Positions 1-64,000 of a stretch of 64,000 nt of DNA are shown one piece after another. Made by a program: the position numbers and the translations under genes. Origin of the DNA: Ignavibacteriota bacterium (GTDB lineage Bacteria > Bacteroidota > Ignavibacteria > Tepidaquicellales > Tepidaquicellaceae); assembly GCA_026390735.1 (NCBI GenBank), contig JAPLFJ010000003.1, positions 1 through 64,000 of the forward strand, read 5' to 3'. How positions within the stretch are numbered: the first letter of the stretch is position 1; each line of letters begins with the position of its first letter. The notes under the pieces were generated by a model. It worked only from the letters and a program-made list of their open reading frames with translations, did no database searches and was not told where the DNA came from.

Positions 1-48
1 GACTATAAAACACCGGAAGAGAAATATAGAGAAAGCCGAGTAGCATAA
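1..48 (+). CDS. 3' tail of a truncated gene, possibly an IS transposase
   Basis: An open frame enters from the left edge and stops at a TAA ending at base 48. Only 15 residues are visible, DYKTPEEKYRESRVA. A short 'YKTPEE' stretch near the C-terminus resembles the ends of integrase-core (DDE) transposases of IS3/IS481-like elements, and a sequence resembling an IS end follows about 70 bases later. Both points are weak; the family is an inference from very little sequence and it could be any other gene. Confidence 0.25.
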   Translation, partial: DYKTPEEKYRESRVA

Positions 49-116
49 GTTATTAACATGCTAACAAAAAGAAAGAAAAAAGTAGCAAAAAAGAAAGAAA
101 AAAAGAACCTACTACT

Positions 117-140
117 GTCAACTTTTTTCAGGAAGAGACA
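117..140. mobile_element. Possible right terminal inverted repeat of an insertion sequence
   Basis: The stretch reads CTGTCAACTTTTTTCAGG followed by AAGAGACA. It resembles the ends of IS3/IS481-type elements, which often run TGT-AAC-T-rich-CAGG. It lies just after a possible transposase tail and directly abuts a palindromic repeat. The left end is outside the window, so neither the matching inverted repeat nor a target duplication can be seen. Confidence 0.3.
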
Positions 141-141
141 A

Positions 142-199
142 ACCCACCCCATCTCCGTCTAAAGAACAGACGGAGCCACCCCTCCAAGGAGGGGATTTC
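142..199. repeat. Dispersed two-hairpin palindromic repeat (element A, copy 1)
   Basis: The element starts ACCCACCCC, followed by hairpin one (CTCCGTCT 153-160, AGACGGAG 168-175) and hairpin two (CCCCTCC 179-185, GGAGGGG 188-194). The same architecture, with the same CCACCCCTCCAAGGAGGGGA end, recurs at 55267. A variant interrupted by another palindrome lies at 53217. Such REP/MITE-like units are widespread in Bacteroidota genomes. This copy sits between the presumed IS end and the start of the next gene, so it may also act as a terminator. Confidence 0.7.
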
Positions 200-224
200 A
201 AAAGATTAAAACATTATTTATTAT

Positions 225-662
225 ATGAAAATAGTTTTGGGGATATTGGTTTGTTTGTGCCTGGCGCAGTTTGCGGAGGCGCAGGATATTATTGAGAAGA
301 AGACGGACAGCGGTGCCGTGTACGTGAAGGAGTTTTATTGTAAGGATGTTGTGATGGATGCGGACAGGACTGATATGCTGATGTTTAACTTCTTCGTGTA
401 TTTTACGTTGAGAGGGTTCAATTCTGCGATGCACATTAATGGGATTGATGTTTACGGGAACAGAACTGACGGAAGGATGAATTATAAGGCGGTGATGGAT
501 TACAGGGATAAGGTTCTGAGTGTGAGGTTTGAATATACGGCAAGGGATCTGGTGTCGGGCCCTTCGATGAGGATACAGAAGGATGAGATTCCTGAGAGCG
601 TGAAGGATTCGATTGATAGTTTTTATGAGGGAGCTTTGAAGACAGTTATGAGTTATGAGTAG
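225..662 (+). CDS. Secreted protein of unknown function
   Basis: The 145-residue product starts with a clear signal peptide (MKIVLGILVCLCLAQFAEAQ, cleavage after about residue 20). It continues as a mixed alpha/beta domain with no motif I recognise. The gene stands alone between a palindromic repeat upstream and degenerate intergenic sequence downstream. Its codons favour G at the third position (gcg, gag, aag, ggg), unlike the A/T-ending codons of most neighbours and more like the sorting-domain segments of the 44-56 kb array. This could mean a different expression level or a recent arrival. No function is assigned. Confidence 0.7.
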   Translation: MKIVLGILVCLCLAQFAEAQDIIEKKTDSGAVYVKEFYCKDVVMDADRTDMLMFNFFVYFTLRGFNSAMHINGIDVYGNRTDGRMNYKAVMDYRDKVLSVRFEYTARDLVSGPSMRIQKDEIPESVKDSIDSFYEGALKTVMSYE

Positions 663-767
663 AGAGCAAAAGTAAAAAACAAAACTGTAGTTCAGGCAGC
701 GCGTTCTATACGTCCAGATGTATCGGGACTTGAAGCAATAAGGGATTTTAAAAAGAGTAAAAGATTT

Positions 768-833
768 GTCCACGAATTAGACTAATTACACGAATTAGAG
801 AAAAAGAATTTCTTAGGCTAAGAACAAATGAAT
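768..833. repeat. Degenerate dispersed intergenic repeat (element D, copy 1)
   Basis: CACGAATTAGACTAATTACACGAATTAGAG is a run of near-repeats of a CACGAATTA word. It is followed by TTAGGCTAAGAACAAA. The second part matches TTAGGCTAAGAGCAAA near 40476-40491, and a looser form is at about 60059. The run of ACGAATT words resembles a filler sequence seen in intergenic regions of many Bacteroidota; its function is unknown. Confidence 0.5.
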
Positions 834-876
834 AATAAATAAACCAATGAGCTAAGAATTTTCAAGCTACATTAAT

Positions 877-1116
877 TCAGAAATAGCCGTCTTTGTCGGT
901 GTTGAGTTTTATCAGGAGATAGATTACCGATGCCATTATGAGAAAGATAAAGAATGAGACGTGAAGTTCGCCTGCCAGCAAGAGTAACCATTGTATTGGT
1001 ACTAATACGACGAATAATATCGTGAGCATTGCCGTTAGAAACGGCCTTAGAAATGTCCGGCTGCTCTGTGCAGAGTACCTTCCGTAATGCTGACTGTATT
1101 CCATTATGTTGTTCAT
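877..1116 (-). CDS. Small membrane protein
   Basis: A 79-residue product with a polar N-terminal segment rich in Tyr, Ser, Gln and Arg, then two hydrophobic helices (about residues 27-48 and 53-70) and a short charged tail ending DKDGYF. It looks like a two-helix inner-membrane protein with both ends probably in the cytoplasm. No family is recognised. It is transcribed divergently from the LysM-type gene at 1335. It could be a spurious frame, but the coherent hydrophobic pattern argues for a real gene. Confidence 0.55.
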   Translation of the reverse strand: MNNIMEYSQHYGRYSAQSSRTFLRPFLTAMLTILFVVLVPIQWLLLLAGELHVSFFIFLIMASVIYLLIKLNTDKDGYF

Positions 1117-1278
1117 TTTATTGTTGTCTTATTTTTCATACGACGTTTTGAGGGGTTTTGTTCCCTGGAAAAGGAGTTGAAGAAGTTTCAGAACCAAAAG
1201 TGATACGGATAAATATATTGTTAATAAATACTTTAATTAATAGATTGCTTAAAGACTGAGGTACAAAGTCTTCGGGTT

Positions 1279-1309
1279 TTGACACTTTTAAAGAATTTTT
1301 TAATATAAT
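1279..1309 (+). promoter_or_regulatory. Candidate promoter for the LysM-like protein gene
   Basis: TTGACA (1279-1284) and TATAAT (1304-1309) are exact sigma-70-type boxes, separated by 19 bases, which is long for that class. A start site a few bases downstream would fall at about 1315. That would place the ATG at 1335, rather than 1314, behind a short leader. Confidence 0.4.
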
Positions 1310-1334
1310 TATTATGCAAAGGAGATTCTCAGAT

Positions 1335-2090
1335 ATGAATTTTTACAAACTCCCCGTTATTATGCTGGCATTCTTTCTCGTTTTTGCGGTGAAAGTTTCT
1401 TATGCACAGTATGAAGAAGTTAAAGTTGACCCTAATGGTGATATGGATAATGACCAGTGGGAAGCACAAATCACTGACTTTACTGCAAAGAAGAATGATC
1501 TTACTACTAAGATTGCTGACTTACAGAAAGAAATTGATGAACTGACGGCAAAGACGACATCGAGAGACGTTGATCTTAGAAACGCTGAAGATGCTTTCTG
1601 GAGCGAAGTTGGTGGAAAAGAAAATTATGGTTCTTTTAAGAGCAATCTGGAAAGACTTGAAAAAGTCTGCAGAAATAAAGAAGGTTCGAAAGAAGATGCT
1701 ATGAAAATATTCGAATCGATGAGCACTATGAAGATGAAATGCCATCCCGAATTTTTTGCAAGGTTCAACAGTCTGAAGAAGTGTCTTGAAGGCTGGAATA
1801 ATTCTGTTCCGCAATATGTAGTCCTTAAGGGCGATTATCTGTTCATCATTGCAGCACGTAATGATGTGTACAATAATAAACATATGTGGCCTGTAATCTG
1901 GGAAGCCAATGAAAATGGTGTAATCGAAGCCCCAAGAGGTATTCCGAAGACAATCAAGAACCCGCATTTGATTTATCCGGGTCAGGTTCTGAAAATTCCT
2001 GCAATGTCGGAAAGCCTTAAGAAGTCGTCTATATTCGACAGATCGAAGGGCTGGCTTGACTGGAAGAATAGAAGAAACAGGAAGAAATAG
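1335..2090 (+). CDS. Secreted coiled-coil protein with a C-terminal LysM-like domain
   Basis: The start at 1335 gives a clean signal peptide (MNFYKLPVIMLAFFLVFAVKVSYAQ) and 251 residues; an in-frame ATG at 1314 would add seven residues in front of it. Residues about 40-75 are Lys/Glu/Asp-rich with heptad-like leucines, suggesting a coiled coil. Near the C-terminus a segment runs from YVVLKGDYLFIIAA through ANENG to NPHLIYPGQVLKIP. That is the layout of a LysM peptidoglycan-binding domain with an insertion. The last 30 residues are very basic. The likely role is a periplasmic cell-wall-binding protein; the function is otherwise unknown. A hairpin with a T-run ends the transcript. Confidence 0.75.
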   Translation: MNFYKLPVIMLAFFLVFAVKVSYAQYEEVKVDPNGDMDNDQWEAQITDFTAKKNDLTTKIADLQKEIDELTAKTTSRDVDLRNAEDAFWSEVGGKENYGSFKSNLERLEKVCRNKEGSKEDAMKIFESMSTMKMKCHPEFFARFNSLKKCLEGWNNSVPQYVVLKGDYLFIIAARNDVYNNKHMWPVIWEANENGVIEAPRGIPKTIKNPHLIYPGQVLKIPAMSESLKKSSIFDRSKGWLDWKNRRNRKK

Positions 2091-2164
2091 TTTTTCGTTG
2101 ATAGTTGTCCGTTGTCAGTTTTGAGGAAAAATGGAACGCGGATTTCAAAGATAAGTTTAATTAT

Positions 2165-2204
2165 AAAGACTGGGGATGGTTATTATCTTCAGTCTTTCTT
2201 TTTT
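2165..2204 (+). terminator. Rho-independent terminator after the LysM-like gene
   Basis: AAAGACTG (2165-2172) pairs with CAGTCTTT (2190-2197) around an 17-base loop, and the right arm runs into a T-rich tract (CTTTTTT). It sits 75 bases after the stop codon at 2090. Confidence 0.65.
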
Positions 2205-2298
2205 AAGACATTATTGAATAGCAATAATATAATAATTTGACTAATTTTGTACTGTTAGAATATTAAACGATAATCTATAAATTTTAAAATATATATTT

Positions 2299-2634
2299 AT
2301 GAAGAAAATTATTTTCATAGTCACAATCGTTGCTTTGATGGTAAGCGGATTCTTTTTCTACAACAGCAGAACAATTGCTGACGATAAAGACAAATGCTGC
2401 AACAAAGAATGTCCTAAGTATTCAGAATGCGAAAAGAAATGCGATAAGACCAGCGAAGAGTGCAAGAAACAAGGTGAAGACTGCAAGAAACAGTGCGAAA
2501 CCAAATGCGATAAAAAAGAAGGTCAGTCACAGATGAACGGATGTCCGAAATCTAACTGCCAGCAGAACACAGGCTGCATGAACAAGAACGGCGAAATGAA
2601 GAAGACCGGTGAATGTCCGAACAAGAATAAATAA
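2299..2634 (+). CDS. Cysteine-rich exported or membrane-anchored small protein
   Basis: The 111-residue product has a hydrophobic N-terminal signal or anchor (MKKIIFIVTIVALMVSGFFFY). The mature part is hydrophilic and rich in Lys and Glu, with 13 cysteines in irregular spacing (for example KCCNKEC, EKKC, KKQC, ETKC). This composition suggests metal binding or multiple disulfides in the periplasm. It does not fit a named family that I recognise. A possible -7 element TAATTTTG lies at 2242-2249, and a strong terminator follows the stop. It appears monocistronic. Confidence 0.7.
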   Translation: MKKIIFIVTIVALMVSGFFFYNSRTIADDKDKCCNKECPKYSECEKKCDKTSEECKKQGEDCKKQCETKCDKKEGQSQMNGCPKSNCQQNTGCMNKNGEMKKTGECPNKNK

Positions 2635-2659
2635 ACCGGATTTCATACATAAGTTTTTT

Positions 2660-2683
2660 AAACCCGGTTTAGCCGGGTTTTTT
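2660..2683 (+). terminator. Rho-independent terminator after the Cys-rich gene
   Basis: AACCCGG (2661-2667) pairs perfectly with CCGGGTT (2673-2679) over a TTTAG loop, followed by a run of T to 2683. It lies 27 bases after the stop at 2634. Confidence 0.85.
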
Positions 2684-2730
2684 ATTCCCCTTTTCTGTTC
2701 TCCTTATATTAAAACCGGTTGTCAATTCAG

Positions 2731-2761
2731 TTTGCAATGGATTGACAGATTATTATATTTG
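2731..2761 (+). promoter_or_regulatory. Bacteroidota-type promoter, nearly leaderless
   Basis: TTTG (2731-2734), a 19-base spacer and TATATTTG (2754-2761) match the Bacteroidota promoter consensus TTTG-N19-21-TAnnTTTG. The ATG of the downstream gene begins at 2766, so the transcript would start at or within a few bases of the start codon. Confidence 0.65.
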
Positions 2762-2765
2762 TATT

Positions 2766-3416
2766 ATGAAGAAGTATAAAAACTGTATTGCAGTAATAGG
2801 TGATATTCACGGATGTATTAAAGAACTGACTGAATTGTACGAAAAGCTATCAGAGTTTGACGTGCCTGTTTATTCTGTCGGGGATTTTATCGACCGGGGT
2901 GAACACTCTCAGGAAGTAATTGATTTTATGGTAGAGAAAAAGATTAAGGCTGTGACTGGTAATCACGAAGCATGGTTTCTTGAGGCGATGACTGAGGATG
3001 TTGAGCGATTTAAAAACTGGATACACTGCGGGGGCGGTCCGACTTTACGAAGTTATGTGTCGAATCTTGAAGGATTGACAGTCAAAGGTTACAGAGATAT
3101 AATGATTAAAACAGGACACTACGACTTTATTGCTTCCCTGCCGATGAAGTTTGAGATTAACAATGTTTTTATTTCACATGCAGGAAAGGTTGAAGGCGGT
3201 GATGATGCTTCGCTTTATTTCAATTACCGTGAACCCGAAAAGATTAAAGGTAAGTTACAGGTATTCGGACATAAGCCGAAAGATAATTTAGTTTATGAAA
3301 AGGGATGGTATGCGAATGTAGATACGGGTTGTGTTTACGGGAATGCTCTGACAGCTGTGATTGTGGATACCGTTAATGGTGAGATAGTGGATCAGGTGGC
3401 GGTTGGGAGTTATTAA
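2766..3416 (+). CDS. Metallophosphoesterase (PPP-type Ser/Thr phosphatase or ApaH-like)
   Basis: A 216-residue calcineurin-like phosphoesterase. The metal-binding motifs occur in family order: GDIHG near the N-terminus, GDFIDRG, GNHEAW, a SHAG segment in the middle and GHKP near the C-terminus. An Asp after the last motif (VDTGCVYG) is typical of bacterial PrpA/PphA or ApaH-like enzymes. It probably hydrolyses phosphoproteins or dinucleoside polyphosphates in the cytoplasm; substrate cannot be told from sequence. The start at 2766 is preferred over 2742 because the domain begins immediately after it and the promoter overlaps the upstream codons. It is monocistronic and ends at a shared bidirectional terminator. 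Confidence 0.9.
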   Translation: MKKYKNCIAVIGDIHGCIKELTELYEKLSEFDVPVYSVGDFIDRGEHSQEVIDFMVEKKIKAVTGNHEAWFLEAMTEDVERFKNWIHCGGGPTLRSYVSNLEGLTVKGYRDIMIKTGHYDFIASLPMKFEINNVFISHAGKVEGGDDASLYFNYREPEKIKGKLQVFGHKPKDNLVYEKGWYANVDTGCVYGNALTAVIVDTVNGEIVDQVAVGSY

Positions 3417-3417
3417 A

Positions 3418-3460
3418 GTAACTCACCGCAGAGATTACAAAGTTCACAGAGCCGAATCGG
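3418..3460. repeat. Degenerate intergenic filler repeat
   Basis: CACCGCAGAGATTACAAAGTTCACAGAG resembles the low-complexity filler built from 'CGCAGAG...CACAGAG' words found between genes in many Bacteroidota. There is one copy in this window. Function is unknown and the assignment rests on pattern memory only. Confidence 0.3.
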
Positions 3461-3535
3461 GGTTAAAAGATAAAAGAAGAGAATGTAAAATTTATAAAAG
3501 AGAATTCAAAGAGAAGAAAACAGAGTAAGTATACT

Positions 3536-3562
3536 AAAGGTGCTGAGATAATCAGCACCTTT
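3536..3562. terminator. Bidirectional terminator between convergent genes
   Basis: AAAGGTGCTGA (3536-3546) pairs perfectly with TCAGCACCTTT (3552-3562) over a five-base loop. It sits between the stop at 3416 on the plus strand and the stop at 3574 on the minus strand. The plus direction runs into a T-rich tract (CCTTTTCATTTTAATTTT). Confidence 0.8.
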
Positions 3563-3573
3563 TCATTTTAATT

Positions 3574-4269
3574 TTAGAAAGAGATAGCGCCCTGTATTCC
3601 CATCGTAACAACGTATGTGTTAAAGCCGAAGAGCGGTGCACCGTTCATAAGCGTAGGGAATGTCATAGACATTACAAACTTAATGTTTTCACCGCCGACT
3701 TTTCCGACGAGTGTGGGTTCGAAGAATGTGCATTCGTTCGTCATATTGGGAAGATAATTATCCCGTAATTCAGTGAACTTAACGTTGCTGAACCGCATTG
3801 CGATACCGCCTTCAAAGTAAGGCGATATGTAGCCGAAGTTTGCCTGCATAAACCATCTGTTGAATGCTCCGTATGAAGTTCTGCTGAAATCCCACGGAAA
3901 TCCGATAATACCTGCAGTATCAGAGGATGTTCCGTAACCGTATCCGCCGTATACTTCATAAACAAACGTTTTGTTCATCTTACCGTATCCACCGATTCCT
4001 ATTTCGCGGAAATACTGCTTCCTCTGATTTTTAGTAAGAAATGAACCGTTTACGATAATTCCTATATGGTTAATTGGTGAATAAGCAAGTTTGCCTTCAA
4101 AACCGGCTGTTCCAAAAGATGCTTCGGCCTTTATCTGTTGCTTGTTGGTACCATCGAAAAGAGGCACGTTCGGCTGGTTTGCCGTGTAAAGAACTGTTTC
4201 GCAGGATGAAAGTGTCAGTGCAAATAATATCAACACTATAAGTGCGAAAGGGAAATTAAGTCTCTTCAT
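3574..4269 (-). CDS. Lipoprotein with beta-barrel-like repeats
   Basis: A 231-residue protein with a lipoprotein signal peptide; the lipobox LSSC puts the lipidated Cys at about residue 23. The mature part alternates aromatic/glycine strands (YGGYGYG, FEGGIAMRF, GFNTYVVTMG) and ends in a strand-like VTMGIQGAISF. This suggests a small outer-membrane-associated beta-rich protein. No defined family is recognised. It is convergent with the metallophosphoesterase and shares its terminator. Confidence 0.7.
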   Translation of the reverse strand: MKRLNFPFALIVLILFALTLSSCETVLYTANQPNVPLFDGTNKQQIKAEASFGTAGFEGKLAYSPINHIGIIVNGSFLTKNQRKQYFREIGIGGYGKMNKTFVYEVYGGYGYGTSSDTAGIIGFPWDFSRTSYGAFNRWFMQANFGYISPYFEGGIAMRFSNVKFTELRDNYLPNMTNECTFFEPTLVGKVGGENIKFVMSMTFPTLMNGAPLFGFNTYVVTMGIQGAISF

Positions 4270-4397
4270 CTTATATAATTTGATTAATCAAAATACACTG
4301 AAGGAATTTAGTGATTATCTAATAGAAATGGAATTCAAAACACTCGAATGACACGGATAACGGGAGACATAAAACAGGGGGCTGTTAACTTAAGATG

Positions 4398-4826
4398 TTA
4401 TTTTTTCTCGAGTGAGGGTACGTCATTGACTAATGCGTCTGTGTGTCCGCGCATGTAGCCCATCCATTTTTTCATAACCTCATCCTGTTTGGGCTTATCT
4501 GTAAACATTTTCATGAAGATTTCGTCTCCCCTTTTCTGTGCTTTTCCCATTGATTCGAAATCCTTGTATTCGGATATGAAACAAACGTTCCAGCTCGGTC
4601 CTGAAAAATGTCTGAATACTTTAATGCTCAGTATGAATTCATTCTGCGCATCCATAGGCTTGCCTACTTCTTCGTAGAATTTCATAAAATCTTCAAGCTG
4701 GTCGTAATTTAGCGATAAATAATTCATTTCGTAAAAGTGGCTGGATTTTTCCTGTGAGTATGATAACTTTGAGAAAGCTGACATTGCGATCATAAACGCA
4801 AGCAGTATTAATAATTTGTTTTTCAT
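4398..4826 (-). CDS. Secreted protein of unknown function
   Basis: A 142-residue product with an N-terminal signal peptide (MKNKLLILLAFMIAMSAFSKLSYSQ). The mature domain contains YLSLNYDQLEDFMKFYEEVGKPM and a WNVCFISEYKDFESMGKAQ segment. The pattern of short strands and helices resembles a dimeric alpha/beta-barrel (ABM/NIPSNAP-like) fold of about 100 residues, but this is only a structural impression. Probably periplasmic. It lies alone on the minus strand, followed downstream by the lipoprotein gene. Confidence 0.65.
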   Translation of the reverse strand: MKNKLLILLAFMIAMSAFSKLSYSQEKSSHFYEMNYLSLNYDQLEDFMKFYEEVGKPMDAQNEFILSIKVFRHFSGPSWNVCFISEYKDFESMGKAQKRGDEIFMKMFTDKPKQDEVMKKWMGYMRGHTDALVNDVPSLEKK

Positions 4827-5186
4827 AGTGATGCTTTCCTTTTATTTTTAAAGGTTTAATAAAACAAAGCCCCCTTGTTCTATATTAATAAAAAACAATC
4901 ATTGATGAATTAACGTTCGTTATGATTCAATTATCTTCTGAGAAATTAAGCCTTTAAGGTTTGTGATAATAAATCAGAATGACAGCACAATGTTCTTGTA
5001 TTCCTTCGGGCAGTCCCGGGAGCTTAAAAGTGTGAACGTACTTCAGCTTTGATCTATTTGCACTTGAGATACTGACGCAGATTATATAACTTGCTATCAA
5101 CAAGGATTATTGATAATTATTTACTCGCAAATCTGTAATTGATGTTTATTTAATCTCATTTATTAACGTTATTAAGAAAAGTGTAA
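4827..5186. other. Intergenic region with a possible gene remnant
   Basis: A 360-base gap between a minus-strand gene and the TonB-receptor gene. On the minus strand a short frame ends at the TCA complement at 4975. It encodes ...PKEYKNIVLSF-stop, which resembles the last residues of the lipoprotein ending at 8340 (NIENVVLSF-stop). The frame is closed by a stop about 23 codons upstream. I see no intact gene, no convincing promoter and no clear RNA structure here. Confidence 0.4.
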
Positions 5187-7505
5187 ATGTTCAGATGTAT
5201 TGCTTTGGTTATAACATTTTTGCTTCTGCAGTGTTCCGTTAATGCGCAAAGCAATAATTACTCCGTAGGGGGTACGGTTAAAGATGCCAACTCAGGCGAG
5301 GTGCTGATTGGCGCAGTTGTTTACGTTAAAGAATTAAAAGGGACCGGAACAGGCAGCAATGAATACGGCTTTTATTCACTTACACTTAAACAGGGTAATT
5401 ATAATTTAATATTTTCATACATCGGTTTTCAGAATGACACAGTAAATATTGAGTTAACCACTGACAAGAGAATAGATGTTTCGCTTAAAAGCAGTACTTT
5501 CCAGACTGATGAGATTACTGTTTCCGATAAGGATGATAAGGAAAGGCTGAAAAACCCTTTGATGGGAGTTGAAAAGCTTGACCTTAAGGAAATAAACAGA
5601 CTCCCTATTCTTTTTGGTGAAAGAGATATATTAAAAACTATTCAGTTACTGCCCGGCATTAAAAGTGCCAACGAAGGAAGCAACGGATTCAGCGTTCGCG
5701 GCGGGAATTATGACCAGAACCTGATTCTGCTCGATGAAGCGCCTGTTTACAATGCAGCACATTTACTCGGATTCTTTTCCACTTTTAATTCGGATGCAAT
5801 AAACGATGTGACTATTTATAAAGGTACACAACCCGCACAGTACGGAGGAAGATTATCTTCTGTTCTCGACATAAAAATGAAAGAAGGTAATAACCAGTAT
5901 TATAATCTTTCAGGAGGTATTGGTCTAATTTCATCCAAACTTAATTTAGAAGGTCCTATAGTTAAAGATAAAGGTTCATTCCTGATTACGGCAAGAAGAA
6001 CTTATGCAGATATGTTTTTAAAGTTATCGAGCAATAAAACTGTGCAGGACAGGCGTTTGTATTTTTACGACCTGAATACCAAGGTTAACTATCAGGTTTC
6101 AGGAAAAGACAAACTGTTTATATCGGGATATTTCGGAAAAGATGTATTAACAATGGGTAATACAAACACTACTGACTGGGGAAATGTCACTGCTACAGTA
6201 AGACTGAATCATATTTTCAGTAATAAGTTATTTTCAAACACATCTCTTATTTACAGCGATTACCATTATAACATAGGGATATCAAACGACGAGAATGATT
6301 TTAATGTATTGTCGAGCATTACAGATTATAATCTGAAACAGGAGTTTCAGTTTTTCCCCGACCCAAAGAACTCAATCAGGTTCGGGTTTAATTCTATATA
6401 CCATAAGGTATCTCCGGGAATAGTTGAAGTAGTAAACGGTACTACAAACAGAAACGATATGCAGAATCGATACAGTCTTGAGAATTCTTTATGGGCAGGG
6501 ACGGAGTCAGAAGTCTTTAAGTGGCTTTACGTAAGCGCAGGAATCAGGCTTACTGCATTCACTGTTCTGGGTAAGGGTGATTTCTATACACTCGATGCCA
6601 GCAATAACATTATAGATACAACCACTTATGACGGCGGTATTGTAAAGACATTCGTTAATCCTGAGCCAAGGATTTCTGCAAGTATAATTCTAAACAAAAG
6701 GACTTCTCTGAAAGCTTCGTACACACACAACATTCAGAACTTTCATCTTATTTCCAACTCGACTTCTACAAACCCGACAGATAAATGGCTGTCGAGCACT
6801 AACAACGTTAACCCTGAAATCGGTGATCAGTTTTCACTCGGTTATTTCCATAACTTCGAAGGGTATGAATTCAGCGTGGAAGGGTATTACAAGACAGTAC
6901 AGAACGTGATTGATTACAAAGACAATGCAAACGTTACGAATATTGATGCCATTGAATCGCAGCTACTTTACGGGCAGGGGCGGTCCTACGGTATTGAACT
7001 GTTCTTAAAAAAGAAGGTCGGGAATTTAACGGGCTGGATAAGTTATATGTTTTCAAGGACCGAGCAGAAGATTAACACAGTAAACAATAATGACTGGTAT
7101 CCTTCTAAACAGGACAGGACACACGACATATCAGTTGTTGCGATGTACGACGTTAACAGCAGGTTTAATCTATCGGCAACATGGGTTTACCATACCGGAA
7201 ATGCGGTTACTTTCCCGAGCGGGAAATATACACTGAATAACCATGTCTATTATTATTATACAGAAAGAAACGGATACCGTATGCCTGCTTTTCACAGGCT
7301 TGATATTGGAGGAACTATAAAACTTGGTTCGGGTAAAAAGTTTACTTCCGAACTTGCATTCGGTTGTTACAATATGTACGGGCAGAAGAATGTTTTTACG
7401 ATAGACTTCAGGGAAAGTACTACTGTGCCTAACACTACGGAAGCAGTTAAAACATATTTGTTCCAGTGGGTTCCTTATGTAACCTGGAATTTTAATTTTA
7501 AATGA
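5187..7505 (+). CDS. TonB-dependent outer-membrane receptor with carboxypeptidase-like N-domain
   Basis: A 772-residue protein with signal peptide (about residues 1-20, ending NAQ). Residues about 25-110 form a carboxypeptidase-D regulatory-like beta sandwich (YSVGGTVKDANSGEVLIGAVV). Residues about 120-230 form a plug domain (GERDILKTIQLLPGI, FSVRGGNYDQNLILLDEAPVY). The remainder is a beta barrel ending in the aromatic-rich strand YVTWNFNFK. Such receptors import siderophores, cobalamin, peptides or glycans using TonB energy; the substrate is unknown here. The stop overlaps the start of a DUF4249 lipoprotein, a pairing common in Bacteroidota that suggests a receptor-accessory complex. Confidence 0.92.
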   Translation: MFRCIALVITFLLLQCSVNAQSNNYSVGGTVKDANSGEVLIGAVVYVKELKGTGTGSNEYGFYSLTLKQGNYNLIFSYIGFQNDTVNIELTTDKRIDVSLKSSTFQTDEITVSDKDDKERLKNPLMGVEKLDLKEINRLPILFGERDILKTIQLLPGIKSANEGSNGFSVRGGNYDQNLILLDEAPVYNAAHLLGFFSTFNSDAINDVTIYKGTQPAQYGGRLSSVLDIKMKEGNNQYYNLSGGIGLISSKLNLEGPIVKDKGSFLITARRTYADMFLKLSSNKTVQDRRLYFYDLNTKVNYQVSGKDKLFISGYFGKDVLTMGNTNTTDWGNVTATVRLNHIFSNKLFSNTSLIYSDYHYNIGISNDENDFNVLSSITDYNLKQEFQFFPDPKNSIRFGFNSIYHKVSPGIVEVVNGTTNRNDMQNRYSLENSLWAGTESEVFKWLYVSAGIRLTAFTVLGKGDFYTLDASNNIIDTTTYDGGIVKTFVNPEPRISASIILNKRTSLKASYTHNIQNFHLISNSTSTNPTDKWLSSTNNVNPEIGDQFSLGYFHNFEGYEFSVEGYYKTVQNVIDYKDNANVTNIDAIESQLLYGQGRSYGIELFLKKKVGNLTGWISYMFSRTEQKINTVNNNDWYPSKQDRTHDISVVAMYDVNSRFNLSATWVYHTGNAVTFPSGKYTLNNHVYYYYTERNGYRMPAFHRLDIGGTIKLGSGKKFTSELAFGCYNMYGQKNVFTIDFRESTTVPNTTEAVKTYLFQWVPYVTWNFNFK

Positions 7506-8314
7506 TATCAATTATGAAAAATTTATTAAGCTATATTATCCTTCTTGCAATGACATTCACGTTTCATTCGTGTGAAGAAGTGATTGAAGTGGATTTGAAA
7601 GATGCTGCACCTGAATTGCTTATAGAAGCTAATGTATCAGATTCAACCGGGCCGTATACAGTGAGGGTATCGATGACAGTTGGTTTCAACCAGGTCAACA
7701 ATTTTCAGGGAGTTGACGGGGCTTTTCTGACATTATCTGATAATAACGGATTAACGGATACCCTGACGGAAGTATCAAATGGTATTTATACCTCTCATAA
7801 CCTTAGTGGGAGCATAAATTCTTCTTACAGTATGTTCGCAATTGTTAATGAGAAACAATACTCTTCTTTATCGCAAATACCGTTTAAAACGAATCTTGAT
7901 TCGCTGTACACCACTACAAATGGCGGAGGGGGTTTTGGTAATAATAATAAGATTAAGGTAGTCCCTAAATACAGAGACCCTGCGGGAGTTAAGAATTTCT
8001 ACAGGTTTATACTTTATATTAATGGTGTTCAGACTGATGATGTGTTTGTGCAGAATGACATAAACAGGGACGGCCAGGTTTTTAACCAGCCGTTGGCTTC
8101 GCGAACTACAATAAATGCCGGGGATTTACTGACACTTGAAATGCAGTGTATAGACGAGAATGTTTACAAATATTTTAACTCACTGGCGCGAAATTTCAGA
8201 AGAGGACTGAATCAGAGTCAGACTCCGGTTAATCCTCCAACGAATATTGCCGGTGGGAAGTTGGGTTACTTCAATGCACATACTGTACAAAGAAAGAGTG
8301 TTGTAGCACATTAA
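7502..8314 (+). CDS. DUF4249-family lipoprotein, partner of the TonB receptor
   Basis: A 270-residue lipoprotein: the signal peptide ends FHSC, giving a lipidated Cys at about residue 24. It is followed by the family's typical opening (EEVIEVDLKDAAPELLIEANV) and a strand-rich body. DUF4249 genes usually lie directly after a TonB-dependent receptor gene. Here the ATG overlaps the receptor stop by four bases (ATGA), implying translational coupling. A second ATG at 7514 would give a more conventional signal peptide. Likely anchored at the outer membrane as an accessory to the receptor; the molecular role is unknown. Confidence 0.85.
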   Translation: MISIMKNLLSYIILLAMTFTFHSCEEVIEVDLKDAAPELLIEANVSDSTGPYTVRVSMTVGFNQVNNFQGVDGAFLTLSDNNGLTDTLTEVSNGIYTSHNLSGSINSSYSMFAIVNEKQYSSLSQIPFKTNLDSLYTTTNGGGGFGNNNKIKVVPKYRDPAGVKNFYRFILYINGVQTDDVFVQNDINRDGQVFNQPLASRTTINAGDLLTLEMQCIDENVYKYFNSLARNFRRGLNQSQTPVNPPTNIAGGKLGYFNAHTVQRKSVVAH

Positions 8315-8339
8315 AGTTAAAGCCCGACTAAAATCCGGT

Positions 8340-9743
8340 TCAGAATGACAGCACTACATTCTCTATATTCCATCCGCCCTTAAGGTTCAGGACGTTTGAG
8401 TATACTATAATCTTTTCTGAAGGTTTATAAGGATAGTACTGACCGCTTGTATATTTACCATCGCTATCGGTATCCATGTATGCCAGAAGGTAATAGGTCC
8501 CTTCTAACAATCCGGGAAAAGAGAAAGTTGAGTCAGAGGTAATTGTACGTGTGTAGTTCAATTCCCTTTTGTTTTTATTAATCAGGGTTATGACTACAGG
8601 AGATTCAATTTTGTATTTATCAGTGATTAAACCTTTTATCTCTCCTGTTTTTCTCTCGTCGGCTATCGTAAAGCTAAGTTTGTATTTTCTTTCTGAAGCG
8701 TTTTTAGAATAATTAAATTTAAACATCAGAGGTGCATTGCTGTATAATCCTACTGTAGGTATAACTTCAAGCAATGAATCATTCATCCAGTTATAAATAA
8801 GTTTAACCTTATTTCCGAGTGTATCCTGCATTGAAGAAGAACCTGCTACATCATCCTTGGTAACTGTGTGGTTTTTAAAGTAGAAATATATTCTTGACAT
8901 CATCCCTATATTTTTATCACCGTCGGAGATATTTGAATAAACATTACCTGTAGTATCAGGCAAGAGGGATTTATAAAATTCCTTGGACGAATAGAAATCA
9001 GGCTGCAGAAGAGCATCTTTGAGTATAAAATTCACGCCTGTGTTTGGAATGGTGTCTTTTACATCGATGTCTCTTTCGGTAACCGAAATGTATTCGAATT
9101 CTTTGTCATACAGACCGTTCCGGTCATTATCAAAAACCGTGAAGAACCTGTACTTCCCGTTTGAAAGATTCTCGAACTTATAGTTTCCTTCATTACTGAC
9201 CGGCATAATGAAATCGGGAGAATCTTTAGAGGGATCTTTTTCTGTCCCATCCGCAAGTTTATACGCAAACACAAATTCCTTTTCAAAACTATAACCGAAT
9301 ACTTTCCCCGATACTTTACCTTTGTCAAGGGAATGACCTGTGGATATTGCAAACTGTATTGGTTCGGAGATTGTGTTACTCCTTATATCCTTGAATATTT
9401 TTCCTATTACGAACAAATATGTTCTGTCTTTCTCAAGTCCTTTTTCAAATTTTATAGTTACGCTTTTTCCGCTCCAGTCATACTTAAGTTCACTTTTAGG
9501 TTTGGGAGAAACAAAAAAAGCATCGGTGAAACTTCTTCTGTCAACATATTCATCGAATTCTATAGTGATTTCATTACCCGTGAAATCTGTTGCATCAGGA
9601 CGCGGGTACAGGTATTTAATCCTTGGCGGCACTTTATCATCTTCACCACCTGAAGGGGGCTGCTGGTTTGCACACCCGCTGAACGAGGCAAATACGTAAA
9701 GCGAAACGATGTATAATATTATATGTAAACTATTTTTCTTCAT
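8340..9743 (-). CDS. Ig-like (Big_5/SbsA-type) domain lipoprotein
   Basis: A 467-residue lipoprotein: hydrophobic signal and lipobox FSGC, Cys at about residue 24, then a Gly/Pro/Asp linker (QQPPSGGEDDKVPP). Residues about 38-135 form an SbsA/Big_5-type Ig domain (PRIKYLYPRPDATDFTG, ITIEFDEYVD). The rest resembles further beta-sandwich modules, including YRFFTVFDNDRNGLYD and TYYLLAYMDTDSDGKYTSG, which look like carboxypeptidase-regulatory-type repeats with Asp-rich loops. The gene overlaps the end of the upstream histidine-kinase gene by 14 bases, so the two are probably co-transcribed. Confidence 0.85.
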   Translation of the reverse strand: MKKNSLHIILYIVSLYVFASFSGCANQQPPSGGEDDKVPPRIKYLYPRPDATDFTGNEITIEFDEYVDRRSFTDAFFVSPKPKSELKYDWSGKSVTIKFEKGLEKDRTYLFVIGKIFKDIRSNTISEPIQFAISTGHSLDKGKVSGKVFGYSFEKEFVFAYKLADGTEKDPSKDSPDFIMPVSNEGNYKFENLSNGKYRFFTVFDNDRNGLYDKEFEYISVTERDIDVKDTIPNTGVNFILKDALLQPDFYSSKEFYKSLLPDTTGNVYSNISDGDKNIGMMSRIYFYFKNHTVTKDDVAGSSSMQDTLGNKVKLIYNWMNDSLLEVIPTVGLYSNAPLMFKFNYSKNASERKYKLSFTIADERKTGEIKGLITDKYKIESPVVITLINKNKRELNYTRTITSDSTFSFPGLLEGTYYLLAYMDTDSDGKYTSGQYYPYKPSEKIIVYSNVLNLKGGWNIENVVLSF

Positions 9744-12700
9744 ACCTTATAAAATTCATTACGACGGTTGTTCCTTCGCCGAGTTTACTGTTAAAAGATA
9801 TTTTGGCTTTCATATCATCGAGCGACTTTTTAGTGATTGCCAGTCCGAGCCCCATACCTGTTGACTTTGTTGAGAAGTTAGGTTCGAAAAGTTTACCGAG
9901 TATTTCGGGTTCGATGCCGCAGCCGTTATCTATAATTTCCACAACAACTTTCTTAGGAGTGTTGAAAGACCTTACTTCTATCACGCCGTCGCGTTCAATG
10001 GACTGTACAGAATTTTTCACTATGTTCTGAAATACCCTGTTCATTTCCTGTCTGTCGGCTTTAACCAGATATAAATCAGGACTGAGATTTTTAACTATCT
10101 TTAACTCATTGTTTAAAGTATAGAGAGAGATAACATCCTCAAGAACTTCGTTTATGTTCAGCGGTTCGTAATTCCTTTGCGGTAGTTTTGCAAAATCGGA
10201 GAATGCTGTTGCTATCTTATTGAGTTTATCTATTTCCTTAATAATAAGTTCTTTTGTTTTCTTAAGTACGGCTTCAAATTCAGTAAAGTCTTTTTCCTGA
10301 TAAATGTTATAAAGATGCTGAATGGAGAGTTTCATCGGTGTAAGCGGATTCTTGATTTCGTGTGCTACACGTCTTGCTATGTCTCGCCATGCAGCTTCGC
10401 GTTCAACTCTTTTGAGCTTATCTTTTGACTTTGCAAGGTCACGCGTCATTTTATTGAATGAATCCACAAGAGAACCGAATTCATCGTTACGGTTAATGTC
10501 CAGTACAACGTTTTCTTCTCCGAGTGCAATCCTCTCTGTTGCTTCCTGAAGCATTGAAATTGGCTGAGAGAGTTTTGCGGTTATGAATGCAACCAAGGCA
10601 AAAAGTATAACGATAACGATCAAGTAAGAACCAAAAATAAAAGTGAGTGTTTCGGTAAGTTCTTCCTGTATTTCTTTCTGTTTATAAACGGAAAGAGAAG
10701 ATATTATTCCGTTAACATTATTATTTCTGTCTTTAAGCGGTTTATAGCCGACCAGATAGTTCTGTCCCTGGATTTCCTTGCTTTCGAGGAACAGGTCCTT
10801 CTTCAGAATCAGTATGTTGAAATATCCCTCTTCAGGAACTCTTGTATCGAGAAAATCAGACTTATACAGTTCGTCGTTAGTTGTTGCAATAAGATTGGAT
10901 TTAACGAATATGTTAAAGTTCTTGTCAATGTTTTCAAAACTCTTTGATAGTATATCCCTGCCAGCCTGTTTGATTGTATCAGTCGGCTTATATTTATTGA
11001 ATAAGATCTTTTCGTCTTTAAGGGTTTCGTTCAGTAAACTTAAGTCAGACAGCAGTTGATTCTTATATCCCAGGTCGTTCTTGTTGTTGATGTACGTGCG
11101 AGTGTAAATGGCAAGGAATACAATAGGAATAACCGAAACGACAATAAAGGACAGGAACAGTTTTGTTTTAAAATCAAATTTCAGACTGCGGATATTAAGG
11201 AGATACTTTGTTGAGTAAATTACATTGAATGCAATAAATACAACAAGCGAGAACAGTACAAACTTCAGGAAATAGAACATCTGCAGACTAAAGTCATCGC
11301 GCTTGATACTTACAACAAATATTCTTTCATCGAACGGCTTGGTATCATCACGTTCTGGTACTTTTATATAATATGAACGGTACCTTTCGTTTACGAGCTG
11401 ATCGTACCTCCAGTTGCTTTTCTTCTCGGATGTTTTAACGCTTTCATTAAACAGATCAATGAATTTTAATGTACTCTTTGACACTTCCAGGTCAGTGGAA
11501 TTAACAACTTCTTCGTTGAATATTTCAGTAATAACCGGTTTAGAGATTAACCTGTCCGAGATTCTTTCGCTCTGAAGATTAATGTTACCCGTAAACTGAT
11601 TATCGGTAAAAAGGTTTATAGTTTCAGAGTTAAGGGCCACGATAATGTATCCTTTGACCTCTGCATACTGTGTGTTCCTTAATTCATAATTTTCAATAGG
11701 TAAAATACCCACAAAATACTTATCTGCTTTATTCTCAAAAATTATTATGTTATCTATGAAGATAGGGTCAGGCGTTCCTCTTACATGACTGAAGATATCT
11801 TCATCAATAATGTCTGAATCGGTAGTATCTGATTCGTCTGTTTCGAGATTGAAGTTCCTGGAGAAGTAAGCACGTTTTATGAATGAGATAACGCTGTCGC
11901 TTTTAATAAGGTTGTTGCTGTTGTTAAAATCACTTACGAGTTTTTTGGAAGTGTCGAGAAGGATTACATCAGCCTTGTATTTTTCATAACTCAGTTTACT
12001 GCTGCTCCAGATATAGTACGGAAGTTTCTGTGTTTTCTGAACATCGCCGACATATCTTTCGATGTACATATCTTCCTTGATTTTGCCAAGTTCATCTGAC
12101 AAAAGGAAAATAATTTTATCACTCTGGTTTTCAACGAGTTCGCCGCCGATATTTTCGACGTAGAACGTTTCCTGCGACTTGGTAAACTCAAGAATAACTA
12201 TCGGAGTAATTATAATACACATCAATAGCAGCAGAGATATATTACGCAGAGAAAGTATCTGAAACACTTTCCTCGTACTGTTTTGTTTAAAGACGTAAGC
12301 CGAGAAGAAAAAGAGTATTATTATTATTATTGTCCTGTGCAGGTTAATAAGTTCAAAATTATATCCTGCAAAGTTCAAAGCTTCATTCACTATTATGAAT
12401 GCAATCATAAGGAAGAGAATGAAAAACTTCTTATATAACTTAAACTGGAAAACATTTCTTGCGATACTGATTAACAGCAGTAATATTGACACGTTAAACA
12501 GGAGGTACGCAAAAGTAATAAGAAGAATTGATAACTGTATTATGAATAAAGGTGTATCGGGTATAATATTAGACTTATCGAGAAGTTTAATGTTGGAATT
12601 AAAGATAAGGTTTTTTAAAACCACACCATAAAAATTAAACAACACGAAGAATAATGTAACGATAAATGCGAAAGACACTATTATTTTTACAGGGTTCAAT

Positions 12701-13824
12701 TTGCGGGATTCCTGACGGCCATCCTGATTTGCCTTAAAGATGTGGTAGACTGCAAACAGGGCAAAGACGACAAGAAAAATCACCGAAACAAGAACATCTC
12801 CCAGGGACTGAAACAAACCGAAACCGATTTTAGAGGCATACAGCTGTGGATTGAATAAACTCTGCTCGAAGATTGCAGAAGGGAATCCGTTATAAAGCCA
12901 TAAGAATCTGACTATAATTATAGTAATCAGAAACAGAATTAATCTGAATGCTACTGTTTTAAACAGGTTAACAAGTCTCATTAATACCGGAAACAGAAGT
13001 GTTGTAAGCACAAATATCAGTATTGAAACAACCATTGCAGAATAGCTTTCAATTCCTGTTTTGTGTTCAGTGATATTATACTTCGGGTATGTTATCCTGC
13101 CGATTACTTTATTGTCATCGGATGTAATGTTAAAATAACTGTACTCAATGTCAGCGGAATCCTTACGGATGTCACTTTCGGTTCTGTTTAAAGGCTGAAC
13201 TTTCACTTCGTCACCAATCTCTTCGGTAAAATCATTTGCGAACACATTGCCTGTAAAGTCGAATTGTGATGAGGAATATTTACTGTCGATTAAAATCCCC
13301 GTGATAATAACACCTTCATACTTTTTATCATCTTCGAGCTGGCGTACGGGTGTATAATAGACCAGATACGTAAAGAAACCTATTTCCTTAATGATGGTTG
13401 TTGTGGAGCCTGAGAGTGCTTTCTGTATTAAAAGTATTTCGGGAGATAGTTGTCTGCCTTTATAATAAATCTGTTCAATACGTTTATCGAATATTTCAGC
13501 ACTGATATTATCGTTTGAATTGTAGGCCTTCATAATTTCGAAGAGCTTTTTCACATCTCCTTTTTCGATGCTTTTCCTGACGTCAAGATTGGATGAAATA
13601 CTGTTTGTATAAACTGTAAGTCTGGATTTAACGATATCGAATCCGTTACTGATTTTAGCAGAGCGTTCCTTGTTTTTCTCTTCAACTATCTGTGACTCAT
13701 TATCAGAAGATCTGGAGCTTACGTAACCGGAAGTAAACTTAACTGCAATAATCCACAGCAAAACGATTATAAGAATAATCGTCAGGATTTTATATTTGCG
13801 GGGGAATATGTATTGGAAATACAT
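9730..13824 (-). CDS. Very large NtrY-like sensor histidine kinase
   Basis: At 1364 residues it is about twice the usual kinase length. The N-terminal two thirds hold one helix near residue 15, an extracytoplasmic segment, a cluster of about eight membrane helices (about 255-530), a second large extracytoplasmic domain, and further helices. A HAMP domain follows (LSQPISMLQEATERIALGE). The kinase core has H-box HEIKNPLTPMK (His near 1155), N-box NIVKNSVQSI, G1 DNGCGIE and G2 GMGLGLA. The H-box type matches NtrY. No response regulator gene is nearby. It lies in an operon with a DUF4783 gene upstream and an Ig-like lipoprotein downstream; signal and target are unknown. Confidence 0.92.
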   Translation of the reverse strand: MYFQYIFPRKYKILTIILIIVLLWIIAVKFTSGYVSSRSSDNESQIVEEKNKERSAKISNGFDIVKSRLTVYTNSISSNLDVRKSIEKGDVKKLFEIMKAYNSNDNISAEIFDKRIEQIYYKGRQLSPEILLIQKALSGSTTTIIKEIGFFTYLVYYTPVRQLEDDKKYEGVIITGILIDSKYSSSQFDFTGNVFANDFTEEIGDEVKVQPLNRTESDIRKDSADIEYSYFNITSDDNKVIGRITYPKYNITEHKTGIESYSAMVVSILIFVLTTLLFPVLMRLVNLFKTVAFRLILFLITIIIVRFLWLYNGFPSAIFEQSLFNPQLYASKIGFGLFQSLGDVLVSVIFLVVFALFAVYHIFKANQDGRQESRKLNPVKIIVSFAFIVTLFFVLFNFYGVVLKNLIFNSNIKLLDKSNIIPDTPLFIIQLSILLITFAYLLFNVSILLLLISIARNVFQFKLYKKFFILFLMIAFIIVNEALNFAGYNFELINLHRTIIIIILFFFSAYVFKQNSTRKVFQILSLRNISLLLLMCIIITPIVILEFTKSQETFYVENIGGELVENQSDKIIFLLSDELGKIKEDMYIERYVGDVQKTQKLPYYIWSSSKLSYEKYKADVILLDTSKKLVSDFNNSNNLIKSDSVISFIKRAYFSRNFNLETDESDTTDSDIIDEDIFSHVRGTPDPIFIDNIIIFENKADKYFVGILPIENYELRNTQYAEVKGYIIVALNSETINLFTDNQFTGNINLQSERISDRLISKPVITEIFNEEVVNSTDLEVSKSTLKFIDLFNESVKTSEKKSNWRYDQLVNERYRSYYIKVPERDDTKPFDERIFVVSIKRDDFSLQMFYFLKFVLFSLVVFIAFNVIYSTKYLLNIRSLKFDFKTKLFLSFIVVSVIPIVFLAIYTRTYINNKNDLGYKNQLLSDLSLLNETLKDEKILFNKYKPTDTIKQAGRDILSKSFENIDKNFNIFVKSNLIATTNDELYKSDFLDTRVPEEGYFNILILKKDLFLESKEIQGQNYLVGYKPLKDRNNNVNGIISSLSVYKQKEIQEELTETLTFIFGSYLIVIVILFALVAFITAKLSQPISMLQEATERIALGEENVVLDINRNDEFGSLVDSFNKMTRDLAKSKDKLKRVEREAAWRDIARRVAHEIKNPLTPMKLSIQHLYNIYQEKDFTEFEAVLKKTKELIIKEIDKLNKIATAFSDFAKLPQRNYEPLNINEVLEDVISLYTLNNELKIVKNLSPDLYLVKADRQEMNRVFQNIVKNSVQSIERDGVIEVRSFNTPKKVVVEIIDNGCGIEPEILGKLFEPNFSTKSTGMGLGLAITKKSLDDMKAKISFNSKLGEGTTVVMNFIRYEEK

Positions 13825-13838
13825 TTTTGTTAAATTTA

Positions 13839-14315
13839 TCAGTTCAGGTTAATCTGATCGATGTACCAAATATCATCTTTGAATTTTAACGATATTGATA
13901 ATTTCATTTCCTTCTTACCGCTTCCAAGATTATAAAAATACTTACCCATTACGAAAGCATAGGAATTTTTATGATAGGACCTCAGGTATTTTACGCTTGT
14001 AACTTTGTAGTATTCCATAAAGTCTGTAACTATATATTCAGCCTGGCTGGAGCTGTAGTAGCCTTTTTCGGTGCCAAGTACATCAAGAAAAACCTCGGAG
14101 CCAAAATACTTACTCACAGCACTTATACTGGAATAAGAAAATCCGTAAGATATTTCTTTAAAAGTTTTTTTGCAAAGTTCATACTTCTTCTTTGCTTCAT
14201 CGTTTTTATACTTTTTATCTTTCCACCAGTCCTCCTGAGAGAATGCTGAATTAGACATAAAGATAAACGCAACAAGCAGAGTTGTTAGATAAAATCCCCT
14301 CATATTAATTTTCAT
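13839..14315 (-). CDS. DUF4783-family secreted protein (NTF2-like)
   Basis: A 158-residue protein with a signal peptide ending near NSAFSQ. The mature domain contains SISAVSKYFGSEVFLDVLG, a GYYSSSQAEYIVTDFM segment, and a C-terminal strand DIWYIDQINLN. This fits DUF4783, an NTF2-like fold found in Bacteroidota periplasmic proteins. The start may be 14315 or an internal ATG at 14303. The gene ends 14 bases before the histidine-kinase gene and is probably the first gene of that operon. Its ligand is unknown. Confidence 0.8.
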   Translation of the reverse strand: MKINMRGFYLTTLLVAFIFMSNSAFSQEDWWKDKKYKNDEAKKKYELCKKTFKEISYGFSYSSISAVSKYFGSEVFLDVLGTEKGYYSSSQAEYIVTDFMEYYKVTSVKYLRSYHKNSYAFVMGKYFYNLGSGKKEMKLSISLKFKDDIWYIDQINLN

Positions 14316-14634
14316 TACTTAATTTAATCAATTTCAGCGCTTATTTCAATTTAAAGTTTTAACTAAATTGCGATTGTAAAATTGAATAGAATGCAGTTGT
14401 TATTTGACCGTTGATCCGCCCAGCAAAATGGCTGACACAAAGAAGACGTAGTTGGAAGTTGCAGTAAAAAGCAGAATCGTTTAAAATTTCATTTTATAGT
14501 GTAATTCAGAATTATGAAATTGGGCATTGAAATAACGGTTAGAAATCGTTATTTTATCCTTTTGTGATATAAAAATATGCGAAATATCGCTTAATTAAGC
14601 ATTTTTTGCGGCATTTTTATACATAAAATCAGAG
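14316..14634. other. Intergenic region upstream of tRNA-Met
   Basis: A 319-base AT-rich gap between divergent units. It holds one hairpin, AATAACG paired with CGTTATT at about 14531-14555, followed by a T-rich stretch, and a smaller GCGA/TCGC hairpin near 14580. No gene is seen. The tRNA promoter must lie in its last 60 bases, but I could not place it with confidence. Confidence 0.4.
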
Positions 14635-14708
14635 GCCGGAGTAGCTCAGCTGGTTAGAGCGTCGGAATCATAATCCGCAGGTCGGGGGTTCAAGTCCCTC
14701 CTCCGGTA
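14635..14708 (+). tRNA. tRNA-Met (CAT anticodon)
   Basis: A 74-base cloverleaf. Acceptor GCCGGAG pairs with CTCCGGT (first pair G-U), D-stem GCTC/GAGC, anticodon loop ATCATAA with T33 and anticodon CAT, variable loop AGGTC, T-stem GGGGG/CCCTC with TTCAAGT loop, discriminator A. The first anticodon-stem pair (27-43) is a T-C mismatch. CCA is not encoded. The Watson-Crick-like first acceptor position argues against an initiator tRNA. Elongator Met is most likely; the lysidine-modified tRNA-Ile (CAT) cannot be fully excluded. It is closely followed by rpmG. Confidence 0.9.
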
Positions 14709-14734
14709 CTATTAAAATTTAAATTTATTACAAA

Positions 14735-14914
14735 ATGGCTAAGAAAAAAGAAGGCGCGAGAATAAAAATTAAGCTCGTAAGCACTGAAGGCGAACACAAA
14801 GGCAAGAGTGTTTATGTTACTTACAAGAACAGAAACAACACAAAAGAAAGAATCGAGCTTATGAAATACGATAGATTTGCAAGAAAACACGTTTTACACA
14901 GGGAAGCAAAATAA
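14735..14914 (+). CDS. rpmG: Ribosomal protein L33 (bL33)
   Basis: A 59-residue basic protein starting MAKKKEGARIKIKLVS and ending YDRFARKHVLHREAK. It belongs to bL33 of the large ribosomal subunit. The two CxxC zinc-binding pairs of the C+ form are absent, so this is the zinc-independent C- form. The gene lies 26 bases after tRNA-Met, a frequent tRNA/L33 arrangement, and is probably co-transcribed with it. The ATG follows an A-rich stretch (ATTACAAAATG) with no Shine-Dalgarno. A short hairpin (GGGAAG 14901-14906 with CTTCCC 14917-14922) overlaps the stop and may be a weak terminator. Confidence 0.92.
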   Translation: MAKKKEGARIKIKLVSTEGEHKGKSVYVTYKNRNNTKERIELMKYDRFARKHVLHREAK

Positions 14915-14941
14915 CACTTCCCTCTTTAATTCTCTTCAGAA

Positions 14942-15415
14942 TTGAAACTTGCAACTCTGCTCTACATTAAAAACTCTAACGGTGACTATTTACTGTTAGA
15001 GCGCTCAAATGAACCCAACAAAGGTCTGCTGTCACCACCCGGAGGTAAACTTCATCTTCATGAGGCTGAATCTCCTTTTGCCTGTGCCATAAGAGAAGCA
15101 AAAGAGGAGTGCAGTATTGATTCAACACCCGAAGACTGGAAACTGCTTGGAATCATTACCGAAAAAAACTATCCTAAGATTGGCAATATTATGCTGTTCC
15201 TTTTTGAATACAAAATCATTTTAAACGAAAAGCCTGATGACTTTAATGAAGGTAATTACGTTTTTGTACCCGAAAATGAGATTCTAAATTCAAGAATACC
15301 TGAATCGGATAAACTTTATATTTGGAATTTTGTTCTAAGGAATAACGGAAGGTTCTTCAGTATACATTTAGACTGCGATGAAAATCCGTATAAATGTACA
15401 ATCGAATCTGAATAA
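14942..15415 (+). CDS. Nudix hydrolase
   Basis: A 157-residue protein of the Nudix fold. The box reads GGKLHLHEAESPFACA then IREAKEECSI: the REAKEE core is intact, but two extra residues lie between the GG and the conserved Glu compared with the GX5EX7REUXEEXGU consensus. Such enzymes hydrolyse nucleoside diphosphate derivatives (oxidised nucleotides, sugar nucleotides and similar). The reading frame begins at TTG (14942), with a stop 5 codons upstream and no ATG before the domain, so TTG is the likely start. It lies 27 bases after rpmG and 17 before folE2. Confidence 0.85.
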   Translation: MKLATLLYIKNSNGDYLLLERSNEPNKGLLSPPGGKLHLHEAESPFACAIREAKEECSIDSTPEDWKLLGIITEKNYPKIGNIMLFLFEYKIILNEKPDDFNEGNYVFVPENEILNSRIPESDKLYIWNFVLRNNGRFFSIHLDCDENPYKCTIESE

Positions 15416-15432
15416 TAAAAACAACTAAAGGA

Positions 15433-16299
15433 ATGAAATCAAAAATGTATAAAAATGAATTTTTAAATGAGGAAGGTGTATGTATGCTGCCTGACACGCA
15501 AAACCAGAATGACATAAGAGATATACCGATAGACAAAGTAGGAATTAAGAGTTTGAAATATCCTATTGTTGTAAAGGATAAGGACAATGGTATACAGCAT
15601 ACCATTGCTACAATCTCGATGACTGTGGATTTACCGAAAGAGTTTAAAGGAACACACATGAGCAGGTTTGTAGAAGTGCTTATGAACAAGAAAGAAATTC
15701 ACATAGATTCCATATATGAGATTCTTAAGGAAATGCAGAACAAACTTAAATCACAGACAGCCCATATAGAACTTGAGTTTCCTTACTTCAGGGAAAAACT
15801 CGCACCTGTAAGCAAAAAGCCTTCACTTATCGATTATAAGATAAGGTATCATGCAGTCGTTAACAAAGACAAGAAGGACTTAATCATGACAGTGGTAGTG
15901 CCCGTTAAAACGCTTTGTCCCTGTTCAAAGAACATTTCAAAGTACGGAGCGCATAATCAGAGGGGCGAAGTTACAGTTTCAGTAAGGTTCTCGGACAATG
16001 TATGGTTTGAAGATATAATAAGTATGATTGAAAAAAGTGCAAGTTCGGAACTGTATACATTACTGAAGAGAGAAGACGAGAAATACGTTACAGAGAAAGC
16101 ATATGAGAATCCTGTGTTCGTTGAAGACGTTGTAAGAAACGTTGTAGTGAAACTTAAAGCAAATGAGGACATTTTATGGTATTCAGTTGAGGCAGAAAAT
16201 TTCGAGAGTATTCACAATCACAACGCATACGCGATGATTGAATCTCATGAAGATTTCAGCAACGGACATTCAAAAGATTTTATGATAAAGAGATATTAA
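15433..16299 (+). CDS. folE2: GTP cyclohydrolase FolE2 (type IB)
   Basis: A 288-residue enzyme that converts GTP to 7,8-dihydroneopterin triphosphate, the first step of folate (and queuosine precursor) synthesis. The family signature CPCSKNISKYGAHNQRG, with metal-binding Cys and catalytic residues, lies at about residues 158-174. HNHNAYA near the C-terminus is also typical. Type IB enzymes tolerate several metals and are used when zinc is scarce. The gene follows the Nudix gene closely; a Nudix hydrolase could act on dihydroneopterin triphosphate, the FolE2 product, but this link is only suggested by neighbourhood. It ends in a four-base convergent overlap with the HAD gene. Confidence 0.95.
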   Translation: MKSKMYKNEFLNEEGVCMLPDTQNQNDIRDIPIDKVGIKSLKYPIVVKDKDNGIQHTIATISMTVDLPKEFKGTHMSRFVEVLMNKKEIHIDSIYEILKEMQNKLKSQTAHIELEFPYFREKLAPVSKKPSLIDYKIRYHAVVNKDKKDLIMTVVVPVKTLCPCSKNISKYGAHNQRGEVTVSVRFSDNVWFEDIISMIEKSASSELYTLLKREDEKYVTEKAYENPVFVEDVVRNVVVKLKANEDILWYSVEAENFESIHNHNAYAMIESHEDFSNGHSKDFMIKRY

Positions 16300-16922
16300 G
16301 ATATTCCTTTTACAAGTCTGGAAAATTCACTTGTAAATTTTTTATGCAGGTTATAATGTATGGTTTTAATACCGAGTGCCTGAGCTGAGATGATATTATC
16401 TTTCATATCGTCAACAAGGACGGTCTCTTCTGGTTTAAGATGAAACTTTTCAAGTGTATATTTGAAAAGTTTCTTGTGCGGTTTTATCATATTGACCTTA
16501 TAAGACAATACTCTTTTCTTCAGTAATCTTACAAAAGGGAAATTGTTATCTATAAAAGTGATATGAACTGAATCTGTATTTGAAAGGAGGAACAATTTGT
16601 ACTTTTTAATACGGGATATTTTCTCGAGGAATCTTTTCATATTCTGGTTAGCCCAGAAAATATCGGCATAGAAAAACATAAAGTCTCCGTATCCGATCTT
16701 AAGGTCAAACTTCTTTTTAACTTTTCTGAAGAATTCCCTGTGGGACATACGCCCGGTCATAAGTTTAACGTCCAGTTTGTTATCGTAAATGTATTTCTTA
16801 AACTTTAATCCACTCAGTTTTTTTTCTCTTTCGGCAATACCGTTATAAAAGTATGAGAAGTCAAAATAGACCAGTGTATTGCCGAGGTCAAAGATTATAT
16901 TTCTAATGCAGGGCTTGTGCAA
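16296..16922 (-). CDS. HAD-superfamily hydrolase
   Basis: About 208 residues from a TTG start at 16922, one base after the gpmA stop. An ATG at 16949 would overlap gpmA by 26 bases. Motif I is FDLGNTLV, with the nucleophile Asp present and the second Asp replaced by Gly, as in YihX-type phosphatases. Motif II is LLSNTD, the motif III Lys lies in YKVNMIKPHKKLF, and motif IV is VLVDDMKDNI. It is a cytoplasmic phosphatase, probably acting on a small phosphorylated metabolite; substrate unknown. It is the last gene of the run cdsA to HAD. Confidence 0.85.
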   Translation of the reverse strand: MHKPCIRNIIFDLGNTLVYFDFSYFYNGIAEREKKLSGLKFKKYIYDNKLDVKLMTGRMSHREFFRKVKKKFDLKIGYGDFMFFYADIFWANQNMKRFLEKISRIKKYKLFLLSNTDSVHITFIDNNFPFVRLLKKRVLSYKVNMIKPHKKLFKYTLEKFHLKPEETVLVDDMKDNIISAQALGIKTIHYNLHKKFTSEFSRLVKGIS

Positions 16923-16923
16923 T

Positions 16924-17529
16924 TTACAGATATTTGGTTTCCAGTACATTAAGGTTTTCGTCGAGGTCATAAAGCTTCGGAACACCTGTAGGAATTTCAG
17001 TCTCGAGTATCTGCTCTTTTGTTAACTTTTCCAGATGCATAATTAAAGCACGCAGACTGTTTCCATGTGCAGATATTAAAACATTCTTGCCTTTTTTAAG
17101 AAGCGGCACGATATTGTAATTCCAGTATGGCAGAACCCTTGCAGATGTATCCTTAAGGCTTTCACCGTTGGGAGGAGCAACGTCATAACTGCGTCTCCAT
17201 ATTTTCACCTGTTCATCGCCATATTGTTTTCTGGTTTCGTCTTTATTCAATCCCTGTAAATCACCGTACATTCTTTCGTTCAGGGATTTATCGAATTCCA
17301 TATGAATATCTCTTTGTCCTATTTCATCCAGAATTATATACAGAGTGCTTTGCGCTCTTTTTAATGCAGAGGCAAATGCGATATCGAACGTATATCCTTT
17401 AAGTTTCTTTCCTGCGTCATGCGCTTCTTCAATTCCTTTAGGGGATAATTCAATATCAACCCAACCCGTAAAACGGTTTTCCAGATTCCATCGTGACTGG
17501 CCGTGCCTTACAATAACTAATTTTGACAT
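16924..17529 (-). CDS. gpmA: 2,3-bisphosphoglycerate-dependent phosphoglycerate mutase
   Basis: A 201-residue glycolytic enzyme interconverting 3- and 2-phosphoglycerate. Catalytic motifs: RHGQSRWN with the phosphorylated His near residue 9, NRFTGWVDIELS, NERMYGDLQG with the acid Glu, and SAHGNSLRAL with the second catalytic His. It is shorter than the 230-250 residues of E. coli GpmA, consistent with the compact bacterial subtype. It follows the thioredoxin-like gene by 10 bases, so the two are probably co-transcribed. Confidence 0.93.
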   Translation of the reverse strand: MSKLVIVRHGQSRWNLENRFTGWVDIELSPKGIEEAHDAGKKLKGYTFDIAFASALKRAQSTLYIILDEIGQRDIHMEFDKSLNERMYGDLQGLNKDETRKQYGDEQVKIWRRSYDVAPPNGESLKDTSARVLPYWNYNIVPLLKKGKNVLISAHGNSLRALIMHLEKLTKEQILETEIPTGVPKLYDLDENLNVLETKYL

Positions 17530-17539
17530 ATTGTATAAT

Positions 17540-18097
17540 TTAATTTAATTTTTTCCATTTGATTGAACAGCCCATAGAAGGGATTTGTTCACGTGTTATT
17601 TCTTTGTTTTCCAGGACCGCTTCTATTGCCAGTTCCAGGTCTTTGTTTTTAACTTTATCTTCATCTTTCCAGTTATCATCAAGCCTTCCCCTGTACTTCA
17701 ATGTCCTGCTGCAGTCGTACAAATAGATATCCGGAGTACATACGGCATCATAATTTTTAGCAGTTGATTGATTTTCGTCTATAAGATAAGGAAAATTTAT
17801 TTTTCTTTCCTTTGAAAAAATTATCATATTCTCGAAAGAGTCTTCCGGGTAAGATTCAACATCGTTTGAGCTGATTCCTATTAACTGTACACTTTTATCT
17901 TCAAATTTTGACTGAAGCGAAACTAACCTTTTTACGACAGCCTGCACATAAGGACAATGATTGCACATAAAGATTAACACAATAACACTCTTTGAGACAA
18001 AAGTATCAAGTGAGTAAATTTTACCATCAATACCTTTTAGTTTGAAATCTATTGCGGCAGAACCTGTTTCACCGGGATTACTCTGGAGTAATACCAT
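17540..18097 (-). CDS. Thioredoxin-fold (peroxiredoxin-like) protein
   Basis: A 185-residue redoxin without an obvious signal peptide. After SLDTFVSKSVIVLIF it has the active-site motif MCNHCPYVQ, a CxxC in thioredoxin position. A cis-Pro-type loop follows (AVCTPDIYLYD). The frame matches the AhpC/TSA-related family often annotated as thioredoxin family protein with the CNHCPY motif. It probably reduces disulfides or peroxides in the cytoplasm. It starts eight bases after the acidic-protein gene and belongs to the same transcription unit. Confidence 0.85.
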   Translation of the reverse strand: MVLLQSNPGETGSAAIDFKLKGIDGKIYSLDTFVSKSVIVLIFMCNHCPYVQAVVKRLVSLQSKFEDKSVQLIGISSNDVESYPEDSFENMIIFSKERKINFPYLIDENQSTAKNYDAVCTPDIYLYDCSRTLKYRGRLDDNWKDEDKVKNKDLELAIEAVLENKEITREQIPSMGCSIKWKKLN

Positions 18098-18105
18098 ATA
18101 TTTGT

Positions 18106-18561
18106 TTAGAATTCTTCATCTTCGTCGAGTGGAGAAATAATCTCAGGATGGAAATCTTCGTACACAAATGCTTTAACAGATTTTTTATTGTCTTCATCAA
18201 CACCCTGAAGAAATACTTCTTCAACGATAAACCTGTATTTTTCTTCAAAGTCATAATCAAGTTTAAAGTGTACCATAACATTATACTTTTCAAGCAATGA
18301 TAAAAGCCCGACGTATAAGTCTTTATCAATACCTGAATTCAGTTTCAGTAAGTTATATTGTTTAGGCTTACCTATAAGTTCAAACACAGATTTAAGTTTT
18401 GACTTTTTCTTACCCTGGGTTAATTTATTAACTTCGTCAAGAAACTCGTCTTCATCTGTTGTATATTTGTCGTCAGATTTATCGATTAAATTGTCATCGT
18501 CGGCAAATCCATCGTCTTCTTTTCTGTGTTTTCTGTTATTGTTGTTTTTATCTTTCTTCAA
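18106..18561 (-). CDS. Charged protein of unknown function
   Basis: A 151-residue protein with a disordered, highly charged N-terminus (first 60 residues mostly Lys, Asp, Glu, Asn). A small alpha/beta domain follows (about 65-140, LNSGIDKDLYVGLLSLLEKYN, MVHFKLDYDFEEKYRFI) and then an acidic tail DEDEEF. No family is recognised. It is the first gene of the operon leading to gpmA and the HAD phosphatase, with its own consensus promoter inside the cdsA-proximal spacer. Confidence 0.7.
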   Translation of the reverse strand: MKKDKNNNNRKHRKEDDGFADDDNLIDKSDDKYTTDEDEFLDEVNKLTQGKKKSKLKSVFELIGKPKQYNLLKLNSGIDKDLYVGLLSLLEKYNVMVHFKLDYDFEEKYRFIVEEVFLQGVDEDNKKSVKAFVYEDFHPEIISPLDEDEEF

Positions 18562-18586
18562 TTTCTTTCATATGTGAATTATAACA

Positions 18587-18616
18587 CAAAATTAGTAATT
18601 TACAGTTTCATTTCAA
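18587..18616 (-). promoter_or_regulatory. Bacteroidota-type promoter for the charged-protein operon
   Basis: On the minus strand: TTG (18616-18614), a 19-base spacer and TAATTTTG (18594-18587). This fits TTG-N19-TAnnTTTG exactly and lies about 25 bases before the ATG at 18561. It starts beyond the cdsA stop (18618). Confidence 0.65.
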
Positions 18617-18617
18617 G

Positions 18618-19406
18618 TTACTTTATTACGTCTTTTATATAATTAAAATATATGTATGCAAATGGAGCACACAAGATCAGACTGTCAAATCTGTCCAGTA
18701 AACCTCCGTGTCCGGGAATAATGTTTGAAGAATCCTTTACGTTTGTGTAGCGCTTAAGGAATGATTCAAATAAATCTCCAAGTGGTCCGAATACCCCTAC
18801 AAACACACCAACAACGAGGCTGTCAGTCATTGTAATACCAGAAACAAGGTAGTGAAAAATAACCGAGGTAATAATAGTAAACACAAATCCCACAACCAGT
18901 CCTTCGATTGTTTTATTAGGACTGATTTTTGAGAACTTATGTTTACCGAAATATTTTCCGCCAAAGAAAGCAAAACTGTCATTAGCCCATATCAGAAGGA
19001 ACAGCAGATATACGTACGTGTAGTTTTTATCAAGTTTAAAGAAAAGTGCAAATGGAAATGTTATATAAATAAGCCCGAAGAATACCAGTCCTGCATTGAG
19101 TAATTTGTTTTCTTTCTTTCTCAGAAGTTCAAGCACCAGAACAGAAATTAATCCTGACGCAAGAATTGCATTAAAATACTCTCTGAAAAACACGAACCCA
19201 GCAAATACAACGACAGAAACAAAAAGCGAATAATATACTGAAACAGTGAATCCCTTATTTTCGAACATTTTAAGTAATTCATACAAACTCAAAGTCTGAA
19301 CCAGTAAGCAAAAGGCAAAGAACGGATAACCTCCCGCATAAGCGGCATAAAGCATTAATGGAATAGCGACAATGCTGATTAATATTCTTTTTAGTGTGTT
19401 AGACAT
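18618..19406 (-). CDS. cdsA: Phosphatidate cytidylyltransferase
   Basis: A 262-residue inner-membrane enzyme with about eight hydrophobic helices that makes CDP-diacylglycerol from phosphatidic acid and CTP, the branch point of phospholipid synthesis. The family signature is complete near the C-terminus: SFLKRYTNVKDSSNIIPGHG followed by GLLDRFDS. Upstream, SPNKTIEG is also characteristic. Its start overlaps the end of the CPBP-protease gene by eight bases, so the two are co-transcribed. Confidence 0.95.
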   Translation of the reverse strand: MSNTLKRILISIVAIPLMLYAAYAGGYPFFAFCLLVQTLSLYELLKMFENKGFTVSVYYSLFVSVVVFAGFVFFREYFNAILASGLISVLVLELLRKKENKLLNAGLVFFGLIYITFPFALFFKLDKNYTYVYLLFLLIWANDSFAFFGGKYFGKHKFSKISPNKTIEGLVVGFVFTIITSVIFHYLVSGITMTDSLVVGVFVGVFGPLGDLFESFLKRYTNVKDSSNIIPGHGGLLDRFDSLILCAPFAYIYFNYIKDVIK

Positions 19407-20337
19407 TAACGATTATTTTACTTTTCTTTTCAGTGGTTACACTTTTAATTCCTTTCAGTATAAACAGAAAGACAACAAAAGATACTAATCCGCTTACCAG
19501 CAATCCATAGTTATCGGCAATCGAACCCTGAGCATCTTCAAAACCTTCTTTGCCGTAAAGATAGACAAGATAAGCAGAGAGAAAATTATTAATAAAGTGA
19601 ACAATTATACCTGTGAATATACTGTTCGAATAGTATACAACGTATGACAGAAAGAAGCCGAGAAGAATTAACGGCATTATATTGAACGGATGAAAATGAA
19701 ATATTGCGAATATAAACCCTGTCATAAAAATTGTTTTAGAAGGAGTCATAACCCTCTCAAAGTTAGTAAGCACCAGTCCCCTGAACAAAAACTCTTCACA
19801 GATTGCCGGAGTAACTGCAATAACGAATGCAACCAGAATAAATTCCCCTGCATTATTAGCAGTAACAAGGCTCAAGGTTGCAGACTCAAAAGAATCCATT
19901 AGTTCTTTCAAACTGTTTATAAACTGTGCGCCGAACGGCAAAGAAGCAATCAGTTTATTCTGCAGGAACATATATGCCTGAATTGCGGGCTGAATAACGA
20001 GAACACCGAGAATACTCAGCCATAAGACAGGTTGTTTCGGCAGATTAAACCTGAAAGTTTTCTTTGCATTATTACCCTGAAGCATACTCAGAATAATAAC
20101 GGGAATCAGTATAAACATGAACTGCGAGAAGGAAATTATAATTCTTGCCAGAGTAATATTGCCATCCATTTTCTTAAAGTCGGTACCGAGGACTAAAATA
20201 CTAAGGACACCTCCGAAAATCTGGTAGGTAACGAATACAATAAACAATACCAGCACAACAAACACAGCAGGGTGCATTTTTGCGAGCGGGGCGGTTATGC
20301 GTTCAAAACCATTATTATTCTGTTCTTCGTTATTCAA
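19399..20337 (-). CDS. CPBP-family intramembrane protease (CAAX protease-like)
   Basis: A 312-residue polytopic membrane protein with a short polar N-terminus. The CPBP/Abi motifs are present: EEFLFRG (EExxxRG) at about residue 183, FAIFHFHPF with conserved His at about 213, and HFINNFLSA. These residues form the glutamyl intramembrane protease site. Bacterial relatives process peptides or regulate signalling, but the substrate is unknown here. It overlaps cdsA by eight bases. Confidence 0.9.
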   Translation of the reverse strand: MNNEEQNNNGFERITAPLAKMHPAVFVVLVLFIVFVTYQIFGGVLSILVLGTDFKKMDGNITLARIIISFSQFMFILIPVIILSMLQGNNAKKTFRFNLPKQPVLWLSILGVLVIQPAIQAYMFLQNKLIASLPFGAQFINSLKELMDSFESATLSLVTANNAGEFILVAFVIAVTPAICEEFLFRGLVLTNFERVMTPSKTIFMTGFIFAIFHFHPFNIMPLILLGFFLSYVVYYSNSIFTGIIVHFINNFLSAYLVYLYGKEGFEDAQGSIADNYGLLVSGLVSFVVFLFILKGIKSVTTEKKSKIIVNV

Positions 20338-20424
20338 TTACTAATTTGCTGTAAAATTATAAATTATATATCTGAATTAAAAGGTTGTAACTCATTTTAA
20401 ATAAATTATTTACTCTTTATAAAA

Positions 20425-20455
20425 TTGCTTTTAATACATATTAAAATTATTTTTG
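20425..20455 (+). promoter_or_regulatory. Bacteroidota-type promoter, nearly leaderless
   Basis: TTG (20425-20427), a 20-base spacer and TATTTTTG (20448-20455) fit TTG-N20-TAnnTTTG. The ATG of the protease gene begins at 20459, so transcription would start at or very near the start codon. Confidence 0.6.
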
Positions 20456-20458
20456 TCT

Positions 20459-21457
20459 ATGCAAGACACTATAGAAAATCATTCTGAAGAACCGAAGTAT
20501 GAAAAAGCATATGGAAAAGAAAGAAAGAAGTTTTCATTTCTTATAAATGTTTTACTATTTCTTCTTACTTTTTTCACTACAACACTTGCCGGCGTAGGCT
20601 GGCTGAACAAAGACCCTTATCAGCTTGATAACTTCATGACGGGTATTACTTATTCAATACTGATATTATCAGTAATAACTGTTCACGAATTCGGTCATTA
20701 TTTCGCCGCAAGATACCATAAGATAGACGTAACACTTCCGTATTACATACCGTTTCCGTTTTTATTCCTGAATCCATTCGGAACGATGGGTGCAGTAATA
20801 AAGATGAAGACTCCGACACAGACGAGAAAGTCATTGTTTGACATCGGAGTATCGGGTCCGATAGCAGGATGGGTACTTTCCATGGTATTTATTGTGATTG
20901 GATTTTCAACGCTTCCATCGGTCGATTATTTATACAATATACATCCCGAATACTCATTCACAGGAATACCCACAACAGGATTAACCTTTGGTTACAATCT
21001 GATATTCTGGGTTTTTGAGAAATTATTTTCTCTGAAGAGTAATGTTTTCATACCTCCGATGAATGAGATATACCATTACCCGTTTTTATGCGTAGGGTGG
21101 TTCGGCTTACTGATTACTTCTTTAAACATGATGCCCGTTGGACAACTTGACGGAGGACACATTTCCTACACAATGTTCGGAGATAAGTCAAAGTATGTAG
21201 GGTACACTGTATTTTATTTGTTAGTGTTTTTTGGAATTTTAGGCATATTTCCGTTGTTAGATATTAACCTGAACATAGGTTCGATAAACTGGTTAATCTG
21301 GGCAGTATTAATTTTCTTTATAATAAAAATTAAACATCCGCCTGTTTGTACGGATATGCATACTCCATTAGGTATGACAAGAACCATAATCGGGTGGTTT
21401 TCATACATAATATTTATAATATCATTTTGTCCGGTACCTGTAAGTGAAGGATTATAA
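20459..21457 (+). CDS. Site-2 protease family (M50) membrane metalloprotease
   Basis: 332 residues from the ATG at 20459; a TTG two codons upstream lies inside the promoter and is unlikely to be used. Polytopic. The zinc site is HEFGHYFAA (HExxH) at about residue 79. A second motif, NMMPVGQLDGGH, supplies the third ligand Asp at about residue 233. The family cleaves transmembrane segments in regulated proteolysis. There is no PDZ domain, unlike RseP, so it resembles the soluble-domain-free YdiL/EGY-type group. It is followed after three bases by the MFS gene. Confidence 0.9.
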   Translation: MQDTIENHSEEPKYEKAYGKERKKFSFLINVLLFLLTFFTTTLAGVGWLNKDPYQLDNFMTGITYSILILSVITVHEFGHYFAARYHKIDVTLPYYIPFPFLFLNPFGTMGAVIKMKTPTQTRKSLFDIGVSGPIAGWVLSMVFIVIGFSTLPSVDYLYNIHPEYSFTGIPTTGLTFGYNLIFWVFEKLFSLKSNVFIPPMNEIYHYPFLCVGWFGLLITSLNMMPVGQLDGGHISYTMFGDKSKYVGYTVFYLLVFFGILGIFPLLDINLNIGSINWLIWAVLIFFIIKIKHPPVCTDMHTPLGMTRTIIGWFSYIIFIISFCPVPVSEGL

Positions 21458-21460
21458 TTT

Positions 21461-22693
21461 ATGAAAAATAAAAGAGCGCTGTTTGTAATATTTTTAGTGA
21501 TATTTATTGACCTGTTAGGTTTTGGTATCATTATACCTGTTCTTCCGTTTTTCTCGGAAAACGTGTTAATGATGTCAAAGACCGAGATTGGATTATTAAC
21601 AGGAATATATTCACTTATGCAGTTCGTATTCACACCTGTCTGGGGTTCGTTGTCGGATGTGTACGGAAGAAAACCGATATTAACTATGTCTCTTACGGGG
21701 AACGTGATTGCATACACACTCATGGCTCTTGTATTTACGAATGTTGTACCTTCTGTTTCATTACTTTTTGTCGCAAGAGCATTTGCAGGATTCTTCTCTG
21801 CGAACTTATCAGCCGCACAGGCAGTTGTTTCAGATACAACTGTACCCGAGGAACGTTCAAAAGGAATGGGAATAATAGGAGCGGCGTTTGGATTAGGGTT
21901 TGTATTCGGACCTGCATTAGGCGGATTCTTATCCTACTACTTCGGTTACGGAGTACCGCTGATATTTTCAGCGGCTTTTTCACTTATAGCACTTATAGTC
22001 TGCATATCTATATTCAAAGAAACATTACCCGAAGATTTAAGACTGCATAACAAGAATAAATTCAACATCAGGGATGTAAAGATTATTAACCTGAAAGCTG
22101 TTAATGATGTAATTAAGCATAAGGATGTGGGGATATACGTAATCATTTTCTTCTTCATCACATTTTCATTTGCAAACATATTCGGAAACTTCCAGTACTT
22201 TATTGAAAGAAAAGACGGACTTGGAATGAATGAGCAGCAGACAGGATACCTGCTTTCATTTCTTGGAATCATTGCTGCCATTGTTCAATCCACATTAATT
22301 AAACCATTCAAGAAATTTATAGGAGAAGAAAAATCTGTAATGTTCGGGAATGTACTGGTTGCAATCGGATTGTTTCTGATTCCATTCTCAACTACTGTAT
22401 GGATATTACTTCTTGTACTCACGATATTGGCATTCGGTAACGGATTAAACAACGCAATGGCACTCGGATTAATATCACAGAATGTTAGCAGGCAGGACCA
22501 GGGCGGTGTACTTGGCATAAATCAGTCTTTAAGTTCGCTCGCAAGATTTCTGGGACCTTTATGGGGCGGCTTTATATACGACAGGTTTGGTTATCATTAT
22601 CCGTTCATCTCGGGAGCAATATTTATGACAGTAATTACGATTATAGCAATATTCGTTCTGAGGAACAGACTGTTTAACAAAGAAACATTATAG
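21461..22693 (+). CDS. MFS transporter, TetA/drug:H+ antiporter-like
   Basis: A 410-residue protein with twelve hydrophobic helices. It opens IDLLGFGIIIPVLPFF, the helix-1 motif of TetA-type exporters. Motif A is WGSLSDVYGRKP in loop 2-3, and a second A-like loop occurs after helix 8. GAAFGLGFVFGPALGG in helix 5 is the antiporter motif C. It probably exports a small hydrophobic compound in exchange for protons. Resistance cannot be inferred from this alone. Its 3' end overlaps that of glgA by six bases (convergent). Confidence 0.9.
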   Translation: MKNKRALFVIFLVIFIDLLGFGIIIPVLPFFSENVLMMSKTEIGLLTGIYSLMQFVFTPVWGSLSDVYGRKPILTMSLTGNVIAYTLMALVFTNVVPSVSLLFVARAFAGFFSANLSAAQAVVSDTTVPEERSKGMGIIGAAFGLGFVFGPALGGFLSYYFGYGVPLIFSAAFSLIALIVCISIFKETLPEDLRLHNKNKFNIRDVKIINLKAVNDVIKHKDVGIYVIIFFFITFSFANIFGNFQYFIERKDGLGMNEQQTGYLLSFLGIIAAIVQSTLIKPFKKFIGEEKSVMFGNVLVAIGLFLIPFSTTVWILLLVLTILAFGNGLNNAMALGLISQNVSRQDQGGVLGINQSLSSLARFLGPLWGGFIYDRFGYHYPFISGAIFMTVITIIAIFVLRNRLFNKETL

Positions 22694-24118
22694 TTTAGAG
22701 TACAAACTCAGGTATTCCTTAGCAGATTTATCCCAGCTGAAATCAGAGGACATTCCTCTTCCAATAACAGTTTTCATTTTCTGTTTATCTGAATAGAGTT
22801 TTAATGCTTTATCGAAAGCAGATTCAATACCCTCAAGCGTAAATTCATCGAAAGAAAATCCGTTGCCGTTTACCTTATCAACATCGATTACAGTATCTGC
22901 AAGTCCTCCAACATTTCTCACTATTGGCAAGGTGCCATAGTTAAGACTGTACATCTGGTTCAATCCGCACGGCTCATACCTTGAAGGCATAAAGAAGAAG
23001 TCAGAGCCTGCAGTAATAAGATGTGCCATTTTGTTGTTATACTCTAGGAACACTTTTATCTTATCAGGATAATCATTCATCAGTTTTGTAAAATACTCTT
23101 CATATTTTTCCTCACCCGCTCCGAGTACGACAAGTTTAAAGTTATCACCTATTCTCTTTTCCATCAATTCAACTATCAGTTCAAATCCCTTCTGCCAGGC
23201 AAGGCGCGATACTATTCCGAAAAGAGGAACGTTATCTTCATTCTTCAGACCTGATAGTTTAAGTAATTCACTCTTGTTTACATATTTATCTTTCAGTGAT
23301 TTGTACGAATAATTCTTCGCGATAAGGTTATCAGAAACCGGAGACCAGTCATTAGTATCGATACCGTTAAGTATTCCGAAAACATTTTCACCTCTTGCAC
23401 GCAGGACTCCTTCAAGCCCTGAACCAAACTCTGGAGTTTGAATTTCTGCAGCATACGACGGGCTGACTGTTGAGACTATATCCGAGTAATAAATACCTGC
23501 TTTCAGAAAGTTAGCAAAACCATTAAATTCAAAAGGACCTCCGAGAACGTAAAGACTTTCTCCGTACCCCGCTTTAACAACAGAGTCAGAAGGAAACACA
23601 CCCTGATAACCTATATTATGAATCGAGAGCAGTGATTTAGTGTTGCTGAACAAATTATCCCATGAATACTGTAACTTCAGCATAGACGGGATTAGAGATG
23701 ACTGCCAGTCATTACAATGAATAACATCGGGGCTCCAGCCAAGTTTCTGAAGCGACTTCAAAACTGCATGCTGAAACAGAATGTATCTTTCGTTTTCATC
23801 AATATCGGAAGTATAGACAACACCTCTTGAGAAATAGAATGGGCAATCAATGAAGTAAGCATCAATTTTACCATAATGTTTTGTATGATAAACATCGTAC
23901 TGATGCTTCATGTTTAAAATTGATACGGAATCACCTGAAAGTTCGTTGAGTTTAACCAGATTATATTTCTGCCTGTCGATTTTATCGTACATAGGAATAA
24001 ATATTTTCACATCAGTATTGAGTCCTGATAAAGACAAAGGCAGTGAACCGCTCACGTCGGCAAGTCCCCCTGTTTTTATGTATGGAACACATTCGCTTGA
24101 AACGAAACAAACTTTCAT
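22688..24118 (-). CDS. glgA: Glycogen synthase (ADP-glucose starch synthase)
   Basis: A 476-residue GT5 enzyme that extends alpha-1,4-glucan chains from ADP-glucose. Diagnostic motifs: KTGGLADVSGSLP near the N-terminus (ADP-glucose binding), HNIGYQG, and near the C-terminus MPSRYEPCGLNQMYSLNYGT and VRNVGGLADTV. With the glycogen phosphorylase at 33-35 kb it indicates glycogen storage, though the two genes are not linked in one operon. Confidence 0.95.
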   Translation of the reverse strand: MKVCFVSSECVPYIKTGGLADVSGSLPLSLSGLNTDVKIFIPMYDKIDRQKYNLVKLNELSGDSVSILNMKHQYDVYHTKHYGKIDAYFIDCPFYFSRGVVYTSDIDENERYILFQHAVLKSLQKLGWSPDVIHCNDWQSSLIPSMLKLQYSWDNLFSNTKSLLSIHNIGYQGVFPSDSVVKAGYGESLYVLGGPFEFNGFANFLKAGIYYSDIVSTVSPSYAAEIQTPEFGSGLEGVLRARGENVFGILNGIDTNDWSPVSDNLIAKNYSYKSLKDKYVNKSELLKLSGLKNEDNVPLFGIVSRLAWQKGFELIVELMEKRIGDNFKLVVLGAGEEKYEEYFTKLMNDYPDKIKVFLEYNNKMAHLITAGSDFFFMPSRYEPCGLNQMYSLNYGTLPIVRNVGGLADTVIDVDKVNGNGFSFDEFTLEGIESAFDKALKLYSDKQKMKTVIGRGMSSDFSWDKSAKEYLSLYSKL

Positions 24119-24214
24119 TGAATCAGTTTTAATTTAAGTGAAAATACGAAATTGATAAATTCATAGATAGGAAATTAATAAAAGCAATCAGAGGCGGATT
24201 AAAAGATTTATTCC

Positions 24215-24238
24215 GCCCTTTCTCATCAAAGAAAGGGC
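24215..24238 (-). terminator. Terminator-like hairpin after the Rieske gene
   Basis: GCCCTTTCT (24215-24223) pairs with AGAAAGGGC (24230-24238) over a six-base loop. It lies 18 bases beyond the stop of the minus-strand Rieske gene; the T-tract on that strand is weak. Confidence 0.5.
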
Positions 24239-24255
24239 AAGAATAAAACATTAAT

Positions 24256-24696
24256 TTACATATTTATGGTTAACGTATTATCATCCGAACTATAAGTTAC
24301 CTTGTATGATTTAAGATTTTTGACAGAAGGCCCTTCTGTAACTATACCATTTTTATCAAAAGCAGAACCATGGCAAGGGCATTCAAAACCATCACCATTG
24401 TAATCCACGTCACATTCTTTATGAGGACATATAGTTTTTAGAGCAATAAACTTTGAAGATGATTTACGGATAACAATCACATTATTCGTAATCATAGCAT
24501 AACCTCCGTTGTTTAAAAGTGACGGAAACTCAGACAGGTTTATAACCTTACTGGCAGAGCAGGGTTCATATTCTGAGTCTTTTGAAGATGCTACAAGTTT
24601 AAGAATGTCGAAAGAACTTAAAGCAAGTGCACCTATGGCGATTGTTTTTGCTCCCTTAATAAGGAAGTCCCTTCTGTTGAATTTGTTGTTTTCCAT
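24256..24696 (-). CDS. Rieske [2Fe-2S] protein
   Basis: A 146-residue protein with an N-terminus resembling a Tat signal (NRRDFLIKGAKTIAIGALAL), probably exported folded and membrane-anchored. The cluster-binding boxes are CPHKEC and CPCHGSAF, giving two Cys plus two His ligands and the extra disulfide Cys pair, as in cytochrome bc1/b6f Rieske subunits. No cytochrome b or c1 gene is adjacent, so its electron-transfer partner is not visible here. An inverted repeat lies just upstream of the start. Confidence 0.9.
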   Translation of the reverse strand: MENNKFNRRDFLIKGAKTIAIGALALSSFDILKLVASSKDSEYEPCSASKVINLSEFPSLLNNGGYAMITNNVIVIRKSSSKFIALKTICPHKECDVDYNGDGFECPCHGSAFDKNGIVTEGPSVKNLKSYKVTYSSDDNTLTINM

Positions 24697-24721
24697 ATCG
24701 TTTATGTTTTAATTATATGTA

Positions 24722-24752
24722 TATACAGTTAATTTATAGATATAACTGTATA
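24722..24752. promoter_or_regulatory. Inverted repeat, candidate operator
   Basis: TATACAGTTA (24722-24731) and TAACTGTATA (24743-24752) are perfect ten-base arms separated by eleven bases, without a T-tract. They lie between the divergent Rieske and Spy-like genes, 25 bases upstream of the Rieske start. A dimeric regulator could bind here. Confidence 0.4.
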
Positions 24753-24852
24753 ACTATTAATTAAGTTCAGAGTATGATATTGCAAATAATTACTTCTGAT
24801 TAAACTAATACACTGAAGGCATTGTCAAACAATCAGAATTAAAACATAGGAT

Positions 24853-25239
24853 ATGAAAACAACAAAGTTGTACATGGTGTTAGTTTATTTGCTGGCTTTT
24901 CTGGCTTTATCGATAAGCAGTTTTGCACAGGATAAGGATACAAAGAAAACACCTGAAGAAAAGGCAAAGATAACATCAGAGAAATTAAAGACGTCGTTAA
25001 ACTTAACCGATGAGCAGACAACGAAGATATATGCGTTAAACCTTCAGAGGATAAAAGACAACAAGGAATTCAGGGAAATCAAAGAAAAGCAAAATTCGGA
25101 TATGAAGAAGAAGCGCTCCGAATACAAAGACTCGCTGAAGACAATTCTTACAGACGACCAGATGAATGCAATGAAGAATATGCACAAGGAAAAGAAATCA
25201 AAGAAGGGGCACAGGCACAAAAGACATCACAGGGTGTAA
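24853..25239 (+). CDS. Spy/CpxP-like periplasmic protein
   Basis: A 128-residue protein with signal peptide (to about residue 25, SSFAQ). A highly charged helical domain follows with two LTxxQ-type motifs, SLNLTDEQTTKIYAL and TILTDDQMNAMKNM. It ends in a Lys/His-rich tail. The layout matches Spy/CpxP-like or DUF4890-type periplasmic stress proteins, which act as chaperones or metal sensors; the role here is an inference. The His/Lys tail could bind metal. Confidence 0.75.
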   Translation: MKTTKLYMVLVYLLAFLALSISSFAQDKDTKKTPEEKAKITSEKLKTSLNLTDEQTTKIYALNLQRIKDNKEFREIKEKQNSDMKKKRSEYKDSLKTILTDDQMNAMKNMHKEKKSKKGHRHKRHHRV

Positions 25240-25275
25240 GAGTTATAGAATCAGTAATATCTCCCTTAAAAAGAA

Positions 25276-25308
25276 ACAGCAGTAAAGGCATAATGCCTTT
25301 ACTGCTGT
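25276..25308 (-). terminator. Rho-independent terminator (minus strand)
   Basis: ACAGCAGTAAAGGCA (25276-25290) pairs perfectly with TGCCTTTACTGCTGT (25294-25308) over a three-base loop. On the minus strand it is followed by TTCTTTTTAAG, so it terminates the unit ending at 25329. It may also help stop plus-strand transcription from the Spy-like gene. Confidence 0.85.
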
Positions 25309-25328
25309 TCAGTAACACTGATATATAT

Positions 25329-25796
25329 TTATTTTTTAATAACTACTTTTGTTGCTGTGAATCCGCCTCTGTCTTTGATACCCATCATTGTAGATTTTTC
25401 CCAGGTACCGCTCAGTTCGTTATCTTTGATATCGAACCTTAAGAAAACATTATTATCCGCTAAAGCCGGGTTAAGGTTTATAAATGCTTTCTTTTTCTTT
25501 TCATCCAGCACTCCTGAAAATTTACCGCCCTGAGGTACGATGGATGAATATTTATCGTTAATAACTCTGGTAACTGCAAAAACGCCTGTAAAGTCAGGGT
25601 CTTCGAATATTTTAGGTTTCATTGTACCTTCAAGCACAGTTGCACCTGTTGAATCAGTCAGAACAAAGCTATAATTAGTCAGGAAAGATTCGACCAAAGG
25701 ACTCGTGTATACAACATTACTCTGGCACCTCATACAACCTGAGATTGTAACAGTGAGAATAATCATTAAAACAAATAATGTTAAGTATTTTTTCAT
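25329..25796 (-). CDS. Lipoprotein of unknown function
   Basis: A 155-residue protein with a lipobox (TISGC, Cys at about residue 21) followed by a mature beta-rich domain. It contains VLEGTMKPKIFEDPDFTG and ELSGTWEKSTMMG, a pattern seen in small beta-barrel or lipocalin-like bacterial lipoproteins. It lies four bases after the metalloprotease stop and is the last gene of a three-gene unit closed by a strong terminator. Confidence 0.7.
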   Translation of the reverse strand: MKKYLTLFVLMIILTVTISGCMRCQSNVVYTSPLVESFLTNYSFVLTDSTGATVLEGTMKPKIFEDPDFTGVFAVTRVINDKYSSIVPQGGKFSGVLDEKKKKAFINLNPALADNNVFLRFDIKDNELSGTWEKSTMMGIKDRGGFTATKVVIKK

Positions 25797-25800
25797 ATTA

Positions 25801-27543
25801 TTATTTAATTAAAATCATTCTTTTAACTTCTGTGAATTTGTTAACTTTTGAAATCTGGTCAAGAGCAACCATTTTATAGAAATATACTCCGCTCGAAAGG
25901 TTGTATACTCCCGAATTGAAGAGATAATTGACAATACCGATAGAAATGTTTTCGTTATTCATTAACGTGGCAACTTCCCTTCCGTTAATATCGAACACCT
26001 TCAGTGTAACGGATGAATTTTCCGGAATTGCAATCCTTATTGTTGTACTCGGATTAAACGGATTCGGGAAATTCTGCATCAGTGCATAATTAACCGGCAC
26101 TTCAGAAGAATTTATAACAGATCCAAACTTTGAGCACTGATTGTACCTTAACCTTATTGTATCACCAGGCATAGGACCAAATCCAAGTCTCGGGTCTATA
26201 CCGCCGCCGTTATTTTCCCAGAAGTGGCAATAACTCATGATTGTGCCTGTTGATGCCTGACTTCCACTGAAGCAACCACCTTCTGCGGTTGTACAGGAAT
26301 CTATAGAAGTGATAGCATTGCTTCTTGTAGGCCACCAGCATGCATGTGTGTGCATAGAACCGAAGTTATGACCGAGTTCGTGAGTTGAAACCATAACTGT
26401 CCAGGAATAAGTAGGAAAGTTATAGTATGTATTTTCTATGTTACAGAATGAGAACCTTCCAGAATGGTCATTTGCATTATAACTCGAACACAGAGTACCA
26501 ATCCATGCAATACCGCCTGCCTGTAAAGGTCTGGTTGTAAGGAACTGAGCCAGGTCTCCGTTAAAATTATCCTGTTTGTTATCACCGAATGCAACAAGGT
26601 ATGCATCTGATTGTGTTAGATTTCTGTACGGGTCTGGGGTTGTATAAACCTGAATTTCAGAAATCTGAACCGGTAAATATTCGTTCTGATAAATTGTTGC
26701 TACTGAGTTGAAATAACCAGTAATATAGTCAGTAACGTTTGCTGTACTCGAACCTTTATCCTGATACATCTGATAATCCGCTTCAATGTATATTTTAACC
26801 GGCAGTCTGCTTGTTACTGCATCTCCGTTACCGTTATGGACAGAAGGATTCTTTCCTGTTTTATAATAATGCATATCCTTGCCGTCAATCTTACAATTGA
26901 AGTTATTCTTTACCAGCAGGTCTTTCTCGTTATACAGTATATAATTTGTGTTGTTGGAATTATCAGATACCGGACCAAGATTAAATGTTCCTTCGCTGCA
27001 GGAGAAAACACCCATAACAAGGTTATCAAACAAACTGATAGCCGCTATAGAATTAGATTCACCGTTTACGATACCTCTGTAATAAATCCCCTTTTTATAA
27101 GATTCCATTCTCTTTCCATTGGCCGAAACCGATGTTGACTTAAAGTCTTTCGGTAACAACTCAACTTCCTGAAGGTCTATAGTCATATTCTTTTTAGAAT
27201 CGACAGGTATTTTGAAGGATAAGTTCTTGTTCCTGGAGTTATTTAAATTTTCTAACCTGGCTTTATCAATTTTAATGTTAACTGCTTTCTTTATGTTAGC
27301 AGAAATATCGCTTTTAGAAAACGGTACATTCTGTATTTCAAATAAGTTTACTTCCGAAAACTTATTCATTGCTTTGCTCTCATTAATCATATCGCTTATT
27401 CTCTGAACAGGGGCGATAGTTTCTTTATTTGTTTTTACCTGTGTTATTCCGACATTCTGCTTACTATCGATGCTGTTGTATAGAAAGACAACAAGAAGAG
27501 TGACGATTGCATAACCCGTAAAGTTCAATATATACTTTTTCAT
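25801..27543 (-). CDS. Secreted M12B-like zinc metalloprotease with T9SS sorting domain
   Basis: About 580 residues from the ATG at 27543, which avoids overlap with the upstream gene; an in-frame ATG at 27579 exists. An N-terminal signal/anchor and a long propeptide-like region lead to the catalytic motif HELGHNFGSMH (HExxHxxGxxH) near residue 390, with downstream Cys residues and a Met-turn-like IMSYCH. The last 85 residues are a T9SS type A sorting domain (QNFPNPFNPSTTI to FTEVKRMILIK). The product is therefore likely exported through the T9SS and anchored at or released from the cell surface. It degrades extracellular protein; substrate unknown. Confidence 0.9.
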   Translation of the reverse strand: MKKYILNFTGYAIVTLLVVFLYNSIDSKQNVGITQVKTNKETIAPVQRISDMINESKAMNKFSEVNLFEIQNVPFSKSDISANIKKAVNIKIDKARLENLNNSRNKNLSFKIPVDSKKNMTIDLQEVELLPKDFKSTSVSANGKRMESYKKGIYYRGIVNGESNSIAAISLFDNLVMGVFSCSEGTFNLGPVSDNSNNTNYILYNEKDLLVKNNFNCKIDGKDMHYYKTGKNPSVHNGNGDAVTSRLPVKIYIEADYQMYQDKGSSTANVTDYITGYFNSVATIYQNEYLPVQISEIQVYTTPDPYRNLTQSDAYLVAFGDNKQDNFNGDLAQFLTTRPLQAGGIAWIGTLCSSYNANDHSGRFSFCNIENTYYNFPTYSWTVMVSTHELGHNFGSMHTHACWWPTRSNAITSIDSCTTAEGGCFSGSQASTGTIMSYCHFWENNGGGIDPRLGFGPMPGDTIRLRYNQCSKFGSVINSSEVPVNYALMQNFPNPFNPSTTIRIAIPENSSVTLKVFDINGREVATLMNNENISIGIVNYLFNSGVYNLSSGVYFYKMVALDQISKVNKFTEVKRMILIK

Positions 27544-27559
27544 GTTTTTTTCCCTTCTT

Positions 27560-27946
27560 TTATTTAGAATATTTATCATAAGTTAAGACACGCTCGATTC
27601 CTGTCGCCGTCAGCACCATTTTATCAACACCATTTATTGCCGTAAAGGCAACGTTGTATGTTACCCCTGAAGCAGTATAAGTAAGAACGCTGTTTGTGTA
27701 GGAATAACTTTTTGTGACCGAAGTAGCTCCCGGACACGTTAAAGTGGCTGTTCCACTGTTAAATACTGCTATTTCCCCGAGACAAACATCCTGAAGGTTT
27801 CCCTGCATTTTTACCAATTTCCAGGTTCCTGCAACATCTCCGGACGAAGCCGTAAGCAACTTCTCACATTCTGCACCCGTAAAAGAAAAGCCAAGTGCTA
27901 CAACAATCAGCAGGTATTTAAACCCCTTTGTAAATTTCTTTGTCAT
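27560..27946 (-). CDS. Lipocalin-like exported protein
   Basis: A 128-residue protein with an N-terminal signal (cleavage near FTGA/EC). GTWKLVKMQGN is the characteristic first strand of lipocalin-like DUF domains, followed by TATLTCPG, YSYTNSVLTY and a final strand IERVLTYDKY. It is likely a small beta-barrel in the periplasm or on the surface; the Cys after the signal might be lipidated, though the lipobox is not typical. First gene of the unit with the metalloprotease. Confidence 0.7.
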   Translation of the reverse strand: MTKKFTKGFKYLLIVVALGFSFTGAECEKLLTASSGDVAGTWKLVKMQGNLQDVCLGEIAVFNSGTATLTCPGATSVTKSYSYTNSVLTYTASGVTYNVAFTAINGVDKMVLTATGIERVLTYDKYSK

Positions 27947-28076
27947 ATTTGTTTTAGGTTATTATTAACAAAATTTATATACTTAATAATTTCTAATTAT
28001 TATCTATATTATAAACATATAATAGTTATTTTGCTTAAAACATTCCATAAAAATCAATAATATTTTGGACTAATAT

Positions 28077-29093
28077 ATGAATTTAATGTTGCTTATAAAA
28101 CACTACAAAAGACTGATTATCTTTGCGTTAATGCTTGTAGTGATTGAAGACGTTGCCTGGATTGTGGAACCGTATATTTTCGGTAAAGTAATCGATGCTG
28201 TTATCGATGTTCAGGTATTTGAGAAAAAAAGCAACATTATTAACAATCCTAACGTAACAGAACAGGACAAAATCAAGCGTCTGCAGGACGAGGATTTGAT
28301 TCCTGATTCACTCGCTAATGAACCGGAAACCCAAAGTCATATATGGGATTCTTTAAAAATATCAATTAAGGAAAACCCCGAGAACACTATATTGTTTCCA
28401 CTTGTATTGTGGATAATTGCATTCGCGATTAATTCAGGAGTCGGAGCATTCAGGCGTTCCATAGACCCAAAGATATTTCTGAGAATATACACAAGAATTG
28501 CAACTTCTATAAGCAGAACTTCAATACTTAAGAAGATATCCATCTCACGAACCACTGCACGCGTGGAATTATCCCAGCAGTTCATAAGTTTTCTGGAATA
28601 CCGTGTGCCTGAAATCATTCAGAATGCTATATCTATCAGCGGAGCGGTTATTGCTCTTTATTTCTTCGACTGGATAATTTCGTTGACATGTTTATTAATA
28701 GTATTACCTATGTACATTATTAATAAACTGTATATGAAGAAAGTAAGTGCTTTGCAGAAGGAATATCACGACAATTACGAAGAGATTTACGATGTATTTT
28801 CAAAGCGCGACCCTGTTCACGTAAGAAACTATTACAACAACCTCGCAAAACCACAGAAAAAGATTGCAAACTGGGGTTCGTTCAACTTCGCCTTTATGCG
28901 TTTCACACTGCTGATAATATTCCTCGTTGTGCTTTATGTTGCCATCGAACTAGACAACTTCAGTGCCGGAGAACTGTACTCAATAGTTGCATACCTCTGG
29001 ACATTCGTTACGGCAACCGAATACATGCCGGAACTCCTGGAGAACTGGTCGTCGATGAAAGATATTGCCAGAAGACTTAAAGAGGAAAATTAA
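28077..29093 (+). CDS. ABC-type six-helix membrane domain without an ATPase
   Basis: A 338-residue protein resembling the transmembrane half of an ABC exporter: helices near residues 12-35, 100-120, 185-225, 275-300 and so on, with a charged insert at about 50-95. It ends with SSMKDIARRLKEEN exactly where an ABC exporter would begin its nucleotide-binding domain. No Walker A, signature or Walker B motif is present and no ATPase gene adjoins. Stand-alone ABC six-helix proteins of this kind exist in Bacteroidota; their role is unknown. Confidence 0.8.
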   Translation: MNLMLLIKHYKRLIIFALMLVVIEDVAWIVEPYIFGKVIDAVIDVQVFEKKSNIINNPNVTEQDKIKRLQDEDLIPDSLANEPETQSHIWDSLKISIKENPENTILFPLVLWIIAFAINSGVGAFRRSIDPKIFLRIYTRIATSISRTSILKKISISRTTARVELSQQFISFLEYRVPEIIQNAISISGAVIALYFFDWIISLTCLLIVLPMYIINKLYMKKVSALQKEYHDNYEEIYDVFSKRDPVHVRNYYNNLAKPQKKIANWGSFNFAFMRFTLLIIFLVVLYVAIELDNFSAGELYSIVAYLWTFVTATEYMPELLENWSSMKDIARRLKEEN

Positions 29094-29185
29094 TTAAAAC
29101 AAATCTGCAGAATATTATTCTTTGCTATTGGTATATTTAATTCCTAATTTGCAATCATCCTGATTATTAAATCAAATAACAAATA

Positions 29186-29848
29186 ATGAGTAAAGTAATA
29201 AAATTCGGGGAAGATGTAGAAGGATACACCATACCTGTTCTGAATGAACGGGAAATAAGAGCGGCAGCAGGGATTCTTTTCTTTGTGGTTCTGATTGCTT
29301 TTATGCAAATCATATTCAGAGAAAACTTTGTTATGATAAAGTATGTAATTACAGCATTCCTGACAGATTTTTTAATCCGCGTATTTATAAATCCAAAGTA
29401 CTCACCAACTTTAATAATAGGGCGTTTGATTGTCAGGAACCAGGTACCCGAATATGTCGGTGCAAAACAAAAGAAGTTTTCCTGGATAATCGGCATAGGT
29501 CTGGCAGGCACAATGTTCATTCATATGGTTATAATTAATGCATACAGCCCGATAACGGGAATTACATGCTTAATCTGTCTTATATTCCTTTTCTTTGAAT
29601 CGGCTTTTGGTATTTGCCTGGGGTGCAAGTTTTATAAATTGCTCTACAAGGAAAAAGCCCAGTACTGTCCGGGTGAAGTCTGTGACATGAAAGCAAAACA
29701 GGATATTCAGAAAACATCCAAAGCTCAGTTGCTTGTAGTGCTCGGGTTTATATTATTTATTCTGTTAACAGTATTTTTATTAAAGGAAAATTTCAGCAGG
29801 AAACCATACGATATATTCAGAATCAACAAGACAACACAAACCGGGTAA
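29186..29848 (+). CDS. DUF4395 membrane protein
   Basis: A 220-residue membrane protein. The first 150 residues match DUF4395: a conserved IPVLNEREIRAAAG opening, then membrane helices, then RVFINPKYSPT, VGAKQKKFSW and ESAFGICLGCKFY, with Cys pairs (CLGC, YCPGEVC) that could bind metal or form disulfides. The C-terminal 60 residues add one more helix. Homologues are often near thiol or sulfur-handling genes, but none is visible here. Confidence 0.85.
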   Translation: MSKVIKFGEDVEGYTIPVLNEREIRAAAGILFFVVLIAFMQIIFRENFVMIKYVITAFLTDFLIRVFINPKYSPTLIIGRLIVRNQVPEYVGAKQKKFSWIIGIGLAGTMFIHMVIINAYSPITGITCLICLIFLFFESAFGICLGCKFYKLLYKEKAQYCPGEVCDMKAKQDIQKTSKAQLLVVLGFILFILLTVFLLKENFSRKPYDIFRINKTTQTG

Positions 29849-30009
29849 TATCACCAACAATACTCCGTCCGTTTTGCTTTAAAAACAAGCGAAATGGATG
29901 AAAAAACAAAGCCATTTAGCGGAGCATTATGCTTTACAATTGGCAAATATAATTCTTACCTTTAAGATGTAAGGAATTCTCCCATTTAAAATAATTTAAA
30001 TATATACAT

Positions 30010-30276
30010 ATGAGAAGAATCACGGAAGATATACTGTACGGTAAGTTCAATCATTTAAGACACAAATGCCCTTCTGACATTACAGATTTAGTTTTTCTGG
30101 AAATTGAAAAAGACTATGTTGCACGATACAATCATCTTGCAAGCGAAAGTACACCGGAAGCACTTAACAAAGTAATCGGCAAGTACATAAAATCATACTG
30201 GCATCTTAAAAACATTGGCACTTGTGACGAACCAAAGAGTAAATTATTAAAAGTTTATACAAAACATTCTAACTGA
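30010..30276 (+). CDS. Small protein of unknown function
   Basis: An 88-residue soluble protein, rich in His, Lys and Asp, without signal or membrane helix. It holds a stretch SDITDLVFLEIEKDYVARYN and two Cys (HKCPS, GTCDEP). No family is recognised. It is followed by a good terminator and appears monocistronic. The coherent start and terminator support a real gene. Confidence 0.6.
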   Translation: MRRITEDILYGKFNHLRHKCPSDITDLVFLEIEKDYVARYNHLASESTPEALNKVIGKYIKSYWHLKNIGTCDEPKSKLLKVYTKHSN

Positions 30277-30280
30277 TTTA

Positions 30281-30300
30281 AAGGGGACTCTCCCCTTTTT
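30281..30300 (+). terminator. Rho-independent terminator
   Basis: AAGGGGA (30281-30287) pairs with TCCCCTT (30291-30297) over a three-base loop, followed by TTT. It comes four bases after the stop at 30276. Confidence 0.8.
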
Positions 30301-30474
30301 ACGGGCCAAGGGAATAATAAAAGTTTAAGCCCGCGGATTTATCCGGGGATAGATACTTATATACATAATCCGCGCAAATCCTCCAGGCATTTTAATTATG
30401 AACTATTAATGCTGTTTCTGCATTAACACTTCAGGGATAAATACAGGTTTTTCTTTACATTCAAAATCAATTTA

Positions 30475-31095
30475 ATGGATCTATATTATTTACAATGGAT
30501 AGGGTATACTGCGTCTGCAGTAATTGCAGTATCAATGACGATGAGTTCAATCATCAAGTTCAGGTGGATTAACATAACAGGAGCTTTAACATTCTGCACA
30601 TACGGATTCCTCATAAAAGCATACCCTGTGGGTATTCTGAACGGGTTTATTGTGTTAGTGGATATTTATTACCTGATTCATATCTACTCAAAGAATGAAA
30701 AGTTTGAGATACTCGAAATTAATTCAAGCAGCGTATATTTAAAAAGGTTTCTTAAGTTTCACAACGCAAGGATTCAGAAGATACTTCCGGGTTTTGCTTA
30801 CAATCCTGACCTGAACACTGTTAGTTTTTTCATACTGAGGGATATGGCAATTGCGGGATTATTTCTTGCACACAGGGAAAATGACAATGTACTTAAAGTC
30901 GGACTGGATTATGTACTTCCTCAGTTCAAGGATTTCAAGAACGGGAAGCACGTTTACTTCAACCTGAATCAGTATTTTATAGACGCAGGTTATACGAGTG
31001 TATTGGCAGAGAGCAAAAACGAAAGTTACATTAAGTATCTTAAAAAACTTGGGTTCAGCGAAACAGGCGAGGGTGCGTTTTCCAGGGAACTGTAG
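30475..31095 (+). CDS. YgjV-like membrane domain fused to a possible GNAT-like C-terminus
   Basis: A 206-residue protein. Residues 1-78 resemble the small YgjV/PQ-loop-type inner-membrane family: three helices with QWIGYTASAVIAVSMTMSS and GALTFCTYGFLIKAYPVGILNGFIV. The soluble remainder contains FFILRDMAIAGLFLA and ends AESKNESYIKYLKKLGFSE, which resembles the last helix and strand of a GNAT acetyltransferase. The fusion is an inference from pattern. The function is unknown. It converges on the DMT transporter gene. Confidence 0.7.
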   Translation: MDLYYLQWIGYTASAVIAVSMTMSSIIKFRWINITGALTFCTYGFLIKAYPVGILNGFIVLVDIYYLIHIYSKNEKFEILEINSSSVYLKRFLKFHNARIQKILPGFAYNPDLNTVSFFILRDMAIAGLFLAHRENDNVLKVGLDYVLPQFKDFKNGKHVYFNLNQYFIDAGYTSVLAESKNESYIKYLKKLGFSETGEGAFSREL

Positions 31096-31096
31096 A

Positions 31097-31981
31097 TTAA
31101 CTTATCTGTCCTGTGTTTTTCTTTAACGGCAGAAAGTTATGTATTAAGATTGCGGCAAAGATAATGACGCCGCCGATTACTGCTGTAGTTGCGGGCACTT
31201 CACCGACTCCGAAGAAAACCCAGATGGGATTAAAGATAGCTTCAAGCATTCCGATAATCATAGATTCAGTTGCAGACACATATTTTATTCCGATGTTGAA
31301 TATGAAATAACTCACACCTATCTGCACAACCCCCATATACAATAACACATAGAACTGAGTTGATGACACGGCAATCTCATTAAAGATAAAAGGAAAGCAG
31401 ATAATCCCCACCAATAAATTTCCGTAGATTATACTTATGATGGTGTTTTCATTACCGAGAGTTTTCTTCCACTTAATAAACAATGAGAACATCGCAAAAC
31501 ATATACCTGCTGCTATTGCAATCAGGTTACCGTATATGTTCCCTATTTCAAGTTTCCCCATAAAGAAAAGTGCCATTCCGCTTATACAGATTACGATAGT
31601 GATTAAATCTTTTCTGCGGAATTTTGTTTTCAGGAAAAACGGTTCGAGGAAAAGCAGATAGATTGGTGCTGTGAACTGTAGAAAGATTGCGTTAGCAGAA
31701 GTAGTGAGTTTATTAGCGACAACAAAGAAGATTAATATTCCTGCATAGAACAGCGATGCAAGTACGGTAAGTTTATCAAATTCAAACTTAATGGTCCTGT
31801 GTTTTCCGTACGAAATAATCAGAAGAGTTACGGCTGCGATTAAAGAACGATAGAAAGAAATCTGATAAGCATTAAGTGTAAGGATTTTAATAAACAGTCC
31901 GCTTGAACTCCAGAGGAATGCAGTGATGGCAATATAAACCAGTCCTTTTCTGTGCAGAGGTATTTTCTCGTGAAAGTTCAT
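31097..31981 (-). CDS. DMT-superfamily (EamA) transporter
   Basis: A 294-residue protein with ten hydrophobic helices in two EamA halves. It opens KGLVYIAITAFLWSSSGLFIK and the second half contains GNLIAIAAGICFAMFSLF. A conserved helix-4-type motif, ANKLTTSANAIFLQFTAPIY, is present. It probably exports or imports a small metabolite such as an amino acid; specificity is not visible. It lies 46 bases beyond the threonine-dehydrogenase stop, separated by a terminator. Confidence 0.9.
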   Translation of the reverse strand: MNFHEKIPLHRKGLVYIAITAFLWSSSGLFIKILTLNAYQISFYRSLIAAVTLLIISYGKHRTIKFEFDKLTVLASLFYAGILIFFVVANKLTTSANAIFLQFTAPIYLLFLEPFFLKTKFRRKDLITIVICISGMALFFMGKLEIGNIYGNLIAIAAGICFAMFSLFIKWKKTLGNENTIISIIYGNLLVGIICFPFIFNEIAVSSTQFYVLLYMGVVQIGVSYFIFNIGIKYVSATESMIIGMLEAIFNPIWVFFGVGEVPATTAVIGGVIIFAAILIHNFLPLKKNTGQIS

Positions 31982-31992
31982 CCGTATTAAAA

Positions 31993-32016
31993 GGCCGCAG
32001 TGTTTATACTGCGGCC
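31993..32016 (-). terminator. Rho-independent terminator after tdh
   Basis: GGCCGCAGT (31993-32001) pairs with ACTGCGGCC (32008-32016) over a six-base loop. On the minus strand it is followed by TTTTAATAC. It closes the gene ending at 32027. Confidence 0.85.
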
Positions 32017-32026
32017 GTGATTAAAA

Positions 32027-32977
32027 CTATTTCTTTAATTTCTTGCCAACTTCTTCGAGCATAACCTTAGTCATCTTCGCAAGGTCGTATTCATACTTGC
32101 AGTCCCAGTCTTTGCGAGCGACACTGTCATCAATGCTTGCAGGCCAGGATTCAGCAATCTTCTGTCTGAAATCAGGTTTATATGTCATCTGAAAATCAGG
32201 AATATGCGTTTTCACTTCCACCGCTATTTCTTTAGGGTTAAAACTGATACCGCCAAGGTTATAACTTGAACGGATAGTTAGTTTATCTGCATCGGCTTCC
32301 ATAAGTTTGATTGTAGATTCGATAGCATCGGGCATAAACATCATCGGAAGACTTGCATCTTCTTTAAGGAAACACTCATACTTCTTGTCTTTAACTGCAT
32401 CGAAGAATATCTCGACTGCATAATCCGTAGTACCGCCGCCTGCTTCAGTTTTATAACTGATAAGACCGGGATAACGGATGCTTCTTACGTCGAGTCCGTA
32501 TTTATTGTAATAATACTCGCACCATCTTTCCCCTGCCTGTTTGGAAATACCGTAAACAGTAGAAGGTTCCATAACAGTTAACTGAGGAGTATTCATTCTC
32601 GGAGTTGTCGGTCCGAAGACTGCGATAGAACTCGGCCAGAAGATTTTCTTTAAACCGATTTCTCTTCCAAGGTCGAGAACGTTAAGCACGCTGCGCATAT
32701 TAATATCCCACGCCTGAAGAGGAAGTTTCTCGGCATTGCCCGAAAGCACTGCGGCAAGATGATAAACCTGTGTGATTTTATTGCGGATAACGAAATGAAT
32801 CAGGTTCTTTTCATTCATCACATCGAGAATCTGAAACGGACCACCTTCAACTACGTCTTTAGGTGCCTGTTTAATATCTGTAGCAAAAACGTTATCCTCA
32901 CCGTAATTCTTTCTTAAAGCTAAAGTCAGTTCAGAGCCAATCTGGCCTGCTGACCCGATAACTAATATCTTTTCCAT
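32027..32977 (-). CDS. tdh: NAD-dependent epimerase-type L-threonine 3-dehydrogenase
   Basis: A 316-residue extended SDR enzyme. The Rossmann motif is GSAGQIGSELT. Catalytic residues lie in WPSSIAVFGPTTP (Ser) and YGISKQAGE (YxxxK). RYPGLISYKTEAGGGTTDYA and the C-terminal WPASIDDSVARKDWDCKYEYDL segment are characteristic of the short-chain-type threonine dehydrogenases of Bacteroidota. It oxidises threonine to 2-amino-3-oxobutyrate. A kbl-type partner gene is not visible in the window. Confidence 0.9.
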   Translation of the reverse strand: MEKILVIGSAGQIGSELTLALRKNYGEDNVFATDIKQAPKDVVEGGPFQILDVMNEKNLIHFVIRNKITQVYHLAAVLSGNAEKLPLQAWDINMRSVLNVLDLGREIGLKKIFWPSSIAVFGPTTPRMNTPQLTVMEPSTVYGISKQAGERWCEYYYNKYGLDVRSIRYPGLISYKTEAGGGTTDYAVEIFFDAVKDKKYECFLKEDASLPMMFMPDAIESTIKLMEADADKLTIRSSYNLGGISFNPKEIAVEVKTHIPDFQMTYKPDFRQKIAESWPASIDDSVARKDWDCKYEYDLAKMTKVMLEEVGKKLKK

Positions 32978-33018
32978 ATAAATTATATAATAAGATTAAA
33001 GTAGATTTCTTAATGCAA

Positions 33019-35112
33019 CTATCTGACTTTAGAATAGAACTTCTCGTGATACTCTTTTACCATTCTGCCTGTGTTAAATTCAGGAGTCAGTTCGGAAATA
33101 GAGCCACGCATCATATTCACCCATTTAACAGGAATACCTTTTTCATCTCTGTCGTAGAACATAGGAATAATTTCGTTTTCAAGAGTATCGTATAAAGACT
33201 TACTTTCGAACTCATTCACTTCTTCATCCGAGGCAGTATCATAATTTTCCGGACTTGCGATTTCCCATCCTGTATTCTTCTTATAACCCTCAACCCACCA
33301 TCCGTCGAGGATAGAAAGGTTCAGACCGCCGTTTGCGATTACCTTCATACCACTCGTACCTGATGCTTCGAGAGGTTTACGCGGATTGTTCAGCCACACA
33401 TCACAGCCGCTGACGAGTCTCTTAGCAACTTCCATATCATAGTTATCGAGGAATATAACATTATTCTTAAAACCGTTACTGCTGGCAAACTTCAGAATCT
33501 CGTGAATGAAATTCTTTCCGCCGTCATCTTTCGGATGTGCCTTACCAGAGAAAATAAACTGTACTTTGTGTTTCTTATCTTCGAGTATTTTCTGCAGTCT
33601 TTCAAGGTCACGCATTACGAGAGTTCCGCGCTTATATGTTGCAAACCTTCTTGCGAAGCCGATTGTTAAAGCGGTATCGTCTAGAAGGAACTGTGCCTCA
33701 GCAATCTTTTCTTCACTTTCGTGATGAACTCTTACTTTATCAATCACTCTTTCGCGGACGAAACTGACGAGTTTCTTTCTGTTCTTATTTCTAAGAGACC
33801 AGAGAGTTTCATCGGGCAATTCCGATATCTTCTTCCAGATGTTATCTACATCAATCCAGTCATTACCAAAATTCTTCCTGTAAACTTTTTCCGAGACACC
33901 TGAAAGATACGTCTTTGTATGAACTCCGTTAGTTATAGAGTCAATCTGTGTACGGGTTTCAGGCAACGCCCACATCTTACGTGATATTTCGCCGTGAAGT
34001 TTGCTGACACCGTTAACAAAATTGGAATTATTGATGGCAAGGTATGCCATGTTAAAATTATCACCCATAGACTGTCCGTAGAGATTATTTCCTTCCTCGA
34101 ACAACCTGTTGAAGTCAATCTTTAAATCTTCCGCTGCATAAGCACCGAAGTACTTTTCGAACATCCATTTCGGGAATATATCAATCCCCGCCGGAACTGG
34201 AGTATGCGTGGTAAATATGTTTGAATAGTAGCATAAATCCTTTGCTTCTTTGAAGCCGATGCCATGCTTCGTCATTGTATTCTTAATCCTCTCGAAAGTA
34301 AGGAATGCAGAGTGGCCTTCGTTAATATGGAATGCCTTTGCCTCGATACCGAGTGCTTCAAGCACCTTCATTCCGCCGATTCCGAGGAGTATTTCCTGAA
34401 GTATTCTCTTCTCAGCTTCACCACCGTAAAGAATATCCGTTACACGTTTATCATCAACATTATTCTCAGAAACAAAAGTATCGAGCATATAAAGTTTAAC
34501 TCGTCCAACATTTAACTCCCAGATTTGCGCATAGAGTTTTCTTCCCGGTAAATCGATAGTGATTTTCACAGGCCTGTATTCTTCGTCGAGCACGAGTCTC
34601 ATAGGCATAGAATCGAAATTGCTCAGTTCATAAAGTTCAGACTGACGGTTATCGTCAGTAATCACCTGCCTGAAATAGCCGTATGAATAAGCAAGGCCCA
34701 CTGCGACAAGCGGGATACCTAAATCCGAAGCCGACTTAAGATGGTCGCCTGAGAGTGTTCCGAGGCCTCCTGAATAGAACCTCAGGCTTTTAGCGAGTCC
34801 GTATTCTGCGGATAGGTAACAAATCTCCGGTTTATCTGTTTTATAATATTTCTTCTCAAAATAAGTTTCTCTGGAAGTAATGTATTTTCTGTATTCTCTG
34901 TATAGGTTATGGATTCTGTATCTTAAATTGCGTTTCTCAATCACTTCGAACAGGTATTCCCTGTCTATAGCATTAATAAACTTAACGGGATTTTTGGAAG
35001 ACCACTTCCAGTAATCCTTATTAATTTCTTCCATAATTTCGTGGAAATCATTGTTCCAGGTCCAGTATAAATTATTCGATAACTCTCTTAACTGATTTAA
35101 AATCTCCTGCAT
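33019..35112 (-). CDS. glgP: Alpha-glucan phosphorylase
   Basis: A 697-residue enzyme releasing glucose-1-phosphate from glycogen or maltodextrin. The first about 100 residues form the DUF3417-type N-terminal region (LRELSNNLYWTWNND). Then come AFHINEGHSAFL and PRKPLEASGTSGMKVIANG (active-site Lys for pyridoxal phosphate), followed by LDGWWVEGY. The length and motifs match the Thermotoga/archaeal-type branch rather than the E. coli MalP type. Together with glgA it indicates glycogen turnover. A candidate promoter lies about 50 bases upstream. Confidence 0.93.
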   Translation of the reverse strand: MQEILNQLRELSNNLYWTWNNDFHEIMEEINKDYWKWSSKNPVKFINAIDREYLFEVIEKRNLRYRIHNLYREYRKYITSRETYFEKKYYKTDKPEICYLSAEYGLAKSLRFYSGGLGTLSGDHLKSASDLGIPLVAVGLAYSYGYFRQVITDDNRQSELYELSNFDSMPMRLVLDEEYRPVKITIDLPGRKLYAQIWELNVGRVKLYMLDTFVSENNVDDKRVTDILYGGEAEKRILQEILLGIGGMKVLEALGIEAKAFHINEGHSAFLTFERIKNTMTKHGIGFKEAKDLCYYSNIFTTHTPVPAGIDIFPKWMFEKYFGAYAAEDLKIDFNRLFEEGNNLYGQSMGDNFNMAYLAINNSNFVNGVSKLHGEISRKMWALPETRTQIDSITNGVHTKTYLSGVSEKVYRKNFGNDWIDVDNIWKKISELPDETLWSLRNKNRKKLVSFVRERVIDKVRVHHESEEKIAEAQFLLDDTALTIGFARRFATYKRGTLVMRDLERLQKILEDKKHKVQFIFSGKAHPKDDGGKNFIHEILKFASSNGFKNNVIFLDNYDMEVAKRLVSGCDVWLNNPRKPLEASGTSGMKVIANGGLNLSILDGWWVEGYKKNTGWEIASPENYDTASDEEVNEFESKSLYDTLENEIIPMFYDRDEKGIPVKWVNMMRGSISELTPEFNTGRMVKEYHEKFYSKVR

Positions 35113-35161
35113 AAAGTCCTTTTATGTTTTAACTGTTGCTGTTTTTATAGGTTTTAAAAAA

Positions 35162-35169
35162 CAAAGATA
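35162..35169 (-). promoter_or_regulatory. Candidate -7 element upstream of glgP
   Basis: On the minus strand TATCTTTG fits TAnnTTTG. No clear TTG lies at the expected spacing, so only the -7 element is proposed. It is 50 bases upstream of the start. Confidence 0.35.
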
Positions 35170-35268
35170 CATCTAAAAATAATATTAAACTATTGAATAA
35201 TATAAAATTTCAGAAATCGGAAAATTGACTATATTATTTGCAAGAATACGATTAGTGTTTCTATATAA

Positions 35269-35299
35269 AAAGACCCTGATTCAGTAAAACAGGGTCTTT
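35269..35299 (-). terminator. Rho-independent terminator
   Basis: AAAGACCCTG (35269-35278) pairs with CAGGGTCTTT (35290-35299) over an eleven-base loop. On the minus strand it runs into TTTTTATATAG. It closes the gene ending at 35326. Confidence 0.85.
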
Positions 35300-35325
35300 A
35301 AATTCATTCCATTATAATTGTGTAA

Positions 35326-36840
35326 TTAGTTGGCTATTCCAATTCTGGTTGGAGAAACATAACCTTTCTTTTTAACTGTTTGCATCTGTATTTCGTACTG
35401 CCTTATTAACCATTCCCTTTCAACAACGTTCTTTAACTTTTTAAGTTCTGCGAAACCTTCTTTAAGTGCGTCGAGTTTCTGGTACTTATAGAGAAGGTGT
35501 TTAAGGTACTTTGCAAAGTTAGTATGCCTTTCCATCAGCAGTTCATTACCTGCGCAATTAAGTTCGAGTGTTTTCTCGTGAATTTCAATCGTCTGTATAG
35601 CTTCTATCTTGTACTGAAGTTCATAGAAATTCTTAATCATCATCAGGTTAAAGTCCAGTTTGTAAGGAAGGTATTCCAGCGAAACCCTGATTAGATAATT
35701 GATTGAATCCTTCGAGCGGCTCTCTACGTTAGCAAGGTATGCAAGACCCATATTGTACATACACTCGGAGAGGTATTCAGGCAGTTCATCTTTGTATTCA
35801 TTGATAACTTTAAGTGCCTCGTTCTTCTTTCCGTTTCTAATCAGACCTATAACAACACTCCAGAACATTTCGTGTGTAAGATTAACGTTGGTCTTGGAAA
35901 TATAATATTTATTAAACAATATAGTTTTCTGGAGTTCAACCAATTCATCGAAAAATTCATTCTTTGCAGAAGAAAGGTTAATCTTATAAGTGCAGTAGTT
36001 CAGGAGGTTAGTAAAATGATAACTTCTTTCCTGCTGACTGAACTTTGTAAGATTGCTGTAAACCTGTTTCTTATACCTGAAATAATCATCGGATGCTTTT
36101 CCCGTAACGAGTTTGGTTGCGAGGTAATAGAGTGAAACGATAAGATGGTATTCGGTACCTTCAAGAACTTTAAGCATTTTCTCTATATCCAGAAGGTTTA
36201 CAATCTTATACAACTTATTTTTTTCGAAGTTATACTTAACATTTTCTGACTGAATAATCAGATTGTTGTAATAACTCATCATTTCAAGCAGGAAATAGGA
36301 CAGGAAGTTCACGGAAATGTTTTCCAGCACGCCATTTTCTGTTTCGAGTGTCTTTTCTTTCTCTAACGGCTGAAACTTTCTGAGGTAATTATATTTGTGA
36401 ATGTTAACCCAGTAATCTTCGTTGGCTTTTCCGACATCGATATAATTTTTGTCTTTAAGTTTCTTTTCCATATTCTCAATGTGATCAGCCAGCTGAGCGC
36501 TTAAGTTTCTATGCATAAGCTGCTGAGCAGTGAAAATATCGTGCATAAACAAATCTTCCTCGTATTTCTTCAGGGACAGAAATTCCTTCAGGACTTTTCC
36601 GAGCATTGCAATATTCTGCCTTGCTGTATTGGCATTACCTTCAGGACTTGCAGCAAATTTTATCTGTGTCAGAAGTAAATTCTCATCATACTTTTTCCCG
36701 GTGTTTCTTGTAATAACTTTATAGATACGATACATCTTTCCTGTATTTCTTAACTTGTGAAAAGTCAGGAAACTACGAAATTGTTTGTGGTCAAGTTTAG
36801 AAAACGACTTGATAATAGCAACAGAGGATAAATTTTCCAT
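35326..36840 (-). CDS. Helical-repeat protein of unknown function (paralogue of the gene at 42161)
   Basis: A 504-residue soluble, nearly all-helical protein without signal peptide. The opening (FSKLDHKQFRSFLTFHKLRN) and the following segment VLKEFLSLKKYEEDLFMHDI match the layout of the 503-residue protein encoded at 42161 (FSSEDYTQFEKFLKSPYYN, LSDLCVEFTKAEAFRNEKL). Both belong to a large family of uncharacterised Bacteroidota/Ignavibacteria proteins with an N-terminal helical domain and TPR-like repeats. The C-terminus is basic (VKKKGYVSPTRIGIAN). A role in protein interaction is inferred; nothing more can be said. Confidence 0.75.
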   Translation of the reverse strand: MENLSSVAIIKSFSKLDHKQFRSFLTFHKLRNTGKMYRIYKVITRNTGKKYDENLLLTQIKFAASPEGNANTARQNIAMLGKVLKEFLSLKKYEEDLFMHDIFTAQQLMHRNLSAQLADHIENMEKKLKDKNYIDVGKANEDYWVNIHKYNYLRKFQPLEKEKTLETENGVLENISVNFLSYFLLEMMSYYNNLIIQSENVKYNFEKNKLYKIVNLLDIEKMLKVLEGTEYHLIVSLYYLATKLVTGKASDDYFRYKKQVYSNLTKFSQQERSYHFTNLLNYCTYKINLSSAKNEFFDELVELQKTILFNKYYISKTNVNLTHEMFWSVVIGLIRNGKKNEALKVINEYKDELPEYLSECMYNMGLAYLANVESRSKDSINYLIRVSLEYLPYKLDFNLMMIKNFYELQYKIEAIQTIEIHEKTLELNCAGNELLMERHTNFAKYLKHLLYKYQKLDALKEGFAELKKLKNVVEREWLIRQYEIQMQTVKKKGYVSPTRIGIAN

Positions 36841-36947
36841 AATTATAAGAAATTAGTTTATGATTAATCTATATTATTATAAATTTAAGAGATAATTAAA
36901 CAATATTCAAAGGCATTATTTTTACAACAAATAATATTTTTTCAGCA

Positions 36948-39026
36948 CTATTTCAGCATCTTTCCGTTCTCCATCTCATACGATAATCTTGTTGCTTTAT
37001 AAATATTTTTGATGGCTTCAAGCAATCCTCTTGAATCAACTGCAACCGTTCTGTTGGATTCGGTTGTGTAAATATACCTTCCCGGAAGACTTTCTATATT
37101 ACCGTCAAAAACCAGTCCGACAACTTCAGCTTTAGTGTTAATCAAAGCACTTCCCGAGTTTCCGCCGATAATATCGTTAGTTGTGATTAAATTGTACGGA
37201 GTTTCCAGTTTGAAATCCTTAGGAATATTCTTCCATCTTTCAGGTAAGTTCCATGGGAATTTCTTTCCGTGCGAGAAATACCTGTCGTAAAGCCCGAAGA
37301 ACGTGGTGTTCGGCGGTGCCATAGTTCCGTTGTAACTGTAAGTTTTAATCGTACCGTCTGAAATCCTGAGAGTTAAAGTTGCATCGGGCGGAATAGATGT
37401 ATTGTATATTTCATACAGTACCTGACCGAGCATCTGCGAATTAACATCTATTCTTGCTTCGATTTCTTTTCTTTTAGCAGTAAGTTCATCGAGTTTACTT
37501 TTAGAAGCGAGTATGAATTTTACTAAAGGATCAGTGCTTGCCCTTAAATCCGACTCTGACATTTTCGCAAGTTTAAAAGCGCCGTCTTTGGATGTTGTGA
37601 GTGAATTACTCATTATAAAATCAACTGCAGCAGACTGACTGCTGCCGTTAAAGGCTGATTTAACTATTGTGTTTTCAGCGCCAAGGTTATCATAAATTAA
37701 CTGAACATCATAGACCAGAAGACCTTTATTGTAATCGGTATCGAAATTCTCATAGGCAGCGTTTAAGATTGAATCCTTTGTTTCTTTGCCTGAAAGTGTG
37801 TTGCGTAAAATTACTTTAGTTAAGGCAACAAACCTTGACTGGGAACGGTTGGAAATATCGTAACCTGTGAGTTCACTGTAAATCTTTCCGTATTCTGCGG
37901 ATGCAGATTCTATCTCATTCCATATATTTTCATATTTACCTTTCAGTTTCGGGTCTGCATTAACTTTTACTTTTATATTTTCCTCGAAATCCTTTTTTCT
38001 TTCCATCATTACTGCATCTTTCAATGCCTTGTCCTGCCCGATAAAAACTTTCTGTGAGTTCAGGTTACCGTATAGTGCATTCTGGTATGTTGATACTTTG
38101 TCAGGATTGTTTTTCAGGAACTCAGTAAGAAAACTTACCGAATAGTTAAGTGACGCAAGTCTTGCAGGGACTGTATAATCTCTTGCGAATATAAGTTGTG
38201 CCATTGTTTTCAGACGTTCAGTGCTGCCCGGATTACCAATCACGAAGAGTGCTTCGCCTTCTGATGCACCGTTCTTACTCCAGTTGAAATGGTGAGTTGA
38301 TTTCAACGGTTGTCCGTTATCATAGACTCTGAAGAAAGCACAGTCGAAATCATATCTCGGAAATGTGAAGTTATCAGGGTCACCGCCGAAACTTGCAATA
38401 ATATTTTCAGGAGAGAAAACCAGTCTTACGTCTGTTAATCTTTTATAACAGTAAAGCATATACATACCGCCGTTATAAAAAGTAATCACATTACACTTCA
38501 AACCCATTTCACCTGAATACTTCACTTCAATTTCTTTTATCTTATCGCTTTTAAGTTTCGATTTCTCTTCATTGGTTGAACCTGCGTCCATTGCAGAAGT
38601 GATTTCCTTTGTAACGTCTATAGTTTTCTGAAGCTGGTCAACCCATAGTCCCGGAACGGGTCTTTCGTCGCCGAGCTTCTCGGCGTAGAAACCAGTCTTG
38701 CTTAAATCCTCACCAGGTTTAGTTACAGAAGAGACGTATCCCCTGCCGCAGTGATGATTTGTCATCACCAGACCATCTTCGGAAATAAAGGAAGCAGAGC
38801 ATCCGTTACCGAAACGAAGTGCAGAAAGTTTAACGTCTTCAAGCCATTCGGAAGTAGCTTTAAAACCGTATGTCTTTTCAAAATACTCAACGGGTGCGTG
38901 TTCAAAAGTCCACATCTTACCGACATCGTAAATTTCGGATTTACTGCTCTGAGCAAAGCCGGTGTTTAATGTAAAGAGAAAAGCGACGAGTAAACCCAAG
39001 AAGGAAAAAGTAATTCTGGTTTTCAT
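36948..39026 (-). CDS. S46-family dipeptidyl peptidase (DPP7/DPP11-like)
   Basis: A 692-residue exopeptidase with signal peptide (to about residue 26). The chymotrypsin-like site is split by a helical insertion: VMTNHHCGRG carries the catalytic His at about 91-92, and GGNSGSALINTKAEVVGL carries the catalytic Ser at about 624. FGGDPDNFTFPRYDFD in the middle is also characteristic of S46. These periplasmic enzymes remove dipeptides from oligopeptides, feeding peptide catabolism in asaccharolytic Bacteroidota. DPP7 versus DPP11 specificity cannot be fixed here. Confidence 0.95.
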   Translation of the reverse strand: MKTRITFSFLGLLVAFLFTLNTGFAQSSKSEIYDVGKMWTFEHAPVEYFEKTYGFKATSEWLEDVKLSALRFGNGCSASFISEDGLVMTNHHCGRGYVSSVTKPGEDLSKTGFYAEKLGDERPVPGLWVDQLQKTIDVTKEITSAMDAGSTNEEKSKLKSDKIKEIEVKYSGEMGLKCNVITFYNGGMYMLYCYKRLTDVRLVFSPENIIASFGGDPDNFTFPRYDFDCAFFRVYDNGQPLKSTHHFNWSKNGASEGEALFVIGNPGSTERLKTMAQLIFARDYTVPARLASLNYSVSFLTEFLKNNPDKVSTYQNALYGNLNSQKVFIGQDKALKDAVMMERKKDFEENIKVKVNADPKLKGKYENIWNEIESASAEYGKIYSELTGYDISNRSQSRFVALTKVILRNTLSGKETKDSILNAAYENFDTDYNKGLLVYDVQLIYDNLGAENTIVKSAFNGSSQSAAVDFIMSNSLTTSKDGAFKLAKMSESDLRASTDPLVKFILASKSKLDELTAKRKEIEARIDVNSQMLGQVLYEIYNTSIPPDATLTLRISDGTIKTYSYNGTMAPPNTTFFGLYDRYFSHGKKFPWNLPERWKNIPKDFKLETPYNLITTNDIIGGNSGSALINTKAEVVGLVFDGNIESLPGRYIYTTESNRTVAVDSRGLLEAIKNIYKATRLSYEMENGKMLK

Positions 39027-39164
39027 AATGAATAATAAAAATTTATTAAATAGTGTGTAATATTACATATTTTATGGATTCGATTCAATGGTGAATAACA
39101 GTATTAAATTGAATGTTAAGAACCTTTATTGTATATTACGTCACATTTTTAATAAAAGTTTAGA

Positions 39165-40394
39165 ATGAAAAGAATATTTACTGTACTGATAATTGTGATG
39201 TTATCAGTATTAAATGTACAATCACAGACAAAGAAGTTTCTGTTCGACGCAACAAAATACCAGACAGCAGCAAATGCAGACTGGGTTATTGACGAAAATC
39301 TTTCAGGAAGCACTTATGTTACACCAAGATATCCGACCCCTTTGCAGTCGACAATTACATCAACGACTGCTGAAACTTACTGGACAGGCGCACTTTCTTC
39401 GTGGGGAATCGCACTCGTGAAACTTGGTCATCAGGTGGAATCGCTTCCTGTGGGAACGGCAATTACATACGGGAACGCAAGCAATCCTCAGGATTTATCA
39501 AACTATAATGTATTCATAGTAGACGAACCAAATTCACCTTTCACTGCCACAGAAAAGACGGCAATGCTGAATTTTGTTTACAACGGCGGCGGACTGTTTA
39601 TGATATCGGACCATAACAATGCAGACAGAAACGGAGACGGATGGGATGCACTTGCAGTGTGGAATAATTTTATGAGAACAAACTCGGTTGGTAATTTACC
39701 GTTCGGATTTAAGTTTGATTCATTGAGCTTTTCAGAGACTTCAAACAATGTTCTTTCTGCCTGGTCTTCAAACCCAATACTCAACGGACCACAGGGAGCA
39801 GTAAACCAGGTAATGTGGAGTGCAGGTACTTCAATGACTATTTATCCGGCAATAAATCCAAATGTTAAAGGACTTGTCTGGAGAACAGGTGTAGCACAAG
39901 GCTCAACAAGCCTTTTATGTATATCATCAACATACGGAACAGGCAGAGTGGTTGCATTTGGAGACAGTTCACCAGCGGATGATGGTTCAGGTTCACCGGG
40001 CCATACATTATACAACGGCTGGTTAGTAGATGCGGGCGGAAATCATGCAAGGCTTCACCTGAATGCATCATTATGGCTGGCAAAACTAACGGGAGTATCA
40101 GGAATAGAAGAAAACAATACACCAGTAAAGTTTTCGCTTGAACAGAACTTCCCGAATCCTTTCAACCCAACGACGAATATTAAGTATTCAATATCAAAAA
40201 GTTCAGACGTATCGGTAAAGGTTTTTGATATTGACGGAAAAGAAGTAGCAGAATTAGTGAATGAATTTCAGGTAAACGGAAGTTACAGTGTTAACTTCAA
40301 CGCAGCAAAGTACAACCTTGCGAGCGGAGTTTATTATGCAGTGCTGAACGCATCGGGCAACAAAGAAACGATAAAGATGCTGCTTACGAAATAG
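39165..40394 (+). CDS. T9SS-sorted secreted protein with GATase1-like domain
   Basis: A 409-residue protein with signal peptide (to about residue 21). Residues about 25-300 resemble a DUF4350/GATase1-like Rossmann fold: LSNYNVFIVDEPNSPFTATE, FVYNGGGLFMISDHNNADRNG and RVVAFGDSSPADDG. The last 85 residues are a T9SS type A domain (LEQNFPNPFNPTTNIKYSI to ETIKMLLTK), diverged from those of the array at 44-56 kb. Likely a surface or released protein; substrate unknown. The Asp-rich loop could bind calcium. A terminator follows at 40502. Confidence 0.85.
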   Translation: MKRIFTVLIIVMLSVLNVQSQTKKFLFDATKYQTAANADWVIDENLSGSTYVTPRYPTPLQSTITSTTAETYWTGALSSWGIALVKLGHQVESLPVGTAITYGNASNPQDLSNYNVFIVDEPNSPFTATEKTAMLNFVYNGGGLFMISDHNNADRNGDGWDALAVWNNFMRTNSVGNLPFGFKFDSLSFSETSNNVLSAWSSNPILNGPQGAVNQVMWSAGTSMTIYPAINPNVKGLVWRTGVAQGSTSLLCISSTYGTGRVVAFGDSSPADDGSGSPGHTLYNGWLVDAGGNHARLHLNASLWLAKLTGVSGIEENNTPVKFSLEQNFPNPFNPTTNIKYSISKSSDVSVKVFDIDGKEVAELVNEFQVNGSYSVNFNAAKYNLASGVYYAVLNASGNKETIKMLLTK

Positions 40395-40436
40395 AACAGA
40401 GCGCACAAAGAATGAAGAGAAGAACGCACACTGTAA

Positions 40437-40497
40437 AACATGATTAAAACTGATTATCACTGATTAAGAGATTTTTTAGGCTAAGAGCAAAAGATTT
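40437..40497. repeat. Degenerate dispersed intergenic repeat (element D, copy 2)
   Basis: AACTGATTATCACTGATTAAG is a pair of near-repeats of 'CTGATT', followed by TTTTTTAGGCTAAGAGCAAAAG. The second half matches the copy at 768-833 at the TTAGGCTAAGARCAAA word and, more loosely, the copy near 60059. Confidence 0.5.
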
Positions 40498-40501
40498 TCA
40501 T

Positions 40502-40528
40502 AAAAGCCGGTTAAATGCCGGCTTTTTT
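40502..40528 (+). terminator. Rho-independent terminator
   Basis: AAAGCCGG (40503-40510) pairs with CCGGCTTT (40518-40525) over a seven-base loop, ending in a run of six T. It lies between the plus-strand stop at 40394 and the convergent gene ending at 40550. Confidence 0.85.
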
Positions 40529-40549
40529 ATTGGCAATATTTAATGCGTG

Positions 40550-41305
40550 CTATACTAAACCATCATCATCGACAGGTTTTGACTGATTACCGGGCAGAAG
40601 CATATTTTCTGAAACAAAATATGTAATCTCCGAAAAGCCAGTATCAGAATACTCGTATTTATTCTTCAGTTCATTGAACTTAATCACTGCTACCATAGCG
40701 TGCCTTTTCTCTGCATAATCGGCATATTGTCTTGAAATACCATCATACCTTGAAATAATATGAATAAAGTCATCAGCAGGTTCTTCCTCTATCCTGTGAA
40801 CTCTAAAAGCAGAGTAAAACTCTTTTGGGAAAGTGGGATGAACAATCTTTTCAAATAATAGGAACAAAAACACATCATACGGCGGTTCAAGAACTTTCGG
40901 GTTTGCCCTGTTCAGTTTGAAATCAAAACTAACTCTGTAGTTATGAATCTCCACATTCTTAACTTCAAGTACATTATCGCTTTTGGGAGTGATACCGCAA
41001 CCAGGTAAAAGTTCTTCGTGTGTGACCAGCTTCGAATTGCGTTTAATTACTTTTGTATTATCATTCAGACCTTCTGCATCAACGGCTTTCCAGAAAGTAC
41101 GCAGTTCAGTATGTCTTCGGATTTCGTGACTGAACTGCTGTATTCTTTTGAACCTTACACGGTTATCCTTTGCAGCCTTAGTCTGATTAGCATTAATCTT
41201 TTCCGGCTTCCTGGAAACATATATCTCGCCGTACCTTTTCCTTGCGACAATGGTTCCGATTTTACCTCTGAGAAATCCTAACACACCACTATCAAAACGT
41301 GCCAT
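40550..41305 (-). CDS. DUF6266-like protein
   Basis: A 251-residue protein. The N-terminus MARFDSGVLGFLRGKIGTIV followed by ARKRYGEIYVSRKP resembles the DUF6266 opening (a Gly-rich 'GKVG.VV' stretch then an aromatic and 'RS.P'). The remainder is mixed alpha/beta with no recognised motif. Such proteins are frequent and unstudied in Bacteroidota. There is no signal peptide. The assignment rests on the first 60 residues. Confidence 0.6.
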   Translation of the reverse strand: MARFDSGVLGFLRGKIGTIVARKRYGEIYVSRKPEKINANQTKAAKDNRVRFKRIQQFSHEIRRHTELRTFWKAVDAEGLNDNTKVIKRNSKLVTHEELLPGCGITPKSDNVLEVKNVEIHNYRVSFDFKLNRANPKVLEPPYDVFLFLLFEKIVHPTFPKEFYSAFRVHRIEEEPADDFIHIISRYDGISRQYADYAEKRHAMVAVIKFNELKNKYEYSDTGFSEITYFVSENMLLPGNQSKPVDDDGLV

Positions 41306-41400
41306 AATAAATTGTTTATTTAATGTTAAAATACGAAAAAGAATATTAGGTTTGAATGAAATAATGCTGATGACGCGAAAATATTTTCCTTAAAAATGAC

Positions 41401-41431
41401 TTGACAAGTAAAAGATATTTTAGTATATTTG
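41401..41431 (+). promoter_or_regulatory. Bacteroidota-type promoter for an unassigned transcript
   Basis: TTG (41401-41403; also TTGACA), a 20-base spacer and TATATTTG (41424-41431) fit the consensus exactly. Transcription would begin near 41437. The nearest convincing plus-strand gene starts over 700 bases later. Confidence 0.65.
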
Positions 41432-41445
41432 TAATCATTCATAAT

Positions 41446-41497
41446 CAGAGGACAGCATCCTGAGAAGTCAAACTGACTGCTACTAGCCCTCTGACAG
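41446..41497 (+). ncRNA. Candidate structured RNA or 5' leader
   Basis: Just after the predicted start site, TCAGAGG (41446-41452) pairs with CCTCTGA (about 41490-41496). Enclosed are AGC/GCT and an AGTCA-AAC-TGACT hairpin, giving a nested two-stem fold of about 50 bases. No known riboswitch or RNA family is recognised. It could be the head of a small RNA or a regulatory leader. Confidence 0.35.
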
Positions 41498-41533
41498 ACC
41501 GAGAAACAACCCTTCAAAAAAAGAATCAGTAAA

Positions 41534-41710
41534 ATGGCGCAGTGGTGGCGCACACGTGACGCAGTTTTGGCGCAGATGTCTGCAATAAATTGGCGTAGAG
41601 CTAACTTTAAGAACACTAATAGCATACTAAGAACCACCTGGAAATGGCATACTTTTCACCTTATAATCCAAATGCAGGGCACAAAGAATTTACCGCTATA
41701 CAAGACTTAA
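41534..41710 (+). CDS. Weak 58-codon frame, Trp-rich, possibly not coding
   Basis: A frame starting MAQWWRTRDAVLAQ and ending MQGTKNLPLYKT follows the promoter and hairpin. It has five Trp in its first 40 residues and matches no family I know. An 11-base repeat runs through its 5' part. Because 11 is not a multiple of three, the repetition is in the nucleic acid and not in the peptide. That argues against a protein-coding role. Confidence 0.2.
   Translation: MAQWWRTRDAVLAQMSAINWRRANFKNTNSILRTTWKWHTFHLIIQMQGTKNLPLYKT
41535..41595. repeat. Phased 11-bp tandem repeat, core TGGCGCA
   Basis: TGGCGCA occurs at 41535, 41546 and 41568, with TGACGCA at 41557, giving four units at exact 11-base spacing. 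A partial TGGCG follows at 41591, two periods after the last. The spacing is about one DNA helix turn, so sites would lie on one face. It resembles an iteron or operator array; as RNA it would be a repeated UGGCGCA motif. Confidence 0.6.
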
Positions 41711-41963
41711 TATCTATTTTGTAACTTCATTATTTAGTTTACACCAGAGTACAGGAAGACTATTAAACGGGCAGCTTACTCAGGACAGAGCAGCGCAAAC
41801 CGAATATTCGCCGTGGAGGACATCAATTCCCCGGAGAGATTAACAAACCAGAAACAGTTACTGCAATTCCCAGCGAGACAGTTCTTGCGTTAAAAAAAAT
41901 AAACACTATTAAAAAATAATGTCTTGCAAATAAAAACAAATATTGATAACTTAAAACATCGGG

Positions 41964-41991
41964 AAAGTTTTTAAACAGAATTAAAAACTTT
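41964..41991. terminator. AT-rich hairpin, possible terminator
   Basis: AAAGTTTTTAA (41964-41974) pairs perfectly with TTAAAAACTTT (41981-41991) over a six-base loop. There is no G+C-rich stem or clear T-run after it, so termination is only possible. It lies between the phased repeats and the gene at 42161. Confidence 0.35.
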
Positions 41992-42160
41992 AGATATGAC
42001 AGGACACAATTGGGGTTGGGATTTAGAATGTAGATTCATGGAATCAGCGTTTTAAATTGTAACCCTTTTTGTGTTTAAAAGAGGATAGTAGACTTAACTA
42101 ATGTTAAATTTATTGTAAAGTATTAAACCCATATTTTTAAGAAATTACTTTGATATATAT

Positions 42161-43672
42161 ATGAAAATACCTGAGTTGTTTCACCATCTTGAATATTTTT
42201 CTTCTGAGGACTACACGCAGTTTGAGAAGTTTCTGAAATCGCCATACTATAATTCGATTAAAGCATATGGGAATATATTTACAATTATAAAGGATCACAA
42301 AAAATACGTAGAGGAAAAGAAATATTCCGAACTGAAATCTGCAATAGTAAAAGAGACAGGGTATTCGGAAAAGACAGTGAGTAAAAGTTTGTCACACCTG
42401 AGTGATTTATGTGTTGAGTTTACGAAGGCAGAGGCATTCAGAAATGAGAAACTAAAAGGTAATATAATACACGGGACATATTTGCTTCTGAAAGGAAATA
42501 TGGGACTCCTGAACAAAAGAGTCGGTATTTTAGAAGACATGCTTAAAGACCAGAATCATTATAATCAGGAAGTATTTCTGGATTTGTATGACTTTAATAA
42601 GTTGAAATATAATGTATTTCATTTTAGTGAGGAAAGTTTTGACCCTATTTCAAAACTTGAGAATAAAAAGAGATATACTATTGAATCTTCAAGTAACCTG
42701 ATAGTATTCACTCTCGCATCGCTTACAATAAACCTGATAAATTACGTATTGCAATGTGACGGTGATGATAAGGAGCAGAGTAAATACACTTTTAACCTGG
42801 AAAAGATGTACGGAATTATGCAAACCCCCGAATATAAATCTTACAATAGCTTTCAAAAGACTACAATAACTTTATTCTATAAAATATATAAATTGTTCAG
42901 TGATATAAGAAATGACGGATTATATATAGATTATAAAAAGTACTTCAATAAAGTAAAAGGAATGTACAGCGATGAATTTAAGATAACGAACATTAACTTG
43001 CAAATGACATATTCTGCAATGCGTTCAAGAGTATTGGATAAAGAAAAGCTTTTCTTTAATGAATCATTCAATTTGCTCTACGAATATTTAGACGGCAATT
43101 ATTACAAAACGGACAAAGTTGAATTTCTTCATCCCACTTTATACAGGAATTACGTAATAAACTGTGTGCACAGAAAAGAAAAGGAAATGCTGAAAAGACT
43201 TATCGATAAACAAACTGATAAATTAAACCCATCGGACAGAATCAACATGAAGAACTTTGCGATGGGATTTTATTGCCTTCTTAACAAACAATTTGACCAT
43301 GCGTTAAGACATATAAACAGATTGGATATACAAAGATTCTTTTATAAGATTGACATTCAGACATTAAAGATAAAATTGTTTTACGAAAAGAACGATTTAG
43401 TAGAGATGAAAAACATAATTCATAATTTTAAAGAATATCTTCTTGAAAACAAATCCGCGGTAAAGCATGAAGAAGCAAAATATTTTGCAATGCTAAAGAA
43501 CTTAGAACTCCTTATTCTTGAAAGAAACAAATATGAGAAGAGGAGCAATATTAGCGGAATAGAATTTCTGAGGAAGAAAATTGAAAGAGAGCCGGGATTT
43601 AATATTCGCTCATGGGTAATGGAAAAAATTGACGAATTTATAAAAGATCATTACAAGAGAAACAAAACATAA
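42161..43672 (+). CDS. Helical-repeat protein of unknown function (paralogue of the gene at 35326)
   Basis: A 503-residue soluble helical protein. The start MKIPELFHHLEYFSSEDYTQ and the segment FEKFLKSPYYNSIKAY fit the N-terminal signature of a large uncharacterised Bacteroidota/Ignavibacteria family ('FLRSPYFN'-type). The remainder is made of helical pairs resembling TPRs and ends in basic residues (KDHYKRNKT). It shares length and layout with the minus-strand protein at 35326-36840 but is clearly diverged. It lies directly before the T9SS array, with no obvious operon link. Confidence 0.75.
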   Translation: MKIPELFHHLEYFSSEDYTQFEKFLKSPYYNSIKAYGNIFTIIKDHKKYVEEKKYSELKSAIVKETGYSEKTVSKSLSHLSDLCVEFTKAEAFRNEKLKGNIIHGTYLLLKGNMGLLNKRVGILEDMLKDQNHYNQEVFLDLYDFNKLKYNVFHFSEESFDPISKLENKKRYTIESSSNLIVFTLASLTINLINYVLQCDGDDKEQSKYTFNLEKMYGIMQTPEYKSYNSFQKTTITLFYKIYKLFSDIRNDGLYIDYKKYFNKVKGMYSDEFKITNINLQMTYSAMRSRVLDKEKLFFNESFNLLYEYLDGNYYKTDKVEFLHPTLYRNYVINCVHRKEKEMLKRLIDKQTDKLNPSDRINMKNFAMGFYCLLNKQFDHALRHINRLDIQRFFYKIDIQTLKIKLFYEKNDLVEMKNIIHNFKEYLLENKSAVKHEEAKYFAMLKNLELLILERNKYEKRSNISGIEFLRKKIEREPGFNIRSWVMEKIDEFIKDHYKRNKT

Positions 43673-43907
43673 AGACTGAAGAAAGTAGAAACAGAAGAAA
43701 ATAAGAATTAATTATTATACAGTATGTGGTAATGATGGTAATATCGAGATGATGGTTAATAAGCTATAATAACATATAATTAGATGAGAGTAATAAAAGC
43801 AAAAAAACTCTAAAGAGGTAAAATAGGTCTTGAAAAAAGTTTGGAAATTAAATATATAATTATTATTATCCGAGAAATTCATTGATTAATTTAAAAATTA
43901 AAAGATT

Positions 43908-46022
43908 ATGAAAAAGTTTATTGTTACGCTCGTTGCAATAATTTCCCTTGGCAGTTCATTGTTGTATTCCCAGCAGGGATGGTTCTGGCTGAATATGACT
44001 TCATATAGTTCGAGATTTACTCAGTCATTTTTCCTGGATGAAAATATTGGATATATTGGCAATGAAGAGGGAATCCTTTTCAAAACATACAATAACGGTG
44101 TATGTTTAACTCCTATGATGACGGTATCTGGTGCTTCAATTTCAGCGATTAGTTTTGCTAATCAATTAACAGGTTATATTAGTTGTCATATAGTGCAAAC
44201 AATACCTTACAACGATGTTTTAAAAACAACAACCGGAGGACTAACCTGGCAATCAGTCAATCCAGAGAATAGACCGTTTTACTCATTGTATTTTCTCAAT
44301 GCACAAACAGGATTTGCCGGGGGCAACTGGGTTTTTTACAAAACAACGAATGGAGGAAGTAGCTGGACAAGTTGTGCAGTTATGCCAAACCTATATTATC
44401 TTAGCTTGAATTTTATAAATGATTCTGTTGGATTTGTAGCAACTACGGGTTCAGAAACCAATATTTATAAGACAACAAATCAGGGATTAAATTGGGTTTC
44501 AAAATATTCCGGTTCAGCTTTAAACAGGATTGAGAATATAAGATTTCTAAATTCTACAACCGGAATTGCCATAGCACTACAGGGGAATATACTTCGCACA
44601 ACTGATAGCGGCGAAACATGGAATTTTGTGAACATTGACAATGTAAACCAATATTCTGCACTTAGTGTTTCGAACGGGAATATAGTTACAGTATCAGGGG
44701 CAAACGGAAAACTGCTTATTTCAACCAATGCAGGCACAAACTGGTCATTCATCAATACAGGTGTTACGGGATACTTAAATACAAATAAATTTATTAATGA
44801 AAATACAGGATATATTGCTGGTCAATATGGTTTATTTTCAAGAACAACAAACGGAGGATTAAACTGGATTACAAATTCTTCTTTAATAAATTCAAGAATA
44901 TATAATTCATCAAATGTTGGGAACAATATATTGTATGCAGTTTCAGACAGCGGGAAAGTGATTAAAACATTAAACGGAGGAAGAGACTGGAATATTTTAA
45001 ACACAGGAACTTCAAACACAATGTTGTCTGCATCATTCTTATCAAAAGATTTTGGAGCAGTAGCCGGTATGAACGGGTATGCATATAAAACTATAGACGG
45101 AGGAACAAACTGGTCAAGATTGATTTTTGGGAATGCAACTGATTTCTGTTTTATTAAATTCTTTGATTCATTAAAAGGAACAGCTATTGATATATCAGGA
45201 AAAGTATTTAAGACTTATAATTCAGGAGTCAACTGGAATAATACTGAGTTTTCACCGATGCTGTGGTTAAATAATGCAGTAGCAGTTGATACTTCCTATT
45301 ACTATGCGGCTGGAAAAGTCGGGTATATGGCAAAATCAACAAACGGCGGAGTTAACTGGGTTAATTTAAATACAGGGATATTTTCTGATTTAAATTCCGT
45401 ATACTTTGTTAACAGAAATATTGGTTACTGTGCAGGTGTATCTGGCGTTTTAATTAAAACAACCAATGGTGGAAATAACTGGACTCAATTATCAATAAAT
45501 TCAACAACTGATATAAACTCAGTATTTTTTATTAATAAAGATACAGGACTTGTCTGCGGGAAAAATGGGATGATTAAAAAAACAATAAACGGGGGATTAA
45601 ACTGGTATACTCAATATTCAACATCCGGCAGTAATTTGAACAATATTATACTTACAAGCAAAGATACGAGCTATGTATTCGGTGATAATGGTACAATATT
45701 AAAAACAATTACGTTCGGAGATTTAATCAGTGTGAAAAATATTTCGACCGAGATCCCTTCAAAACATATGCTTCGCCAAAACTATCCAAATCCATTCAAT
45801 CCAATGACTAATGTTAAATTCTCAATTGTAAATGCGGGGGATGTTAAGATAGTTGTGTATGATGTAATGGGAAGAGAAGTGCAGACTCTGGTGAATGAGA
45901 GGTTGAATGCGGGGACGTATGAGGTGAAGTTCGACGGTTCGATGCTGACGAGCGGAGTTTATTTTTATAAGATAAGTGCAGGTGATTTTACAGAAACAAA
46001 AAGAATGATATTAATTAAATAA
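43908..46022 (+). CDS. T9SS-sorted Asp-box (Ycf48-like) repeat protein 1
   Basis: 704 residues. Signal peptide MKKFIVTLVAIISLGSSLLY. Residues about 25-615 consist of roughly 12 repeats of about 45 residues. Each has an aromatic/Asn/Gly strand 'xxGYxxG' and an Asp-box-like 'KTTNGGxNW', which predicts one or two beta propellers as in Ycf48/BNR/sortilin proteins. The last 85 residues are a T9SS type A domain (QNYPNPFNPMTNVKFSI to ETKRMILIK). The protein is exported by the T9SS and attached or released at the surface; its ligand is unknown. First of eight same-strand genes; the start is preceded by AAAAGATT and no Shine-Dalgarno. Confidence 0.9.
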   Translation: MKKFIVTLVAIISLGSSLLYSQQGWFWLNMTSYSSRFTQSFFLDENIGYIGNEEGILFKTYNNGVCLTPMMTVSGASISAISFANQLTGYISCHIVQTIPYNDVLKTTTGGLTWQSVNPENRPFYSLYFLNAQTGFAGGNWVFYKTTNGGSSWTSCAVMPNLYYLSLNFINDSVGFVATTGSETNIYKTTNQGLNWVSKYSGSALNRIENIRFLNSTTGIAIALQGNILRTTDSGETWNFVNIDNVNQYSALSVSNGNIVTVSGANGKLLISTNAGTNWSFINTGVTGYLNTNKFINENTGYIAGQYGLFSRTTNGGLNWITNSSLINSRIYNSSNVGNNILYAVSDSGKVIKTLNGGRDWNILNTGTSNTMLSASFLSKDFGAVAGMNGYAYKTIDGGTNWSRLIFGNATDFCFIKFFDSLKGTAIDISGKVFKTYNSGVNWNNTEFSPMLWLNNAVAVDTSYYYAAGKVGYMAKSTNGGVNWVNLNTGIFSDLNSVYFVNRNIGYCAGVSGVLIKTTNGGNNWTQLSINSTTDINSVFFINKDTGLVCGKNGMIKKTINGGLNWYTQYSTSGSNLNNIILTSKDTSYVFGDNGTILKTITFGDLISVKNISTEIPSKHMLRQNYPNPFNPMTNVKFSIVNAGDVKIVVYDVMGREVQTLVNERLNAGTYEVKFDGSMLTSGVYFYKISAGDFTETKRMILIK

Positions 46023-46037
46023 TTTAATTATATGTTT

Positions 46038-48107
46038 ATGAAAAAGTTTATTGTAATACTCGTTGCAATAGTTTCTCTTAGCAGTTCATTGTATGTTTTA
46101 AAGGGTGAGGCACAGTGGGTACCGACTAACGGGCCTAACGGCGGATGGTGTGAATCGATGTATGCATACAACGGGTATTTATTTGCCTGTTCCAACAGTT
46201 CAATTTTATACCGCTCAACGGATAACGGAAGTAACTGGACAAGCATTTATAATTTACAGTCCAGTCAAATGTTGAATATGACATCACAGGGGCAATATCT
46301 GTTTATGGCAACTGACGGCAAAGGAGTTCTGCGTTCTTCGGATAATGGAATGTCGTGGACTCAAGTTAATACGGGTTTCCCGTATAGCACATATCCAGTT
46401 GAAAACATTGTTACTTCCGGTCAGTATCTTGTTTGCGGAGAGTACAGAATGTACCGCTCATCAAACTTTGGCAATTCCTGGGACAGTTGCACTAACGGCT
46501 TGGCAACACCTTTATATATTCATGGTTTAAATGCTATAGGGAATAAAGTTTATGCGGGGACAAACAAAGGTGCCTACGTATCATCCAACTCAGGTGCGAA
46601 CTGGACATCAATTAACAACGGAATTGCAACACAGACAGTAGAGAAAATTACATCAGACGGAACTTCACTTTACGCCAGTGCCTCAAACGGAGTTTATAAG
46701 TCAACGAATGATGGGGTAGAATGGTACGCTATAAACAACGGTTTACCAACAGACTGGTATTACGACATTATCTATGACGGTTCTTATCTATTTACCACAA
46801 CACTCTTCGGGAGGTACAGGTCATCGAACGGCGGACTGAACTGGGAAAGTTGTATAAACGGGCTTACAAGTATGGCTTCAGTAAAATTCTATATCTCCGG
46901 AAACAGAGTATTTTCAGTTCTGTGGGGTGGTGCAGGAATTCAATACACTACAAACCACGGAAACAACTGGGAAATATCAAACAATGGTTTTCACGCATTC
47001 ACATCACCTTCAATTGCAGTAAAAGACAATATCATATACACCTGCGGAAATATGCAGGGGCTGGCAGTATCATCAAACGATGGAGCAACGTGGCAGTACG
47101 TGACAAATAACCTTATTGACAGGTATACAAACAGTGTTGCCACAAACAGCAGTTGTGTTTTTATTAGTACTGTAAACAAAGGAATTTTAAAAAGCACCAA
47201 CAATGGTATTAACTGGGCACGTTATAATAATGGAATAGATACAACTATCGGTAAAGTGCTTTATGCATATGACGATGTTATATTTGCGACGGATTACAAT
47301 TTGTCATACCGTAGTTCTAATAATGGCGAGAACTGGACTTCCTTTGATGCACCGAGTCCACTGGAATCAATGGCAAGAATCGGTGATGTTTTTGTAGCTG
47401 GAAGTTCAGGAATGGAAACAGGAGGAATAATCCGCTCAACTAATAAAGGACTGAACTGGGCGACAGTATATCCCGGATATTTACCGATTGGAATAATATC
47501 AAAAGACAGCACATTTTATTTCAGGAATTATGATGGGTTTTATAAATCAACAAACCTTGGAGTGAACTGGGTATCATTCACATCTGATTATTCAGGCGGA
47601 GGAGTGAAAAAAATGTATGTTGTTGACAATAAATTTGTATTAGTATCACAATCGGGTGTTTACTCAAGTTCAAATAACGGAGTACACTGGGTATCAAGAA
47701 GCAACGGATTGCCGACAGTTAATGAACCGTATTCATTAGTGCTGACAGGAACAAATGCATTCCTGACGATATCCTCCCGTGGCGTATGGAAAATGAGCAA
47801 GGCAGAATTAATGCCAGTCGTAAATATTTCTACTGAAGTTCAGACTAAGTATTCGCTATCACAAAACTATCCGAACCCGTTTAATCCAATGACAAATGTC
47901 AAATTCTCGATTGTAAAAGCGGAGGATGTGAAGATAGTTGTGTATGATGTAATGGGTAGAGAAGTGCAAACTCTGGTGAATGAGAAATTGAATGCGGGGA
48001 CGTATGAAACGAAGTTTGATGGTTCGATGCTGACGAGCGGGGTGTATTTTTACAGGATGGTGACGGGAGAATTTACAAAAACGAAGAGAATGTTATTAAT
48101 TAAATAA
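46038..48107 (+). CDS. T9SS-sorted Asp-box repeat protein 2
   Basis: 689 residues from the ATG at 46038; an ATG two codons upstream (46032) is also possible, but the homologous starts at 43908 and 50286 support 46038. Signal peptide MKKFIVILVAIVSLSSSLYV to GEAQW. Thirteen repeats ending in Trp (SSDNGMSW, STNDGVEW, SSNGGLNW and so on) are classic Asp-boxes and predict a two-propeller protein. T9SS domain at the C-terminus (QNYPNPFNPMTNVKFSI to TKTKRMLLIK). It lies 15 bases after the previous stop, so probably one transcript. Confidence 0.9.
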   Translation: MKKFIVILVAIVSLSSSLYVLKGEAQWVPTNGPNGGWCESMYAYNGYLFACSNSSILYRSTDNGSNWTSIYNLQSSQMLNMTSQGQYLFMATDGKGVLRSSDNGMSWTQVNTGFPYSTYPVENIVTSGQYLVCGEYRMYRSSNFGNSWDSCTNGLATPLYIHGLNAIGNKVYAGTNKGAYVSSNSGANWTSINNGIATQTVEKITSDGTSLYASASNGVYKSTNDGVEWYAINNGLPTDWYYDIIYDGSYLFTTTLFGRYRSSNGGLNWESCINGLTSMASVKFYISGNRVFSVLWGGAGIQYTTNHGNNWEISNNGFHAFTSPSIAVKDNIIYTCGNMQGLAVSSNDGATWQYVTNNLIDRYTNSVATNSSCVFISTVNKGILKSTNNGINWARYNNGIDTTIGKVLYAYDDVIFATDYNLSYRSSNNGENWTSFDAPSPLESMARIGDVFVAGSSGMETGGIIRSTNKGLNWATVYPGYLPIGIISKDSTFYFRNYDGFYKSTNLGVNWVSFTSDYSGGGVKKMYVVDNKFVLVSQSGVYSSSNNGVHWVSRSNGLPTVNEPYSLVLTGTNAFLTISSRGVWKMSKAELMPVVNISTEVQTKYSLSQNYPNPFNPMTNVKFSIVKAEDVKIVVYDVMGREVQTLVNEKLNAGTYETKFDGSMLTSGVYFYRMVTGEFTKTKRMLLIK

Positions 48108-48137
48108 ATTCTAACTTAAAACTATTTATATAAAAAT

Positions 48138-49064
48138 ATGAAGTCTTTGTTTTATTACATATCATTGATAGTATTTATACTAATGATTCAAAACAGTGTT
48201 TATTCTCAAATGAATTTTCCATTACAAGTTGGGAATAAATTTGTTTACTATTGTGTGCAAGGTTATACTTATCCAGGAGGAGGTAGTACTGACCGTTGGA
48301 AAACATTTCACCGAGTATTAAAAGATTCCATATTCAATGACCATAAATACTTTTTAATGAATGCATATCCGAATCAAGCAGATAATATTTGGGTAAGATT
48401 CGATACAATATCAAAAAGCATTCTGAAGTTCGACTCAGCAAATACTTGTCAATATTATTATAAAGAAAAATTAATCGATAGTCTCGGAATGCTTTCGGGA
48501 ACAGCAAACTCGTGCTCAAGTTATATTTTCGATTGGGTACGAATTGACACAATATATAACAAAATTGGAATGACTAAGGCATTTCATCGGGGAGGATATA
48601 GTGACGGAAAATTAATTCAATATAATTCAAATTTTGGAATAATATCATTTGAGTCTCATTCTCATATGGGAACATATGGTTCTGATCTTTATGCAAATAT
48701 GACTGGTTGTTTAATAAATGGTATAATGTATGGAGATACAACTACAACTTACATTAATACAATAAGCACAAATATTCCGAAAGAATTTAAGTTGAGTCAA
48801 AACTATCCGAATCCGTTTAATCCGATTACAAATGTGAAATTCTCAATTGTTAAAGCGGGGGATGCGAAGGTTGTGGTTTATGATGTGCAGGGAAGAGAGG
48901 TGCAAACGCTGGTGAATGAGAGGTTGAATGCGGGGACGTATGAGGTGAAGTTTGATGGTTCGATGTTGACGAGCGGGGTGTATTTTTACAAGATGGTGGT
49001 CCGCCACAGCGGATCTTCGACAGGAGATTTTAAAGAGACAAAAAGAATGATTTTAATCAAATAA
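48138..49064 (+). CDS. T9SS-sorted protein with a non-propeller domain (type P), palindrome in its sorting domain
   Basis: 308 residues. Signal peptide to about residue 24 (NSVYSQ). Residues 25-210 are a compact domain (NFPLQVGNKFVYY, LKDSIFNDHKYFLMN, CSSYIFDWVRIDTI, GCLINGIMYGDTT). Its order of motifs recurs in the proteins at 50286 and in the second half of the one at 51365. The T9SS domain carries seven extra residues, VRHSGSS, between KMV and TGDF. They are encoded by a 21-base insert containing the palindrome TCCGC-CACA-GCGGA. Part of the eight-gene array. Confidence 0.85.
   Translation: MKSLFYYISLIVFILMIQNSVYSQMNFPLQVGNKFVYYCVQGYTYPGGGSTDRWKTFHRVLKDSIFNDHKYFLMNAYPNQADNIWVRFDTISKSILKFDSANTCQYYYKEKLIDSLGMLSGTANSCSSYIFDWVRIDTIYNKIGMTKAFHRGGYSDGKLIQYNSNFGIISFESHSHMGTYGSDLYANMTGCLINGIMYGDTTTTYINTISTNIPKEFKLSQNYPNPFNPITNVKFSIVKAGDAKVVVYDVQGREVQTLVNERLNAGTYEVKFDGSMLTSGVYFYKMVVRHSGSSTGDFKETKRMILIK
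48999..49019. repeat. 21-bp in-frame palindromic insertion in a sorting domain
   Basis: Seven codons (GTC CGC CAC AGC GGA TCT TCG) interrupt the otherwise constant DNA between ATGGTG and ACAGGAGA. They contain TCCGC (49000-49004) and GCGGA (49009-49013) as a hairpin. A related palindrome, TCCGCC-AC-GGCGGA, sits inside the repeat at 53259-53272. The insertion keeps the frame. Confidence 0.65.
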
Positions 49065-49080
49065 TTAAAATTAAAAGATT

Positions 49081-50271
49081 ATGAAAAGATTATTTGTCGT
49101 ATTAGCAATGCTTATAACAGTGAGCGCCTCTGCACAGTGGGTGCAGATGTCGAATGGTATTTCAGCAATGGTTGGTGGTTTCACATCAATTGGAACTGAT
49201 ATCTATACTGGAACATATTGGGTGGTAGATAATAATGCAAATGTTCTTTCAGGATTTGGTGTCTACCGTTCAACAAACAATGGTTTGAACTGGACACAAA
49301 CAGCTTTTACACTTAGAGTAAATTCAATACACGCAAAAGGCTCACGTTTATTTGCCTGCACATACAGCGAAGGAACTTATTATTCAGATAATTTTGGTGC
49401 AAACTGGACATCTATGAATATGAATGTTTATAGTTTTGCATCAAACAATACATATCTTTTTGCATCAACAGGAAGTGGCTTATTAGTCTCAACAAACGAC
49501 GGATTAAACTGGTCAACGATAAATTCAGCTTACGGCTCTATGCTTGTAAAAGATAATTATATTTGTGTTTATAATAATTCGGCTAGCATAAAAGTATCAT
49601 CAAACAATGGAACAAACTGGACAAATGCGAATGGAATAAGCAATTCTGTTTATTGTATGGCAACAAATGGTACTGAAATTTACGCAGGGACATATGGTGG
49701 AGGAGTTTTGGAATCTACAGACAATGGATATAATTTTACACAAACAACAGCTTTTAACGGAAATATGTTACAGTGTTTACTCGCTAACGGTTCTAATGTT
49801 ATTGCAGGTGATAATTCGACAGGGGTTTTTGTTTCGTCAAACAAAGGGACAACCTGGACGCAGAGGAATCAAGGATTAACAGGAAGTAATTCAGTTGGAA
49901 GATTATATTTCCTAAATGGATATGTTTTTGCAGCACTACCTTCTGTTGTTTGGAGAAGAGATTTACAGAATTTAGTTTCGGTTAACAATATTTCCGAACT
50001 CGTTCCTTCATCATATTCACTATCACAAAACTATCCGAACCCGTTCAACCCAATGACAAATGTTCGATTTTCAATTGTAAAAGCGGGGGATGTGAAGGTT
50101 GTGGTTTATGACATTCAGGGAAAAGAAGTGCAAACGTTAGTGAATGAGAGGTTGAATGCGGGGACGTATGAAGTGAGGTTTGATGGTTCTTCTTTGAACA
50201 GCGGAGTGTATTTTTATAGATTAACTACTGATAATTTTACAGAGACAAAGAAAATGCTTTTAATTAAATAA
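49081..50271 (+). CDS. T9SS-sorted Asp-box repeat protein 3 (short)
   Basis: 396 residues. Signal peptide MKRLFVVLAMLITVSASAQW. About six or seven repeats (STNNGLNW, SDNFGANW, STNDGLNW, SSNNGTNW, STDNGYNF, SSNKGTTW) predict a single propeller. T9SS domain from QNYPNPFNPMTNVRFSI to ETKKMLLIK, nearly the same DNA as in its neighbours up to EVRFDGS. It starts 16 bases after the preceding stop, behind the same AAAAGATTATG leader as the first gene. Confidence 0.9.
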   Translation: MKRLFVVLAMLITVSASAQWVQMSNGISAMVGGFTSIGTDIYTGTYWVVDNNANVLSGFGVYRSTNNGLNWTQTAFTLRVNSIHAKGSRLFACTYSEGTYYSDNFGANWTSMNMNVYSFASNNTYLFASTGSGLLVSTNDGLNWSTINSAYGSMLVKDNYICVYNNSASIKVSSNNGTNWTNANGISNSVYCMATNGTEIYAGTYGGGVLESTDNGYNFTQTTAFNGNMLQCLLANGSNVIAGDNSTGVFVSSNKGTTWTQRNQGLTGSNSVGRLYFLNGYVFAALPSVVWRRDLQNLVSVNNISELVPSSYSLSQNYPNPFNPMTNVRFSIVKAGDVKVVVYDIQGKEVQTLVNERLNAGTYEVRFDGSSLNSGVYFYRLTTDNFTETKKMLLIK

Positions 50272-50285
50272 TATAATTAAAGATT

Positions 50286-51224
50286 ATGAGAAGGTTTATT
50301 GTAATACTCGTTGCAATAATTTCCCTTAGCAGTTCATTGTTTGTTTTAAAGGGCGAGGCACAGTGGAGCAGAAATGGTTCAATATTAGTAATTGATACAA
50401 GTGCTTTAAGATACTTCCCACTTGCAATCGGCAATGTTTATAAATACCATTATAGTTCTTCCACATTTTATAGTTATGATTATAAGGTCAGGATAGTAAA
50501 GGACACTATAATAAATTCGAAAAGATATTTTGTGTTAAATCAATTATTCCCAGGGTCTATCGGACAAGTACTTCGGTGTGATTCCACTTCGGGGAATGTA
50601 TATCAAAGAGGAAGTTCAGGATATTGTTCTTACAGTCCATTCGAAGTATTAATTGACAGTCTACGCTCAAGAAAATGGGACTCCACGATAGTATGTACAC
50701 CTTCTGTACCAAAACATTATTGTGCTGACACGAGTTACGCAACATTGTTCGGAATTCAGATGAAGAAGAAAACATTTACGCGCTATACTTCCGCAGTATC
50801 AACAAGTATAACATATGGAATGAATTTTGGAATAATATTCTCAACATACTCTGATATGTGGGGAATGGCAGGTGAATCTTTAGTCGGGTGTTACATAAAC
50901 GGAGTTCTGTACGGCGATACGACATTAACCGGCATAGAAAATATCTACAACGAAATCCCCTCTTCGTTTTCACTTGGGCAGAACTATCCGAACCCTTTCA
51001 ACAGCAGTTCAAAATTCAAATTTGAAATTTCAAAGTTGGGAAACGTTAAGATTTCTGTTTATGATGTACAGGGAAGAGAAGTGCAGACGCTGGTGAATGA
51101 GAGATTGGTTGCGGGGACATATGAGGTGAAGTTTGACGGGAGTATGCTGACGAGCGGAGTGTATTTTTACAAGATGGTGACGGGGAATTTTACAGAGACG
51201 AAGAAAATGCTGCTGATAAAGTAA
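50286..51224 (+). CDS. T9SS-sorted protein with type P domain
   Basis: 312 residues. The signal peptide (MRRFIVILVAIISLSSSLFV to GEAQW) is nearly the same as in protein 2. The mature domain (YFPLAIGNVYKYHY, VRIVKDTIINSKRYFVLN, GCYINGVLYGDTTLTGIEN) matches those at 48138 and 51365. It contains several Cys, possibly disulfide-bonded. The T9SS domain is intact (QNYPNPFNSSSKFKFEI to ETKKMLLIK). It combines the leader of an Asp-box protein with the type P domain, a mosaic typical of this array. Confidence 0.88.
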   Translation: MRRFIVILVAIISLSSSLFVLKGEAQWSRNGSILVIDTSALRYFPLAIGNVYKYHYSSSTFYSYDYKVRIVKDTIINSKRYFVLNQLFPGSIGQVLRCDSTSGNVYQRGSSGYCSYSPFEVLIDSLRSRKWDSTIVCTPSVPKHYCADTSYATLFGIQMKKKTFTRYTSAVSTSITYGMNFGIIFSTYSDMWGMAGESLVGCYINGVLYGDTTLTGIENIYNEIPSSFSLGQNYPNPFNSSSKFKFEISKLGNVKISVYDVQGREVQTLVNERLVAGTYEVKFDGSMLTSGVYFYKMVTGNFTETKKMLLIK

Positions 51225-51310
51225 TTCAGAATGCAGAGTTCTGAATTAAGAATTAAGAGATAAAAGATTTATTATTAATTTACGAAGCGACATAAAAAGA
51301 TTTTAAATTG

Positions 51311-51337
51311 TTTCCGGCAGGAATGCCGGAACTACAA
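51311..51337. repeat. Short palindromic intergenic repeat (element B, copy 1)
   Basis: TTCCGGCA (51312-51319) pairs with TGCCGGAA (51324-51331) over GGAA, followed by CTACAA. A degenerate copy (TTTCCGGCAGAAATGCCAGG then TCTACA) is at 56713. Both are intergenic. Confidence 0.6.
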
Positions 51338-51364
51338 TAAGATAATTAATTTAATATTAAGATT

Positions 51365-53209
51365 ATGAAAAAGGTATTATTTATTTTAGCAGTTATAATG
51401 CTGGTAAGTTCAGCAGTTACGGCACAGTATATTCCTTTTACAAACACTACGCGGATTTTTGACTTAGACACGGGAAGCGTAATGAGGTTTTTCAAAGTTC
51501 CGCTTCCTCAGGCAGGATATAAGAATTTTTATGTTCAGAGAGGCGGTATTTATATCGATCAATATACAATGGATATGAGGACAGGAAATGTATTGCGTTA
51601 TATTTATTCTGCGAACGGATTTTCTGACAGTACACATTACCGAAGATTTCACAACAGCTGGTCTTTTCAGTATGGTTATAACCTTGGTTATGTTCTGGAT
51701 TTTGCTTTCTCTTCACAGGATACGAATCTTTTTCTTTATGCTTACCGCGGTGCTAACTGGGAACCTGCAGATGGGACAGGAATCAGTTACAATAATGGCC
51801 TGACTGTTAACGGCATATTGCCTACTTCACTTATGAATAATTGCGGAGGAATGGCTATTGACCCTTTGAATGATTCAATTATGTATGTGGCATATAACGC
51901 ACAACTGATGCCTGGAAATTTTCATAAGTCGACTAACCGAGGAGCAAACTGGTTATGCGTGGATACATTGCCTGAATCAATTTATGGCTCAAAGCTTTTT
52001 GTGAATAAGTTTAACAGAAATACTATATTCCTTTCTGTGAATTCAAACCTTTACAGAAGCACAACAGGCGGAACAAACTTCCTGCTTATTAAAACGGGGG
52101 TTTCAAACGTAAGAATGTTTTTTGATGTGAGTGATAACACGATTTATATGAGTTCATTAAATGCTATTGGATTTTTAAAATCAACTGACAATGGAACGAC
52201 GTGGACTACGCTTCTGAATAAACCTACGGGTGATTTTGAGTTTGACCCTCTGAACGGAAACATTGTGTATGCAGGATGTACTGACGGACTCTACAAGTCC
52301 ATAAACAAAGGTAGTACGTGGACGCTTTACAACAATTCGTTTATGCCTGATGTGAACGTGAAAGGGGTTGTGAAGAATCCGAATTCGGGTGATACACTTT
52401 TTGTCACGACGAACAAGGCACTTTATAAAGTTTACGGTCCTTCGGTAGTTGATACTAATCTTACAGCTTATTTTCCGCTTACAGTGGGAAATGTATACGT
52501 TTATGAAAGTTCTTCAATATATCCGCCGTTTTATTCCAGGCAAAAAGTAAGAATAACAAAGGATACGGTTGTTTCAGGGAAAAGATTTTATTATTTCAAT
52601 AATCCCCTACCGGGATTCTGGAATTACGGAAACTGGTACAGGATGGACGGAGTTACGGGAGTGGTTACAGGAATTGCCAATAACTATAGCTGCAATTATT
52701 TAGTGAATGAAAGGTATGTTGATTCTCTTGGCTCACGGAAAAGCGATTCGTTAAAGAAATGCGGGAGTATACTAAGGTCTTTGTGCGTCGATACTTTAAG
52801 TCTTTCGATATTCGGAATACCATCAAAACAAAAAGCATTTCTTGAAGACGGACTTGTAATTGTAACCAGACAATATTCTAAATACTTCGGAATCACTCGC
52901 GTAGATTCGTGGGAAATAACCGGGAATACTGTTTACCTCGTAGGTTGTAAAATTAACGGTGTAACTTACGGCGATACTTTATTAACAGGTATTGAGAATA
53001 TTTCAGCGGAAGTGCCTGGTTCATATTCACTGGGACAGAACTATCCGAACCCATTCAACAGCACTTCAAATTTGAAATTTGAAATTGTAAATACAGGAGA
53101 TGTGAAGATGGTGGTGTATGATATAATGGGAAGAGAAGTTCAGACGCTGGTGAATGAGAGGTTGAATGCGGGAACATATGGTTTGCAGAGACAAAGAAGA
53201 TGCTATTAA
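51365..53209 (+). CDS. Chimeric Asp-box plus type P protein with a broken T9SS domain
   Basis: 614 residues as read. Signal peptide to about residue 20 (SSAVTAQ). The first 360 residues carry a few Asp-box-like repeats (STNRGANW, STDNGTTW, SINKGSTW). Residues about 370-530 repeat the type P domain found at 48138 and 50286 (YFPLTVGNVYVYE, VRITKDTVVSGKRFYYFN, GCKINGVTYGDTLLTG). The sorting domain is intact to ERLNAGTY and then breaks, ending GLQRQRRCY. In another frame the DNA just after the break encodes FAETKKMLLIK-stop, the normal end. So the middle of the domain has been deleted with a frameshift. T9SS export is probably impaired. Confidence 0.85.
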   Translation: MKKVLFILAVIMLVSSAVTAQYIPFTNTTRIFDLDTGSVMRFFKVPLPQAGYKNFYVQRGGIYIDQYTMDMRTGNVLRYIYSANGFSDSTHYRRFHNSWSFQYGYNLGYVLDFAFSSQDTNLFLYAYRGANWEPADGTGISYNNGLTVNGILPTSLMNNCGGMAIDPLNDSIMYVAYNAQLMPGNFHKSTNRGANWLCVDTLPESIYGSKLFVNKFNRNTIFLSVNSNLYRSTTGGTNFLLIKTGVSNVRMFFDVSDNTIYMSSLNAIGFLKSTDNGTTWTTLLNKPTGDFEFDPLNGNIVYAGCTDGLYKSINKGSTWTLYNNSFMPDVNVKGVVKNPNSGDTLFVTTNKALYKVYGPSVVDTNLTAYFPLTVGNVYVYESSSIYPPFYSRQKVRITKDTVVSGKRFYYFNNPLPGFWNYGNWYRMDGVTGVVTGIANNYSCNYLVNERYVDSLGSRKSDSLKKCGSILRSLCVDTLSLSIFGIPSKQKAFLEDGLVIVTRQYSKYFGITRVDSWEITGNTVYLVGCKINGVTYGDTLLTGIENISAEVPGSYSLGQNYPNPFNSTSNLKFEIVNTGDVKMVVYDIMGREVQTLVNERLNAGTYGLQRQRRCY

Positions 53210-53216
53210 TAAAATG

Positions 53217-53292
53217 ATACCCACCCCGTCTGTCTGCTGATGCAGACATCCACCCCTCTCCGCCACGGCGGATGCAAAGGGCGCACAGGGGA
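53217..53292. repeat. Two-hairpin palindromic repeat (element A, copy 2, with nested palindrome)
   Basis: It begins ATACCCACCCC, followed by hairpin GTCTGC/GCAGAC (53232-53247). The second hairpin CCCCT...AGGGG (53253-53291) is split by an inner palindrome TCCGCC-AC-GGCGGA (53259-53272) and a G-rich stretch. The first 42 bases are identical to copy 3 at 55267. The element lies right after the broken sorting domain. Confidence 0.7.
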
Positions 53293-53354
53293 TTCATTGG
53301 AGGTGACGGAGGGATTTACGGAAACAAAGAGAATGGTATGAATAAAATAATATT

Positions 53355-55385
53355 ATGAAAAAAGTATTAATTGTTGTATTTATTGTATTAAGTTCGGTTA
53401 GTGTTAATGCACAGTGGGTGCAATTAAACGGAATATTTTACGGTGATGCTATTGCAATATCAACATATGCTAATAAAATATACTGCAGCATAAATTTTCT
53501 TGTTGGTGTTCAGGTTAGTACGGATTATGGAATTAGCTGGAATCAGACTTCTTTAAACAACCAGAACGTCAATTCACTTTTGAGTTATGGAGATTATACA
53601 TTAGCAGGAACTTCAGACAGCGGAATTTACAGAACAACAAATAACGGAATTAACTGGAACCACACAAACATAAACAAATTGAGGGTTTTCTCATTTATTA
53701 AAAAAGACAACAATATATTTGCAGGTACTAATGATAGTGGAGTTTATATGTCATCAAATTACGGTATTAACTGGGAACATACATCATTATATTATCGGTC
53801 GGTAAATGCTCTGGTTGTTAGTGGGAATAATTTGATAGCAGGAACAAACTATGGCGTATATATATCTACAAACAACGGAATAAGCTGGTCTGCACCAGGT
53901 TTGGAAAATATCGATATATTTTCTTTAGGTTCAACAGCAAATTATGTCTATGCAGGAACACCTTATGGAATTTTTATTTCATCAAATAATGGCTTAAGCT
54001 GGTACCAAAATGTTATAAATAGTCAAGGAGTTTATACAATTGCAACATCTGGAACAAATGTTTATGCAGGATGTTATATGAACGGAATATATATTTCAAG
54101 AGATTATGGATCAACTTGGCAGCAGAGTACTATCACTAATCAAACAATAAAAGCACTTGTAACAAGCGGCACAAATATATTTACTGGCTCAAACAAACAA
54201 TGTTTTCTACAATCAACAAACGAAGGTATAAGCTGGAAGAAAGCCGGTACAAACAATGAAGACGTACATTCTTTTGGTAAGATATGGAATAACCTTGTAA
54301 CGGGTACATATAACAATGGTGTTTACATATCAACTAATGATGGTATAGACTGGGTTCAAAGTGATTTATCTAATAAACCTGTGTATTCTTTTATAACGAT
54401 TGGAAACAATATTTTTGCGGGTTCACTCTATAATGGTATTTATAAATCAACTAATGGTGGCTATAATTGGAACAATATAGGTTTGACTGGTAAAAGCATT
54501 ACGTCTCTCGCATTGAAGGGAAATATATTGTTTGCCGGTACATTCGATCAAGGTGTTTTTCGAAGTACAGATAATGGGGTTAACTGGGTTCAAACAGTTT
54601 ATAATAATAAAACTGTCCTATCACTTGCAATTGCAGGAAACACTTTAATAGCCGGAACAACAACAAATGGCATTCTAGTCACAACTAATAACGGCGATAA
54701 CTGGATACAATCTAATATAAATAATCTTCAAATATATTCATTAGCAATTATGGGAGGAAATATTTTTGCAGGAAGTATGTTTAATGGTGTTTATAAATCA
54801 ACTGATGGAGGATTAATCTGGAATCAAACAAGTTTAAACAATGTAAGTGCTAATACCTTATTTGTAAGCGGGACAAATATATTTGCAGGGACAAATAATA
54901 TGTATCCAGATGACGCTATATATTTATCTTCAAATAATGGAGAAAACTGGGTTAATATAAATCAAGGATTTAATGTAAAACCATACGTAAATGCTTTCTT
55001 TGAAGCTAATAATTATATTTATGCGGGAACAAGATATAATTCAGTCTGGCGCAGACCACTTTCAGATTTTGTAGGCATCCAAAACATCAGCACAGAAACA
55101 CCATCAAAATATTCACTGTCTCAAAACTATCCGAACCCATTCAACAGCACTTCAAATTTGAAATTTGAAATTGTAAATACAGGAGATGTGAAGATGGTGG
55201 TGTATGATATAATGGGAAGAGAAGTTCAGACGCTGGTGAATGAGAGGTTGAATGCGGGAACATATGATACCCACCCCGTCTGTCTGCTGATGCAGACATC
55301 CACCCCTCCAAGGAGGGGAATCTTTGATGGTGACGGAGGGATTTACGGAAACAAAGAGAATGGTATGAATAAAATAATATTATGA
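53355..55385 (+). CDS. Asp-box repeat protein 4 with T9SS domain disrupted by a palindromic element
   Basis: 676 residues as read. Signal peptide MKKVLIVVFIVLSSVSVNAQ. About 13 repeats of 41-42 residues (NIFAGTxxxGVYxSTNNGxNW) predict two propellers; it is the most regular member of the array. The sorting domain is normal to ERLNAGTY and then reads through a palindromic repeat (DTHPVCLLMQTS...), ending NGMNKIIL. In a second frame the DNA after the element encodes MVTEGFTETKRMV-stop, the remains of a normal end. Its start and promoter-proximal DNA are identical to those of the next gene, and its stop overlaps the next ATG by four bases. Confidence 0.88.
   Translation: MKKVLIVVFIVLSSVSVNAQWVQLNGIFYGDAIAISTYANKIYCSINFLVGVQVSTDYGISWNQTSLNNQNVNSLLSYGDYTLAGTSDSGIYRTTNNGINWNHTNINKLRVFSFIKKDNNIFAGTNDSGVYMSSNYGINWEHTSLYYRSVNALVVSGNNLIAGTNYGVYISTNNGISWSAPGLENIDIFSLGSTANYVYAGTPYGIFISSNNGLSWYQNVINSQGVYTIATSGTNVYAGCYMNGIYISRDYGSTWQQSTITNQTIKALVTSGTNIFTGSNKQCFLQSTNEGISWKKAGTNNEDVHSFGKIWNNLVTGTYNNGVYISTNDGIDWVQSDLSNKPVYSFITIGNNIFAGSLYNGIYKSTNGGYNWNNIGLTGKSITSLALKGNILFAGTFDQGVFRSTDNGVNWVQTVYNNKTVLSLAIAGNTLIAGTTTNGILVTTNNGDNWIQSNINNLQIYSLAIMGGNIFAGSMFNGVYKSTDGGLIWNQTSLNNVSANTLFVSGTNIFAGTNNMYPDDAIYLSSNNGENWVNINQGFNVKPYVNAFFEANNYIYAGTRYNSVWRRPLSDFVGIQNISTETPSKYSLSQNYPNPFNSTSNLKFEIVNTGDVKMVVYDIMGREVQTLVNERLNAGTYDTHPVCLLMQTSTPPRRGIFDGDGGIYGNKENGMNKIIL
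55267..55324. repeat. Two-hairpin palindromic repeat (element A, copy 3) inside a coding region
   Basis: ATACCCACCCC, then hairpin GTCTGC/GCAGAC, then CCCCTCC (55303-55309) with GGAGGGG (55312-55318). It shares its right end with copy 1 (142-199) and its left 42 bases with copy 2. It replaces the middle of the T9SS sorting domain of the gene ending at 55385. Confidence 0.75.
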
Positions 55386-56554
55386 AAAAAGTATTAATTG
55401 TTGTATTTATTGTATTAAGTTCGGTTAGTGTTAATGCACAGTGGGTGAGGCTGGTTGGACTTTCGCCTGTTAAGGTTAACAAGGTTGTAAATTACTATGA
55501 GAATTATTTACTGGCAGGGGCAGATGATGTTTACAAGTCAACTGATTCCGGACAGACGTGGACTGTTTATTACAATGCAGGTATTAAGGGTATTAATGCA
55601 TTAAGTGTTTCCAACGGAAGAGTTTTCGTCGGGAATAATTATAATAATGTTTATTCATACGATAACGGTTCCACCTGGAGGAATACAAACCTGAGACAGT
55701 ATGTTTATAGTTTTTATGATTATTATTCCCGAATATTAGCAGGGACGGAGAGTCACAGGTGTTACTATCTGAATTACAATGACTCAGTCTGGGTGCAGAG
55801 TACTGATATATGGGAAGATGTATTATGTTTCAGAAGTTCAGGAGGAACTATTCTGGCAGGGACTTCTCAGGGAATATATTTTTCGTTTAACGGAGGAGTA
55901 AACTGGATTCAGGCAGAGGCAGATGGTATACCGTTTAATGATATAGTAAACAGCAGTACTGCATTGTTTGCAGGTTCTGATTTTATGGGTGTATGGAAGT
56001 CAACTGATTACGGGTTTATCTGGAATAAGACTTCATTATGTAATGTGAGTGTTAAAGCGCTGTCAAGTTATAATTTAAATGTATTTGCAGGTACGTACCA
56101 GAACGGGTTTTATCTTTCGACGAATAATGGATTGAACTGGGTACAGCATAACGAAGGAATGGGCAACGTAACGATTAATTCTCTCGAATTATCGGGAAGT
56201 TACATATATGCAGCAACGGAAAATGCGGGATTGTGGAGAAGGCCGTTGACAGAACTTATAGGTACTTCAAGTCCAGTACACAACGGGTATGCATTGTTTG
56301 AGTTGTATCAGAATTATCCAAACCCGTTTAATCCCGGAACAAATATATATTTCGCAGTAACAGCCGGAGCAAGGATTAAGCTGACGGTTTATGATGCATC
56401 GGGAAAAGAAATCGAACAGATATTCGACAAAGTATTCCAGCCCGGACAGTACAGTATTCCGTGGACTGCTTCGAAATATCCGAGCGGTGTGTATTTTTAT
56501 AAATTGTCATCGGGAAGTGCGAGTGTAACGAAGAGAATGGTGTATGTTCGTTGA
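55382..56554 (+). CDS. T9SS-sorted Asp-box repeat protein 5
   Basis: 390 residues. Its first 66 bases are identical to those of the previous gene (signal peptide MKKVLIVVFIVLSSVSVNAQ). About six repeats follow (STDSGQTW, SYDNGSTW, SFNGGVNW, STDYGFIW, STNNGLNW), giving a single propeller. The T9SS domain is intact but clearly diverged from the rest of the array (QNYPNPFNPGTNIYFAVTA to SASVTKRMVYVR). It is the last gene of the array; its C-terminus may represent an older, unconverted version. Confidence 0.9.
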   Translation: MKKVLIVVFIVLSSVSVNAQWVRLVGLSPVKVNKVVNYYENYLLAGADDVYKSTDSGQTWTVYYNAGIKGINALSVSNGRVFVGNNYNNVYSYDNGSTWRNTNLRQYVYSFYDYYSRILAGTESHRCYYLNYNDSVWVQSTDIWEDVLCFRSSGGTILAGTSQGIYFSFNGGVNWIQAEADGIPFNDIVNSSTALFAGSDFMGVWKSTDYGFIWNKTSLCNVSVKALSSYNLNVFAGTYQNGFYLSTNNGLNWVQHNEGMGNVTINSLELSGSYIYAATENAGLWRRPLTELIGTSSPVHNGYALFELYQNYPNPFNPGTNIYFAVTAGARIKLTVYDASGKEIEQIFDKVFQPGQYSIPWTASKYPSGVYFYKLSSGSASVTKRMVYVR

Positions 56555-56593
56555 TAGTTGTTAGTTGATAGTGCTTGTCTGGAATTCCATACC

Positions 56594-56655
56594 ACTCCTA
56601 ACGGAGTGGGTATTTGGCATATATGTTTCTACAAACGTCTAACTCCTAATGGAGT
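56594..56655. repeat. Paired short hairpins (element C)
   Basis: ACTCC-TAAC-GGAGT (56594-56607) and ACTCC-TAAT-GGAGT (56642-56655) are two near-identical hairpins separated by 34 bases that include TATGTTTCTACAAACGTCT. This 'hairpin, spacer with TCTACAAAC, hairpin' layout resembles dispersed intergenic repeats of Bacteroidota. It follows the last gene of the T9SS array. Confidence 0.55.
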
Positions 56656-56712
56656 GAGAATCTTTTCATCATACCTGTAATTATTCCAACAATAACGGTG
56701 TAAGGAAATCAG

Positions 56713-56738
56713 TTTCCGGCAGAAATGCCAGGTCTACA
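56713..56738. repeat. Short palindromic intergenic repeat (element B, degenerate copy 2)
   Basis: TTTCCGGCAGAAATGCCAGG followed by TCTACA matches the copy at 51311 with a few differences that weaken the hairpin. Confidence 0.5.
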
Positions 56739-56825
56739 GTTTACGGATTAATAAGGAACTTAATAATACTAATATATGTAGATACATATAAAGGTATTAA
56801 TTAAGTTAAAGTAAGGGGTAAAAAA

Positions 56826-57542
56826 ATGGAAAACAAAATTAAGAATGACGGGTACAGCACAACATCGCTGGTACTAATTGCAGGTATTTCATTATTTATG
56901 ATAATGGGATTTATATTTTCGGGATGCAGTGATTCGGTTACTTCACCGACGACAAACGCAGAGAACCTGAGCATATCGGTTAAGACATCAGACGTTGCAA
57001 TGAACAATCCGCTTGCATCAATTCAGATTACAGAGGCAAAAGCACTTATAAGTGAGTTTGAGATTGAGTCTACTGACAGCACATCAAACGAAGTGAAACT
57101 AACACCTTTTGTAGTGAACTTCGATTTATCGAGTACGCTTAAAGAAGTTCTTTCTGTTTACATCCCAACCAAGACATACAGGAAGGTTAAGTTCCAGATT
57201 CACAAACCTGAAGATACAGAAACTCCACCGGACCCGGAATTCAAGGATGCCAGCGGGAGATATTCTTTTATAGTTAAAGGTACGTACAACGGAAATGCAT
57301 TTGTGTTTAAATCGAAGAAATCGGTTAATTTATTGATTAATATGAACAATACCGTTAATATAAACTCAAATAAGGTTAATATTTCGATGTTAATCAATAA
57401 GTTAATGTGGTTTAAAGACGGCGGCGGAAATGAAATTGACCCGAGAGAATCAGGCAATGAAAACACTATTGATGATAACCTCAGGAACTCTTTTAAGAGC
57501 GTTTTTAAGGACGATGACAGAAACGGAGTAGAAGACAATTAA
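56826..57542 (+). CDS. Lipoprotein with DUF4382-like domain
   Basis: A 238-residue lipoprotein. A polar N-terminus of about 15 residues precedes the hydrophobic stretch and lipobox FSGC (Cys at about residue 34). The mature domain (ENLSISVKTSDVAMNNPLAS, ITEAKALISEFEI, TYRKVKFQIHKPED) resembles DUF4382-type beta sandwiches, in which the 'V.I...A..S..EI' strand is typical. The C-terminal 40 residues are acidic (DPRESGNENTIDD, FKDDDRNGVEDN) and may form a calcium-binding or disordered tail. Confidence 0.7.
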   Translation: MENKIKNDGYSTTSLVLIAGISLFMIMGFIFSGCSDSVTSPTTNAENLSISVKTSDVAMNNPLASIQITEAKALISEFEIESTDSTSNEVKLTPFVVNFDLSSTLKEVLSVYIPTKTYRKVKFQIHKPEDTETPPDPEFKDASGRYSFIVKGTYNGNAFVFKSKKSVNLLINMNNTVNINSNKVNISMLINKLMWFKDGGGNEIDPRESGNENTIDDNLRNSFKSVFKDDDRNGVEDN

Positions 57543-57583
57543 TGGCTTGAAAATATGCCATTTATGTTATATTTTAGTTGATT

Positions 57584-57964
57584 ATGATTACATTACTAAT
57601 AATATTTTTGATGCTTGTATGCATTGTTATGGCAGTAGCCGTACTTTTACAATCATCTAAAGGAAGCGGTCTCGTGGGACCAATAGCCGGAACAGGTGTA
57701 ACAACCATGTTCGGCGCAAGAAGAACTTCGGATTTTCTATCGAAGGCAACGATTATAATGGCTATTGTCTTTTTGGCAGGCTCATTATTGCTGAATCTTT
57801 ACATCAGTAAAGGCAGTAAAGGTGGAAACGAAAGCATTATTCAGAAGAATGCAGGTTCGCAGTCATATCCGGACCGAAACGTTCCTCCTCAGCAGCAGCA
57901 ACAGCAACAACCTCCTGCAGGAGACCAGAATAATCCGGGCAATCAGAATCAAAATACGCCATAA
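57584..57964 (+). CDS. secG: Preprotein translocase subunit SecG
   Basis: 126 residues from the ATG at 57584; a TTG two codons upstream is less likely. Two membrane helices (about 1-22 and 52-72) flank the conserved loop LLQSSKGSGLVGPIAGTGVT followed by TMFGARRTSDFLSKAT, diagnostic of SecG in the SecYEG channel. The C-terminal tail is a Gln-, Pro- and Asn-rich low-complexity segment (PPQQQQQQQQPPAG), encoded by a CAG/CAA run at about 57890-57911. A near-consensus promoter (TTG at 57547, TATATTTT at 57568) precedes it. Confidence 0.93.
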   Translation: MITLLIIFLMLVCIVMAVAVLLQSSKGSGLVGPIAGTGVTTMFGARRTSDFLSKATIIMAIVFLAGSLLLNLYISKGSKGGNESIIQKNAGSQSYPDRNVPPQQQQQQQPPAGDQNNPGNQNQNTP

Positions 57965-57972
57965 ATTGAAAC

Positions 57973-58608
57973 TTGAAGTATAAACTAAAGTTTGGGAAAC
58001 CTGTTAAAAGCATCTTGCGGTCGCAGGATGCTTTTTTCATTTGTGTATGTTTAGTATTTTCTGTTGTTCTTTTAAATAATGTGTCTATGGCACAATCGTT
58101 TAAAAAGTCCGACGGGCTGAATTCCTTTAACTCATTCGAAGCAAAGGAGTTTTTCCTTAAGGACAGCATCGTTAAGAAAGACACTGCGGCTTATACTTTT
58201 AAGATGACAAGGACTCCAATGAAGGCAGTGATGTATTCTGCAATACTTCCCGGACTCGGACAGTTTTACAATAAGTCGTACTGGAAGATTCCGATTATAG
58301 GTGTTATAGGCGGTTACTTTGTTTATGAGATAGTAAAGAACAACAACAGTTACCTCGATTACAAAATTTCGTATGCAAATTCCCAGTCACCAATAAGTCC
58401 CGGGGGTGACTCGAGGTTAAAATTACTGAGGGATTTTTACAGGGACCAGAGAGACCAGTTCTATCTTTACGCAGCGATGGTTTATCTGATAAATATTGTT
58501 GATGCGTATGTGGATGCACACCTGTTTGATTTTGATGTAAGCGATAAGATACAGATTGGCGGTTTAAAGAGTTCTAATAAATTACTGAATTTAAAAATAA
58601 ACTTATAA
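57973..58608 (+). CDS. DUF5683-family protein
   Basis: 211 residues from a TTG at 57973; a TTG at 58015 inside the same frame is an alternative. A signal peptide or anchor ([22 protein letters not shown]) precedes a soluble segment and the DUF5683 core: [39 protein letters not shown], and [20 protein letters not shown]. The family is Bacteroidota-specific, inner-membrane, of unknown role. A strong terminator-like hairpin (58006-58037) lies inside the first codons, which makes the start uncertain. The next gene, asnS, starts six bases after the stop. Confidence 0.75.
58006..58037 (+). terminator. Terminator-like hairpin overlapping the start of the DUF5683 gene
   Basis: AAAAGCATCTTGCG (58006-58019) pairs with CGCAGGATGCTTTT (58022-58035) over a two-base loop, with one T-G wobble, followed by TT. 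It lies 42 bases after the secG stop and within the 5' codons of the next gene. Confidence 0.75.
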
Positions 58609-58613
58609 ATATT

Positions 58614-59948
58614 ATGTGGGTTTACATAGATAAGATTGCAGACTTCGTAGATAAAGAAGTAATAATAAAAGGCTGGTTGTACAATATCCGTTCATCAGGC
58701 AAGCTGATGTTTCCTGAATTCAGGGACGGTACGGGAGTAATACAGGGCGTTGTTGCAAAGAACGGCGTGAGCGAAAAGATATGGGAAGATTTCGGAAAAC
58801 TTACACAGGAATCTTCTTTGATAGTTAAAGGTACTGTTTCGAAACATCCGAAGAAAGAAGGTGTTTACGAACTTCAGGTTTCTGACCTTGAGATAGTAGC
58901 GATTGCAGAACCGTATCCGATTACACCGAAAGAGCACGGCGTTGATTTTCTTGCAGACAAAAGACATCTGTGGTTAAGGTCGCCGAGACAGATGGCGATT
59001 ATGAGAGTAAGAAACGAGATACTTCAGTCTATCCGTGATTTTATGTACGAAAACGGTTTTACACTTTTCGATGCACCTATATTTACACCTAATGCCTGCG
59101 AAGGTACTTCAACACTCTTTTCAACAGACTACTTTGATTTAGGCAAGGCATACCTGTCGCAGTCGGGACAGTTGTATGCAGAGTCAGGTGCAATGGCACT
59201 CGGCAAGGTATACACACTCGGACCTACGTTCAGAGCAGAGAACTCGATGACACGCAGACACATTACAGAGTTCTGGATGATGGAACCTGAGATGGCATAC
59301 TTTGATATTGATGATGATATGAACCTGATAGAAGATTTTCTTTCATACGTAGTGCAGAGAGTTATAAAGAACAAACGCCAGGAACTGGAGTTTTTAGGAA
59401 GAGACTTAACAAAACTTGAGAAGGTTGTAAAACCATTCCCGAGAGTTACATACGATGAAGCAGTAGAGATTTTAAGGAAGAAAGATATTCCACTTATAAG
59501 AAAGACAGCAAACGGTGAAGAGCAGATTCGTCCGTTCCCATGGGGTGAAGACTTTGGCGCTCCGCACGAAGAAGCAATCGTTGAGGACTTCGATAAACCT
59601 GTGATGGTGCACCGCTGGCCGTCGGAGGCAAAGGCATTCTACATGAAACGCGACCCGGACAATCCAAAGGTTGCACTTGGTGTTGACGTACTTGCTCCTG
59701 AAGGATTCGGTGAGATTATCGGCGGCTCGCAGAGAGAAGATAACCTTGACTTCTTACTCGAAAGAATAAAAGAACATAACCTTCCGATGGAAGAGTTTGA
59801 ATGGTACCTTGATTTAAGAAGGTACGGAAGCGTTCCGCATTCGGGATTCGGGCTTGGAATAGAGAGACTTGTCAGCTGGATTTGTAACCTTGAGCATATA
59901 AGGGAAGCGATACCTTTTGCAAGAAGACCGAACAGGATAAGACCGTAA
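58614..59948 (+). CDS. asnS: Asparaginyl-tRNA synthetase
   Basis: A 444-residue class IIb aminoacyl-tRNA synthetase. An N-terminal OB-fold (residues about 1-110, [20 protein letters not shown]) binds the anticodon. Motif 2 ([20 protein letters not shown]) and motif 3 ([13 protein letters not shown]) are intact, with the amino-acid pocket segment [10 protein letters not shown] typical of AsnRS over AspRS. It charges tRNA-Asn with asparagine, so the organism has a direct route for at least Asn-tRNA. It closely follows the DUF5683 gene. Confidence 0.95.
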
Positions 59949-60016
59949 GAGCAATTATACAGTTAAGAGTGAAAACGTGCGCAAAATGGCAAGAAAAGAT
60001 AGAAGAAGAAATGGCA

Positions 60017-60082
60017 CACTGATAAGAGCTGAAAGACGCTGATTCTCACTGATTGTTTTTTAGGGTTAAAGACAAGAAAAGA
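60017..60082. repeat. Degenerate dispersed intergenic repeat (element D, copy 3)
   Basis: CACTGATAAGAGCTGAAAGACGCTGATTCTCACTGATT repeats a CTGAT word and is followed by TTTTTTAGGGTTAAAGACAAG. This aligns with TTTTTTAGGCTAAGAGCAAAAG of copy 2 (40469-40490). Confidence 0.4.
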
Positions 60083-60165
60083 TAATTCTGGTTTACCAGC
60101 GTATGAATTATGAGTTATGAATTAAGAGATTAAAGATTTAAACAACAATAGATATTGAACGATAG

Positions 60166-60624
60166 ATGAGGACAGTAATAATTGACGGGAACAATCTTTT
60201 GCATAAGATGCAGAATCTGAAGAGACTGTTTAAGGAGAATCCTGAGTCTGCACAGTTATCATTGTATGAGTCGGTTAAAGGAAAGATGAGCAGGAACGAT
60301 AAACTTGTGCTGGTGTTCGACGGTTTCAGCAACATTAAATCAGCGAATATTATTTTCTCGGGAGTTAAAACTGCTGACGATATTATACGTAAGTATATTG
60401 AGGACAATTACGGAAGGAAATCGATGGCAGTTGTGTCGTCTGACAATGAGATTGTAAGGATTGCACAGGCGTGCGGATGCGAGATACTGAAGTCAGAAGA
60501 TTTTGTGATTGACAGGAAAATATTAAAGAGCGAGAATATAAACCACATGATGCCAAAAGATGATGAAAAGCCTGAAGGTATGAGCAGAAAAGATTTTGAT
60601 TTCTTTAAAAATCAGTTTAGTTGA
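60166..60624 (+). CDS. NYN-domain (YacP-like) ribonuclease
   Basis: A 152-residue PIN/NYN-fold protein. The conserved acidic residues lie in VIIDGNNLL, LVFDGFSN, VKTADDIIRKYIE and AVVSSDNEIVR, matching the NYN_YacP family, which are predicted metal-dependent endoribonucleases. The C-terminus (MPKDDEKPEGMSRKDFDFFK) is a charged extension. The RNA target is unknown. The HD-domain gene begins one base after its stop, so the two are translated together. Confidence 0.85.
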   Translation: MRTVIIDGNNLLHKMQNLKRLFKENPESAQLSLYESVKGKMSRNDKLVLVFDGFSNIKSANIIFSGVKTADDIIRKYIEDNYGRKSMAVVSSDNEIVRIAQACGCEILKSEDFVIDRKILKSENINHMMPKDDEKPEGMSRKDFDFFKNQFS

Positions 60625-60625
60625 T

Positions 60626-61162
60626 ATGAGTGAATTAAGAGAAAAATCGAAGTTACTGCTTGAAAAGTATATTGAGAACGAAGGTTTAAGGAACCATTGT
60701 TATCACGTTGAGAAGTGTATGAGGTTTTATGCAGGGAAACTGAATGAAGATGCGGAGAGATGGGGTGCGGCAGGAATGCTTCACGACCTCGACTGGGAGA
60801 AGTTTCCCGATACGCATCCGAATACGGCAGTACCTATTCTCGGGGAAAACGGTTACGACAAAGAATTTATAGACGCAATACTCGGACACGCATACCCTGA
60901 CAGGACAAACGTCCCGAGGGAAACGCTTATGGCAAAGTATCTTTTTGCCTGCGATGAAGTGACAGGTTTTGTTCACGCATACAGTTTAATGAAACCCGAC
61001 GGGCTGGAGACTGTTCAGTCAAAGAGTATTATAAAGAGGATGAAAGATAAGGCGTTTGCAAGAAACGTTAACAGGGATGATATCAGGAAAGGTGCAGAAG
61101 AACTTGGAATAGAACTTCCTGAGCACATAGACAACATCATTTCAGCAATGAAGAATTTGTAA
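60626..61162 (+). CDS. HD-domain phosphohydrolase
   Basis: 178 residues from the ATG at 60626, one base after the NYN-gene stop. An HD-type fold: HCYHVEKCMRFYAG supplies the first His, GMLHDLDWEKF is the HD doublet, and ILGHAYPDR and FACDEVTGFVHA supply later ligands. It matches the small HD proteins annotated as HDIG/HD-domain hydrolases. It probably hydrolyses a phosphorylated nucleotide or nucleotide-like compound. It sits in a run with the NYN nuclease and the ABC genes. Confidence 0.85.
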   Translation: MSELREKSKLLLEKYIENEGLRNHCYHVEKCMRFYAGKLNEDAERWGAAGMLHDLDWEKFPDTHPNTAVPILGENGYDKEFIDAILGHAYPDRTNVPRETLMAKYLFACDEVTGFVHAYSLMKPDGLETVQSKSIIKRMKDKAFARNVNRDDIRKGAEELGIELPEHIDNIISAMKNL

Positions 61163-61179
61163 ATGTAAACAATAACAAT

Positions 61180-62106
61180 ATGAGTGTAATAGAAATTAAT
61201 TCATTAACGAAACACTTTTCGGGCAAGAAATTCTCGGGAGAGAAAATCAAAGCACTCGAGAAAGTTTCGTTCAATGTAGGTAACGGAGAAATCTTCGGGC
61301 TTCTTGGTCCGAACGGCGCAGGAAAAACCACGCTGGTAAAGATACTTCTCGGAATTACGTTTGCTACAGAAGGTACGGCAAAACTTTTTGACAAGCCCGT
61401 AACGAACGTAAGCGTTAAGAAAAAAGTCGGATACCTTCCTGAAAATCACAGGTTCCCGAATTACTTAACAGGCGAACAGGTGATAGATTACTTCGGCAAG
61501 TTAAGCGGACTTAAGAAATCTGACCTCGACAAGACAACGTATAAATACCTGAAGATGGTAGGTATGGATGAATGGGGCACAACGAAGATAAAGAAATATT
61601 CAAAAGGTATGATGCAGAGACTTGGACTTGCACAGGCAATGATAAGTAATCCTGATTTGATTTTCCTGGATGAACCTACAGACGGTGTTGACCCGATTGG
61701 CAGAAAAGAAATCCGTGATGTACTGCTTGACCTTAAGAGTCAGGGCAAGACAATATTCCTGAACTCGCATCTGTTGAGCGAAATAGAATTAATCTGCGAC
61801 AAGGTTGCAATACTGAACAAAGGTGAACTGGTAAAGGTTGGAAGCGTTGAAGACATAACGAGTACGGGAAACAAGTATATATTCACGACGGGAGATTTAC
61901 CCGAAGAAATAATGAATAAAGTTTTATCGGAATACAAAGGTACACTGCACGGAAAGAATGAATTTGAATGTACAATCAACACACTTGAAGAAGTGAACGT
62001 GATTGTCGATTATCTGCGTTCACAAAAGATATTAATTCACGGCTTCAGCAAAGAGAAGAATTCGCTTGAAAGTATGTTTATTAACTTAATTGAACAAAAG
62101 AATTAG
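61180..62106 (+). CDS. ABC transporter ATP-binding protein
   Basis: A 308-residue ATPase of the ABC-2/NatA type. Walker A GPNGAGKTT at about residue 46, Q-loop near KKVGYLPENH, signature YSKGMMQRLGLAQAM, Walker B LIFLDEPTDGVDP, and switch-His NSHLLSEIE. A C-terminal regulatory extension of about 90 residues follows the domain. It forms a transporter with the permease gene that starts nine bases downstream. Substrate is unknown. Confidence 0.95.
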   Translation: MSVIEINSLTKHFSGKKFSGEKIKALEKVSFNVGNGEIFGLLGPNGAGKTTLVKILLGITFATEGTAKLFDKPVTNVSVKKKVGYLPENHRFPNYLTGEQVIDYFGKLSGLKKSDLDKTTYKYLKMVGMDEWGTTKIKKYSKGMMQRLGLAQAMISNPDLIFLDEPTDGVDPIGRKEIRDVLLDLKSQGKTIFLNSHLLSEIELICDKVAILNKGELVKVGSVEDITSTGNKYIFTTGDLPEEIMNKVLSEYKGTLHGKNEFECTINTLEEVNVIVDYLRSQKILIHGFSKEKNSLESMFINLIEQKN

Positions 62107-62110
62107 GAGG
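62105..62110 (+). promoter_or_regulatory. Shine-Dalgarno sequence (AGGAGG), unusual in this window
   Basis: AGGAGG lies five bases before the ATG at 62116. Nearly every other start in the window lacks a recognisable Shine-Dalgarno, so this site stands out and supports the start at 62116. Confidence 0.75.
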
Positions 62111-62115
62111 ACATT

Positions 62116-62943
62116 ATGGTATTGTACGCATTTATAAAAGGAGTATTCAGGGAAGCTTTAGCAAAAAGAATATTGATAACGATATTCGGTTTCTTTTCTG
62201 TATTAATAGTGTTGTTTGTGTTTGCTATAACAAATTCGACTGTTGAAGGATTACAGTTAATGCTGGAATCGGGCAGTGCTGGCGGGCTTAAAGAAGCAGT
62301 ACTGACTTTTGAGTCATACATTGTTTCAGGGATTCCGATGTTTATGCTTGTAGCTTCGATGTTAATAATAACATCTTCATTCATTCCCGATATGTTAAAG
62401 AAGGGGCATATAGATTTATTGTTATCAAAACCCATATCGAGGACTAAGATTGTTATCGGACATTTTCTTGCAGGAACATTGCTTGTACTCGTATCATTTA
62501 CGTTTTTACTGGGAAGCATATGGATTCTTGTATCCGCAAAAACAGGATACTGGAACGTATCATTCCTTTATTCGATACTCTGGTTCACGGCAATATTTTC
62601 AATATTGTATTCAGCAGTGATGTTAATCGGATTTTTATCAAGAAGCACGATTCTTACAATTATGATAAACATGCTTTTGTTTTTCCCGACAACATTCTTA
62701 CTGTACCTTGCTAACACATATTTTCAGAGCGACCAGAAAGGAATAGTATTCGGACCTGTAGCAGAGGCACTGTTAAAGTTTTTCTACAACATATTACCGA
62801 AGGCCTGGGATTTGCAGGATGTATGCGCACAGTACGTTACGCAGACCCCTGTTACGAACACTATGCCGATAATATCATCTGTGCTGTTTATGTGCGTGAT
62901 GCTGTCATTGAATATCTGGTATTTCAACAAAAAAGATTATTAA
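62116..62943 (+). CDS. ABC transporter permease (ABC-2 type)
   Basis: A 275-residue membrane protein with six hydrophobic helices. It has the N-terminal amphipathic start FIKGVFREALAKR, a first helix from about 20, and a cytoplasmic ISRTKIVIGHFL coupling segment, as in ABC-2/NosY-type permeases. It begins nine bases after the ATPase stop, behind a strong Shine-Dalgarno. Together they form an exporter or gliding-type ABC pair; the substrate is not identified. Confidence 0.9.
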   Translation: MVLYAFIKGVFREALAKRILITIFGFFSVLIVLFVFAITNSTVEGLQLMLESGSAGGLKEAVLTFESYIVSGIPMFMLVASMLIITSSFIPDMLKKGHIDLLLSKPISRTKIVIGHFLAGTLLVLVSFTFLLGSIWILVSAKTGYWNVSFLYSILWFTAIFSILYSAVMLIGFLSRSTILTIMINMLLFFPTTFLLYLANTYFQSDQKGIVFGPVAEALLKFFYNILPKAWDLQDVCAQYVTQTPVTNTMPIISSVLFMCVMLSLNIWYFNKKDY

Positions 62944-62961
62944 TAATTTATTAATACTGCG

Positions 62962-64000
62962 ATGAAGAAGTTTTCTTACAGGACATTAATTTTAACGGTT
63001 ATAGTTTTCTCTGCATTCTCGTGCAGCAATAAACCTTCGAGCGAAAAATTACCGATGTCAGTAAAAGCTTCTTTTAACCTTCTGCCAGAGAAGCCGCAGT
63101 TTGTTATGTACGTTAACTTCAAGTACCTGAGGACAACTGATTTCTGGAAGGAAAATATTTCCGATTCCATATTCAGCGCCGAGAACACTTTCGGGAGTAT
63201 ACTGAATGTGTTTAAGTCAGCAACAGGTGCAACTATCTCAGACGGTCTTGACGAAATCTTCTTCGCGAACTCGTGGACGGGTGAGAATGCTATAGTTATG
63301 AAAGGTTCTTTTGACAGGAATAAGATAACAAACTACCTTGGCAACGATACTGTGTTCAGAAAGACAGACGACAAAAAAGGTTTTATTTACTACACACACA
63401 TTCCGAGCAATACGATGTTTTTCCTGAAGGACAATTTCACACTCTGTGCAAGCAATTATCAGGAACAGTTAAGCAGAATGAAAGACATACCGGACACTTC
63501 CAGCACGGGACTTATTAACAACCAGGAACTGATGACTGCAATAAATGCAATAATGTATAAAGAAAGCCTGTGGCTTGTTTCAACAGAGAAGACATTCATA
63601 AGGGGAATATTTGCAAACTTTACTGATATGAAATCAGGGAAGAAATTTGACAAGTCCGGGAGTAATGCAGATTCTTTATTAAGCACACAACCGGATTCAC
63701 TTAGCAAAAGCGACGACATAATCACAAACAGGCTTTTCGAGAAGGTAAGTTCTATATCGCTGAATGCAAAGATGAAGAATGAACTTGACCTTGTACTTCA
63801 GTTTGAGTGTATGGACAGTGACGCCGCTGCTTACGTGGATAAATTGTTTAACGGGATTATTGGTCTGGCAAAAATATCTTCAGCAGGCAAAAAGGACAAG
63901 AAAGACGAAGCCTTTGATAAAGTACTGAACGACATCAGCGTAAGAAGGTTTGATAACGCAGTACTCGTAAGTGCAAGAATTAACAGCGAAAACATAAAAG
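62962..64000 (+). CDS. Lipoprotein of unknown function (cut by window end)
   Basis: The frame is open from the ATG at 62962 to the right edge (346 complete codons). The signal peptide ends FSAFSC, giving a lipidated Cys at about residue 19. The mature part has FNLLPEKPQFVMYVNFKYLR, VFRKTDDKKGF and SLNAKMKNELDLVLQFECMD, with no recognised motif. It resembles DUF3352-like or similar large bacterial lipoproteins only in general shape. It follows the ABC permease by 18 bases and could be a partner of that transporter. Confidence 0.75.
   Translation, partial: MKKFSYRTLILTVIVFSAFSCSNKPSSEKLPMSVKASFNLLPEKPQFVMYVNFKYLRTTDFWKENISDSIFSAENTFGSILNVFKSATGATISDGLDEIFFANSWTGENAIVMKGSFDRNKITNYLGNDTVFRKTDDKKGFIYYTHIPSNTMFFLKDNFTLCASNYQEQLSRMKDIPDTSSTGLINNQELMTAINAIMYKESLWLVSTEKTFIRGIFANFTDMKSGKKFDKSGSNADSLLSTQPDSLSKSDDIITNRLFEKVSSISLNAKMKNELDLVLQFECMDSDAAAYVDKLFNGIIGLAKISSAGKKDKKDEAFDKVLNDISVRRFDNAVLVSARINSENIK

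Follow-up and report, generated by a model that had tools for sequence, protein, structure and literature searches.

Operators of the PhoB/OmpR type are made of direct repeats about one helical turn apart and lie upstream of genes. The CsrB/RsmZ sponge RNAs and the TRAP-binding RNAs carry many copies of a short motif. In type III toxin-antitoxin systems (ToxIN), repeats of 34-48 nt are co-oriented with the gene of an endoribonuclease toxin. For RepB of plasmid pMV158, replication iterons in the form of 11-bp direct repeats have been described (PMC4753449). The locus analysed here has four 11-nt direct repeats with the core TGGCGCA, situated in a 64-kb stretch of DNA from an Ignavibacteriota bacterium (the window). 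A first-pass annotation had read these repeats as a phased array for cooperative protein binding, as DNA or as RNA, and had supposed that it explains nothing else nearby. That reading overlooked the dispersed copies of the array, its candidate partner protein and the recurrence of such arrays across the phylum.

A dispersed element of about 300 nt

The array was found to form the 3′ part of an element of about 300 nt that occurs in dispersed copies and consists of a strong promoter, a stem (P1), an A-rich linker and the array. Thus, the array does not stand alone: the promoter, the P1 stem, the linker and a divergent gene all belong to its element. The features of the window locus are as follows.

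40550-41305, minus strand: divergent gene for the candidate partner of the array, a protein of 251 aa whose basic N-terminal domain is homologous to DUF6266 and whose C-terminal domain resembles Ig/FN3
41400-41431, plus strand: promoter, with CTTGAC at 41400-41405 and the -10 box TATATTTG at 41424-41431
41445-41451, plus strand: 5′ strand of the P1 stem, TCAGAGG, pairing with 41488-41494
41452-41487, plus strand: inner part of the stem-loop domain, near-constant in length and variable in sequence in the alignments
41488-41494, plus strand: 3′ strand of the P1 stem, CCTCTGA, pairing with 41445-41451
41495-41534, plus strand: A-rich linker containing CAACCCTTCAAAAAAAGAATCAG, the most conserved block between copies
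41535-41578, plus strand: A array, four 11-nt units with the core TGGCGCA
41579-41633, plus strand: B part, degenerate units in the same 11-nt register
41717-41726, plus strand: conserved 3′ motif TTTTGTAACT, located at the end of the element

The units of the A array are TGGCGCA at 41535 and 41546, TGACGCA at 41557 (one mismatch) and TGGCGCA at 41568, so that the exact 11-base spacing reported at first is borne out. When four 7-mers with one mismatch at most and a constant gap of 8-20 were sought, this array was the sole match in the window, and 40 dinucleotide shuffles contained no comparable four-unit array at any of the 13 gaps. The units of the B part read TCTGCAATAAA, TTGGCGTAGAG, CTAACTTTAAG, AACACTAATAG and CATACTAAGAA, and their register is clear in the copies at L045, L047 and L009, which have NNNNNNTAGAG units. 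The partial fifth unit that had been placed two periods on is TGGCGTA at 41591, which lies 23 nt past the fourth unit and is one base out of register.

The CTTG and TATATTTG-like boxes are equally spaced in the good copies, including the one at L065. In these copies P1 begins about 10-15 nt after the -10 box, the linker follows the pattern CAACCYTTCAAAAAAAGAATCA, and the array starts at a near-constant distance of about 110-112 nt downstream of the -10 box. The 3′ motif is found at about +285 in several copies. The sequence of P1 differs between copies, yet it pairs in nearly all of them; the mean energy of the cognate strands is -10.7 kcal/mol, versus -6.1 kcal/mol for strands swapped between copies (permutation p = 1e-5). 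That P1 stays paired while its sequence changes is the evidence for a function of the element as RNA. With the Rfam 15 covariance models, only sub-threshold chance matches were obtained in 39000-43000, none of them on the element, and a known RNA family was rejected.

In a genome search, pieces of this intergenic region were found elsewhere in the same Ignavibacteria genome. The array piece is about 80-86% identical at C39, C42 and C37, versions that have diverged further exist at C51, at C55 and again elsewhere on C42, and a second species of the genus has at least five more copies. Eleven copies of the element were used to build a covariance model, which gave eight matches in the genome of the window (seven good ones and the degenerate L060) and six in this second species. 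The other three congeners and the rest of the order gave no match, so that two of the five genomes of the genus have the element. The array of a copy begins with four or five 11-nt units, after which more units continue in phase; compared with L009 and L045, L010 is shorter by exactly one 11-nt unit. The core is uniform within an array and differs between copies (TGGCGCA, TRRCGTA, TRRCGTG or AGCGCA). The array of the window, which had been proposed for a search elsewhere, is present at L009, L010, L011, L042 and L045.

About half of the copies are solo (L009, L010, L011, L042, L045 and L048), while the copies in the window and at L012, L013, L014, L047 and L065 are linked to a gene. The solo copies at L009-L011 carry the TGGCGCA core, as does the gene-linked copy of the window; therefore, the window protein would be their natural candidate partner. 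L010 and L045 are an orthologous locus in two species with the same flanking genes, and both retain the element. Thus, the loss of the array beside conserved flanking genes, named in the first-pass annotation as a refutation, did not occur here; the window locus has no syntenic counterpart in the congeners lacking the element, and this comparison therefore applies to L010/L045 only.

Some neighbouring features were also observed. At L010, a run spaced by 11/22 nt with the core AATACAC/ATATAG lies further downstream (about +370 to +450, counted from the -10 box); it is partly common to L009 and is perhaps a second array. On the reverse strand of L020, from about 1572 onward, a promoter precedes a run of 11-nt periodicity whose core, GTCC(C/A), is unrelated; this may be a distant member of the element. 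A gene for an IS110-family transposase lies at L010 4419-5450, some 0.8 kb downstream from the solo copy; as it was not seen at the other copies, the idea of a bridge RNA was dropped. The window holds another dispersed repeat, some 180 bp long (41906-42085), which is 73-86% identical to sequences at L014, L015, L016, L017, L018 and L019. This repeat has no Rfam match and sits upstream of a paralogous gene for a protein of about 500 aa in both the window and L015. The window gene (42161-43672) encodes an uncharacterised 503-aa protein (MKIPELFHHLEYFSSEDYTQFEKFLKSPYY) without a Pfam family, with paralogues at L013 and L015 and a distant one at 35620-36804 of the window.

The divergent gene and its relatives

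In six copies of the element, the divergent gene is found at a near-fixed distance (about -116 to -879 from the -10 box). The proteins at the other gene-linked copies are 40-45% identical to the window protein. The N-terminal 97 residues have a net charge of about +11 on average, and the remainder about -4. An AF2 model (pLDDT 89) has short beta strands, three helices and an Ig/FN3-like C-terminal sandwich, the N-terminal domain being alpha/beta and basic. By hhalign, residues 1-95 of the family are homologous to DUF6266 (PF19781; probability 98.1, E 1.3e-13), with the pattern GxxxGKxG... The PF19781 model itself gave no significant match to the window protein and no match in the whole genome of the window, and it is absent from the families matched by 52 relatives. 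A known protein family was rejected, as Pfam, NCBIfam and PADLOC gave no match to the window-clade proteins and PHROG gave two weak unnamed ones. In fold comparison, the C-terminal Ig/FN3-like sandwich alone matches, at a middling level (best Z 7.0). The N-terminal domain by itself gave nothing convincing among known folds and matched no known nucleic-acid-binding fold, which does not make its fold new. Viral structures included no convincing match to the candidate partner protein, and a search of plasmid and phage sequences with one DUF6266 relative as the query gave no match. This uncharacterised protein looks able to bind DNA or RNA.

Is the pairing of such a gene with an 11-nt array common? 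With the family profile, 18 genes were found in the genome of the window and 14 in the second species; about 14 further genomes of the class have one or a few each. Autocorrelation was calculated over the 500 nt upstream of 53 family genes of the class: the best lag is 11 for 31 of them and 22 for another 8 (39/53 together), while in the gene bodies of the same family it is 11 in none of 53. In upstream regions of unrelated ORFs, lag 11 was best in 4/89 and lag 22 in 7/89 (11/89 together), these controls having been drawn from the window and neighbouring loci of one genome and the family genes from many genomes. Pfam DUF6266 genes were found in about 6% of the genomes sampled from the phylum (24 of 395). 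Upstream of them, the best lag is 11 in 22/39 and 10 in five more, with clear arrays such as TAGCATATAGT (L143) and TATATCCTTTG (L157). For about a quarter of the class genes and nearly half of the DUF6266 genes, the 500 nt examined contain neither an 11-nt nor a 22-nt signal.

Each array has a private core, for example ACCGCA seven times (L100), CAATACT (L118), GGTCGA seven times (L116), or ACGGCA four times and then TCGAG five times (L095). Arrays are alike where the proteins are closely related and unlike for distant proteins. Some adjoin the start codon directly, and others lie as far as about 300 bp upstream of it. In their polarity with respect to the gene, distant arrays weakly agree (flip test p 2e-4), though general strand composition may account for part of this. 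An outward promoter is present in 7/7 gene-linked copies of the close clade and at few other loci; at distant loci, a consensus outward promoter is mostly absent. The sequence upstream of distant arrays folds weakly better than shuffled sequence (mean z -0.9), and no selection on the arrays for a structured or an unstructured state was detected. Judged from these sequences, the pairing of a protein gene with a private 11-nt array across many bacterial families looks like an undescribed genetic system.

Several distant loci have peculiarities of their own. Upstream of the DUF6266 gene at L130, array units in both orientations make up a perfect inverted repeat about 28 bp long. At L128, also upstream of a DUF6266 gene, an array with a 10-nt period (GACTGGTTTT...) precedes an 11-nt one. 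A G-rich motif (GGGGGG, GGGGGTGAGCGGGG) lies between gene and array at L094, L095, L107, L111 and L118.

A proposed protein-binding platform and its alternatives

The reading that I favour, with a probability of roughly 45%, is that the window element gives rise to a small RNA in which the array serves as a multivalent, locus-specific binding platform for the cognate DUF6266-like protein. The gene of this putative RNA would comprise the promoter, the P1 stem-loop, the linker and, as its 3′ half, the 11-nt array. Each 11-nt unit may be the landing site for one protomer, which would bind via its basic N-terminal domain. The RNA could thus gather several copies of the protein, perhaps for titration, for assembly of a ribonucleoprotein or for feedback on the gene of the protein. 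Each protein/array pair in a genome would have its own core motif, and solo RNAs with the same core would act in trans. For the window clade, RNA is favoured because of the promoter, the covarying stem and the solo copies. As a general model it is weakened because distant loci mostly lack an outward promoter, their arrays lack selected structure, and L130 has units in both orientations. It was also counted against RNA that the N-terminal domain matches no known nucleic-acid-binding fold and that 11 bp also suits DNA. In sum, the initial idea of a cooperative or multivalent array for a putative protein survives in both its DNA and its RNA form, RNA being preferred at the window locus.

The principal alternative, which is less probable and yet a serious contender, is that the arrays are operators or iterons. 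The DUF6266-like protein would then recognise double-stranded DNA, with one 11-bp direct repeat as a site on each helical turn, and would control its own gene, while the P1 RNA of the window clade would be a separate passenger. The position of the arrays upstream of the gene, the closeness of 11 bp to one turn of B-DNA and the lack of an outward promoter at most distant loci are consistent with this, and the perfect inverted repeat of L130 suits DNA better than single-stranded RNA binding. However, the array of the window clade lies about 110 nt past a strong promoter and behind a covarying stem even in solo copies with no gene nearby, and the polarity of the arrays relative to the gene is conserved beyond chance, perhaps partly owing to a general strand bias. 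It is unlikely that the array RNA pairs with or titrates something else, either a different RNA-binding protein or, through its repeated 7-nt seeds, mRNAs. Gene-less solo copies would agree with this, as would the earlier idea of a sponge, but the arrays are linked to one protein family phylum-wide and the divergence of their motifs tracks that protein. Even less probable is a non-autonomous mobile repeat or decaying repetitive DNA with no cellular function. The dispersed copies, their patchy presence within the genus and the degenerate L060 point in that direction, whereas very divergent copies keep the P1 pairing, the length and the register, and the orthologous copy at L010/L045 persists in two species. 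Finally, a 58-aa ORF (41534-41710) begins at the first unit, but a short protein or other coding repeat can be dismissed, as the 11-nt period shifts the frame at every unit, in line with the initial annotation, and in-frame stops occur in L010 (ATGGCGCAGTAG) and L012 (ATGGCGTAG).

Extending the platform reading to the phylum, I would propose, at slightly less than even odds, that Bacteroidota/Ignavibacteria have a class of orthogonal protein-nucleic acid pairs, that each DUF6266-superfamily protein recognises its own 11-nt unit, present about 4-12 times in a non-coding array beside its gene, and that some lineages carry the array on a structured RNA, which also acts solo in trans. An anonymous protein family, which is found in a minority of genomes but in many families of the phylum with up to 18 homologues per genome, thereby gains a testable nucleic-acid partner. 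If the proposal is true, the arrays would provide a large collection of natural recognition codes of 11 nt, each private to its locus and legible directly in the sequence. They would also represent a new type of RNA or DNA array, distinct from CRISPR, iterons and toxin-antitoxin systems.

Comparison with known systems

In the literature searched, which left out most subscription papers and preprints, there was no relevant description of such 11-nt repeats or of DUF6266, and DUF6266 is unnamed there. The window clade resembles DUF6266 (PF19781) in that its N-terminal 95 residues are homologous and DUF6266 genes also bear 11-nt arrays, while no Pfam or NCBIfam model recognises the clade. ToxIN is similar in that a repeat-array RNA, putative here, adjoins the gene of its cognate protein. 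However, the repeats here are 11 nt long, the gene is divergent and the protein is unlike any known family.

The CsrB/RsmZ and TRAP RNAs are likewise multi-motif RNAs, comparable to a small RNA that would gather several protein copies. The present element differs in its exact 11-nt register, its private unit motif and its divergent partner gene, and there is no CsrA or TRAP. The repeated GGA in hairpin loops of the Csr type is absent, as the units (TGGCGCA etc.) contain no GGA and the arrays have no selected structure. PhoB/OmpR operators share the repeat spacing and the upstream position; in contrast, the arrays here have more units (4-12) and a locus-private motif, and the protein has no recognised winged helix.

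Iterons are similar in being tandem 11-bp direct repeats that are read by the product of the neighbouring gene, the binding of that product being putative here. As in iterons and operators, tandem direct repeats near one helical turn adjoin the gene of a putative cognate protein. Here, however, the arrays appear to be chromosomal and are many per genome with different cores, and in the window clade they are part of an element made of promoter, stem and array. The genes listed next to the copies resemble ordinary chromosomal ones, and no replication gene was noticed among them. If the arrays are DNA operators after all, the novelty would be less and the system closer to a known kind. The novelty rests on the combination of private 11-nt arrays, a dedicated protein family and a structured RNA carrier.
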